37,257 nt of DNA, taken from Longimicrobiaceae bacterium (GTDB taxonomy: Bacteria > Gemmatimonadota > Gemmatimonadetes > Longimicrobiales > Longimicrobiaceae). Below, one piece after another: positions 1 through 37,257 of the stretch. Location of the stretch: positions 1 to 37,257 of the forward strand of contig DASVBS010000039.1 in the NCBI GenBank assembly GCA_036375715.1, read 5' to 3'. The number at the start of each line of letters is the position of its first letter. Position 1 is the first letter of the stretch. A program made the translations under genes and the position numbers. The notes under the pieces are model-generated. The model searched no databases, was not told where the DNA came from, and saw only the letters and a list, made by a program, of their open reading frames with translations.

Positions 1-762
1 TCGCCACGGGGCCGGGGCCACCGAAGTGGTGACGGTGAAGGGGTGCTCGCTCCCTGTCGAGGGGGCAGGGTAGTCGTAGGGGAAGTAGTTGATCATCTCC
101 TCGACGCGCACGGCGTCGCGCGGGGGCAGCTGCCCCTCCAGGATGAACCGCCGCACGTTGGCGTACGATGCGCGGTCGACGTCGATGGAGAAGGTGGAGA
201 GCGGGTTGGTCTCTGCGGCGAGGAAGCCGCTCTCCTCCATGTAGGCGTACTGCTCGGTGTTCCAGGCGGGATGCCGCGGATGCAGGCCGAACTGGGAGAA
301 AGCGGCTCGCTCCGCGGGCGCCGCCATCGGTGGCGGCGCGCTGACGATCGACATGCCGCCGTCCGCGCCGGCAGCCTGCGCTGCGGTTACGGGCTCGAGC
401 TCGACCCTCGCGGGTCGCAGTGGAATGTCGCGGCGAACCGAATCGCCGACTACGGAAACCGGCACCTCCGCCCGTTCATAACCCCGGTGGCTGGCCTCCA
501 GAACTGCCTCCGCGCTGGCGAGCTCCGTCCGGGGGACCATCAGGAGGTACATCCCGCCGCGATCGCTGACCGTGCCGTGCGATGTACCGCGCAGCGTGAC
601 GGTGACGTTCGGGATCGGGTCTCCCGACTCGCCGTCGAGCACCCGGCCGGAGAAGGTGATGTCTGCCGCCCGCTCCTCTGGGGGCATCGCTGTGGGGACA
701 GCGTACGCGCCCGGAATGAGCGCCAGGGCGAGCGCGGCGCCTGCGATGAGAGCGTTTCGCAT
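1..762 (-). CDS. vWA/YfbK-type protein with carboxypeptidase-regulatory-like N-terminus (3' end cut by window)
   Basis: The reading frame is open from an ATG at 762 down to base 1, giving 254 residues with the C-terminus outside the window. An N-terminal hydrophobic signal (MRNALIAGAALALALIPGAYA) is followed by a carboxypeptidase-regulatory-like beta-sandwich at about residues 34-115 (FSGRVLDGESGDPIPNVTV). After a Pro/Ala-rich linker comes the conserved segment that precedes the vWA domain in YfbK-like proteins (ESGFLAAETNPLSTFSIDVD, RASYANVRRFILEGQLPP, VRVEEMINYFPYDYP). The family is exported and usually has a metal-ion-dependent adhesion vWA domain and a DUF3520 tail, both beyond the edge here. 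The physiological role is not well established. No clear Shine-Dalgarno is visible. It is divergent from the lipoprotein at 1016. Confidence 0.85.
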   Translation of the reverse strand, partial: MRNALIAGAALALALIPGAYAVPTAMPPEERAADITFSGRVLDGESGDPIPNVTVTLRGTSHGTVSDRGGMYLLMVPRTELASAEAVLEASHRGYERAEVPVSVVGDSVRRDIPLRPARVELEPVTAAQAAGADGGMSIVSAPPPMAAPAERAAFSQFGLHPRHPAWNTEQYAYMEESGFLAAETNPLSTFSIDVDRASYANVRRFILEGQLPPRDAVRVEEMINYFPYDYPAPSTGSEHPFTVTTSVAPAPWR

Positions 763-882
763 GGGAGTGTCGCGGGATGCGCGTTTGTCTTGCCGGTGGG
801 CCCTGCCGGCGGAACCGATCCTTATGACGGCTTTGGCGGCGGCAATCACACATCCACAACTCGCCTATGGCCTCCGCCCTTT

Positions 883-902
883 CCTCAGCGCCCTCCGTGG
901 TT
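883..902. repeat. Dispersed CCTCCGTGG-type intergenic repeat, copy 1
   Basis: CCTCAGCGCCCTCCGTGGTT lies in the 253-bp spacer between the divergent genes at 762 and 1016. Similar strings occur at 4809-4830 and 16674-16699, with an inverted copy at 16544-16576. No coding potential is seen. A short dispersed repeat family is inferred from these copies alone. Confidence 0.45.
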
Positions 903-1015
903 CCCTGAGATCCAACTTCCTTGCTTTGTTCTGGCCTCAGCCCGAGACTGGATCAGCCAATGAGCGCCCCTGGCGGCGCTTCCCAACTCTGGCGCTTGGA
1001 AACTGGAGACCGACC

Positions 1016-2014
1016 ATGCCTCGAATGACGCGGGGAATCTTCGCTCTGAGCCTCCTCCCTCTGGTGGCGTGCGGTGGGGATGCGGCGCCACCATCCGACA
1101 GCGCGGACACCCTCGCCACGACGACTGCCGAGGCCGGCGCCGATAGCGCCGGGCTGCAGGCGCTGATCGAGCTTCCGGCGGACTTCGGTCCGGAGGGAAT
1201 CGCGATTGGTAATGGCAATACCTTCTTCGTCGGGGCGATGACCCCACCGAACGCCGGACAGATCCTGCGCGGCGACCTATCCACCGGGGAATACGAGCAG
1301 CTGGTACCGGCCCGGGGAGTTCCGGCGCTGGGCATCGCTTACCACGCCGGCTCCAACCGCATCTTCGTCGCCGGCGGCGATTCGGGCGGAGGCGCCGTCT
1401 TCGATGCGCAGAGCGGCGACGAGGTCGCGACGCTCGACCTGGGTGGATCGATGATCAACGACGTGGAGGTGACCGACGACGCGGCTTACTTTACCGATTC
1501 GGAGGAGCCGGCCCTCTACCGCGTCGCGCTGGACGCGAACGGACAGCCGGGAGAGATCACCACGCTGGAGTTGCCGGCGAATTTCGGCGAGGCGGGCTCG
1601 TGTGAGGGTGTGCCTCCCCTGGGCGGTAACGGGATCGCCGCGACGCCCGACGGGCGCTACCTCATCCTCATCCACATGAGCGAGGGGCAGCTCTACCGCT
1701 TCGACACCGAATCGGGAGAGGTCCGGCAGATCACGCTCACCGGGGGCGACGTCTGCTCCGCCGACGGGCTTCTCCTCGACGGCAACACGCTCTACGCCGT
1801 GCAGAACTTCCTGAACCAGGTCGCCGTCGTGGAGTTGGGTTCCGACTACCTGACGGGCACGATCACCAACCGCATCACCGAGCCGTTCGCCTCCAATCCG
1901 TCCACCAAAGTCCCGACGACGATCGCCGACGCGGGCGAGGCGCTGTACGCGGTGACGGCCGGGTTTGCGGACCCGGCCCCGGACTACGTGGTGCGGGTGG
2001 AGAAGGCGCAATAG
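1016..2014 (+). CDS. SMP-30/gluconolactonase-like beta-propeller lipoprotein
   Basis: A 332-residue protein starting at ATG 1016, with a GGAG motif just upstream; an in-frame ATG at 1025 is possible. The N-terminus is a lipoprotein signal with lipobox LPLVAC (Cys19), so the protein is probably anchored to a membrane on the outer side of the inner membrane or beyond. A Ser/Thr/Ala-rich linker follows. The rest is a repeating beta pattern (EGIAIGNGNTFFVG, LGIAYHAGSNRIFVAGG, INDVEVTDDAAYFTDS, NGIAATPDGRYLILIH, SADGLLLDGNTLYAVQNF), typical of the six-bladed SMP-30/gluconolactonase/strictosidine-synthase-like fold. In-frame codons extend upstream to 572 but are not protein-like and lie opposite the vWA gene. 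Substrate unknown; enzymatic activity is not certain. A strong hairpin terminator follows. Confidence 0.85.
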   Translation: MPRMTRGIFALSLLPLVACGGDAAPPSDSADTLATTTAEAGADSAGLQALIELPADFGPEGIAIGNGNTFFVGAMTPPNAGQILRGDLSTGEYEQLVPARGVPALGIAYHAGSNRIFVAGGDSGGGAVFDAQSGDEVATLDLGGSMINDVEVTDDAAYFTDSEEPALYRVALDANGQPGEITTLELPANFGEAGSCEGVPPLGGNGIAATPDGRYLILIHMSEGQLYRFDTESGEVRQITLTGGDVCSADGLLLDGNTLYAVQNFLNQVAVVELGSDYLTGTITNRITEPFASNPSTKVPTTIADAGEALYAVTAGFADPAPDYVVRVEKAQ

Positions 2015-2043
2015 AATCGCGGGCGGTTACTGCTCGCGTTGGA

Positions 2044-2076
2044 GTGGAGCATCACGCCGTCGGCGTGATGCTCCAC
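2044..2076 (+). terminator. Perfect 15-bp hairpin downstream of the SMP-30-like gene
   Basis: GTGGAGCATCACGCC at 2044-2058 pairs perfectly with GGCGTGATGCTCCAC at 2062-2076 across a 3-nt loop. It starts 30 nt after the stop codon at 2014 and ends before the next promoter. No T-tract follows, so it may stop transcription with a factor or mainly protect the 3' end. Confidence 0.7.
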
Positions 2077-2090
2077 AATCGTCCTGACAT

Positions 2091-2119
2091 TTGCGGCGCA
2101 CGGGCGCCGCACCTATAAT
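2091..2119 (+). promoter_or_regulatory. Sigma70-type promoter of the outer-membrane protein gene
   Basis: TTGCGG at 2091-2096 and a perfect TATAAT at 2114-2119 are separated by 17 bp. It lies directly after the upstream hairpin and about 60 bp before the ATG at 2181. Confidence 0.75.
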
Positions 2120-2180
2120 GCGATCTACATTCCTCGCCAGCGGCTTGGCCCCTCCTTTCCCACCTTCGAGGAGTCCCGCC

Positions 2181-3208
2181 ATGCGGATCACCGCGCGCAT
2201 CACCTCGCTGCTCGTTCTGCTCTGCACCACCCACACCGCGGCACAGATCTCCTCTCTCGAACCGGGCGACCGGGTCCGCCTCCAGCTCGATTCGAAGGAG
2301 CAGCTGACCGGGGAGTTCGTCTCGGCCACCGACGACTCGCTGACGCTGCGGATCCACGCGGACGCCACTGCGACGACGCTACCGATCAGCGCGCTGCGGA
2401 GTCTCGAGGTGAGCCGCGGCACGCCTTCGGCCTGGAGGAGCGCGCTGAACGCCGCCGTCATCGGCGCCGGCCTCCCGGGCTCGCAGCTGGCGCTGGGGGA
2501 AGGAGCCGACGGCGGTGAATTGGGCAAACATGCTGGCTGGGGCGCCGGCTTGGGTGGAGTCGCGGGGTTCGCGCTGGGCGCGATCATCCGCGAGGAGCGC
2601 TGGTCCGCGCTGCCATTGCCGCACCGACCCGCCGGCGACGCGGCGGATAGGCTCCGCTTCCCCGCCCTGGCAATCGCCGGACGTTGGGGCGTGGTAGGCG
2701 GCCTCGCGGGTGAAGGAACGGGTGGCGGGGCCCGGGTCAGCGCGGCGCTCACGCGCCTGGGCGACAACACTCATCTGCGTGCCGAGGCCTCGTTCGAGCG
2801 TTCGACGCTGGAGAGCGGTCCTGTCGCCCGCTCCGAAGAGCTCGGAGCGATCGCCAGCCACGAAGCGATCCGTCGCTACAACTTAGGGCTCACGGTGGTC
2901 GAGAACCTCTGGTCCCTCGGCGACCGTGTCCAGCCCTACTTCACCTTTGGCCTGGGTATTCCCGGAGCCGCGTGAGCGGCGCGGTGAGATCCGCCTGCGG
3001 TCCAGCGTATCCGTGCAACGTGGGCGGAGTGGCGTACGGCTACGATTCCACTCGCAACCATCAGGGGACCTACGCCATCGGTGGCTTCGGCGTGGCGGTG
3101 AGGGTGCACGCAGTGAACACCTTCGCCGAGATCCGCTACCAAATGATCGACGACGGCGCCTACGAGCCGGGGAGGTTTGTCCCGCTATCGCTGGGCCTCT
3201 CGTTCTGA
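2181..3208 (+). pseudogene. Frameshifted outer-membrane beta-barrel protein
   Basis: ATG 2181 opens a protein with a signal peptide (MRITARITSLLVLLCTTHTAAQ). A small module follows (EPGDRVRLQL, TGEFVSATDDSLTL, LRSLEVSRG), then glycine-rich, barrel-like strands ending YFTFGLGIPGAA and a stop at 2973-2975. The +2 frame continues directly with barrel-like sequence from a GTG at 2972 (GVAYGYDSTRNHQGTYAIGG, FAEIRYQMIDDG) to a terminal ...LSLGLSF. A C-terminal Phe is typical of proteins inserted by BAM. The two halves look like one gene with a single frameshift near 2950-2975, although the GTGA overlap could permit coupled translation of two pieces. The N-terminal module resembles that of the protein encoded at 8404-8922. 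Function unknown; probably a porin-like or structural barrel. Confidence 0.7.
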
Positions 3209-3304
3209 GGAGACCTGCGACCAGGCGTGCACCACCCCACCAGGATGGACTGACGTTCGAGCGCCGAGCCCGGGCAGGCATTCCCCACCCGAGCTGTCCC
3301 AGCG

Positions 3305-4696
3305 ATGAGGCGTGTGCGCCTTGCGGCTGTATCCTCCCGGGCAGAGGCGGTGGTCCCCGCGCTGCTCCTTGCGGCGATCGCTGGCTGCACTCGATCTTCC
3401 GCGAACCAGGCGGCAGACGAGTCGATCCTCGTCCTCCCGCACGTCCACCTGATCGACGGCACGGGCGATCCGGTCCAGCGCGACGTCACCATCCTCGTGC
3501 GGGATGGTCTGATCACCGAGATTCTCCCTGCCTCAGTCTCGGATGATGCGATTCCGCCCGGAGCGACCCGACTGCCGGTGGAGGGTCGCTTCGTCATACC
3601 CGGCCTGATCGACTCGCACGTGCACCTCGCCACCTTCGACCGTGGCAACATCCTCCCGGTACTGCTGCGTCGCACCCTGGAGGGAGGCGTGACGACCGTG
3701 CGGGACATGGGCGGAAACACGCGCGAGGTCGCACGTCACGCGCGGCGCGCCGCCGAGGACACCGCGGCCTCCCCGCGCATCTACTTCTCGGCCGTCGTCG
3801 CCGGTCCGCGCTGGTTCGCCACCTACGATACGACTCGCCTGCGTTACTGGTCCGGGGACGATCCCCCTGGCCAGGCGCCCGGAGTTCGCCTCCTGGAGGA
3901 TGATTCCGGGATCGCCGCGATCGTGGAGGAAGCGCGGCAGCTCGGGGCGACAGGGGTGAAGGTCTACGCTGACCTCCCACCTGCGCGAGTTGCCGCGCTC
4001 ACCACCGCTGCGCACCGGGCAGGACTTCGGGTATGGGCACACGTGGTGGTGCCCCCTGCCCGGCCCGAGCAGCTGGTCGCGGTAGGGGTGGACGTCCTCA
4101 GCCACGCCGATCAGCTGGTCTGGACGGGGGCTCCCCGGAGTGTAGACCTCTGGAGCCGGGAGGATCGCAGCGAGCTACTGCGAGCCGTGGATCCGGAAGT
4201 GGCGACGCAGCTCAGGCAGCTCTTCCAGGACATGGTGCGGCGAGGAACACTCTTCGAGCCGACCCTGCTGGTCATGCAGATGAACGCCCCGCCCGGGACG
4301 GATGCTGCCGCGCTGGACACGCTGCCCTTCTGGGCGGTGCGGGCGGCCCGGACGGCGCACGCCGCGGGCGTGCCCATCGTGGCGGGGACGGACGCAATCG
4401 GCGCCGAGACGCCGAACCTCCATTCAGAGCTGCAATTGCTGGTGCGCCAGGTAGGAATGACGCCGCTCGAGGCGTTGCGCGCCGCCACGGTGAATGCCGC
4501 GAGGGCGCTGGGCGCCCAGGACTCGCTCGGCCGCGTCGCGCCCGGCATGCTCGCGGACCTGGTGGTGCTCCGCGCCGATCCCAGCGAAGACATCCGCAAC
4601 ACGCAGACGATCGAGCTCGTTGTGCGGGGAGGTCGCGTCTACCGCCGTGAAGGCGCGTGGGAAACGCCCGTGGGCGCGGAACCGCCACCCCGGTAG
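3305..4696 (+). CDS. Amidohydrolase-family lipoprotein (imidazolonepropionase-like)
   Basis: A 463-residue metal-dependent hydrolase of the amidohydrolase superfamily. The signal ends in a lipobox-like LLAAIAGC (Cys28). The TIM-barrel metal ligands are visible: HxH (DSHVHL, His105 and His107), a candidate carboxylated lysine in GVKVY (Lys219), His246 and His267, and the catalytic Asp363 in GTDAIG. The C-terminal composite-sandwich strand (PGMLADLVVLRADPSEDI) is typical of imidazolonepropionase/prolidase-like members. Secreted members often cleave dipeptides or cyclic amides; the substrate here cannot be told. The gene follows the barrel gene by about 100 bp and may be cotranscribed with it. 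No strong Shine-Dalgarno is seen. Confidence 0.88.
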   Translation: MRRVRLAAVSSRAEAVVPALLLAAIAGCTRSSANQAADESILVLPHVHLIDGTGDPVQRDVTILVRDGLITEILPASVSDDAIPPGATRLPVEGRFVIPGLIDSHVHLATFDRGNILPVLLRRTLEGGVTTVRDMGGNTREVARHARRAAEDTAASPRIYFSAVVAGPRWFATYDTTRLRYWSGDDPPGQAPGVRLLEDDSGIAAIVEEARQLGATGVKVYADLPPARVAALTTAAHRAGLRVWAHVVVPPARPEQLVAVGVDVLSHADQLVWTGAPRSVDLWSREDRSELLRAVDPEVATQLRQLFQDMVRRGTLFEPTLLVMQMNAPPGTDAAALDTLPFWAVRAARTAHAAGVPIVAGTDAIGAETPNLHSELQLLVRQVGMTPLEALRAATVNAARALGAQDSLGRVAPGMLADLVVLRADPSEDIRNTQTIELVVRGGRVYRREGAWETPVGAEPPPR

Positions 4697-4808
4697 AGGC
4701 CCCGATTCAGTACTCGAGACACCCTCTGCTACGAACCCGACCCGGCACGGCATCCAATCGATGCCGAAGCGCTGAACCTGCCTCGCATGGGGGATCGGTG
4801 CGTGGTCG

Positions 4809-4830
4809 CCTCCGCGACCTCCGTGGTTTC
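4809..4830. repeat. Dispersed CCTCCGTGG-type repeat, copy 2
   Basis: Two CCTCCG units in tandem (CCTCCGCGA then CCTCCGTGGTTTC) lie between the convergent genes ending at 4696 and 4846. They resemble the strings at 883 and 16674. Confidence 0.45.
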
Positions 4831-4845
4831 GCCGTAGCTACCGTC

Positions 4846-6264
4846 TCAGCTCCGCAGCGACGGATCGTGACGTGGTTTGATCATTCCAGGACCAGTCGCG
4901 ACGGTCCGGGGGGAATGTTCGGGTCCCGCGGCCGCGGCCGACGGCAGCACGCCCGCCGGGCAGTTGCGTACCTCCTGGTCGTATTCCGGTGCCAGATCGA
5001 CCTTGGTGAGGTCGGGCCGGAAGAAGAGCGCGACCGTCCAGTCGAGGGCGATGCGGATTCGCGTCTCCCAGCGGGGCATCTGGAAGAGGTAATAGGTGCG
5101 GCGCAGCCACCACGCGGGGAAGCCGGTGAGGTGAAGCCCCCGGACGTCGGCGGCCGCGCGGGTGTGTCCGAAGGCCGCCATGGTGCCGAGCGATCGGTAC
5201 GTGAACGGGGTCGGCGTGCCGCCGATTGCCGCCGCGTGGACGTTCCGGGCCACCGCCCTCGCCTGCCGGACCGCGTGCTGGGCGAGGGGAGGATAGCGCT
5301 GACCCTCCGGATCCGGGATCGACGCGCAGTCGCCGATCGCCCAGACATTGGGGTGGCTCACGCTGCGCATCGTCGGGTCCGTCACGATCCGCCTCCGCCG
5401 GTCGCGCTCGACTTCGATCGCCGCGCTGGCGGGACTGGGGACGATGCCGGCGGCGAGCACCACCGTGTCCGCCGCAATGAAGTTGCCCTCCGCCCTTACG
5501 CCTCCCGGTTCGATCGCCTCCACCGGGGTGGAGAGGTGAAGCTGCGCGCCGCGCCTCTCGAGCAGCCGCTGCGCGTACCCCGCAATGTGGGGCGTCGCCT
5601 CGGGGAGCAGCCGCTCTCCCGCCTCGAACAGGTGGAAGCTGAGCTCCTCGCGCCGGATCCCCGGATAATAGCGGAGGATGTCGGCCGCGAAGGCGGTCAG
5701 TTCGCCGAGCAGCTCGGTGCCGACCAGCCCCCCGCCGATGATCACCACGGTGAGCTGCTCCCGTCGCCGCTGCGGATCGGTCTCGATGTCCGCCCGCTCG
5801 AAGCGCTCGATGAGATGGTTGCGGAGCAGGAGCGCGTCGGCGACGGTTTTGAACGTCCGGGCGTGCTCCGAACCGGGGATGAGTTGGAGGTTGGTGGTGG
5901 CGCCGAGGGCCACGACCAGGTGATCGTACGACAGCTCGTGCACCCCGCCCTCGGCGGCCACCGCGCGGACCGTCCGCCGCTCCGGATCGACCGCATCCAC
6001 CGTGGCCTCGATGAAGCGCGTGCGGCGCAGGCAGGGGCGGATCGGCTGCGCGCAGTGGCGGAAATCGAGCACCCCCGAGCAGGCCTCGAAGAGGAGCGGG
6101 GTGAGGAGGAAGAAGTTGTCGCGGCTGACCAGTGTGATCTCCGCGGTCGAGCCGAAGAGCCGCTCGAGGTGGATGGCCGCCGCCAAGCCGCCGACTCCGC
6201 CGCCCAAGATGAGGACGCGGGTGGGATTGCCTGAGGACCTGGATACGCCTGTAGATATGGGCAT
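4846..6264 (-). CDS. ndh: Type II NADH dehydrogenase (NDH-2), FAD-dependent
   Basis: A 472-residue membrane-associated NAD(P)/FAD oxidoreductase, likely passing electrons from NADH to quinone without pumping protons. The FAD Rossmann motif GGGVGG is at residues 21-26, preceded by VLIL. The NADH Rossmann motif IIGGGLVGTE is at 175-184, and the FAD-contacting VWAIGDCA at 308-314. The C-terminal part (FPAWWLRRTYYLFQMPRW) is amphipathic and aromatic, fitting a monotopic membrane anchor. The length is slightly above the usual 400-450 because of a Pro/Ala-rich tail. The start is an ATG at 6264. It stands alone, convergent with the amidohydrolase gene. Confidence 0.92.
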   Translation of the reverse strand: MPISTGVSRSSGNPTRVLILGGGVGGLAAAIHLERLFGSTAEITLVSRDNFFLLTPLLFEACSGVLDFRHCAQPIRPCLRRTRFIEATVDAVDPERRTVRAVAAEGGVHELSYDHLVVALGATTNLQLIPGSEHARTFKTVADALLLRNHLIERFERADIETDPQRRREQLTVVIIGGGLVGTELLGELTAFAADILRYYPGIRREELSFHLFEAGERLLPEATPHIAGYAQRLLERRGAQLHLSTPVEAIEPGGVRAEGNFIAADTVVLAAGIVPSPASAAIEVERDRRRRIVTDPTMRSVSHPNVWAIGDCASIPDPEGQRYPPLAQHAVRQARAVARNVHAAAIGGTPTPFTYRSLGTMAAFGHTRAAADVRGLHLTGFPAWWLRRTYYLFQMPRWETRIRIALDWTVALFFRPDLTKVDLAPEYDQEVRNCPAGVLPSAAAAGPEHSPRTVATGPGMIKPRHDPSLRS

Positions 6265-6561
6265 GGCTCGCCTCTCAGCCAGAAGTCAGTGAGAAATGGG
6301 CGGCGCCACACCTCCCGGCGAAAAGCTCCCACCACCGGACAGGCACGTTCCAGATCCACGAACAATACCTGAGCGACAAGCCGCGGTTCGGGAGCAATCC
6401 CCCTTCCCCTCCCTGTTGCCGTCCAGGAACAAGACGGCCGATCGAGTCCGTCTGTGACGGGACGGGTTTGGCCCGATATTCGAGCCGCATCCGAGCGTAC
6501 CCATCGTTGGGCAGGGCGAGCGCGTCCGCAAGTGGCAAGGAGCCGAGCGAGGACCGGAAGC

Positions 6562-6918
6562 TCACCTCCTTTCAACTGCAGCGCGGGTCGCGTTCAGCGA
6601 CCGCGCATCGCAGTCCGGCACGGGGCGCATGGCCTGCGCTCCAGGGTACCGGCCGCCGCGCGACTCCACAAAACCCACATACCAGCCACGCCACGTTACG
6701 GACAGCCCGGGACGGTTACCTTTCGTATGGGTGGCGTAAATGAGTAAGGGCACGGGCTCTCCACCGCGAAGAGACTCAACTCCCTCGAAAAATCTCACCC
6801 CCGCGGCACCAAAGGCTACCTGTCCCTGTGCATTAACAGTAGGTAGCGCTGACTCCAAATGAACCAGCGGTACGGGAGCTAGAATTGCGAAGTCCAAAGA
6901 GGAGATCAGATGTGTCAT
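6562..6918 (-). pseudogene. Possible remnant of a small conserved protein
   Basis: An ATG at 6918 opens a 118-codon frame. Its first 100 residues look like real protein (SSLDFAILAPVPLVHLESAL, VNAQGQVAFGAAGVRFF, PVPLLIYATHTKGN, SVTWRGWYVGFVESRGGRYP), but the last 20 become low-complexity and it stops early. I have an uncertain impression of a conserved family with a YASH-T-GN ... VSWR-Y-G-VES pattern and a longer C-terminus. A truncated or frameshifted copy is the simplest reading. No Shine-Dalgarno is visible. It is the only coding-like signal in the 1-kb gap between the NDH-2 and alcohol dehydrogenase genes; 6265-6561 shows nothing else I can name. Confidence 0.4.
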
Positions 6919-6994
6919 GGTTGCAGGTGTTTGCGATTTCGGATCCCGCGACGCTGCCCGGCTAGCGGGCACTCGGGAGCCGTCTCGAATTTCC

Positions 6995-7022
6995 TTGTGC
7001 CGCGTGTTTCGGGAGGTATATT
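6995..7022 (+). promoter_or_regulatory. Putative promoter with long leader before the alcohol dehydrogenase gene
   Basis: TTGTGC at 6995-7000 and TATATT at 7017-7022 are spaced by 16 bp. The -10 sits in the loop of a small inverted repeat (GGAGG at 7012-7016, CCTCC at 7023-7027). The next start codon is 280 bp downstream, so a leader of about 270 nt with no recognisable gene is implied. Confidence 0.5.
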
Positions 7023-7302
7023 CCTCCGCAGTCTCTCCGTCGCTCCCACCAAGCGACTCCGCACTGCCGTGCGGCTGCCCGACTCCCGTTCCACCCTCCA
7101 CCGGCGCTTCCGCCTACCCGCGCCGCCTCGTCGACTCCCGAAGCGTTCTCCGTTCTACGCGGCACCTGCCGGCCGCATAGACACCGAAGCCAGTGCCCGA
7201 CCGGCAGGAACGGACCCCGACGAGCGTAGCCACCCGGCCGCTCCGGCCGCCGCATGCAGAGACGCTCGTCCCCCGCGTTCTCCTCGAACCATCGGAGTCC
7301 AC

Positions 7303-8373
7303 GTGACCACCCACGGCTACGCCACCCGCGCTCCTGACGCTCGGCTCGAGCCCTTCGAGTTCGAGCGCCGCGCCCTGCGCCCTCGCGACGTGCAGATCGA
7401 GATCGACCACTGCGGTGTCTGTCACACGGACATCCACTTCGCCCGGAATGATTGGGGGTTCACGCAGTACCCGTGCGTTCCCGGCCACGAGATCGTTGGC
7501 CGCGTCACTGCGGTCGGTCCGGAGGTGAAGAAGCACCAGGTAGGAGACCTCGTGGGTGTCGGCTGCTTCGTCGATTCCTGCGGAACCTGCGAGAGCTGTC
7601 GACAGGGGAAGGAGAACCACTGCGAGGCTGGCGTGCTCTACACCTATTCCTGGATCGATTCGGACGGCTCGGTGACCATGGGCGGGTACTCGACCGACAT
7701 CGTGGTGGACGAACACTTCGTCTTCCGCATCCCACCGGGCCTGGATGCCGCAGCCGCCGCTCCCCTGCTCTGTGCCGGGATCACCACCTATTCGCCGCTA
7801 CGACACCTACAGGTGGGGGAAGGCGACTCGATCGCGATCCTGGGACTGGGTGGACTTGGTCACATGGCAGTTCAGTTCGCCGCCGCTATGGGTGCGGAGG
7901 TGACCGTACTGAGCCGCTCGCTGGAGAAGGCGACGGACGCGGCCAGACTCGGCGCTCACGACTTCGTCGACACTCGCGAAGCCGACTCCCTGGCCCGACA
8001 CGCGGGTCGTTTCCGCTACATCATCGATACGCTGGCCGTCGGGCATGACCTCGGTTCCGCGCTTGCCTGTCTCAAGCCAGGCGGCACGCTGGTGATGCTG
8101 GGCGCTGCTCCCACACCGCTGAGCCTGGCAACCGTCCCGCTGGTCTTCGGTCGGCGTGGGGTGATCGGCTCACTGGTGGGCGGCGTTCCGGAAACGCAGG
8201 AGATGCTCGATTTCTGCGGAGCGCGCGGCATCGTCTCCGAGATCGAGCCGATCGCACCCACCGATATCAACGATGCCTTCGAGCGAGTGCTGAGCGGAGA
8301 CGTGAAATACCGTTTCGTGATCGACTGCCAGCAGATGCGGATGGGCGCGGAACCAGTGCCGCTTCCGGTTTGA
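7303..8373 (+). CDS. Zinc-dependent alcohol dehydrogenase (cinnamyl-alcohol-dehydrogenase/YahK-like)
   Basis: A 356-residue medium-chain dehydrogenase that should interconvert alcohols and aldehydes with NAD(P)H in the cytoplasm. The start is taken as GTG 7303, because the family begins about 35 residues before the catalytic-zinc motif; upstream in-frame codons are not protein-like. Catalytic-zinc residues Cys40 (HCGVCHTD) and His62 (GHE) are present. The structural-zinc lobe is intact (Cys93, Cys96, Cys99, Cys107 in CGTCESCRQGKENHC). The cofactor loop is ILGLGGLGHMAVQFA. The motif set fits the CAD/YahK aldehyde-reductase subgroup; exact substrate unknown. A hairpin follows the stop. Confidence 0.9.
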   Translation: MTTHGYATRAPDARLEPFEFERRALRPRDVQIEIDHCGVCHTDIHFARNDWGFTQYPCVPGHEIVGRVTAVGPEVKKHQVGDLVGVGCFVDSCGTCESCRQGKENHCEAGVLYTYSWIDSDGSVTMGGYSTDIVVDEHFVFRIPPGLDAAAAAPLLCAGITTYSPLRHLQVGEGDSIAILGLGGLGHMAVQFAAAMGAEVTVLSRSLEKATDAARLGAHDFVDTREADSLARHAGRFRYIIDTLAVGHDLGSALACLKPGGTLVMLGAAPTPLSLATVPLVFGRRGVIGSLVGGVPETQEMLDFCGARGIVSEIEPIAPTDINDAFERVLSGDVKYRFVIDCQQMRMGAEPVPLPV

Positions 8374-8403
8374 GCGCCTCGCACCGGCTCAATGCCAACC
8401 GGA

Positions 8404-8922
8404 TCAACACCCCGATGCCGGCTGCGCGACATCGGGGTGTTCCTTACAGGACGACCGCGGGCAGCAATATCCCCAGGGCAAGCGCGACATCGCTGCCGCA
8501 GCTTGATGGTCACAAAGCAGGTTCCCGCACGTGTAGTGGACTCCTTCGGCGGCCGTCATCCAACCACCGATGTCGGCCGGGTCGCTCTCGCGCGCAGTGG
8601 CGCTGGTGTAGATGACGCCCGCAAAGGCCCCGAGCACGACGCCACCCACCGTCCAGAGGACGCGCTGATGGCCGCGGCTGACCTCCACCTGCTCGGTTTC
8701 ACTCCATTGAATGGTCTCTCCGGGTCGGCCCTCGTCGTCCAGGAGCGTCAGAGACTCGGAATCGACCGAGTGCAGGCGACCGGTCCAGCGGGACAACTGC
8801 GGAATGGTGATTCTCACGCGAACACCAGGCTCCAGGAGAGCATCCAGTGCGTCGTCCTGCTGTTGCGCCGCGAGGGGAGTCGCCGAGCTCAACAGCACCA
8901 GAAGGATGAGGGAGGGCCTCAA
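8404..8922 (-). CDS. Small exported protein, probably frameshifted near its C-terminus
   Basis: ATG 8922 encodes a signal peptide (MRPSLILLVLLSSATPLAAQ). The next module (EPGVRVRITI, WTGRLHSVDSESLTLLDD, EQVEVSRGHQRVLW) resembles residues 25-115 of the protein at 2181, so the two are probably paralogues. A hydrophobic segment VGGVVLGAFAGVIYT follows. After about residue 130 the sequence becomes unlike a protein and runs into the hairpin at 8406-8441. A different frame reads SDVALALGILLPAVVL and stops at 8444-8446, just before that hairpin. A frameshift around 8490-8520 is therefore likely, and the original gene probably ended at 8444. Function unknown. Confidence 0.6.
   Translation of the reverse strand: MRPSLILLVLLSSATPLAAQQQDDALDALLEPGVRVRITIPQLSRWTGRLHSVDSESLTLLDDEGRPGETIQWSETEQVEVSRGHQRVLWTVGGVVLGAFAGVIYTSATARESDPADIGGWMTAAEGVHYTCGNLLCDHQAAAAMSRLPWGYCCPRSSCKEHPDVAQPASGC
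8406..8441. terminator. Bidirectional hairpin between convergent genes
   Basis: AACACCCCGATG at 8406-8417 pairs perfectly with CATCGGGGTGTT at 8430-8441 around a 12-nt loop. It lies between the plus-strand gene ending at 8373 and the minus-strand gene. No T-tract follows on either side. Confidence 0.65.
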
Positions 8923-8995
8923 TGATTCCTTCCTGGAAGGGGGGGACAGCTGACGGAAGATCGACGCGGCGAGCTCTGCCTGGCATCAACGCCCT

Positions 8996-9274
8996 GTGGC
9001 GATGGACCCCGGGTCGGCAGTACAGGCGCAGCGGACGGCTGCAGGCGGGGTGGTGGCCGGGTTGATCGAGGCGAAGACACACATGCGCGGCCAGGTCGTC
9101 CAGGTCGTCGCTACGGACGACACCGCGATGTTGTACACCAACTTCGACGGCTCATCACTGGGTGAGGACGGGCGGTCGATCCCGATCGAGCAGAAGGCGA
9201 TCGAGATCCTGCGCCGTCGGCCCGACGGTACCCGGGGACTCATCATCGGCGATCCCATCGGCCGCGAACGCTGA
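8996..9274 (+). pseudogene. C-terminal half of a DUF4440/SnoaL-like protein
   Basis: The 92-codon frame contains the C-terminal strands of an NTF2-like/DUF4440 fold: VVQVVATDDTAMLYTNFDGS, then AIEILRRRPDGTRGLIIGDP. This matches the family pattern of an AlL-x-W strand followed by VLRRx-DG-WrxxIDxP. The usual first 60 residues (helices and substrate pocket) are absent, and the 25 residues before the match are not typical. It is therefore probably 5'-truncated by a past deletion. No Shine-Dalgarno is evident at ATG 8996. Intact members act in varied small-molecule pathways, so no role is assigned. Confidence 0.5.
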
Positions 9275-9394
9275 GGCCTCACGCCGCTTTTCCCGCTCCT
9301 ATCGCGGGCCGCCTCGCGCAGAATCCGAACGGCCGTCGCCCGTCCACCTTTGAATGGTGGGCTCCAAATGATGATCCGGATGCGCGGCATCGGA

Positions 9395-9422
9395 TTGCCG
9401 TTCTGCGGGCGCGACCTACATT
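9395..9422 (+). promoter_or_regulatory. Putative promoter of the GH43-like gene
   Basis: TTGCCG at 9395-9400 and TACATT at 9417-9422 are 16 bp apart, about 50 bp before the start at 9472. The flanks CCTACATTGCGATC resemble those of the promoter at 2091-2119 (CCTATAATGCGATC). Confidence 0.5.
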
Positions 9423-9471
9423 GCGATCACCTCGTGTTGCGTGCCCATCTCCCGTCAGATCTCGACTCGTC

Positions 9472-10521
9472 ATGCACCTCGACAGCATTCGCATGAGCGG
9501 GCGGCGCCTCACCTTGCTGGCGCTCGCAATCGCGCTGGCCGCCCTTGCCACTGCCCTGCCCGCGGCCGCCTCCGCACTGGCGTCGGACTCCACCGTACGC
9601 CTTGCCGACGTGATGATGCGCGACGCCGCCGTCCTCCCGGACCCGGCGACGGGAACGTATTACATCGTCGCCTCGGCCCGCGTACCCGGGGGAGGAGTTC
9701 GCGCCTATACCAGTAAGGACCTGGTGAACTGGGAGGGGCCGCACATCATCTACCGCGTGCCCGAGGAGATGTGGGGAGAGGAGGTGCAGATCCGCAGCGT
9801 CTGGGCGCCGGAGATGCACAAATACAACGGCAAGTACTACCTCTTCCTCACCTTCGACTCGACCTGGGAGCTACCCGAGCAGTGGGACGGGTGGTTCACC
9901 TGGCCACCTCGAGTCCGGCGAGGCACGCAGATCCTCATCAGTGACAATCCGCTGGGCCCGTTCCGCGCCTTCTCTAACGAGTCCACCCTGCCGGCGGACA
10001 TGATGACGCTGGACGGGACGCTGTGGGTGGAGGATGGGGTTCCCTACATGGTCTTCTGCCACGAGTGGGTGCAGATCGTCGACGGGGCGGTCTCCATGGT
10101 CCAGTTGAAGCCCGACCTGTCTGGCATCGTGGGTGAGCCGAAGGTGCTCTTCCGCGGCAGCGCCGCGCCCTGGGCGCGCAATGACCCGCCGCACCGCGCC
10201 TGGGTGACCGACGCCCCCTGGCTCTATCGCAGCCGCTCGGGCAAGCTCTTCATGCTCTGGTCGGCGTATGGTGAGGGAGGCTATACCGTAGGCCTTGCGG
10301 TCTCCGAATCGGGCAAGCTCGAGGGCCCGTGGGTCCAGCAACCCGAACCGATCTACGAAGACGACGGCGGCCACGCGATGCTCTTCCGCACTTTCAACGG
10401 CAAGCTGATGATGACGCTGCACTCGCCCAACTCCGGCCCGAACCAGCGCATCCACTTCTTCGAGGTGGAAGACACCGGGGAGACGCTGCGCATCGTGCGC
10501 AGGTTCACTCCAGAGGCGTAG
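9472..10521 (+). CDS. Exported glycoside hydrolase family 43-like protein
   Basis: A 349-residue protein with a signal peptide (LTLLALAIALAALATALPAAASA); ATG 9493 is an equally possible start. The five-bladed propeller motifs of GH43 are visible in order: MRDAAVLPDPATGTYYIVAS (base Asp), VWAPEMHKYNGKYYLF, TLDGTLWVEDGVPYMVF (candidate pKa-modulating Asp), TDAPWLYRSRSGKLFMLWS, and GGHAMLFRTFNGKLMMTLH (the metal-site His). The acid position reads TDAP rather than the EAP/EGP of classical GH43 enzymes. A TDGP-type motif is, to my knowledge, usual in one GH43-like branch. It probably acts on arabinose- or xylose-containing glycans outside the cytoplasm. No carbohydrate-binding module is present. 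Confidence 0.82.
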   Translation: MHLDSIRMSGRRLTLLALAIALAALATALPAAASALASDSTVRLADVMMRDAAVLPDPATGTYYIVASARVPGGGVRAYTSKDLVNWEGPHIIYRVPEEMWGEEVQIRSVWAPEMHKYNGKYYLFLTFDSTWELPEQWDGWFTWPPRVRRGTQILISDNPLGPFRAFSNESTLPADMMTLDGTLWVEDGVPYMVFCHEWVQIVDGAVSMVQLKPDLSGIVGEPKVLFRGSAAPWARNDPPHRAWVTDAPWLYRSRSGKLFMLWSAYGEGGYTVGLAVSESGKLEGPWVQQPEPIYEDDGGHAMLFRTFNGKLMMTLHSPNSGPNQRIHFFEVEDTGETLRIVRRFTPEA

Positions 10522-10537
10522 GCTGAATGGGGTTGGG

Positions 10538-10701
10538 AAATTACGAATTACGAATTACGAATTTCATGACCGACCCTGTCATCCTGACCAAGCGAAGCAT
10601 CGCCCGCAGGTCCAGTGCCTGACCGCGATCCTTCACTCCGCCCCGGCGGGCTCCGCTCAGGATGACAAACCCCGTAATTCGTAATTCGCAATTCGTAATT
10701 C
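10538..10701. repeat. Composite inverted-repeat element between convergent genes
   Basis: The outer arms are iterations of AATTACG at 10538-10564 and of CGTAATT at 10674-10701, which are mutually inverted. Nested inside are TGTCATCCTGA at 10577-10587 and TCAGGATGACA at 10657-10667. The 164-bp unit can fold into one long hairpin and fills the space between the convergent genes ending at 10521 and 10703. Such GTCATCCTGA...TCAGGATGAC elements are common intergenic repeats in several environmental phyla. It may also act as a terminator. Confidence 0.75.
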
Positions 10702-10702
10702 C

Positions 10703-11779
10703 TCAGGCGACGCGATGTAGCTTGATCGGATACGTTTTGTCCGCGTTCCACTGGCAGACGTAGAGGTTCTTCTCGTCGTCGACGCAGACGTCGTGGCAGT
10801 GCTTGAAGATGGGCACCTCCTGCACCATCAGCTGCAGCTCGCCGTCGCGGTACTCAGGCGCCGTGCCCGCGGGGTTGGAGACCACCCGATTCTTCCCATC
10901 CAGGATGGTGACGAAGCCGGAGTTGGGGGTCTGGTTGAGGTAGCGAAGGCGCGACCAGCAGACACCCGAGTAGACGTTCTCACCGTCGATGACGGGCCGG
11001 CACACGTACGCACCGGGCAGGAAGACGGTCGACAGATACTGACCGTCGAGGGTGAAGTACTTGAAGGAGTTGTGCGCCCGTGAGGTGATCAGCAGCCTCG
11101 GCCCGCTCGGATCCCGGTAGTCGACCGTGATTCCGTGCGGGGTCTGGAACTGATCGTCCGCGTCGCCGCGCCCTCCAAACTTGCGGATAAACTCCCCGTT
11201 CTGGTCGTACTGGAGGATCCAGTGCGAGCCGTAGCCGTCGGCGACGTAGATGTCCCCGTTCGGCCCGATCGCCGTTTCGGTCGGCTGGAAGCGGTCTTCC
11301 TCAGCGTACTCGCCGATCCTGCTCGGGTGCTCGATGGTGAGCAGGATCCGCCCGTCCAGCGTGGTCTTCGCCACCTTGCCCCCCGGCGGATCGGTGATGA
11401 AGAGGAACTCCTCGCCGCCCGCGTTCCAGAGCGTCAGCCCGTGCGCGCCGGGGAATTCCGTTCCCCAGCGCTCGAGCAGCTTCCCTCCCTTATCGTAGAC
11501 GATGACGTTGTTGCGCGGCTCGTCGGTGACCATGATCAGCCGCCCGCGCGAGTCCATCACCATCTCGTGGCAGTTGTTGACCGGCGTCCGTGCCGGATCG
11601 AGGTCCCCCCAGCCGATCTCCGCCCGATAGCGGAAGTCCCCGTGCCCCAGGATCTGGTCCGAGAGCTTCGGCCGGGAGCGGTTGACGTAGAAGCGGAAAC
11701 CGGGAGCGATCAGGGACGTGCCCGCCAGGATGGCGGATCGGCGAACGAAATCACGACGGGACCAGCGATGATCGTCCAT
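10703..11779 (-). CDS. Tat-exported NHL-repeat-like beta-propeller protein
   Basis: A 358-residue protein with a twin-arginine signal (SRRDFV at residues 7-12, then SAILAGTSLIAPGF), so it is likely exported folded. The mature part is a repeating propeller: NCHEMVMDSRGRLIMVTD, GAHGLTLWNAGGEEFLFITD, ETAIGPNGDIYVADGYG, TPHGITVDYRDPSGPRLLITS, and CHDVCVDDEKNLYVCQWN. These are NHL-type blades as found in six-bladed propellers and in the lyase domain of peptidylglycine-amidating enzymes. The conserved His in several blades (NCHEM, GAHGL, TPHGI, KHCHDV) could hold a metal. Enzymatic activity is not proven. It stands alone, convergent with the GH43-like gene. Confidence 0.85.
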   Translation of the reverse strand: MDDHRWSRRDFVRRSAILAGTSLIAPGFRFYVNRSRPKLSDQILGHGDFRYRAEIGWGDLDPARTPVNNCHEMVMDSRGRLIMVTDEPRNNVIVYDKGGKLLERWGTEFPGAHGLTLWNAGGEEFLFITDPPGGKVAKTTLDGRILLTIEHPSRIGEYAEEDRFQPTETAIGPNGDIYVADGYGSHWILQYDQNGEFIRKFGGRGDADDQFQTPHGITVDYRDPSGPRLLITSRAHNSFKYFTLDGQYLSTVFLPGAYVCRPVIDGENVYSGVCWSRLRYLNQTPNSGFVTILDGKNRVVSNPAGTAPEYRDGELQLMVQEVPIFKHCHDVCVDDEKNLYVCQWNADKTYPIKLHRVA

Positions 11780-11825
11780 GGTGGGAAGCGTGCGTTGGGT
11801 GGTGGGTCAGGTCGAGTAGCCGCCG

Positions 11826-12068
11826 TCACCGGTTCGGCATCAGCCCCTCTTCCATCTCCGGCGAAGGGGCACAGGATCGTACGGTCGTCGCCCGCTTACC
11901 CTGCGGCGCCTCTCCCCATCGCGCAAGGAAGGCGTCGATGAAATCCTGCGCCTGCTCCGGCTCGACCAACGATTCGAGGGATGCCCCCGGGCGTAATGCC
12001 ACCCATGCCCGGCCGTCAAACCTGGAACGGGCGGCGCATCTGCCTCCGGGTGCGCGCGGCTCCTCCAC
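11826..12068 (-). CDS. Possible small protein, unrecognised
   Basis: An 80-codon frame with an even-looking stretch (FDGRAWVALRPGASLESLVEP, AQDFIDAFLARWGEAPQ) but no motif I recognise. It could be the C-terminal scrap of a longer gene. It is the only coding-like content in the 321-bp gap 11780-12100. There is no convincing ribosome binding site. Confidence 0.28.
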   Translation of the reverse strand: MEEPRAPGGRCAARSRFDGRAWVALRPGASLESLVEPEQAQDFIDAFLARWGEAPQGKRATTVRSCAPSPEMEEGLMPNR

Positions 12069-12100
12069 CGAGGGAATGGGCTGCCGGCACGAGGATCAAT

Positions 12101-12523
12101 TCATTTTCGGGTGGCATTGAAGTAATACGCCACCCCGGCCACCGCTGGCGATTCCAGGGCTATTCCCAGACCCTTCAGTTGCAGCAGATCGAAAATGTAT
12201 TCGACCGGATAGTGCGTTAGGAGCAGAAGGAGCGGGGCCGGCAGGCACCAGCACGCAACCAGGGCCACCGCGAACAGGAGGGTCTCGAGCTCTGTGTCGG
12301 CCTGACTGTTCCTGCCGCGCTTGTCGAACAGGAAGGCTGCCATGACGCTCAACAGCGGCATGTAGATAGTCACCGCCGAGGTGAGCGAATCACGCATCAC
12401 GGGACCGCTGATGGCACCTCCGCGGCCAATGTAGAACAGGGACAGGATGCAGCCGATGAAGCTGCAAAATACGAACAGCATCAGGATGACTCGTCCCGTC
12501 CTCCGATCGATCGCCCGCATCAT
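12101..12523 (-). CDS. Small polytopic membrane protein of unknown function
   Basis: A 140-residue protein starting at ATG 12523, whose first bases overlap the stop of the upstream gene (ATGA, 4-bp overlap), indicating coupled translation. Hydrophobic segments: VILMLFVFCSFIGCILSLFYI (about 12-32), SAVTIYMPLLSVMAAFLF (about 49-66), LLFAVALVACWCLPAPLLLLL (about 84-104), and a weaker one near the C-terminus (LGIALESPAVAGVAYYF). This suggests three or four transmembrane helices. I recognise no family. In-frame codons upstream of 12523 are the shadow of the neighbouring gene. Confidence 0.6.
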   Translation of the reverse strand: MMRAIDRRTGRVILMLFVFCSFIGCILSLFYIGRGGAISGPVMRDSLTSAVTIYMPLLSVMAAFLFDKRGRNSQADTELETLLFAVALVACWCLPAPLLLLLTHYPVEYIFDLLQLKGLGIALESPAVAGVAYYFNATRK

Positions 12524-13230
12524 AAGCAGGCGGAGGCTGATGGAAACCACCCGGCTATGGTTTGAGCGAGCGCAGGCGCGGCAGACGTACCGGCGGACAC
12601 GCTCCACGGCGTTTCGCGAACGCCGCGCTGCTGGCGAATCCACGAGAGAGACACCGCCGTGCACTGATCGTTGTTGTTGCCAGGTCCTATGCGAAGTAGA
12701 TAGGCGGTGCGGCGTTCGATCCTCTCTCCTGCGCGGCGAGCCTCCGGCACGAACCACGTCACGAGGTACAGAGCGTCGTCTCGCACCAGGTTGTGAGTGG
12801 GGATTCCCAGTCTCGAAAGCCTGGATGCCACCAAGGCCGCGACTTCCGACGCCGGATCCGTAGATCCCCAGGTTAATCCGCCGGGGGGAAACTCTTCGAT
12901 TGCGGGGACCTCTCCTTCGCGCAGCAGCGTGGCGAGCACGCTCGTGTTCCATGCGGTCGCAGGTCCCGCCGGCGCGATCGACGGCATCGTAGCTCCGGGC
13001 TGCACGTTCTGGAGCCAGTATTCGTATATCCGACTCACCTCGGAGTCCTGCCAGTAGGTGCTCAAGGTGGCGCGGAGGGCCTCCTCTTCTCGAGGGGCTT
13101 CGGCTTCGACGGTCTGCCCTTGCGCCTGGGCGACAGCGGACCACGATCGGATGATGATCGTGGCAGCGACGATCCACCCCGCGCGAAGCGCGAGGCGCAC
13201 ATGGTTGCGGTGGTTTGCAGGGGATGCCAT
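12520..13230 (-). CDS. Exported protein of unknown function, coupled to the membrane protein
   Basis: A 236-residue protein with an N-terminal export signal (WIVAATIIIRSWSAVAQAQG). The mature part is mixed alpha/beta with no motif I recognise; it contains EEALRATLSTYWQDSEVSRI, ASEVAALVASRLSRLGIPTH and RRTAYLLRIGPGNNNDQC. The last residues (SASACL) run into the ATGA overlap with the membrane protein gene. The pair therefore forms a two-gene operon of an extracytoplasmic and a membrane partner. Confidence 0.6.
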   Translation of the reverse strand: MASPANHRNHVRLALRAGWIVAATIIIRSWSAVAQAQGQTVEAEAPREEEALRATLSTYWQDSEVSRIYEYWLQNVQPGATMPSIAPAGPATAWNTSVLATLLREGEVPAIEEFPPGGLTWGSTDPASEVAALVASRLSRLGIPTHNLVRDDALYLVTWFVPEARRAGERIERRTAYLLRIGPGNNNDQCTAVSLSWIRQQRGVRETPWSVSAGTSAAPALAQTIAGWFPSASACL

Positions 13231-13704
13231 GGGAGTGGGAGCGGGGAGTCACGGAACAAGCAGGAGGGACTACGCAGCCGCCATCACAATTATTGGCCGG
13301 TTACTCGGGCAGTGCAACTTTGTTGTCGGAAGACCCGCGAGGCGAATCGGGACACACCTGGCGGTCGAGCAACGCCGCTCAGCGAGGTTAGCCCTGAAGC
13401 ACGACGGATTCTGCTGGAGCTCCGACGGGTCTAGCAGGCTCTGCGTATCATCGGGCAGCCGGGTCGCAGTCTGCTCGACATCGCGCAGTCGGGCGGGCGG
13501 TAATGGGTACGGTAGACCCCGCCTCAGGAAGGATCTTCGCTTCGCGCCGAGGGGATCTGACGAGCGGAATCTCGGGACGTGTGCGAAGCAGATCACCGAG
13601 AAGGCTCGGAAGAAGCCGGCTCTCGCAGGTGCCCGGTTGTCGCTCCGACCGCACCGGGCGACCTTACGGGAAGCGAGCGGCACCCTGTCACTAGGAAGGA
13701 TCTC
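13231..13704. other. 474-bp gap with no recognised content
   Basis: Between the exported-protein gene and the DUF72 gene I see no coding-like frame, RNA gene or strong hairpin. Only the AGGAAGGA ribosome binding site at 13693-13700 of the downstream gene stands out. Confidence 0.5.
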
Positions 13705-14359
13705 ATGCGGATACTCGCCGGAACGAGCGGCTGGCAGTACAAGGAGTGGAAGGGGAGCTTCTATCCGGAGAACATGTCCACAGACGGCATGCTGGAGTAC
13801 TATGCCGCCCGTTTCAGCACGGTGGAGGTCAACAACACCTTTTACCGCATGCCGAAGGAGAGCGTGCTGCGTGCCTGGGCCGAGGCCGTACCGGAGGGCT
13901 TCACCTTCGTGCTCAAGGCATCCCAGCGGATCACCCACTATGCCCGCCTGCGCGACGAGGCGTTGGATCCGCTGAATTACCTGCTCCGGGCCGCGGCCTC
14001 CTTCGGCAATCGGCTGGGTCCGCTGCTCTTTCAGCTCCCTCCGAACCTGCGCCGCCTTCGAGTTCCGGCACCCTTCGTGGTTTGAGGATGACGAGGTGCT
14101 CGAAGTGCTGCGGGCGCACGACGTGGCGCTCTGCGTGGCGAATACCAACGAGGAAGAGACGCCGCTGCATGCAACCGCCAGCTACGGCTATCTCCGCCTG
14201 CGCAAGGAGGCCTACGAAGAAGGCGAGCTGGAGTCGTGGGCCGAGCGGATCCAGGCGCAGCCGTGGACGGAAGCGTACGTCTTCTTCAAGCACGAAGACG
14301 AGGGTACGGGCCCCAAGCTCGCGGCGAGATTTCTGGAGATCTGCGGCGTGAAGCGGTGA
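13705..14359 (+). pseudogene. DUF72 (YecE-like) gene broken by an internal deletion
   Basis: The start at ATG 13705 has a good AGGAAGGA upstream. Frame 1 reads a typical DUF72 TIM-barrel N-terminus (ILAGTSGWQYKEWKGSFYP, FSTVEVNNTFYRMP, FTFVLKASQRITHY, GNRLGPLLFQLPPNLRR), then stops at 14083-14085. From about 14053, frame 2 carries the second half: AAFEFRHPSWFEDDEVLEVL, ALCVANTNEEE, SYGYLRLRKEAY, WTEAYVFFKHEDEGTGPKLA. Family members have roughly 15-20 residues between PPNL and FEFRHPSW that are missing here. An out-of-frame deletion at CTGCGCCGCC (about 14048-14057) explains both the gap and the frame change. Intact DUF72 proteins have no well-established activity. Confidence 0.85.
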
Positions 14360-14570
14360 GGATGCTCCCCTGGAAGGCGGTCGTCCCCACGGACAGGCCG
14401 CGGCACGGCATGGGCGCTCGACGGTACCGATCACCACCGGCGCGGGTGCACGGACCGGCGTCGGGCGTGAGGAGGGTGCATTGGCCTGTTTGATCGGCAC
14501 TGGACGTGCTGCCGAGGCAAAGCTTGAGTTTCTCTCGTAATTCGCAGCTTCCTCCAGAGGAGGTCCCGAG

Positions 14571-15047
14571 ATGAGGACATACAACAAAAATCCCGAGGCA
14601 CTGTCGCAGCTGACGCCAGAACAGTACCGGGTCACGCGGGAAGACGGCACGGAACGACCGTTTCAGAACGAATACTGGGACAACAAGGAGCCGGGGATCT
14701 ATGTCGACGTGGTCTCGGGCGAACCGCTATTCGCCTCGGTCGACAAGTTCGACAGCGGCACTGGTTGGCCGAGTTTCACGAAGCCCCTGGAACCGGCGAA
14801 CGTGGTCGAGAAGGTCGACCAGTCCCACGGAATGATCCGCACCGAGGTCCGCTCCAAGCACGGCGACAGCCATCTGGGCCATCTGTTTCCGGACGGACCG
14901 GCGGACAAGGGAGGTATGCGTTATTGCATGAACTCGGCGTCCCTCCGGTTCATTCATCGTGATCAACTCGAGAGCGAGGGCTACGCCGAATACCTCTCTC
15001 TGTTCACGAGCGACAGCAGCCCTGACGGTCCGACGGGTACGAAGTAG
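14571..15047 (+). CDS. msrB: Peptide-methionine (R)-S-oxide reductase MsrB
   Basis: A 158-residue cytoplasmic enzyme that reduces methionine-R-sulfoxide in proteins. The catalytic Cys119 is in [12 protein letters not shown]; other signature blocks are [21 protein letters not shown] (split around residues 49-69) and [14 protein letters not shown] (His101 and His104). The two CxxC pairs that bind structural zinc in many MsrB proteins are absent, so this is a zinc-free form. The start is supported by a strong AGAGGAGGT at 14556-14564, 6 nt before the ATG. The C-terminal tail ([13 protein letters not shown]) is extra. Confidence 0.95.
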
Positions 15048-15226
15048 TCGCCGTTCAGAGCGGCCATGATGCCAGTGGCCAGCGCTGCCACCTCGTACGA
15101 GCCCACGGCGCCCGGGTCGCGCCGCTTCGGCGCATCCGCTCGAGCCGTCCGCCTGCCGCGGAAGGACATCAGCCCGGGCGAAACGACCCACTACTGCCCC
15201 TGTTACCCCTCCAGAAGACGAGGCCG

Positions 15227-16432
15227 ATGATCAAGGCGAAATCCAGCTCGTTCGGCGTCCTGATCCATGCGGCGCAGCTCGCGGTTGTCCTAGTCGCGTC
15301 TGCCGCATGCGCACCGGGAGATGAGCCGCGGAGTGCCGAAGCGACCGAGCAGGTTGCGGGCGCCGAACAGCACTACCTCTACGTCGCGGTACCGGGCGTC
15401 CGTAGATACCTCGAGTTTGGCGGTCACGGCCTGCTGGTTTTCGACATCGAGAACGATCACCGCTTCGTCAAGCGGATCCCGGTCGCCGGGTTGCTGCGCA
15501 AGGAGGCCACCTTCCCCTCGATGACTCCCCCGGGTCAGCCTTCCAACGTGAAGGGAATCGCCGCCAGCGTGGCGACGAACAGCGTCTACATCAGCAACCT
15601 CGAGACGATGCAGCGCATCGACGTGGGTACGGAGCGCGTCGTCTGGGAGCACGAGTACGAGGGTGGCGTCGACCGCATCGCCATCTCGCCCGATGGCACG
15701 CTGATCTACGCCCCCAGCCTCGAGGGGGAGCACTGGAATGTCGTGGATGCGGAAACGGGAGAGGTGATCACGCAGCTCTTCAGCGGCAACTCGGGGGCAC
15801 ACAACACCATCTACTCACTGGACGGCACACGGGTGTACCTGGCGGGCCTCCGCTCGCCGACCCTCGGGGTCGTGGATCCCCGGACGCACACGGTCATCCG
15901 TCAGGTCGGCCCCTTCAGCGCTCCGATCCGCCCATTCACCATCAACGGATCGCAGACGCTCGTGTACGCGAACGTGAACGGCCTGCTGGGCTTCGAGATC
16001 GGAGACCTGCGGACGGGAGAGTTCCTGCATCGTATCGATGTCACGGAGCAGGGATTCGAGGCGAAGACACCGCTGCGGCACGGCGTCTATAGTCACGGCG
16101 TCGGCCTGACCCCCGATGAGATGGAAGTCTGGGTGGTCGACGGGGCAAACGAGCGCGTCCACATCTACGACAACACCGTCATGCCGCCGCGGTACGTCGA
16201 CAGCATCAAGCTGAGGGCACAGCCGGGGTGGATCACCTTCAGCATGGACGGCCGATATGCCTATCCGTCGACCGGGGAGGTGATCGACGTGGCGACGCGG
16301 CAGGTCGTCACGCACCTGACGGACGAGCACGGCGTGATCGTACAGAGCGAAAAGATGGTCGAGGCCTTCCTGCGCGACGGCAAGATCGTCAAGGTCGGGG
16401 ATCAGTTCGGTCTGGGACGGGTGACGGACTGA
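15227..16432 (+). CDS. YncE-like seven-bladed propeller lipoprotein
   Basis: A 401-residue protein with a lipoprotein signal (lipobox ASAAC, Cys28). The body contains repeating YncE/40-residue beta-propeller blades: VKGIAASVATNSVYISNLET, VDRIAISPDGTLIYAPSLEG, NTIYSLDGTRVYLAGLRSP, RPFTINGSQTLVYANVNGL, HGVGLTPDEMEVWVVDGANE, and PGWITFSMDGRYAYPSTGE. Each blade ends with a verb-like strand of the type xxVVDAETGEV. Such proteins are extracytoplasmic; their ligands are mostly unknown. It is a single-gene unit about 180 bp downstream of msrB, with no strong Shine-Dalgarno. Confidence 0.85.
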   Translation: MIKAKSSSFGVLIHAAQLAVVLVASAACAPGDEPRSAEATEQVAGAEQHYLYVAVPGVRRYLEFGGHGLLVFDIENDHRFVKRIPVAGLLRKEATFPSMTPPGQPSNVKGIAASVATNSVYISNLETMQRIDVGTERVVWEHEYEGGVDRIAISPDGTLIYAPSLEGEHWNVVDAETGEVITQLFSGNSGAHNTIYSLDGTRVYLAGLRSPTLGVVDPRTHTVIRQVGPFSAPIRPFTINGSQTLVYANVNGLLGFEIGDLRTGEFLHRIDVTEQGFEAKTPLRHGVYSHGVGLTPDEMEVWVVDGANERVHIYDNTVMPPRYVDSIKLRAQPGWITFSMDGRYAYPSTGEVIDVATRQVVTHLTDEHGVIVQSEKMVEAFLRDGKIVKVGDQFGLGRVTD

Positions 16433-16543
16433 GGTCACGACGGTTGCTCTCCTCTGGACGGCCAATAGGAGCGCTGTTCAGAGGGAGTGGCCCCTCAGGC
16501 CTTTTCGAATGTGCGCGCGCTCCAGAACGGCGGAATGCAGAGG

Positions 16544-16700
16544 GTCACTGAGGATTGCGCAGAGGGCGCACGGAGGCCGCTGGTAGGTTCGCCTCAAACA
16601 CCATGGATTTGGTGGCGGCGGTTCTCCAGAAGTCGATTTTCCCCTCGGTTGAGAGGACAATCCGTCACGTTGTCACTCAGTTCCTCCGTGCCCTCCGCGA
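16544..16700. repeat. Inverted copies of the CCTCCGTGG-type repeat between convergent genes
   Basis: GTCACTGAGG...CGCAGAGGGCGCACGGAGG at about 16544-16576 is, in imperfect reverse complement, matched by CACTCAGTTCCTCCGTGCCCTCCGCG at 16674-16699. The two arms enclose about 100 bp without coding signal. The element fills most of the 331-bp gap between the convergent genes ending at 16432 and 16764. It resembles a small non-autonomous palindromic element. Confidence 0.5.
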
Positions 16701-16763
16701 AATCGTCCGCGACCCTTCTGCGTTTCATAGCCCGGTGCGGCTGCGCCGCACCGGGGCTTATCC

Positions 16764-17843
16764 TCAAACCTGCGAGCCGGGGTACACGGCCAGCGGAGCA
16801 GCAAGGGCCGAGGCGGCGGGGCGCTCGGCGAGTGGACGCCGGCGCAACAACGGCTGCGTGAGCGGCGGCGGCAGGTACGCCGCGCCCTCGAGCGGTGCCA
16901 CGTCGGCGCCGGGAGGGACGATCTCGTCGATCCGGTCGAGAATCTCGTCGTCCAGCACCACTTCGGCGCCGGCGAGGAGTCCATCGAGATGCTCCACCGT
17001 GCGCGGTCCGATGATGGCGGCGCTGACCGCCGGATGCGCGACCACGAATGCCAGCGCCAGGTGCATCAACGAGGTGCCTGCACTCTCCGCCAGCGGGATC
17101 AGCTGCTCCACCACGTCCAGGCTTCGCTCGTCGGAGAGGGCGTTGGGGAAAAACCTCGCGCGCAGCGTGTCTGGCCGCGGTTCGCCCTTTCGATATTTCC
17201 CGGTCAACATCCCCTTGGCCAACGGGCTCCACGTGATTACCCCCATGCCGTAGCGCTGGCAGACGGGGAGCACCTCCCGCTCGAGGCCGCGATTGAGGAT
17301 GGAATACGGAGGCTGTTCGACTCGAAACCGGGCCAGTGCCCGGCGCTCGGCCACCCACTGGGCCTCGACCGTATCCGATGCGGGAAAGGTAGACGACCCG
17401 ATCGCGCGGACTTTCCCCTCCCGTATGAAGTCGGTGAGGGCCGCAAGCGTCTCCTCGATGTCGGTATCCGGCGTGGGACGGTGGATCTGGTAGAGGTCGA
17501 TGTAGTCCGTCTGAAGCCGCCGCAATGAGTCGTCCAGCGCACGCGCAAGCCAGCGCCGCGAGCTTCCTCGCTGATTGGGATCGTCCCCCATCGGCATAGC
17601 CGCCTTGGTGGCGAGCACGATGCTGTCCCGCCGCCCCTTCAGCGCCTTGCCGACGATCACCTCCGACTCACCACGAGAGTACGCGTCCGCGGTGTCGACG
17701 AAGTTGATCCCGAAATCTAGGGCCTTGTGGATGATGCGGATGCATTCGTCATGATCCGCGTTGGCCAGCCTCCCGAACATCATCGCTCCCAGGCCGTAAG
17801 CACTCACCTGGATACCTGTCCGACCGAGCGGGCGATAGCGCAT
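16764..17843 (-). CDS. Aldo/keto reductase
   Basis: A 359-residue NADPH-dependent carbonyl reductase of the AKR superfamily. The catalytic tetrad is complete: Asp50 and Tyr55 (FVDTADAYSRGESE), Lys80 (IVLATKAAMPMG) and His121 (YIDLYQIHRP). The NADPH-binding end (ITWSPLAKGMLTGKY, AAIIGPRTVEHLDGLL) is present. The start ATG has GGGAG 8 nt upstream. The C-terminus is longer than usual by a Leu/Ala/Pro-rich tail of about 30 residues. It is divergent from a TetR regulator, with an operator-like palindrome inside its promoter, so it is probably induced by a small molecule that the regulator senses. Confidence 0.93.
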   Translation of the reverse strand: MRYRPLGRTGIQVSAYGLGAMMFGRLANADHDECIRIIHKALDFGINFVDTADAYSRGESEVIVGKALKGRRDSIVLATKAAMPMGDDPNQRGSSRRWLARALDDSLRRLQTDYIDLYQIHRPTPDTDIEETLAALTDFIREGKVRAIGSSTFPASDTVEAQWVAERRALARFRVEQPPYSILNRGLEREVLPVCQRYGMGVITWSPLAKGMLTGKYRKGEPRPDTLRARFFPNALSDERSLDVVEQLIPLAESAGTSLMHLALAFVVAHPAVSAAIIGPRTVEHLDGLLAGAEVVLDDEILDRIDEIVPPGADVAPLEGAAYLPPPLTQPLLRRRPLAERPAASALAAPLAVYPGSQV

Positions 17844-17913
17844 GTTCTTTTCTCCCGGCGCCCTGGCCGCGTTTCGACCAGTCGTTTAGAATATAAAACG
17901 GAACCACCGTCCA

Positions 17914-17943
17914 TTTATACGGAACAATGTTCCGCTTTGTCAA
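17914..17943 (-). promoter_or_regulatory. Promoter of the aldo/keto reductase gene
   Basis: Read on the minus strand, TTGACA (17943-17938) and TATAAA (17919-17914) are separated by 18 bp. The spacer is largely occupied by the palindrome at 17920-17934. Confidence 0.7.
17920..17934. promoter_or_regulatory. TetR-type operator palindrome
   Basis: CGGAACAATGTTCCG is a perfect 7+1+7 palindrome between the -35 and -10 elements of the reductase promoter. A looser copy (AAAACGGAAC...GTCCATTT, about 17897-17916) lies next to it on the regulator-distal side. The position would allow the divergently encoded TetR protein to block the reductase gene and possibly its own. Confidence 0.65.
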
Positions 17944-17958
17944 GGAGAACCTCCTGGT

Positions 17959-18549
17959 ATGGGGAAACAGGAAGCAAACAGGGAATCGACGGACGTGGTC
18001 ACGCGACCGCTGCGAGCGGATGCGCGGCGCAATGTGGACGCGATCCTGGAGGCGGCAAAGCGGTTGTTCGCAGAGATGGGCGTGGATGTCCCGATGCGGA
18101 CCATCGCAGCGGAGGCGGGGGTCGGTGTGGGAACGCTCTACCGCCATTTTCCGCTGCGCTCCGACATGATCAAGGCGATCATCCAGCGGGAGGTGGACGC
18201 CTGCGTGGAGTACGCATCGGCCGCTGCGGAACAGCACCCCCCGGGCGAGGCGCTGGCTGCCTGGGCGCAGAAGCTCGTGGATCTCACCGCGACTAAGCGT
18301 GGGCTGGGCACCGCCCTACACTCGGGAGATGCGGCTTTGCGCTCCCTCCCCGAATACGTCCTGGATCGGCTCACTCCAGTGCTGCGGCAGCTACTCGACG
18401 CGGCTGCCGCGGCCGGCGCGATTCACAGGAGTGTGGATGCGGGCGAGCTCCTGATGGCCCTCCTCAGGCTGGCGTCGCCCGCAAGCGAGGGAGCGGTAGA
18501 CGAGGCGCGCCGAATGGTAGGGCTGCTGGTGGATGGGCTGCGGGTTTGA
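17959..18549 (+). CDS. TetR/AcrR-family transcriptional regulator
   Basis: A 196-residue DNA-binding repressor. The N-terminal TetR domain includes ADARRNVDAILEAAKRLFAE and the helix-turn-helix MRTIAAEAGVGVGTLYRHFP (about residues 46-65). The C-terminal helical half should bind an inducer and dimerise (ALAAWAQKLVDLTATKRGLG, DRLTPVLRQLLDAAAAAG). AAGGAG lies 11 nt before ATG 17959. It is divergent from the aldo/keto reductase gene with an operator-like palindrome between them. The ligand is unknown but is probably an aldehyde, quinone or drug related to the reductase substrate. Confidence 0.92.
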   Translation: MGKQEANRESTDVVTRPLRADARRNVDAILEAAKRLFAEMGVDVPMRTIAAEAGVGVGTLYRHFPLRSDMIKAIIQREVDACVEYASAAAEQHPPGEALAAWAQKLVDLTATKRGLGTALHSGDAALRSLPEYVLDRLTPVLRQLLDAAAAAGAIHRSVDAGELLMALLRLASPASEGAVDEARRMVGLLVDGLRV

Positions 18550-18721
18550 GTGCCCGCGGCGGGCTTTGCGGGCCAGACAATTGGGGGTGACTTCAGAGTT
18601 TGCGCTCGCCTGAAGGTCCACTAAAATGTGCGGCCGGGCGCGCCGCGTGCCCGGCGCAGAACGCCTACCGCACCTTCCGCGGCCCGTCCTGGCCGCCGGC
18701 GTTTTCTCGAGCAGAGCCTCC

Positions 18722-20467
18722 ATGCACGATACCTCGCACCTTCGCGACATTCTCGTCCTCCTGGCCTTCGCCATCGGCATCGTGATGATCTTCCGCCGGG
18801 TCCGAGCCGGATCGGTGCTCGGCTACCTCATCGCGGGGATGATCGTGGGCCCCTACGGGCTCTCCCTGGTCCACGAGGTCGAACGCATGGCCATCCTGGG
18901 CGAGTTCGGCGTCGTGTTCCTGCTCTTCGGCATCGGGCTCGAGCTCTCCTTCGAGCGGCTGATGGCGCTCCGGCGCCTGGTGTTCGGCCTCGGCGGCGCG
19001 CAGGTCCTCATCACCGCCGTGGTCGTGTGGGTGGTCGCCCGGACGCTCGGCATGGAAAACGGCGCCGCCGTGGTCCTGGGCGGCGGGCTCGCTCTCTCCT
19101 CCTCCGCCATCGTTCTTCAGATGATGGCCGAGCGCGGAGACCTGTCTGCGCCCCACGGACGGGCCGCCTTCGGCGTGCTCCTCTTTCAGGACCTGGCCGT
19201 CGTCCCCCTGCTCGCACTGGTCCCACTCCTGGGGCAGGAGGATGCCAACGTAGCGACGGCGCTCGGCGTCGCGTTGCTCAAGGGCGTCGCCTTCGTCGTC
19301 GGCCTCACCGTCCTCGGGCGCATCCTGCTCCGACCCATCTTTCACACCGTCGCGCGGGAGAGGAGCGGTGAGCTGTTCACGGGGATCACCCTGCTCCTGG
19401 TGCTCGGCATCGGCTGGATGACGCAGGAGGCGGGGCTGTCGATGGGAATGGGCGCCTTCCTGGCCGGACTCCTGATCGCGGAGACGGAGTACGTCCACCA
19501 GGTGGAAGCGGACATCGAGCCGTTCAAGGGCATCCTGCTCGCCCTGTTCTTCATGGTGGTGGGCATGTCGCTGGACATCCGACTCGCCCTGCAAAACGCC
19601 CCCACCGTCCTGGCGTTGGTCACTGCTCTGGTGCTGGTGAAGTTCGGCATCCTGGCCGCCCTCTGTCGCGCCTTCGGGTTCGCGTGGGGTGCTTCGCTCC
19701 GGGCCGGCCTTGTGCTCTCGCAGGGAGGCGAGTTCGCCTTCGTGCTCTTCACCCTGGCCGTTGCCGCCGGCGCGCTTCCCGACAGCACCGCGCAGCTCCT
19801 GACGCTCACCGTCGGCCTCAGCATGGCCGTGACCCCGGGGCTGATGTTCGTCGGCCGCACGCTCGAGCAGCGCCTCTCACCCATCGGCGTGCCGGGCGCC
19901 AACATGCTCGAGGAGGCGGCGGACTTGGAGGGTCACGTGCTCATCGCCGGTTACGGACGCGTCGGACGCACCGTCGCCCGGCTCCTGGACGCGGGACGGA
20001 TCCCCTACGTGGCGGTGGACCGGAATGCGGAGACGGTGGCGGCGGAGCGCTCGCAGGGGCATGCCGTCTACTTCGGCGATGCCGGGCGAGACGAGGTGCT
20101 GGAGGCCGCCGGCGCGAAGAAGGCGCGCGTAGCGGTCATAACCGTCGACGACCCCAGGGGCGCTGAACGCGCGGTGCACGCGCTGCGTCACATCCGGGCC
20201 GACCTCCCCATCCTCGTCCGGGCGCAGAGCGTGGAGCAGTGCGAGGTCCTGATCAAGGCCGGGGCAACCCATGCGATCCCGGAGCTGATCGAGGGCAGCC
20301 TGCAGCTCGGCGAGGAACTGCTGGTGCTCCTCGGCGACGAGCGCAGCCAGGCCCGCGTGCTGCTCGACACCTTCCGCCAGAGGGCCTACGCGCGGTTGGG
20401 CGACATGCGTCCGCACGTGGCGCCGGCGGGGGAGGCGATTGGTGAGAAGATAGAAGCTAGAAGCTAG
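18722..20467 (+). CDS. KefB/KefC-like monovalent cation:proton antiporter (CPA2) with TrkA-N domain
   Basis: A 581-residue inner-membrane transporter. About 12 hydrophobic helices cover residues 5-390, with CPA2 hallmarks LGYLIAGMIVGPYGLSLV, LLFGIGLELSFERL, GGGLALSSSAIVLQMM, LLFQDLAVVPLLAL, FFMVVGMSLDIRL and SQGGEFAFVLF. The cytoplasmic C-terminus is a Rossmann RCK/TrkA-N domain (HVLIAGYGRVGRTVARLL, YVAVDRNAETVAAE, YFGDAGRDEVLEAAGA) that should gate transport by binding nucleotide. It likely exports K+ or Na+ in exchange for protons. The start is set at ATG 18722, where the membrane domain begins; upstream in-frame codons are Arg/Pro-rich non-protein. Confidence 0.92.
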   Translation: MHDTSHLRDILVLLAFAIGIVMIFRRVRAGSVLGYLIAGMIVGPYGLSLVHEVERMAILGEFGVVFLLFGIGLELSFERLMALRRLVFGLGGAQVLITAVVVWVVARTLGMENGAAVVLGGGLALSSSAIVLQMMAERGDLSAPHGRAAFGVLLFQDLAVVPLLALVPLLGQEDANVATALGVALLKGVAFVVGLTVLGRILLRPIFHTVARERSGELFTGITLLLVLGIGWMTQEAGLSMGMGAFLAGLLIAETEYVHQVEADIEPFKGILLALFFMVVGMSLDIRLALQNAPTVLALVTALVLVKFGILAALCRAFGFAWGASLRAGLVLSQGGEFAFVLFTLAVAAGALPDSTAQLLTLTVGLSMAVTPGLMFVGRTLEQRLSPIGVPGANMLEEAADLEGHVLIAGYGRVGRTVARLLDAGRIPYVAVDRNAETVAAERSQGHAVYFGDAGRDEVLEAAGAKKARVAVITVDDPRGAERAVHALRHIRADLPILVRAQSVEQCEVLIKAGATHAIPELIEGSLQLGEELLVLLGDERSQARVLLDTFRQRAYARLGDMRPHVAPAGEAIGEKIEARS

Positions 20468-20748
20468 AAGTTGGTCAGAAATCGGTGGCGCGAGTTGTCC
20501 GGGCCGCCGGCCACGCCCTCGCCGATGGAGACCAGCACGCGCAAGCGGGCATTGACGCCGCTCCAGTCAGTCTGAGCGTCCACTGCCCCGTGTCGGACCC
20601 CAGTTGTGCCGGTAGGTAGGCCGGGAAACTACTTGTGGACTGCATCCTGCGGATCGGCCCCGCTGAGCGGGGGGCGGGGGGTGAAATCTGGCACCTGGCT
20701 TTGGCCGCCAGCCCGCGCTCGACTACATCCCGTTCCTCTCGCGCTGCG
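20468..20748. other. Spacer between convergent genes with a TAGAAGC microrepeat
   Basis: TAGAAGC-type units repeat at the very end of the antiporter gene and just after it (about 20452-20471), including its stop codon. The rest of the 281-bp spacer shows no coding-like frame and no clear hairpin. Confidence 0.4.
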
Positions 20749-22338
20749 TCAATCTCCCCCCGCGCTGGCGATGTTCATCCGCTCGCGAGAGCTCGACGAC
20801 GCGCGAATCAGCTCGATCGCTGTCCGCACCTGCATGTCGTGAGCGTCGGAGAACCGCCGCGCGAGGGCCGAGCCGCCACGAAGCTGGGCGGTCTGGTACC
20901 CGAGCTCGAAGCTGAGATATTCTCGCAGAACCGGCAGGTTCGGGGTCACCCGAAGCAGATCGCTTCTCCGCGCCTCCGCGATCAGGGCATCAATTGCATC
21001 GCGCGGCGGGGGAGCTCCGGCCGTCAGTGAGGAGTCGCGCGCAAGCCTGCGTGCATACGCAAAGATCAGATCGCGGAACGGCTTTCCCGATTCCTCGTTC
21101 TTGAGCTGCGCCGCGGCCCTCTTTCGCACCGCCACGACCGAGTCGGCGACCTCCACATCGGGCTGAATTCCTCCGGATCCATCCGCCTGCGCACCCGTGT
21201 CCAGCGAAAGCGAGGGGGCACGATCACCTGTCTCGATGACGGTACCTCCGAAAGCGCCATGAAACCGGTCCAGGCCACGACCCTCCGGCGTGTACCAGCG
21301 CGCGGTGGTCACTTTGAGCCGGTACCCACCAGGCAGGGAAAAGATGGACTGCACGCTCCCCTTGCCGAAGGTCGGTTCACCGACGACGACCGCGCGGTCG
21401 TGATCCTGCAGGGCTCCGGCCAGAACCTCTGCTGCACTGGCGGTGTGCCCGTCGACCAAAACCGCGATCGGTAGCGCGGCGTTGTCCTCCTCGTCCCTCG
21501 CGCGGTACTCAGAGTTGACGCCCCCTCCGACACCAGTGCTGATGGTCAGAACCTCTCCCGTCGGAAGGAACAGGTCGGCGACTGCCAGCGCTTCCTCGAG
21601 CAGGCCACCAGGGTTGCCCCGGAGATCGAGCACGAGACCCTCGAGGTCACCCTCGCTTTCAAGATGGCTGAGCGCGGCCTCGAACTCGAACGCGGCACGG
21701 TGGCCGAAGCTGCTGAGCTGAATGACGCCGATCCCCTCCTCCGTGCGATACGCGTGGATCACCGACGGCACGCTCACGCTCGCGCGAACGACCTCAAACG
21801 GCTGTGGCAGCGCCACTCCGTCGCGCCTGATCCGCAGCGTGACACTCTCACCAACGGGTCCACGCAGGGCGTCGACAACCTCATCGATCGACCAGCCGTC
21901 GGTACTCTGTCCATCGATCTCGACGATCTGATCACCGCGCTGAAGGCCGGCCCTCTCTGCAGGTGAGCCGGCCACAGGCTCCACCAAGGTCGGAAAGCCT
22001 TCGCGCAGATCGACCGAGCTTCCTATGCCGCCGAAGGCGCCTCCCGTGGAGGCGGCGAAGTCCTGGTACTCCTCCGGATCCATGAGCTGCGCGTACGGAT
22101 CGCCAGAATTCTCGACGAGAGCCCTGGCCGCCCACAGGTAAAGGGAATCCCGCGGAATATCGTGTGCGGCGGAGAGCCGGGCGACGACTTCATCGAGTAA
22201 CTTGCTGGCCTCCGACGTCGGTGCCTGCTCGGTTCGCTTCTCGAGCCGAGCGCTGACGAGCAGCGTGCCGAGCACGCCAGCTACCAGGGCCGCGCCGGCA
22301 CTGAGGAGCGCAAAGCGGACTCTCGAACCTCTGGTCAT
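20749..22338 (-). CDS. S41-family C-terminal processing peptidase with PDZ domain
   Basis: A 529-residue serine protease of the Tsp/CtpA group, anchored or exported by one N-terminal hydrophobic helix (about residues 9-29). A PDZ domain covers about 95-185 (GGIGSSVDLREGFPTLVEPV, SPAERAGLQRGDQIVEIDG). The catalytic domain shows GLVLDLRGNPGG (residues 234-245), the nucleophile Ser301 in GHTASAAEVLAGAL, and the general base Lys326 in PTFGKGSVQ. An alpha-helical C-terminal extension of about 130 residues follows the core. Such proteases trim the C-termini of envelope proteins. It is a single-gene unit. Confidence 0.93.
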   Translation of the reverse strand: MTRGSRVRFALLSAGAALVAGVLGTLLVSARLEKRTEQAPTSEASKLLDEVVARLSAAHDIPRDSLYLWAARALVENSGDPYAQLMDPEEYQDFAASTGGAFGGIGSSVDLREGFPTLVEPVAGSPAERAGLQRGDQIVEIDGQSTDGWSIDEVVDALRGPVGESVTLRIRRDGVALPQPFEVVRASVSVPSVIHAYRTEEGIGVIQLSSFGHRAAFEFEAALSHLESEGDLEGLVLDLRGNPGGLLEEALAVADLFLPTGEVLTISTGVGGGVNSEYRARDEEDNAALPIAVLVDGHTASAAEVLAGALQDHDRAVVVGEPTFGKGSVQSIFSLPGGYRLKVTTARWYTPEGRGLDRFHGAFGGTVIETGDRAPSLSLDTGAQADGSGGIQPDVEVADSVVAVRKRAAAQLKNEESGKPFRDLIFAYARRLARDSSLTAGAPPPRDAIDALIAEARRSDLLRVTPNLPVLREYLSFELGYQTAQLRGGSALARRFSDAHDMQVRTAIELIRASSSSRERMNIASAGGD

Positions 22339-22596
22339 CCTGCTCGATTCTGACGGCGCGGCTGAGCCGCGCCGATTGACTCGAAGAAGGGGTCAGCAGC
22401 GAAGCAGCACGGGGCTGCGCGCTCGTTGCAGCATTGTTCAGGCCCTGCGAGCATTATGCAATTTTTGCCGCATCAAGTTGCCCAATGATCCAAGTAGGCA
22501 GAAAATGGAAAGTGCCACACCGCGAAATGTGGCCTGGGTGAGGCCATGGCACCAACGCCGGTGAGGGTTAGCCGGAAAGCCATAGCGTCAGCCCGA

Positions 22597-23703
22597 TCAC
22601 CAGTGGACGCGCAGCATCCCCTCGCCGTCGACCTCGAACCGGGTGCCGAACCGGCGGCTGGCCATGGTCAGGGTCCGGGCCAGCCAGGCCGCGTCCTCCC
22701 TTCCCGCCCGTTCCAGGCGGAATCGGCGCAGCCGGGTGGGGACGATAGTGAGCTCCTCCAGGCCGTCGGCACCCATCGTCACCAGGTACATCCCTCCCAG
22801 GTCAGGGCGGAATTTCTCCTCGCCGCCGATCCCCTCGTAGTCGTTGATCAGGTCGCCGCACCCGTAGAGGATCAGCTTGCCCCGGTAGATCTCCACCCCG
22901 ATCGGGTGGTGGGAGGAGTGCCCATGAACGATGTCCACTCCCACCGTATCGATCAGGGCCTGGGCGAACCGCCGATGGCTGCGGGGGATGTGGTAGCCCC
23001 AGTTGGGGCCCCAGTGGATCGAGACCACCGTGACGTCGCCGGGCCGCCTTAGCGTCTCGAGCACGGCGCCGACCTGCTCCACGAGAGAGTCGGTGAGGGA
23101 CGGGAGCAGCCACACTCCGGCCTCGTCCTCGCCGGCCGCCCACATGGTCGGAATCCCGCTCGACGGCATGCCCACGCCCGCCGCCACGACCCTGCGACCG
23201 GTGCCCGTCTCGACCACCGCGGGCGCTCGCGCCTCCCGGATGTCATGGCCGGCGCCGGCGGTCGCGATCCCGGACGCGTGCAGGGTCTCCAGCGTCCGCT
23301 CCAGCCCCGGGAATGACCAGTCGAGCACGTGATTGTTGGCCAGCACGCAGCAATCGATGCGGGCCGCGGTGAGCACGTCGGCGTTCCCGGGGTGCATCCG
23401 GTAGTGGATCCCCTTGTCCGGCCAGGGATCGCCCCGGTCGGTAATCGCGGTCTCCAGGTTGACGATGCGGACGTCGACCGTCGGCCCGTCGAGGATCTCG
23501 AGGGCGTCGCCCCAGACGTATCCGGGCTGGACACCCCGGGGAATGGGGCCATGCGCCTGCTCCGCCAGCTCGACGTAGCGGATCGCCGACTTCACCCAGG
23601 CCTCGTAGAGACGCGGGTCGCCCGGGTGGGCCAGGATCTGGTCCACCCCGCGACCCGTCATCACATCCCCCGCGAGGAAGACCCGTACACGGTCGTCAGG
23701 CAT
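22597..23703 (-). CDS. CapA-family metallophosphatase-like protein
   Basis: A 368-residue protein of the PGA_cap/CapA family (calcineurin-like phosphoesterase fold). Metal-site motifs in order: FLAGDVMTGRGVDQIL (about residues 9-24), RIVNLETAIT, LANNHVLDWSFPGLERTLE, SIHWGPNWG, and HGHSSHHPIGVEIYRGKLIL with YGCGDLINDYEG. Relatives take part in poly-gamma-glutamate capsule or glutathione-type metabolism, but many are of unknown role. No signal peptide is visible, so this one may be cytoplasmic. No capsule genes lie nearby. The start ATG lacks a clear ribosome binding site. Confidence 0.88.
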   Translation of the reverse strand: MPDDRVRVFLAGDVMTGRGVDQILAHPGDPRLYEAWVKSAIRYVELAEQAHGPIPRGVQPGYVWGDALEILDGPTVDVRIVNLETAITDRGDPWPDKGIHYRMHPGNADVLTAARIDCCVLANNHVLDWSFPGLERTLETLHASGIATAGAGHDIREARAPAVVETGTGRRVVAAGVGMPSSGIPTMWAAGEDEAGVWLLPSLTDSLVEQVGAVLETLRRPGDVTVVSIHWGPNWGYHIPRSHRRFAQALIDTVGVDIVHGHSSHHPIGVEIYRGKLILYGCGDLINDYEGIGGEEKFRPDLGGMYLVTMGADGLEELTIVPTRLRRFRLERAGREDAAWLARTLTMASRRFGTRFEVDGEGMLRVHW

Positions 23704-23753
23704 CGCGGGCGACAGTGATCATTGGCCGGCGCGTGTGGTCCGACTGCGCCATC

Positions 23754-24278
23754 CTACTCCCCCAGTTCGCTGGCGAAGAGCGCGTCGAGCCGCTGATAGC
23801 TGAGCTCCATGCCGTCGGTCATGCCCGTGGAAACGGCCGCGTCGCGTGCTTCCTTCGAGCCGTAGGCCATCACCGTGACCAGCGTAGTGACGCCATCCTT
23901 CTCGCTGAAGGTGGAGCGGATCCTGGTCGGTTGATCCGCCGACATGTTGCCCTCGGGCAGCGCGAAGTCTCCGGGATCGTAGTACTGGTCGTACGAGAGC
24001 TTCTCCGGCTCGTGGACTTCGGCGAAGGTGCCGAAAAAGCCGAACTCCTGGCCATTCTCATCCGAGCGCCAACGCCAGCGAAACTTGCCGCCGGGCCGGA
24101 CGTCCATCTCGCACACCGGCATCGACCAGCCGGGATAACCGAGCCACCGTCGCATCAGCTCGGGCACTGTGTGGGCCTGCCAGACCAGCGTGCGGGGGGC
24201 GTGGAAGCTGCGCGCGACGCGGACTTCCATGTCGCTCGGCAGCGTGACCACGGCGGTAAATTTCTCCTTGGTAGCCAC
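23754..24278 (-). CDS. SRPBCC/AHSA1-domain protein
   Basis: A 174-residue START-like hydrophobic-ligand-binding protein of the AHSA1 branch. The start is placed at GTG 24278 because AAAGGAGAG lies about 7 nt upstream. The 39 in-frame codons before it are Arg-rich and overlap the ribosome binding site. Signature features are VRVARSFHAPRTLVWQAHT, ELMRRWLGYPGWSMP, VRPGGKFRWRWRS and the C-terminal helix MTDGMELSYQRLDAL. It lies 37 bp after an ArsR-type regulator gene. This ArsR-SRPBCC pairing is very common and implies coexpression, though the ligand is generally unknown. Confidence 0.9.
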   Translation of the reverse strand: MATKEKFTAVVTLPSDMEVRVARSFHAPRTLVWQAHTVPELMRRWLGYPGWSMPVCEMDVRPGGKFRWRWRSDENGQEFGFFGTFAEVHEPEKLSYDQYYDPGDFALPEGNMSADQPTRIRSTFSEKDGVTTLVTVMAYGSKEARDAAVSTGMTDGMELSYQRLDALFASELGE

Positions 24279-24315
24279 GGTGCTCTCCTTTTTCTGGGGG
24301 TTCCGGCGATCGGGA

Positions 24316-24729
24316 TTAGCGGCGCTTGCGCTTCGTTGGCGGCGTGTTCGCTTTCTGCCGCTCCGCCTGGTGAGGCGGCCTAGCTTTGTGAGCATTGTGA
24401 GGCCTGGCCTGCATCTCTTCGAGCAGCTTGTCGAGAGCCTCGTACCGGCTCTCCCAGATCTGCCTGTAGTTCTCGAGCCAGGCGGCGACCTCCCGCAGCG
24501 GGCGAGCCTCGAGCCTGCGCGGCCTGGTATTGCCGACCTTTCCGGCGGAGATCAGCCCGGCGGTCTCCAGTACCTTCAGGTGCTTCGAGATCGCCGGCTG
24601 GCTCATGTTGAAAGGCGCCGCCAGCTCCGCCACCGTGGCTTCACCTCGAGCGAGCCTGGCCAGGATGGCCCGCCGGGTCGGATGGGCCAGCGCCGCAAAA
24701 GTCAGATCGAGTTGTTCGGAGACGGGCAT
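24316..24729 (-). CDS. ArsR-family winged-helix regulator
   Basis: A 137-residue repressor with one winged helix-turn-helix (residues about 10-90): LAHPTRRAILARLARGE, ATVAELAAPFNMSQPAIS, KHLKVLETAGLI. The metal-binding ELCVCDL motif of true arsenic sensors is absent, so this is the SRPBCC-linked type that probably senses something else or is partner-controlled. The C-terminal tail is basic (RQKANTPPTKRKRR). It starts the two-gene operon with the SRPBCC protein. Confidence 0.92.
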   Translation of the reverse strand: MPVSEQLDLTFAALAHPTRRAILARLARGEATVAELAAPFNMSQPAISKHLKVLETAGLISAGKVGNTRPRRLEARPLREVAAWLENYRQIWESRYEALDKLLEEMQARPHNAHKARPPHQAERQKANTPPTKRKRR

Positions 24730-24759
24730 GGGGTCTTTCAGAGATGATGTAACCTGACG

Positions 24760-24790
24760 GTTATGATAACTATTGAGTTATGGATGTCAA
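24760..24790 (-). promoter_or_regulatory. Promoter and operator-like dyads of the arsR-SRPBCC operon
   Basis: On the minus strand, TTGACA (24790-24785) and TATCAT (24768-24763) are 16 bp apart. The palindrome GTTATGATAAC (24760-24770) overlaps the -10, and AACCTGACGGTT (24751-24762) follows just downstream. Both are plausible autoregulatory sites for the ArsR protein. Confidence 0.6.
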
Positions 24791-25476
24791 GTGCTTTTGT
24801 CGAGAATGGAACTGACGGCGCGGTGCTGTGCCGGGGATGGCACAGGTCGCTGCGGAAGCCGACCAGCGGTAAGTTCGTGCAGGTCACGGCGGGGCAAAAC
24901 CACACCTGCGCACTGCGGGACGACGGGGTCGTCGAGTGCTGGTATCTGAATCAATTCGGTCAGGCGCCGCCCACCCGCAGCGCGAGCAGGGGACGCTTCG
25001 TCGCGGTGGAAGCCGGCGCCTGGCATACCTGCGGCTTGCGGGACGACGGCGTAGCGGAATGCTGGGGCGGCAACGGCTGGGGACAGGCACCGGCCACACA
25101 GACCGCCTCGGTGGGCACCTACCGCCAGCTGAGCGGCGGCTACTACTTCAACTGTGCGGTCCGGAGCGACCACGCCCTGGAATGCTGGGGGAAGAACCGG
25201 GACCGCGAGGCCCGCTCCGAGCAGCGCATCGTGTTCACCACCCTGCCGCTGGATCCGAGCCTCGTGGGCAGCAGCTATCCCATCGCCGCCACCGGCGGCG
25301 GGTCCGGGAATCCCCTGAACTTCAGGAGCCTCACTCCGGAGGTGTGCACGGTCTCCGAGGGGATGGTCTCGGCGGATGCCCCGGGCACCTGCACCGTTGC
25401 GGCCAATCAGGCCGGGAACTGGAGGTACTTCCCTGCCCCGGAGGTGCGGGTCAGCTTCCAGGTCGAGGCGCCGTAG
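24763..25476 (+). pseudogene. 5'-truncated tandem copy of the RCC1-like propeller gene
   Basis: From about 24805 to 25495 the DNA is nearly identical to 27107-27797 (offset 2300-2303). It encodes the last part of blade 4, then blades 5-7 and the C-terminal Ig-like domain. The signal peptide, the PKD domain and blades 1-3 are missing. The apparent start (ATG 24763) lies inside the arsR promoter and reads MITIELWMSSAFVENG before entering the homologous part. It would give an incomplete, non-exported propeller, so it is most likely a remnant left when the front 1.3 kb of a former full-length copy was deleted. Its terminator hairpin (25585-25613) is also shared with the intact copy. Confidence 0.8.
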
Positions 25477-25584
25477 ACGGCCAGCGCGGGAAAATGGACC
25501 GAAGCACGCGGCTACCCTACCCTGGGGCGATCGACACAGCACCAGCCGCTAGGTAGTCACACCCCGCCTCTGATGCGCTCATAA

Positions 25585-25613
25585 CGAAAGCCCAGGCAAT
25601 GCCTGGGCTTTCG
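25585..25613. terminator. Hairpin after the truncated propeller copy
   Basis: CGAAAGCCCAGGC at 25585-25597 and GCCTGGGCTTTCG at 25601-25613 form a 13-bp stem with an AAT loop. The same hairpin occurs at 27885-27911, exactly 2300 bp away, as part of the tandem duplication. Confidence 0.7.
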
Positions 25614-25704
25614 CAGTAAGGGACTGCGAGGACTTGGAAAAGACTTGCTGGCACGTGGCAGGAAAAAAGGCAGGCGGCTCTGCGGATCGCGACGACGTCG
25701 TTCA

Positions 25705-25727
25705 GCGTCAGAATGTGACGCTATAAT
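25705..25727 (+). promoter_or_regulatory. -10 element with upstream dyad before the RCC1-like gene
   Basis: A perfect TATAAT lies at 25722-25727, about 100 bp before ATG 25830. Directly upstream is the inverted repeat GCGTCA (25705-25710) / TGACGC (25716-25721), filling the usual -10/-35 spacer. A -35 is not clear; the nearest candidate is TTCAGC at 25701-25706. The dyad is a candidate operator. Confidence 0.5.
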
Positions 25728-25829
25728 ACTCCAATCCGTCATCAGATTGCGGGCGCCGTTCGGTGCGCGCGGCGCGGATCCAGGAATCCTCGGACGCCCT
25801 TCCCACCTTCCTTCCACCCGGTCCGGCTC

Positions 25830-27803
25830 ATGCCTACGATCTTCGCGCGGTTCTGCAGGGCGGCACTGTGCATTCTGGCGGTTGCGGGAAGCAGTGCCTG
25901 CTCCGACAACTCCATCTCCGATCCCCAGTTGGACCCCGAGGCTTCGGGCGAGAATCGCACGGTCGCGAACGCACTCACCGTGAACATTACCGACGTACAA
26001 ACCGCGTCCGGCTACAGATACGTGGTTGCGACGGGGCTTGCGGACAGTGCAAAGGCCTACATCGATCGCCCCTGGGTCTACGACAACGTTCCCCGCTTCC
26101 TCCAGGGCGCCACCTACGTCCGGACACGACAACAAGACCGCACCTTAGACGACCCCGCCCTGCTCTCCTTCCGCATTGATCGGGAAGCGGTGGTCTTCCT
26201 CACCGTGGACCCGGGATTCGATAGACCGTGGCTCGAGGAGATTGCCGGCTTCAAGCCGGTTCGGGATAACCTTTACATCCCCAAGCAGTACGGCAACAGC
26301 CCCGGGGAGCGATCCGGTCACCTGCTCTACGCGAAGGTCTACCCTGCGAAAGCGCGCATCGTGCTGGGACCGAACAGGACAGACGGCAGCGACGACATGT
26401 ACACCGTCATCGTTCGACCCACCGCCGATGGGGTTCTCTCCGCCGGTGCGGGGGGACCGTACAGCGCGGCCGCCGGCACCATGGTCCAGCTCGTCGGGAC
26501 CGCCGAGACCGCCTCGGAGTACGATCTCGCGTTGGATTACACCTGGGATTTCGGGGATGGGCACACCGGGGTTGGTCCGAGAGCTGGACATACCTACGAG
26601 TCTCCCGGCAGCTATACCGCTCGGTTCGAAGTCACCGATGCGATGGGCAATACCGTGACCGCCACGGCGCCGGTCAGCATCAGCAGCTCTGAGCCGTATG
26701 CCGTGTCGCAGGTGAGCACGGGCGACGGCTACGCCTGCGCGGTGCGCGCAAGCGGAGTCGTCAACTGCTGGGGGCGATCCGATTATGGGGAGGCTCCAGC
26801 CGAAAAACGGGCATCCGTTGGACGCTTCGTGCAGGTGGCCGCCCACAAGGACCACACCTGCGCCCTGCGCGACGACGGCGCAGTGGAATGCTGGGGCAAC
26901 AATGTCGATGGACGGGCCCCGGCGCTCAGGACCGCCAGGACCGGAGTCTTCACACAAGTCGACGTCGGAGAGTTCCACAGCTGCGCACTACGGGATGACG
27001 GCGACAGGGAGTGCTGGGGTTCTTCCACCGAATGGTGGCTTTTTGCTGTAGGGCAGCACAGGGGCTATTACACCCAGCTCGCATTCGGCAACCGGCATGC
27101 GTGCGCGGTGAGAACCGATGGCGCGGTCGATTGCTGGGGATGGCACAGGTCGGTGCGGCAGCCGACCAGCGGCAAGTTCGTGCAGGTCGCGGCGGGGCAG
27201 AACCACACCTGCGCCCTGCGGGACGACGGGGTCGTCGAGTGCTGGTATCTGAATCAGTTCGGTCAGGCGCCGCCCACCCGCAGCGCGACCACGGGACGCT
27301 TCGTCGCGGTGGAAGCCGGCGCCACGCATACCTGCGGCTTGCGGGACGACGGCGTAGTGGAATGCTGGGGCGGCAACGGCTGGGGTCAGGCACCGGCCAC
27401 ACAGACCGCCTCGGTGGGCACCTATCGCCAGCTGAGCGGCGGAAGCTACTTCAACTGCGCGGTCCGGAGCGACCACGCCTTCGAATGCTGGGGGAGGAAC
27501 AAGGACGGTGAGGGGCGCTCGGAGCAGCGCATCGTGTTCACGTCTCTGCCGCCCATGGCCTACGTGGGCGGCAGCTATCCCATCGCCGCCGAGGGCGGTG
27601 CATCCGGCAACCCCGTGGAGCTCACCAGCCTCACTCCCGAGGTATGCACGGTCTCCGAGGGGATGGTCTCGGCGGATGCCCCGGGCACCTGCACCGTTGC
27701 GGCCAATCAGGCCGGGAACTGGAGGTACTTCCCTGCCCCGGAGGTGCGGATGAGCTTCCAGGTCGAAGCGCCGCAGACGGCCGGCGCAGGAAATGGAACC
27801 TGA
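25830..27803 (+). CDS. Lipoprotein with PKD domain and seven-bladed RCC1-like propeller
   Basis: A 657-residue surface protein. The signal ends in AGSSAC (lipoprotein Cys). Residues about 45-200 are an unrecognised N-terminal domain; about 205-285 form a PKD domain (AGGPYSAAAGTMVQLVG, YTWDFGDGHTG, HTYESPGSYTARFEV). Then come seven repeats of about 36-42 residues with the pattern C-A-L-R-D-D-G-x-V-E-C-W-G, starting at about 297. Seven repeats make one complete RCC1-type propeller. Nearly every blade carries the same Cys pair, suggesting one disulfide per blade. A C-terminal Ig-like domain (LTPEVCTVSEGMVSADAPGTC, VAANQAGNWRYFPAPEV) closes it. Such proteins are usually cell-surface binding or adhesion proteins; the partner is unknown. 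Confidence 0.85.
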   Translation: MPTIFARFCRAALCILAVAGSSACSDNSISDPQLDPEASGENRTVANALTVNITDVQTASGYRYVVATGLADSAKAYIDRPWVYDNVPRFLQGATYVRTRQQDRTLDDPALLSFRIDREAVVFLTVDPGFDRPWLEEIAGFKPVRDNLYIPKQYGNSPGERSGHLLYAKVYPAKARIVLGPNRTDGSDDMYTVIVRPTADGVLSAGAGGPYSAAAGTMVQLVGTAETASEYDLALDYTWDFGDGHTGVGPRAGHTYESPGSYTARFEVTDAMGNTVTATAPVSISSSEPYAVSQVSTGDGYACAVRASGVVNCWGRSDYGEAPAEKRASVGRFVQVAAHKDHTCALRDDGAVECWGNNVDGRAPALRTARTGVFTQVDVGEFHSCALRDDGDRECWGSSTEWWLFAVGQHRGYYTQLAFGNRHACAVRTDGAVDCWGWHRSVRQPTSGKFVQVAAGQNHTCALRDDGVVECWYLNQFGQAPPTRSATTGRFVAVEAGATHTCGLRDDGVVECWGGNGWGQAPATQTASVGTYRQLSGGSYFNCAVRSDHAFECWGRNKDGEGRSEQRIVFTSLPPMAYVGGSYPIAAEGGASGNPVELTSLTPEVCTVSEGMVSADAPGTCTVAANQAGNWRYFPAPEVRMSFQVEAPQTAGAGNGT

Positions 27804-27884
27804 GCAAGCCGGGTACCGTTTCTCGAGGCGACCGAGTCAGCACGCCGCCTCCCCACCACCCACTTACACCTCCGCCAAAAAAAG

Positions 27885-27911
27885 CGAAAGCCCAGGCAAT
27901 GCCTGGGCTTT
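27885..27911. terminator. Hairpin after the RCC1-like gene
   Basis: AAAGCCCAGGC (27887-27897) pairs with GCCTGGGCTTT (27901-27911). On the minus strand it is followed by TTTCGCTTTTTTT, a good intrinsic terminator for anything transcribed leftward. On the plus strand it closes the propeller gene. Confidence 0.65.
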
Positions 27912-27919
27912 ATCATTGA

Positions 27920-27962
27920 TGGGCCCCGGGTGGACCCGAAGCACCGACCTCGCGCCTCCAGC
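27920..27962 (-). pseudogene. Degenerate tRNA-Ile 3'-half-like sequence
   Basis: Read on the plus strand, TGGGCCCCGGGTGGACCCGAA and GCACCGACCTCGCGC align with the authentic tRNA-Ile piece at 30809-30851 with scattered changes and one extra base in the acceptor arm. Similarity continues a few bases past the tRNA part (AGCGAAA). Like the other copy it is bordered on the left by a hairpin. The T-loop is damaged, so it is not a functional tRNA. It looks like an old attachment-site scar or a decayed tRNA copy. Apart from it and the hairpin, 27804-28175 shows nothing coding. Confidence 0.5.
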
Positions 27963-28175
27963 AAGCGAAATCGGTGATCCGGTTCCAGGGAACTCAAAGG
28001 AATGGCGGTCCTGCTGGCTTCCTCCTTGGAAGGTTGGCGCTGCTGGGGCACGTCTTCGGGTTTCCTGGGCTCATTTCATGTGCACCCCCGCACCCCACAC
28101 CCGTCGGCCAGTGGTGCGGAGGGAGGACCGGGGGAGAAACGACTTCATCAGGCACACCGTCCAGGATGCGACTCC

Positions 28176-29132
28176 TCAATCCCCCGCTGCCGCGTCGAGA
28201 AAGTCATTCACCTCGAGCCAATGCATGAACGCGTCGAACCAGCGATTGCTGGTGCGATCCGGATTCCCGAGGCCGAATCCGTGGCCGCCATTCTGATAGA
28301 GGTGGAACTCCACGGGACGGCCCGCCTTGTACCACGACTCGACCACGCCGAACTGGCCCCGGAAGAGGAAGTCGTCGGAGGCGATCACGTTGAACATCGG
28401 CGGAGCATCCGCCGGCACCTCGACGGGCCCCATTCCGCCGTAGATGGGTCCGATGAAGGCGAGCTTCATTTTCTTCGAGTTCAGCGTAGCGTGCATGGTC
28501 AGGCCGGCGCCGGCGGAGAAGCCGATCATCCCGATCCGGTCGGTATCGACGCCCCACTCTTCCGCCCGGTCGACGATCATCGCGTAGGCGGCCTCGGCAT
28601 CCTCCAACTGGTTTGAAAGATCCCGGCGCGGCGGAGGCGTCGGAGCTCCCCCCTGCGGAGCGGCGGAGGGGTTCCCCCCCGGGCCCGGATTCGGATTCAT
28701 CGTTGCTCTGAAGTCATCGAGCGACTCGGGCGTGGGGTTCAGGCGGTATTTGAGCACGAAAGCGGCGATACCGCGCGCCCTGAGCGCCTCCGCCACCTCC
28801 CATCCCTCGTTCCCCATCGACAGCCACCTGAATCCGCCACCCGGCGCCACGATCACGGCAGCGCCATTCGCCCGGCCCGGCTCGGGTAGGAAGGGGGTCA
28901 GGGTTGCGGCGGACACGTTCCGCACCATCGGATCACCCCACTGCCGGAACCAGCTTTCCGGGGCGGTCTGCCCCTCGACGCCACCTGTGTTGAGCGGAAT
29001 GGCGTTCGGTTCCGGCGGGGCATCGAGCGGGTAGATCGTGCCGTCCTGCGCGAGTGCCGAAGTCGCGAGCGCGACGGTGAACGCGGCGCAGACGAGGCTG
29101 GAGGCTAGGGCCACGGTTCTGTTCGGATTCAT
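28176..29132 (-). CDS. Exported alpha/beta-hydrolase (acetylxylan-esterase-like)
   Basis: A 318-residue secreted esterase. The signal peptide is MNPNRTVALASSLVCAAFTV...ATSALAQ. The alpha/beta-hydrolase core has an oxyanion-type VIVAPGGGFRWLS, the nucleophile elbow GFSAGAG, a candidate acid in the VIASDDFLF region, and the catalytic His in GGHGFG. A Pro/Gly-rich insert (NPGPGGNPSAAPQGGAPTPP) sits in the lid area. This is the BD-FAE/acetylxylan-esterase pattern often found near polysaccharide-degrading genes; here it stands alone. The start is taken at ATG 29132, since the in-frame codons before it are Arg/Pro-rich and overlap the MerR gene. Confidence 0.88.
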   Translation of the reverse strand: MNPNRTVALASSLVCAAFTVALATSALAQDGTIYPLDAPPEPNAIPLNTGGVEGQTAPESWFRQWGDPMVRNVSAATLTPFLPEPGRANGAAVIVAPGGGFRWLSMGNEGWEVAEALRARGIAAFVLKYRLNPTPESLDDFRATMNPNPGPGGNPSAAPQGGAPTPPPRRDLSNQLEDAEAAYAMIVDRAEEWGVDTDRIGMIGFSAGAGLTMHATLNSKKMKLAFIGPIYGGMGPVEVPADAPPMFNVIASDDFLFRGQFGVVESWYKAGRPVEFHLYQNGGHGFGLGNPDRTSNRWFDAFMHWLEVNDFLDAAAGD

Positions 29133-29412
29133 TGGCGTCCGTGGAGGTGGGATGGTGGCAGACACGAAGGCCGGCACGCCGGAGCAGCGATGGCGGCGCA
29201 GGTCAGCAACATAGCTGGCAGCGCCGCACTGGCCAACAAATCCGTGCCGCTGGCGATCCGGATGGCACCCCGACTCTGGTGCTGTCAGCCGGCCTGTGGC
29301 CGAAGGACCCGAACGGTCGGAGCGCGGTGGAGGAAGGCCTGAGTGGGCGGGGAAGGTCGCCCAGGTGCGACGCACCCGCGGCGGACGGCCCCGCGCGACT
29401 CGCGCGCGATCC

Positions 29413-29883
29413 TCAGCCCTGCGCGGTCTGGGAACCGCCCCTGTTCTGCGGCGCCGGCGTCGCGAGGATGGGCAACGACCTCGCGCTGGACCGCGGCCTC
29501 GGCTCACAGCCTTCGAGGAAGCACTGCTCGATGCGCGTGCACTGACACCTCAGGCCTGCCAGCAGCAGGTGCTTCATCGCCATGGCGCGGTTGATCAAAG
29601 CATTGATTGCGGGCAGCTTCTCTTCCGCGAGCGCGCGCCACCGTTCCGGTGGAGGCGTGTTCGGCTCGAACTCGTAGAGCAGCGTCCGGATCTCTTCGAG
29701 CGTGAAGCCGAGATCGCGCGCCGCGCGGATCACCTGGAGCCGCTCGACTGTGTCCGCCGTGTAGCGGCGCCAGCCGCTCGCCCGCTCCGGCTCCGGCAGC
29801 AGACCCACGCTCTCGTAGTATCGGATCGCCGACTGCCGGAGCCCCGCCCGCCTGGCCACCTCGCCGATGCTGAGCGTGTCCAT
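29413..29883 (-). CDS. MerR-family regulator with a C-terminal cysteine cluster
   Basis: A 156-residue regulator. The winged helix-turn-helix is at the N-terminus (LSIGEVARRAGLRQSAIRYY, ESVGLLPEPERASGWRRY), followed by the long dimerisation helix (about 80-108). The effector loop LRCQCTRIEQCFLEGC has four Cys, as in metal- or redox-sensing MerR proteins such as SoxR or MerR-type metal sensors. The last 27 residues are low-complexity. A perfect dyad sits directly upstream, consistent with MerR-type autoregulation. Confidence 0.9.
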   Translation of the reverse strand: MDTLSIGEVARRAGLRQSAIRYYESVGLLPEPERASGWRRYTADTVERLQVIRAARDLGFTLEEIRTLLYEFEPNTPPPERWRALAEEKLPAINALINRAMAMKHLLLAGLRCQCTRIEQCFLEGCEPRPRSSARSLPILATPAPQNRGGSQTAQG

Positions 29884-29893
29884 AAAAACCCTC

Positions 29894-29916
29894 TTGACTT
29901 CAAGTCCACTTGAAGT
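29894..29916. promoter_or_regulatory. MerR-type dyad operator
   Basis: ACTTCAAGT (29897-29905), CC, ACTTGAAGT (29908-29916) is a perfect 9+2+9 palindrome 13 bp upstream of the merR start. TTGACT at 29894-29899 abuts it on the plus strand, giving the layout of MerR-controlled promoters with an elongated spacer, though the plus-strand -10 (around CAGCGT) is poor. The plus-strand target would be the membrane protein at 30113. Confidence 0.65.
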
Positions 29917-30112
29917 GTCAGCGTAGGGGTACGGCGCCGATCAGGGCCCGTGCCGTCAACCCTACAACGAGTCGGGCCGTCGTGCCAGCGGCGGAGGCCG
30001 CGGCCGCCGGCTCATCGGAGGACGACGGCCGCGAGGGCGCGACACGGCAGGCGAGCCGCCCGGGCCCGGGAGGCGCCGGAACGCTCCTTCCACCCCAAAC
30101 AGGAGGTGTTCC

Positions 30113-30580
30113 GTGAGCACGATCAACGGAAAGCGGGTCATCGTGGGAGGCGTGGTGGCGGGGCTGGTCGCGTTGGTGGCCGAGGTCCTGGTCGAGGCGC
30201 TGAGCGGCGCCGCGATGGAGGCGTGGCTGTCCGGCCTGGGCCTCGAACCGCCGGGCGAGGCCGTCATGCTGGGGTACCTGGTGACGGCCATCGTTCTCGG
30301 CGTCGTGATGGTCTGGCTGTACGCCGTGGCCCGCCCGCGCCTCGGACCCGGGCCGGGCACCGCGCTGCGGATCGGGCTCGCCGTCTGGGCGCTCGCCTGC
30401 GCCATCCCGAACGTCCACCTGTTCGGGCTGGGCGTGATGCCCGCCAACCTCTTCTGGATCACCACGCTCGGGACGGTGGTGCAGATGCCGCTAGCCGCAC
30501 TGGCGGGCGCGTGGGTGTACCGCGAGGAGGCCGCGGCGCCGGCGCGTGGTGGCGCGTCCTCCCACGCGGCGCACGTCTGA
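30113..30580 (+). CDS. Four-helix membrane protein of unknown function
   Basis: A 155-residue protein starting at GTG 30113, supported by a strong AGGAGGTG a few bases upstream. Four hydrophobic segments are visible: VIVGGVVAGLVALVAEVLV, VMLGYLVTAIVLGVVMVWLY, ALRIGLAVWALACAIPNVHL and LFWITTLGTVVQMPLAALAG. No catalytic motif is seen. It is divergent from the MerR regulator across a MerR-type operator, so it may be that regulator's target. Confidence 0.75.
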   Translation: MSTINGKRVIVGGVVAGLVALVAEVLVEALSGAAMEAWLSGLGLEPPGEAVMLGYLVTAIVLGVVMVWLYAVARPRLGPGPGTALRIGLAVWALACAIPNVHLFGLGVMPANLFWITTLGTVVQMPLAALAGAWVYREEAAAPARGGASSHAAHV

Positions 30581-30762
30581 GGGCCCGGCGCCGAGACCGC
30601 CAGCCGCCGGCCGAGCCGCATACGAGCGACGGTCCGCCGGCTGACGCCGCGCCGCCGCCACGCTCGGAAGGGGACAGCCGCTCGATCGCGCCGTCTCCAG
30701 TCCCAGCAGGTTGTTTTACCCCGAAATGTTACCCCCGGCACTCTGATCGGCAGAAACGAAGA

Positions 30763-30794
30763 AGGCGCCATGCCGCGAATGCGGCATGGCGCCT
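30763..30794 (-). terminator. Original terminator of the tRNA-Ile gene
   Basis: AGGCGCCATGCCGC (30763-30776) pairs perfectly with GCGGCATGGCGCCT (30781-30794) around GAAT. It lies 15 bp beyond the 3' end of the tRNA piece on the minus strand, where a tRNA terminator would be. The preceding 30581-30762 shows nothing coding. Confidence 0.7.
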
Positions 30795-30808
30795 CGATTT
30801 CTTATTGA

Positions 30809-30851
30809 TGGGCCTGGGTGGACTCGAACCACCGACCTCACGCTTATCAGG
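30809..30851 (-). pseudogene. tRNA-Ile(GAT) 3' half, probable attachment site
   Basis: On the minus strand this reads CCTGATAAGCGTGAGG, then TCGGTGGTTCGAGTCCACC, then CAGGCCCA. This is the anticodon loop with GAT, the 3' anticodon stem, the variable loop, a complete T-arm (GGTTCGAGTCC) and the 3' acceptor strand with discriminator A. No D-arm or 5' acceptor strand follows at higher coordinates. A piece running exactly from the anticodon loop to the 3' end is the usual crossover segment of tyrosine-integrase elements. With the old terminator on its left, the inserted island should lie to the right. Confidence 0.8.
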
Positions 30852-30970
30852 ATAGCGAAACCAGCGCGCTCGCGCGCAAGACCGCTGAAAACCTAGATTC
30901 CTTCTCGACGCCAGACCGCTTCCGCCAGCAGTTTCAGGGTGCGTTTGGCACCACGAATGACACCACGAAG

Positions 30971-31261
30971 ATGGGCGACTCGCTCGAGTTCGACAACCTT
31001 TCCGCCTACCTGGCCGCCGAGGACGAAGAGGCGCGCACCCGGCTCGCCCAGGAGCATGGCCGAAGCCTGGGCGACTGGTACGACCCCTCCGAATTCTGCT
31101 GGCAGGTTGAACCGCCGTTCGAGCGCTGCAGCGCGTGCTGGTCCTGGCGGCGCTTCCCGATCGCACAGCGCCACTTGGGCTTCGGTTGGAAGCGGTTGTG
31201 CGAGCTCCGGTGTGAGTGCGGGTGCCACGCGCGGGAGCACGAAGTGCGACGCTCTACCTAG
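30971..31261 (+). CDS. Small Cys-rich protein at the island edge
   Basis: A 96-codon frame from ATG 30971. The N-terminal half is acidic and helical (DNLSAYLAAEDEEARTRLAQ). The C-terminal half carries six Cys and two His (FCWQVEPPFERCSACWSWRR, then LCELRCECGCHAREHE), suggesting a zinc-binding knuckle. I recognise no family, and there is no Shine-Dalgarno. The upstream in-frame codons are read-through of the tRNA piece and should not be counted. Confidence 0.42.
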   Translation: MGDSLEFDNLSAYLAAEDEEARTRLAQEHGRSLGDWYDPSEFCWQVEPPFERCSACWSWRRFPIAQRHLGFGWKRLCELRCECGCHAREHEVRRST

Positions 31262-31380
31262 CGCCGATTTGCAGGTTGGGCTTCCGTACGTCGATACTTC
31301 CTCCTTGCGGAACTAACTCGCGCTATGCACCGTAAGATGACCTCCAGACGGCCAGCCATCGTATTGAGACTCCGAGGCTG

Positions 31381-31776
31381 ATGGGTCGCCGGAGCAGAGG
31401 TAAGCGCGCCGGCCGGGCGCGGCCAAAACAGGTGCAACACCCGGTATCGCACTCTCCCCAAAGTCCGACCGCGTCCTGGGCCGACGTCGAGGTTCTCCAC
31501 AGACATGAGAAATGGGGATGGGCCCAGCTCAGAGCCGCAGCCGTCGGAACGACTCAGCTGTTTCTTGCCATTCTGATCCTCATCGTGCCGGGGACCTTGT
31601 GGGAGCTGATACTGACCGTCCTCCCTCCGGTCGGCATGATCGACCGAATTCTCGTGCACGCCTTGTTGTTCGTGGGTTCGCTGGTGTTTTTCCTGCAGTT
31701 CGCCTACACGATCTGCGTGGGAGCCGCACTCAGCTTGAAGAAATCTAGGCGGGCCCTTAAAGAAGGAGGTGACTAG
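31381..31776 (+). CDS. Small membrane protein A of a coupled pair
   Basis: A 131-residue protein starting at ATG 31381 with a basic N-terminus (MGRRSRGKRAGRARPKQ). Two hydrophobic segments at about 57-80 (LFLAILILIVPGTLWELILTV) and 88-115 (ILVHALLFVGSLVFFLQFAY) are followed by a basic tail. It ends TAG, sharing its G with the GTG of the next gene. I recognise no family. Its position on the island beside restriction-modification and ShosTA-like genes makes a defence or mobile-element role possible, but the sequence gives no direct proof. Confidence 0.6.
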   Translation: MGRRSRGKRAGRARPKQVQHPVSHSPQSPTASWADVEVLHRHEKWGWAQLRAAAVGTTQLFLAILILIVPGTLWELILTVLPPVGMIDRILVHALLFVGSLVFFLQFAYTICVGAALSLKKSRRALKEGGD

Positions 31777-32396
31777 TGTCTGCTGCCGTCCATCTGACGC
31801 CGATTGAGCGGCTCGCGTTTGACCTGCCGAGACACGCGCTCAGCTCCTTCAACGCTAGCCTCAAGTCGTACGTCCTGACCATCGTGATCCTGGGTGCGGA
31901 GTTGATGCTGATCCGATCCGACTATCTTCTTCTCGTCCCTCTCGGCATCGTCATCTTCGCCATCCATGGCTCCGTCGCACTGTCCCTGGTCCGGCATGTG
32001 GTGGCGCTGCTCAGAGACATCCGGCGAGGCATCGATGGGGAGGACCCGCTGTACCTCACGAGAGAGCGAGTCGCTGACGCTATGTCTCGTAGGGAAGAGA
32101 ACCGCAAACTGCGCTGGGCGACCCGTCTCATCCTCTTCCTTGGATATGCAACGCCGATCTATCCGCTCTCGAAGTACGTGTTTCTACAGGCTTACGACGT
32201 GCACAGTGAGTACTTTGAGGCCGCAGACGAGAGCAAAGCGAGGCAACGGTGGCAGGGGGAACTCGGCTTGGGCGCGGAGGTAGAGGTGCACTCTGCTCCG
32301 CCCGCCAACCAGGCTTGGACCAACGTCGCTCGGGCGAGCGCGGCGTACGCAGTCAGTTCCTTCAACGATCCAGGCCGCGCTCGGGCGCACGCCTGA
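31776..32396 (+). CDS. Membrane protein B of a coupled pair
   Basis: A 206-residue protein starting at GTG 31776, with a very strong AAGGAGGTGA ending about 5 nt upstream inside the previous gene, and a 1-nt stop/start overlap. Hydrophobic segments: YVLTIVILGAELMLI and YLLLVPLGIVIFAIHGSVAL (together about 30-72) and WATRLILFLGYATPIYPLSK (about 113-132). Between them is a charged, probably cytoplasmic stretch (LLRDIRRGIDGEDPLYLTRE). The C-terminal 65 residues are soluble and charged. No family recognised. A strong bidirectional terminator follows. Confidence 0.65.
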   Translation: MSAAVHLTPIERLAFDLPRHALSSFNASLKSYVLTIVILGAELMLIRSDYLLLVPLGIVIFAIHGSVALSLVRHVVALLRDIRRGIDGEDPLYLTRERVADAMSRREENRKLRWATRLILFLGYATPIYPLSKYVFLQAYDVHSEYFEAADESKARQRWQGELGLGAEVEVHSAPPANQAWTNVARASAAYAVSSFNDPGRARAHA

Positions 32397-32464
32397 AAAG
32401 CGCCAGCGGCAACTTAACGAAGACCCTCAACGAAGCTCCTCTCGGCGCTGCGAGGGGTCAGGAC

Positions 32465-32502
32465 AAAAGGAGCCCCGGCCATTTTGAGCCGGGGCTCCTT
32501 TT
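32465..32502. terminator. Strong bidirectional intrinsic terminator
   Basis: AAAAGGAGCCCCGGC (32465-32479) pairs perfectly with GCCGGGGCTCCTTTT (32488-32502) around an 8-nt loop, with T-runs on both strands. It separates the membrane-protein pair from the convergent restriction-modification genes. Confidence 0.9.
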
Positions 32503-32554
32503 ACTGCCGGGCGCCCACAAAGGTCGCTGCAGTCACCACCAGGACGCAGCACGC

Positions 32555-33289
32555 CTACTGAGCGCGGCGTATGCTACCCTCCACCGCCTCATAAAAATCG
32601 GGGTTCCGCTCAGCGACAGCCTCCACCAGCTTATCGAAAACCCTCTCCAGCGACACAGGCGTCAAATGGTCGCCCACCTCGTATGCTGTCACACTTGAGC
32701 CAAACGGACTGGCGTCGAGAAGCAGGATGTACAACACCTCGAACTGCTCATCTCGGCCTGCTGGATCGCCGCGCCCTGTAAAAATGCGCAGGCGGTTGTG
32801 GGCATTCAGAAAAGTCGAACGTCGCTTCAGCGTGTCGTCGGTTTGAGCGCCCTTGTCCAAGAAGATCAGGCCGGCAATGACGGCGTAGGGGAACCGCCGG
32901 TGCAGCGTCACCGCTTCCATCAGCATGTCGCCCCGGCGATTGATCAGGTTCTTCTGGAAGTTGTTGCTCCTGCCGTCCCTGAAGTTGATGGACTTGATGG
33001 ATACGGCGAGCAGCAGGCCGGATTCTTCGGTCGCCCAGGTCACATCAACCTTTTTCGCACCGATCCCGCCGCTCATTCGACGCTCCGCCCCCGAACCCCC
33101 CAAAACGCCAGGGGGCGCGGGCCTCGCTCCTCTCATCCCGCGGTGGCGCAGCTCCTCCGCGACGGCGAGCGCAACGACCTCCGAAACCTTCTGCGAGTAT
33201 TGCTGCTTGAGATGGCGAGGGGCGTTGTCGTCGGGCTTGGGTGGAAGGCCGTTGAGTGCGTTGATCAGGAGGTCGTCAATTCTTGCCAC
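32555..33289 (-). CDS. Putative type II restriction endonuclease, PD-(D/E)XK-like
   Basis: A 244-residue protein directly behind the adenine methyltransferase gene; the two overlap by 14 bp. The start is set at GTG 33289, which has GGAGGAAG just upstream. The likely nuclease core is GGIGAKKVDVTW (Asp82) followed by TEESGLLLAVSIKSINFRDG (Lys99), a D-x(n)-x-x-K arrangement of beta strands. A helical stretch (NNFQKNLINRRGDMLMEAVT) and a hydrophobic strand (YAVIAGLIFLD) follow. Gene order and motif make it the cognate restriction enzyme. Recognition sequence unknown; identification rests partly on context. Confidence 0.65.
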   Translation of the reverse strand: MARIDDLLINALNGLPPKPDDNAPRHLKQQYSQKVSEVVALAVAEELRHRGMRGARPAPPGVLGGSGAERRMSGGIGAKKVDVTWATEESGLLLAVSIKSINFRDGRSNNFQKNLINRRGDMLMEAVTLHRRFPYAVIAGLIFLDKGAQTDDTLKRRSTFLNAHNRLRIFTGRGDPAGRDEQFEVLYILLLDASPFGSSVTAYEVGDHLTPVSLERVFDKLVEAVAERNPDFYEAVEGSIRRAQ

Positions 33290-34931
33290 CGCTTCCTCCG
33301 CCCCTGGTTGCTCGCCGCGCAAACAAGAACTCGCGGGCCCCGCGGATCACCTGTATGTCACGATGGGTGAGGCCCATGCCCTTGGTCAAGATCACTCGGT
33401 CCACCAGCTTTACGGCCGCGGCCAGGTTATTCTGGCGGAGCGCTTTGGCCAACTGCGGCCGCAAGGCTCGGAGCTCCGTAGCACACGCGTTCACGAGCTC
33501 CGGACTGGGCACAGGGAGCTTGTCGGCCTCGCGCGGCTCCAGCTTCAGCATGCCACCGCCGTACGCACGACCGACCATTTCCGCCCCTAGCATGGTGAAA
33601 CTGTTAATCGCGGCCATCGGCAGCAGGTCCTGCCCCAGTTGTCGCACCTCGCGCCGCAGGAAGACGCCGTATAGCGAATTCAGGTGGCGCAGCCTGGCCT
33701 GATTGGTAACCAGGCGGGGCCGCTCATAGTCCATGTAGGTCAGCAGGAGGTCCGGCACCTGGACGAGAGGCACGCGGTACCAGGGTGTTCGCACCCTGCA
33801 CTTGTAAGCCAGGTGAACCCCAGCCGCTTCACCTTCTGCCACGTAATTGGCGGCCGCCTTCGACAGAGGATTCTTCCGGGGATAGAACAGGTACCCCGCG
33901 GCGCCGGCTCTGACCAGTTCCTGCCACGCCCTTTCTGTGAAGGTCAACCCCCGAAGGTGGCGTGAGCCCGGTGGTGAGATCCGCACCAGGTCACGCTCCG
34001 GCAGGCCGCTGGCGGCGACCTGCTCGCCCGTGCGGCTGAAATAGCGGTTGTTGCCGGTCACAGCCCCCAGCGATGTTTCGCCCCAGGCAAGCAGGGGTGA
34101 AATCTCTTCGCGGTTTGTCAGCTCGCGATAGAGATCGACTGCTGTGTCATCGAGGAGCGCTGGGGTCCACTTTCCTTCGGCGTCCGGCTGGTACTGTTCC
34201 CAGCCTTCGACGTCTAGAGATGCAAGCGCAGCTGCATCTCGCACCTGCAGTACTTCGAAATGCGGCGCCGGCCCCATCCCCTCGGCGAGGAGTAGCACCA
34301 CATCCTCCAGCACTCCCGGAAACACGAGCTCCTCGAACAAGATCAGCCGGATCCGACCGAAACGGTTCAGCAGGAAGCGCCGTACCTCGGCAGCGTAGTT
34401 GACTGTCAGGAGTTCGGCGGGGAGCACCAGCGCCATGCGGCCGTCAGTCTTCAGGAAGTCGCTCGCATGAATGACGAACGGCGCCCAGGAGCTGGCAAGC
34501 CGGGTTAGCCGCACCCCGTGACGCAGTGCTCGCTCGCTGGCCCGGACCCGAGCCTCGCCAGTGAACGATTGGTAACGGACGTAGGGGGGATTGCCCACGA
34601 CCGCATCATACGATCCGGGAGCTTCAAACTCGAAGAAGTCCCCTGCGATAACGGAGCCCTGCAGCCCGGCGCCGGCCAGGAGCTCGCGTGCGCGAGCAGC
34701 AGATGGTTCGTGCAGTTCGATGCCCCGCAGCTGATCGCCATGCACCGGCCGGCCGCCAGCCAGCTCCTGCAACCGCTCACCTGCTGGGATCAGGAAACTC
34801 GCTTCGCCACACGAGGGCTCTAGGACCTTGTCAGATGGCGTGCGCACCGCCCATGCAACTAGGTGCCGGCTCAGCTCCGGCGGGGTAAAAAACGCACCGC
34901 GTTGCTTCCGTTGCCGCTGCGAGTCCGACAC
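33276..34931 (-). CDS. N6-adenine DNA methyltransferase (type II, Eco57I/TaqI-like)
   Basis: A 551-residue enzyme that should methylate adenine in a specific DNA sequence, using S-adenosylmethionine. Motif X RGAFFTPPELSRHLVAW is at about residues 11-27, motif I VLEPSCGEASFL at 36-47, and the catalytic NPPY (motif IV, YDAVVGNPPYVRYQ) at 114-117; this order marks a gamma-class enzyme. The C-terminal half (about 260-500), with ISPPGSRHLRGLTFTERAW, AGYLFYPRK and RVPLVQVPDLLLTYM, resembles the target-recognition region of Eco57I-like enzymes. GTG 34931 is preferred because AGGTGAG lies about 10 nt upstream; GTG 34970 is possible. The partner nuclease overlaps its 3' end. Confidence 0.92.
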   Translation of the reverse strand: MSDSQRQRKQRGAFFTPPELSRHLVAWAVRTPSDKVLEPSCGEASFLIPAGERLQELAGGRPVHGDQLRGIELHEPSAARARELLAGAGLQGSVIAGDFFEFEAPGSYDAVVGNPPYVRYQSFTGEARVRASERALRHGVRLTRLASSWAPFVIHASDFLKTDGRMALVLPAELLTVNYAAEVRRFLLNRFGRIRLILFEELVFPGVLEDVVLLLAEGMGPAPHFEVLQVRDAAALASLDVEGWEQYQPDAEGKWTPALLDDTAVDLYRELTNREEISPLLAWGETSLGAVTGNNRYFSRTGEQVAASGLPERDLVRISPPGSRHLRGLTFTERAWQELVRAGAAGYLFYPRKNPLSKAAANYVAEGEAAGVHLAYKCRVRTPWYRVPLVQVPDLLLTYMDYERPRLVTNQARLRHLNSLYGVFLRREVRQLGQDLLPMAAINSFTMLGAEMVGRAYGGGMLKLEPREADKLPVPSPELVNACATELRALRPQLAKALRQNNLAAAVKLVDRVILTKGMGLTHRDIQVIRGAREFLFARRATRGGGSGGKN

Positions 34932-35131
34932 TGGGATTTGCTCACCTGGAGTGAGTGGACCGCGGCGCACAGAGACGTTAATGGCCCATGCCGCGGCTTA
35001 AGACGAGACCGTCGTCGCCAAGCAAACCTAAGCGCCTCGACCCAACCTGCAATAGACCTTGCGCTCCTAGCGTCCGGGGGGGCACGGGCGTACTATCTTT
35101 CTCCTTCACCCATGCCCACGGACGATCCAGG

Positions 35132-35437
35132 ATGCAGACCCGCCACGGCGCCGCGATGAGCTTCCCGCTATCCTCTCGAGAGGCTGAGCTGACCGCCGAA
35201 CTCGTACGGGAGCGCCTCCGGCATCACCTCCTGCTAGAGCAGCTCTCGGCCGTAGGAACGCCGGCCATGCTGGGGTACTCTCCGGACGCCGTCTGGATCA
35301 CCGCCGGCGGGCAGGAGCTCGCACGGATCCCCTGGCTGGGCTGGTACGACACTCGTGAGGAAACGAGGGAGGATCGGGCGATTCTGGTAGTGAGCCGGCT
35401 TCTGACGACCTGGAGGGAAAACGGGGCGGCTCTGTGA
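35132..35437 (+). CDS. Small hypothetical protein upstream of the ShosTA-like module
   Basis: A 101-residue frame from ATG 35132 (ATG 35156 is also possible). It has an amphipathic N-terminal helix (AELTAELVRERLRHHLLLEQ) followed by a strand-rich piece (PDAVWITAGGQELARIPWLGW) and an acidic turn. I recognise no family. It ends about 100 bp before the DprA-like gene, which has its own promoter, so it may be independent. It is divergent from the methyltransferase gene. Confidence 0.5.
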   Translation: MQTRHGAAMSFPLSSREAELTAELVRERLRHHLLLEQLSAVGTPAMLGYSPDAVWITAGGQELARIPWLGWYDTREETREDRAILVVSRLLTTWRENGAAL

Positions 35438-35466
35438 GCCGGTGCGTACACCCCAAAACGTAAGCC

Positions 35467-35501
35467 TTGTCGGGCCGGCTGATCTTCGGTATATCTTCGG
35501 T
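35467..35501 (+). promoter_or_regulatory. Promoter with overlapping direct repeats before the DprA-like gene
   Basis: TTGTCG (35467-35472) and TATATC (35490-35495) are 17 bp apart, about 45 bp before ATG 35539. ATCTTCGGT occurs twice in direct orientation (35482-35490 and 35493-35501), one helical turn apart and covering the -10. This is a plausible autoregulatory site. Confidence 0.6.
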
Positions 35502-35538
35502 GGGGTCGGAACTCGGCCATTCGACACGAGGGAACACC

Positions 35539-36480
35539 ATGCACCCACGTGATCTAGTCCGCGGCCATCGCGAACACGAGTTGGCCGCTATCGTTGCGCT
35601 CCTACGGAAGCAGGTCGTTACCCCTTATCGGCTATCCGCGATGCTTGAGTATCGCGGATCCGCTGTGGCGCTCGCCCAGCTCTCGGAGGAAGACCGGCTG
35701 TTCAAGCCCTCCGCGCCGACACACGATCTGATCGGCGCGGTGACGCCAGAGGATCTAACGGCTTCGATTCGCGACGTTCGTCGCTGGCTGCAAGCGGGCC
35801 GTGATGTGCGCTCGGTACTCGACGATCACTACCCTCGCTCGCTGCGCGAGATTTTCAACCGGCCGCCTCTCCTCTTCATCGAGGGGCAGTTTGACGAGGC
35901 CCGCGACTCCCATTCTGTGGCCATTGTGGGGGCGAGGCGCGCCAGCTCGGAGGGAAGGCGCCGGGCCGCACGGATGAGCCGTGCAGCGGTGGAGGCCGGC
36001 CTATGCGTCATGTCGGGGCTCGCGGCCGGGATCGATACGGCCGCGCACTGGGCGGCCCTTGAGGCAGACGGTCGCACGGTCGCGGTAATGGGAACCGGGA
36101 TCGATCGAATCTACCCCGCGGAGAATCGCCCGCTCGCCGACGCTATTATGTCCGCTGGAGGGTGTTTGATCTCCCAGTTCTTCCCGTCGCAGCAACCCAC
36201 GCGGTGGACGTTCCCGAATCGGAACATCACCATGTCGGGGCTGGCGCTGGCGACGATCGTCATTGAGGCGAGCGAGACGTCAGGTGCGCGGATGCAGGCT
36301 CGGGTGGCACTGCAGCACGGCAGAACGGTGTTCCTGCTGGAGTCGCTCGTGAACGAGCACGCCTGGGCGCGCAAGTACGTGACCGAGGGTGCCTACGGCA
36401 CGCACGCCATCATGATCTCTTCTCCGGAGGAGGTGATTGAGCGCCTCGCGGCTGCCCCCGCTATGAGCCTCGTGGCGTAG
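35539..36480 (+). CDS. DprA/Smf-family protein, ShosA-like antitoxin candidate
   Basis: A 313-residue protein with the DprA Rossmann domain: SVAIVGARRASSEG (about 126-139), VMSGLAAGIDTAAHWAALEA (157-176), TVAVMGTGIDRIYPAENRPLA, then WTFPNRNITMSGLALATIVI and the SGARMQARVALQHGR segment. The N-terminal 110 residues are helical and lack an obvious SAM domain; no C-terminal DprA winged helix is seen. DprA normally loads RecA on incoming single-stranded DNA. Here it is followed 4 nt later by a phosphoribosyltransferase-domain gene. That pairing is the hallmark of ShosTA, where the DprA-like protein is the antitoxin. Such an isolated variant on an island is unlikely to be the housekeeping copy. Confidence 0.85.
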   Translation: MHPRDLVRGHREHELAAIVALLRKQVVTPYRLSAMLEYRGSAVALAQLSEEDRLFKPSAPTHDLIGAVTPEDLTASIRDVRRWLQAGRDVRSVLDDHYPRSLREIFNRPPLLFIEGQFDEARDSHSVAIVGARRASSEGRRRAARMSRAAVEAGLCVMSGLAAGIDTAAHWAALEADGRTVAVMGTGIDRIYPAENRPLADAIMSAGGCLISQFFPSQQPTRWTFPNRNITMSGLALATIVIEASETSGARMQARVALQHGRTVFLLESLVNEHAWARKYVTEGAYGTHAIMISSPEEVIERLAAAPAMSLVA

Positions 36481-36484
36481 CTGC

Positions 36485-37240
36485 ATGGCGGACGCCCGAC
36501 AAGAATACGAGAACATTCGCGTCCTGCTCCGTAGCATCCCCCGGTTCGAGGCTTATCAGGTCTGTGATGAATGCCTCGGACCGGTCAACGGACACTCTAG
36601 CTGCCTCTCTTGCCATTTGATTTTCCGGGCTGCCCCGTGGCAGCTCAGCGGCGCCGTGGTTCCGCTCTCCGTAGCGCAGAACCCGAGCCCCTGGTATACG
36701 CGTCTCGTAGGGTACAAAGGAGCACGACCCGAGTTCGGGCTGCCGATGGCGGCCCTGCTCATGCTGTCGGTGTTGCATCATCGATCCCGAATTGAGGAGC
36801 TTCTCGGCGGGGCGCCGGATGCCTTCACGGTCGTCCCCTCCACCCGCGGTGTCCCCTTCAACAAGCAGCCGCTCCGCAACGTCCTCAACCTGATCGTTCC
36901 TTGGCGCAGACAGCTGGTGCAGCTGCTTGAGCACGATCCGAACGTGAAGGTCCCTCGCCGGAGTTACCGGCCAGAGGCCTTTCGGCCCGTTGGGTCAGTT
37001 GAAGGTGCGCGAGTGGTGCTAGTCGAAGACCTGTGGGTATCCGGCGCGAAGGCGGTCAGTGCGGCGGGAAGCTTGATCCAGGCAGGCGCTCACCGAGTTG
37101 TCATCGTGCCGATCGCCCGGATGATCGATCCGCCAGGATCTGCGTTCTTCGCGGCGGACCATCCTTACTTCGAGTGGATGATGGAAGAGCACGATTACAA
37201 ACGGTGGCCACGGGAGGGGGTGCCCCGCTACGACTTCTGA
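36485..37240 (+). CDS. Zinc-ribbon phosphoribosyltransferase, ShosT-like toxin candidate
   Basis: A 251-residue protein. Residues 27-43 form a four-cysteine zinc ribbon (CDEC...CLSC, with Cys27, Cys30, Cys40 and Cys43), as in ComF. The type I phosphoribosyltransferase core includes TVVPSTRGVPFNKQPLRNVL and the PRPP loop RVVLVEDLWVSGAKAVSAAG (about 176-195; the acidic pair is Glu181-Asp182). The second loop position reads WVSGAKA instead of the usual TTGAT. The gene starts 4 nt after the DprA-like gene, so they are cotranscribed. In ShosTA the PRTase protein is the toxin that halts growth on phage infection. A competence-type ComF role is the alternative, but no competence genes are nearby. 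The coding sequence is complete, ending 17 bp before the window edge. Confidence 0.8.
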   Translation: MADARQEYENIRVLLRSIPRFEAYQVCDECLGPVNGHSSCLSCHLIFRAAPWQLSGAVVPLSVAQNPSPWYTRLVGYKGARPEFGLPMAALLMLSVLHHRSRIEELLGGAPDAFTVVPSTRGVPFNKQPLRNVLNLIVPWRRQLVQLLEHDPNVKVPRRSYRPEAFRPVGSVEGARVVLVEDLWVSGAKAVSAAGSLIQAGAHRVVIVPIARMIDPPGSAFFAADHPYFEWMMEEHDYKRWPREGVPRYDF

Positions 37241-37257
37241 TGCGATGCCCAGCTCTG

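Follow-up and report, generated by a model that had tools for sequence, protein, structure and literature searches.

The window analyzed here is a stretch of 37,257 nucleotides from a Longimicrobiaceae bacterium and comprises the whole of contig C39 of a draft assembly (87 contigs, 4.37 Mb, 95% complete). It was noted that a short tRNA-derived piece, with a hairpin on its left, is followed on its right by a putative island whose visible portion consists of a tandem repeat, two membrane protein genes, and genes similar to known defense systems. The features of this locus are given below in order of position.

30762 to 30795, minus strand: intrinsic-terminator-like hairpin with a 14-15-bp stem and a T-rich tail (-36 kcal/mol, z-score -8.8)
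30809 to 30851, minus strand: displaced 3' part of tRNA-Ile(GAT), from ARAGORN, uniqueness, shuffles, and identity to relatives
30852 to 37257, no strand assigned: visible part of the putative island, 6.4 kb, at the end of which the contig stops
30947 to 30969, plus strand: tandem repeat of 12-bp period, a putative integrase arm-type site from its position and from the fragments of relatives
31381 to 31776, plus strand: predicted membrane protein 1, 131 aa, without a family match
31776 to 32396, plus strand: predicted membrane protein 2, 206 aa, without a family match
32555 to 33322, minus strand: putative restriction endonuclease, 255 aa, without a family match, adjoining and overlapping the methyltransferase gene
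33276 to 34970, minus strand: type II (Eco57I-like) DNA adenine methyltransferase, 564 aa (PF22837, PF02384, PF07669; PDLC03301)
34988 to 35437, plus strand: reading frame of 149 aa without a family match, which would be cargo if it is a gene
35467 to 36480, plus strand: DprA-like ShosA, 337 aa (PDLC03961 ShosA, PF02481)
36485 to 37240, plus strand: phosphoribosyltransferase-like protein, 251 aa, with weak matches, ShosT-like by position

The minus-strand sequence of 30809-30851, CCTGATAAGCGTGAGGTCGGTGGTTCGAGTCCACCCAGGCCCA, contains the anticodon loop CTGATAA (GAT), the 3' anticodon stem, the variable loop, the T arm, the 3' acceptor strand, and the discriminator A. It begins one base ahead of the anticodon loop and ends at the discriminator base. 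The first-pass annotation had described this piece as the 3' half of a tRNA-Ile gene, running from the anticodon loop and lacking its 5' half, and both points held up under closer examination. The 42-43 nt agree base for base with the 3' part of the intact tRNA-Ile(GAT) genes of relatives G039 and G037 (0 mismatches), no complete tRNA was found in the window by ARAGORN, and no tRNA-Ile 5' half was found adjoining the fragment or elsewhere in the assembly at up to 3 mismatches. Homology to the intact gene stops at 30851, or at 30850 if the shared G is due to chance. The fragment has a single copy in the 4.37-Mb assembly and is the only such fragment in the window at up to 3 mismatches, and 100 shuffled sequences yielded 0 matches at the same threshold. 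Of the tRNAs in its own assembly, the most similar one reached only 81% identity over the whole piece, so the fragment does not derive from another tRNA present there. The only reading frame(s) over the fragment (30818-31261) had no family match and looks spurious, and no conserved protein domain is overlapped. Judged from its sequence, the fragment would constitute the homology block of an attachment site, and crossover would be expected within the anticodon loop.

The hairpin lies just past the tRNA 3' end, its stem being followed by the T-rich tail, and is probably the original tRNA-Ile terminator. The first-pass annotation had read it as an old terminator retained to the left of the fragment. 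The hairpin itself is real by its folding z-score, but it does not on its own reveal which side of the junction is older, since many regenerated tRNA copies also have a hairpin. On the opposite side, 96 bases inside the fragment, lies the tandem repeat GGCACCACGAAT/GACACCACGAA, and a whole-genome search found no copies of this repeat elsewhere in the genome. Strong tandem repeats with a period of 11-13 were found in 11 of 29 fragment flanks compared to 110 of 2900 control segments (3.8%; Fisher p = 7e-9, with kinship among the genomes not accounted for). These repeats usually lie 95-120 bases into the flank, and the window repeat is found at an equal distance. Its score was 9/10 and approximately 2% of the window segments score as high, so the weight of this repeat lies in its position, the score alone not being rare. 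From their sequence and placement, we infer that these tandem repeats are putative integrase arm-type sites. Motifs similar to GAAAACCTAG at 30887-30896, which stands between two GACCGCT copies (30880 and 30914), were also noted in the flanks of other fragments and, for several intact tRNA-Ile genes, in the 5' leader.

We sought to characterize the genes to the right of the fragment. GC content in 30852-37257 was 0.633 compared to 0.637-0.688 in windows of equal length to the left, a weak island signal. The methyltransferase matched PDLC03301 with an E-value of 1e-166, and its closest relatives found in a search of 84,980 species carry annotations of Acidobacteria (57% identity) and Propionibacterium (52% identity). 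The adjacent, overlapping position of the gene at 32555-33322 makes it the probable restriction endonuclease partner of this methyltransferase. The ShosA half of the following pair was strongly matched (PDLC03961, E-value of 1.9e-66; PF02481, E-value of 1.3e-61), while the putative ShosT half had weak phosphoribosyltransferase matches (PRPP synthetase/GntX, E-value of 5e-4; PF00156, E-value of 0.21) and no PADLOC match, ShosT included. Relatives of the ShosT-like protein were absent from the viral contigs searched and were represented on plasmids by two distant matches (29%). Of 153 other genomes of the order, 4 contain relatives of the membrane and nuclease proteins, weak ones at best. The first-pass annotation had regarded everything from 30852 onwards as cargo, and the island reading is supported by the near absence of the membrane and nuclease genes from the order and by the annotation of the methyltransferase relatives as Acidobacteria and Propionibacterium. 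Neither a relaxase or origin of transfer in the visible 6.4 kb nor an integrase on the window contig was found. A search with the island-side flank in 395 genomes of the phylum returned its own copy and chance-level matches only, and the junction of fragment and island was not found in viral contigs. Elsewhere in the window, at 24763-27803, two adjoining frames share a near-identical RCC1-like segment (near 24800-25476 and 27100-27790), suggesting a duplication.

The flank together with the fragment was then used as a query against 154 genomes of the same order, of which 129 matched, essentially through the tRNA part. Some of the distinct sites were intact tRNA-Ile genes, and others were 3' fragments that leave the gene at a common base, with dozens of tRNA-Ile fragments across the order broken at this one base. 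In 25 distinct fragments, identity to the intact gene was 98-100% and fell to background within 2-3 bases of CTTATCAG, which indicates one crossover site located in the anticodon loop. This loop is among the subsites at which tyrosine integrases act (PMC4383910). Several genomes have two or more such fragments near each other, a pattern that repeated use of a single insertion site would produce. These comparisons show that islands commonly use tRNA-Ile(GAT) as their insertion site in this order, and that the anatomy of the attachment sites recurs.

Additional arrangements were encountered among these genomes. Three contigs (G100:C239, G125:C211, and G151:C1) contain two or three tRNA-Ile 3' fragments 0.7-6 kb apart in one orientation, as though small inserted segments had been stacked. 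In G028:C13 and G036:C71, an intact tRNA-Ile lies between a convergent pair of integrase genes, with one member on either side. The complete genome G022 has a fragment 1.28 Mb from its intact tRNA-Ile and in the opposite orientation (C1:3682610 and 2398177), with an integrase on the 3' side of the fragment, and this looks like an attP-type junction whose element resides elsewhere in the chromosome. A nearby intact partner is thus not guaranteed by a fragment, and the exact right-hand end of the window island is a prediction.

A complete example was found in contig C191 of G019, a member of the same family. A fragment at 2873 is followed by an island of 17.6 kb, an integrase domain at 19867-20367, and an intact tRNA-Ile at 20542-20615, so that fragment, island, tyrosine integrase, and regenerated tRNA-Ile have the predicted order and orientation. 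The tandem repeat TTTGGACACCC-A-(A/T)TTGGACACC is present inside both ends of this island, the one with the fragment and the one with the integrase. The genes of the G019 island include a MobA/VirD2 relaxase, a NikA-like protein, a kinase, a phosphatase, ThiF/E1, and a UvrD-helicase, the last four of which resemble defense genes. The relaxase and the NikA-like protein indicate that this island is probably mobilizable. An intact gene and a fragment in direct orientation on one contig were also observed in G140 and G150 (17 and 8.8 kb apart, respectively), and no recognized integrase was found on either contig. Comparing the flanks of fragments and intact genes, shared 11-mers were informative in G019 and not generally, since 21 of 100 cross-genome controls also shared one.

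The contig ends before any counterpart of this right-hand architecture. Pattern and tRNA-family searches recovered no tRNA-Ile(GAT) among approximately 50 tRNA genes of the assembly; this is an expected essential gene, yet it is absent. A 16S rRNA gene was likewise not detected in the assembly by a search that also missed the gene in 5 of 14 control genomes. In five genomes of the same family (G005, G006, G007, G009, and G015), tRNA-Ile is located approximately 80-100 bases after the 16S gene, and several contigs break there, while four others (G003, G004, G008, and G011) have no 16S just upstream of tRNA-Ile. In the former five, neither tRNA-Ala nor 23S was seen over the up to 12 kb of downstream sequence that was read, which suggests that their 16S and 23S genes are unlinked. 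The regenerated tRNA-Ile of the window genome would plausibly lie in unassembled DNA beside a 16S gene.

Two short contigs of the assembly, C70 and C16, which carry the two non-Xer integrases of the assembly, were considered as the missing end and set aside because they had no 20-mers in common with the window and no matching attachment site. The integrase of C16 is a distant relative at most of the tRNA-Ile-adjacent integrases (approximately 25-32%). That contig contains a 33-nt 3' piece (G000:C16:2317-2349) that is 88% like the genome's tRNA-Thr(CGT) and lies approximately 100 bases from the tyrosine integrase (2443-3651), perhaps forming another tRNA-targeted element. No empty site was seen in the related genomes, which include none of the same genus. 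Synteny comparison showed that the genes of the left flank stand beside tRNA-Ile in no relative examined, and for this reason the empty-site comparison yielded no site.

Three other explanations of the junction were weighed against these observations. The one that survives best, which we nevertheless regard as unlikely, is that the fragment marks a remnant or accretion scar, either a decayed element end or a junction within a tandem stack, so that the DNA to its right would not be one island ending at an intact tRNA-Ile. The closely spaced fragments of G100, G125, and G151 (two or three within 1-7 kb) and the distant, integrase-adjacent fragment of G022 are in agreement with this possibility, as is the lack of a visible integrase in the 6.4 kb. 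However, an integrase would be expected at the opposite end of the island, the window holds one fragment only at up to 3 mismatches, the adjoining arm-type repeat is intact, and the cargo frames are open. It is very improbable that the junction is an assembly chimera joining two places that share the 43-nt repeat. The draft is fragmented and 43 nt can confuse small-k assemblies, but the right side presents an arm-type repeat at the expected distance rather than a tRNA 5' half, the left side is without an integrase, both sides appear as in a true displaced-fragment junction, and relatives independently show junctions of the same class. We give least credence to the piece being tRNA-like by chance or by function, for example as a tRNA pseudogene copy that has nothing to do with integration, because even though the piece is short and pseudogene fragments occur in bacterial genomes, it had no shuffle matches, is identical to the tRNA-Ile(GAT) of relatives, breaks at the recombination-prone anticodon loop in common with other fragments, and has a terminator and an arm-type repeat on either side.

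The locus is therefore very probably the displaced-fragment end of a tRNA-Ile-specific integrative element that extends to the right from 30852. The first-pass annotation had proposed the left end of a tRNA-Ile island running rightward, and the directly observed features agree with that proposal, namely the fragment itself, its break at the same base as in relatives, the position of the 12-bp repeat, the gene content, and the architecture found in relatives such as G019. According to the proposed mechanism, an element with an integrase, presumably of the tyrosine type, would have recombined with a tRNA-Ile(GAT) gene at its anticodon loop. With the tRNA 3' part that it brought along, the element would have restored the gene at one end of the insertion, while the original 3' part and its terminator would have been pushed to the other end, now 30762-30851, if the insertion took the direction supposed here. 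Everything from 30852 rightward would then belong to the element, with the putative arm-type repeat first and the cargo following, the latter comprising two membrane proteins, a type II restriction-modification pair, and a ShosTA-like pair. Beyond the contig end, unassembled DNA would contain the integrase and the regenerated tRNA-Ile(GAT), and probably also a 16S rRNA gene upstream of the latter. The circle junction predicted by this model would read integrase-side terminator, the 43 nt, and then GATAGCGAAACC. By analogy with the G019 island, the island would most likely be an integrative and mobilizable element.

These results locate, to the base, where chromosome gives way to island in a lineage that has received little study. 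Such an island would explain the presence of restriction-modification and ShosTA-like genes at this position, and it predicts the content of the DNA past the contig end. The recurring attachment-site anatomy at tRNA-Ile(GAT) could be used for mapping more defense islands in the order, and it was noted that insertions beside 16S are easily lost from draft assemblies. A broader reading, which we offer tentatively as possible rather than probable, is that tRNA-Ile(GAT) serves across the order as a widely used dock for diverse mobilizable defense islands. In the family, this gene would follow a 16S gene apparently unlinked from 23S, so that the islands would insert where the 16S transcription unit ends, a point at which insertion would split a conventional 16S-Ile-Ala-23S operon.

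Insertion into tRNA genes is a well-known route of island acquisition, and the element is of a known kind. Among the 3919 islands in Islander, 3760 have 3' fragments and 2083 use the anticodon site (PMC4383910). The window shares with the 3'-fragment class at this site (site A) the displaced 3' tRNA fragment broken at the anticodon loop, and its island likewise lies on the side of the missing 5' half. Islander looks for a tRNA end fragment displaced from the intact gene, as which the exact 43-nt piece qualifies, and for a fragment clear of conserved protein domains, as is the case here. It further demands that the intact tRNA and an integrase share a replicon with the fragment (PMC4383910); for the window both would lie beyond the contig end, while the intact cognate tRNA at the other end in the same orientation was found in relatives G019, G140, and G150. 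Arm-type repeats near the core, another mark of attachment sites, are represented by the putative repeat at 30947-30969. The G019 island shares with the window island the same tRNA, the same crossover, a 12-bp tandem repeat just inside the fragment, and defense-like cargo, and differs in carrying other cargo genes and in being complete with integrase, relaxase, and NikA-like protein. The ShosTA pair, as represented by PADLOC ShosA, has the same order of a DprA-like gene and then a phosphoribosyltransferase-like gene, whereas the partner in the window shows weak phosphoribosyltransferase similarity rather than a PADLOC ShosT match. Lastly, ICEMlSym of R7A is a tyrosine-integrase element with short arm-type sites, TGKTGGTATC, in its attP (PMC11963761), and the window repeat, which reads TTCGTGGTGTC on the other strand, is similar in size and motif. 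ICEMlSym differs in targeting tRNA-Phe, in being conjugative, and in its length of approximately 500 kb, and its likeness to the window is one of size and motif of the arm-type sites.

Follow-up and report, generated by a model that had tools for sequence, protein, structure and literature searches.

Two adjacent genes of the window, as the whole 37,257-nucleotide stretch of Longimicrobiaceae DNA analyzed here, one entire contig of a draft genome, is called, form a real, coupled pair that encodes small, unrecognised inner-membrane proteins. According to alignments, profiles and GC/GC3 values, the two genes (ORF1 and ORF2; Table 1) are kept as a pair and are foreign in composition. They recur in a second genome, G007, which belongs to the same family and to another genus, and behave as a horizontally moved two-gene unit. 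Most likely the products make up an accessory inner-membrane complex, for which an anti-phage function is the leading guess, with a probability of about 0.4.

Table 1. Features of the gene pair and its surroundings in the window
Feature	Position	Strand	Remarks
Hairpin terminator	30762..30795	-	15-pair stem, directly downstream of the tRNA remnant
tRNA-Ile(GAT) gene, 3' part only, 5' part missing	30809..30851	-	Probable attachment edge of the island
Small Cys-rich ORF	30971..31261	+	96 aa; upstream of the pair; without Pfam or PADLOC match
ORF1	31381..31776	+	131 aa; membrane protein with two helices and a basic extension at the N-terminus; probable homologue L002:1953-2246 (G007)
Exact Shine-Dalgarno sequence AAGGAGGTGA for ORF2	31763..31772	+	Inside ORF1
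ORF2	31776..32396	+	206 aa; membrane protein, loop between helices 2 and 3 conserved; homologous to L002:1324-1956 (G007)
Bidirectional hairpin terminator	32465..32502	.	Separates the pair from the convergent RM genes
Probable restriction endonuclease gene	32555..33322	-	Adjoins the methylase; no family match; best codon score in this frame; role suggested by position; context
Eco57I-type adenine methyltransferase	33276..34970	-	PADLOC MTase_II, 1e-166; context
DprA/ShosA-like protein	35467..36480	+	PADLOC 1.9e-66; context
Phosphoribosyltransferase-like protein	36485..37240	+	Weak ShosT match, E 0.029; context

ORF1 and ORF2 overlap by one base, 31776 (TAG/GTG, i.e., TAGTG), and the GGAGG core of AAGGAGGTGA, of which the window holds one further exact copy on both strands taken together, lies six bases 5' of the GTG start codon of ORF2. 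The inverted repeat after ORF2 (32465-32479/32488-32502) is paired at 15 of 15 positions and, because A and T runs lie inside it, should terminate transcription on both strands. Its 43-base hairpin reaches -31 kcal/mol, a value matched by 2 of 1861 segments of 44 bases slid along the contig. Thus, the stop/start base shared by the two genes, the strong internal ribosome binding site and the strong bidirectional terminator named in the original prediction are all borne out. In a codon model trained on the genes of the window, ORF2 (0.177) and the membrane part of ORF1 (0.161) score best of the six frames. The first ~50 codons of ORF1 score -0.113 and are not the best of the six; since they fail in this model, the basic N-terminus, likewise part of the original prediction, is the least certain portion of the protein, and the extension is absent from the homologue in G007. 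Some of it must be translated if a usual start codon is used, because the GTG at 31432 is the last in-frame ATG, GTG or TTG ahead of the first helix. Hydropathy agrees with the two helices proposed for ORF1; of the approximately three proposed for ORF2, two are clear and the third is weak (1.21).

A second overlapping pair of homologous genes is present in G007. The ORF2 protein (P0002) has matches in 5 of 99 genomes at an E value of 0.01, namely its own genome, G007, and three with long unrelated frames. The match in G007 is a short membrane gene, whose start overlaps by four bases with a 97-aa two-helix gene, the counterpart of ORF1. Local alignment of ORF2 with its homologue scores 102, compared with 40.7 ± 8.8 in 2000 block shuffles preserving local hydropathy, none of which reaches the observed value, and this makes a solid case for homology. 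The alignment of the ORF1 proteins scores 42 versus 27.1 ± 4.5 in the same type of shuffles (reached by 11 of 2000). This suggestion of homology is weak by itself and is accepted because the gene order is shared with the pair in G007. In the cross comparisons, the observed score is reached by 1171 and 378 of the 2000 shuffles. Between the two ORF2 proteins, the alignment begins at helix 1, passes over the charged loop that follows helix 2 and ends at helix 3; its best conserved portion, L-x-D-x-x-R-x-[IL]-x-G-x-x-P-x-x-L-T, runs through this loop.

Profile searches recovered the pair from the same two genomes and show it to be rare. The two-row ORF2 profile matched 2 of 154 genomes of the order (E 0.001; the window genome and G007), 4 of 394 genomes of the class (E 0.001) and 6 of 395 genomes of the phylum (E 0.01), the latter two sets consisting of the same two genomes plus weak matches in long frames; both genomes necessarily match profiles built from their own sequences, and the three samples overlap. 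The ORF1 profile matched 2 of 395 genomes at E 0.001, and these are identical to the two found with ORF2. Among 195 relatives searched with a protein of the G007 pair (P0003), the homologous pair was found in G007 only, together with one weak match in a 963-aa frame of G005. As a search control, RsmA was detected in 20 of 21 genomes. Eight other genomes (G030, G038, G052, G228, G146, G255, G261, and G005) gave matches below E 0.01 that lie in open frames of 633 to 1130 aa and were treated as chance; seven of these eight frames (G005 excepted) were read, and none of them resembles ORF2 in being short. Two of the long-frame matches hold a stretch that we take to resemble an RND pump.

In G007 the pair occupies a stretch of ~1.4 kb with a GC content of 0.50-0.59, compared with about 0.7 around it, between rsmA and the moa operon. 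The GC3 of its two genes is 0.53 and 0.52, that of most neighbors near 0.9. Here the pair is a foreign low-GC islet, not part of the core genome, and this location points to a horizontally moved unit. Consistently, the same genes are found at unrelated places, a tRNA-Ile edge in the window and the rsmA-moa junction in G007, with shifts in GC and GC3. Of 21 relatives, 12 have the gene that follows the islet (101 aa), among them all ten genomes searched from the genus of G007. No empty site was found in the relatives of G007; in the 11 other genomes with rsmA and the 101-aa gene the best matches are on different contigs, and the junction may therefore be special to G007. The GC contrast to the relatives is one of degree. 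In 13 relatives, the sequence downstream of rsmA has single segments of 250 bases as low as 0.56, compared with five successive segments at 0.50-0.56 in G007; in 10 relatives, the sequence ahead of the 101-aa gene goes no lower than 0.59 (in an eleventh, hardly any sequence precedes this gene). In the profiled part of the 20-kb stretch of G007 (2 to 17 kb), GC dips at one other place, at 3.5-4.5 kb, which contains a short TIR gene (118 aa; Pfam 2e-8; ThsB-like 1.3e-5) and a PDC-M50A-like gene (1.2e-6). This second low-GC two-gene islet (L014 3479-4329), 10 kb from the homologous pair, is likely a defense islet. Two head-to-tail 20-base repeats, possibly an operator or an insertion scar, lie ~135 bases upstream of the pair in G007 (L014 15667-15706).

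In the window, the pair is located immediately inward of a broken tRNA gene that is likely the edge of an island. A tRNA caller reported no tRNA in the window. The tRNA-Ile remnant has matches in 24 of 31 relatives (own genome included), most of which stop at query base 54-57 and one at 63, and most end where the window sequence leaves the tRNA. ARAGORN called tRNA-Ile(gat) at 6 of 8 matching loci scanned. The window's own assembly yielded no intact tRNA-Ile; its other matches are two tRNA-Met genes and the terminator hairpin itself. Integration would have taken place at tRNA-Ile, and the island most likely lies to the right, because a terminator follows the remnant on the left. Its far edge was not seen up to the contig end at 37257, and no integrase was recognised in the subset of window ORFs whose proteins were scanned. 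The GC3 of the pair (0.72 and 0.74) resembles that of four genes to the right (0.73-0.77), compared with 0.75-0.94 in ten genes to the left. With the Eco57I-type methylase and the ShosA-like DprA within 5 kb, the defense island of the original prediction is supported for the window. A survey of the neighbors of homologues, covering the two pairs, showed that the window pair sits beside the RM and ShosA-like genes, and that the G007 pair is next to rsmA and moa genes, not RM/TA, with the TIR and PDC-M50A pair 10 kb off. Direct adjacency to defense genes thus exists at one of two sites only.

Some neighbors deserve separate mention. The small Cys-rich ORF between the tRNA remnant and the pair has CxxC and CxC motifs and a GC3 of 0.87, and a longer frame of it (30818-31261) scores as coding. 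The 255-aa gene that overlaps the Eco57I-type methylase has no family or PDB sequence match; it is probably the restriction enzyme of this methylase and possibly represents an undescribed endonuclease family. The two genes at the contig end (35467-37240) probably form a divergent ShosTA-type system.

Family searches agreed with the original prediction that no family is recognisable. ORF1 and ORF2 had no match in Pfam even at E 10, matches at chance level only in PHROGs, nothing near a cut-off in NCBIfam, and no family at E ≤ 1 in PADLOC-DB 2.0.0 (P0001, P0002); the proteins of the G007 pair (P0003, P0004) matched no PADLOC family at E ≤ 0.1. No TA family reached the cut-off in Pfam or NCBIfam, nor did the pair proteins match a transport, immunity or enzyme family or a sensor or enzyme domain. 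The helix-hairpin region of the ORF1 homologue in G007 resembles the bPH_10 YqeB-like domain (PF23494, E 0.0084), but with 16 bits versus a cut-off of 27, and ORF1 of the window lacks this match. No relative was detected in viral contigs of IMG/VR (queries A1, P0003, and P0002) or, by tblastn with P0002 and P0003, in 50,697 phage records; the same two queries gave a single plasmid match (E 7), within a peptidase gene. Genome contig scans for P0002 and P0003 by short exact peptide patterns, whose reach is close relatives only, found none either. The ORF2 profile had one match in the PDB sequences (E 0.94). Models were predicted by AlphaFold without alignment. That of ORF2 (pLDDT 43) was too poor to use and was excluded from the fold search; that of ORF1 (pLDDT 70) is a long helical hairpin with one PDB match (E 7.4). 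Searches of open-licence full texts turned up no named pair of this kind.

Both products would be made in a coupled fashion from one presumed transcript of the moved cassette, and the coupled translation suggests that they form one inner-membrane complex. ORF1 probably is a helical hairpin with both ends inside, because the distribution of charges fits this topology in both homologues: 11 basic residues precede and 5 follow the hairpin compared to 1 in the turn, and the corresponding numbers in G007 are 4 and 3 versus 0. Both ORF2 proteins have a strongly basic loop between helices 2 and 3 (12 basic residues in the window, 11 in G007), which is therefore likely cytoplasmic; helix 3 is weak in G007, too (1.43). 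In anti-phage defense, this membrane effector might be held inactive and disturb the membrane once the conserved loop is triggered during infection. Such a defense by a membrane effector is the leading reading because the pair lacks an enzyme domain, appears foreign at each of its two sites and has defense genes as neighbors in the window. A horizontally moved cassette for a membrane complex in stand-alone anti-phage defense is given the same probability of about 0.4. It is doubtful whether the pair goes as far as being a new system of two membrane proteins only, in which a hairpin and a three-helix partner with the cytoplasmic loop as trigger would sense infection directly at the membrane, with no separate enzyme or nucleotide signal.

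Several points speak against a role in defense. None of the four pair proteins matches a PADLOC model, a sensor or enzyme domain is lacking, no relative was found on phages, plasmids or in IMG/VR, and the pair in G007 is directly flanked by rsmA and moa genes instead of defense genes. The missing defense matches and the housekeeping neighbors of the sole other pair would equally suit an accessory membrane complex for envelope stress, export of small solutes or peptides, or bacteriocin immunity, found on islands by chance; genomic islands carry many non-defense passengers. This alternative ranks close behind defense. However, the proteins match no transport, immunity or enzyme family, and a lone foreign two-gene islet without partners suits a self-sufficient system better than part of a transporter. 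An addiction pair, in which one of the small membrane proteins is a toxin neutralised by the other, would account for the tight coupling, the strong ribosome site of the second gene and the self-contained mobile unit, but is unlikely, as TA family matches and a DNA-binding part for autoregulation are missing. To our knowledge, no TA layout combines such sizes with a three-helix second protein.

Still less probable is that the pair keeps phage DNA from entering at the inner membrane, as a system of the superinfection-exclusion type and of prophage or satellite origin. Two small inner-membrane proteins without enzyme domain beside a tRNA attachment remnant would be compatible with it, but PHROGs, the phage records and IMG/VR contain no relative. 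Finally, GC-rich DNA can hold chance ORFs, and the window has many spurious long ones; moreover, the N-terminal extension of ORF1 is not coding-like. The homologous overlapping pair in another genus, with its ORF2 alignment score far above the shuffles, makes this explanation very unlikely, indeed nearly negligible, and the codon scores of ORF2 and the membrane part of ORF1 also contradict it.

Among known systems, the closest are two-gene anti-phage systems carried by satellites that include a transmembrane protein, for example the HAD-like hydrolase and transmembrane protein of P4 satellites (PMC9122126). They resemble the pair in having two genes, mobility and a small membrane protein, but differ in that both members of the pair are membrane proteins without enzyme or sensor domain; the sequences were compared via the PADLOC scan only. 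ShosTA (DprA-like protein and phosphoribosyltransferase) shares the island with the window pair, but its proteins are unrelated, and the G007 pair has no ShosTA in the part examined. The pair represents a new family within a known sort of object, small mobile operons for membrane proteins, and may reasonably be considered a candidate, as yet unproven, for a new defense system of bacteria. If anti-phage, it would be a minimal membrane-only system that current family libraries miss and that only its gene pairing and foreign composition revealed; otherwise, a mobile membrane-protein pair without a name has still been defined. Elsewhere in the window, a 237-aa ORF (24763-25476) matches, nearly letter by letter, the greater part of the end of the next, RCC1-like gene (25830-27803), as a partial duplication.
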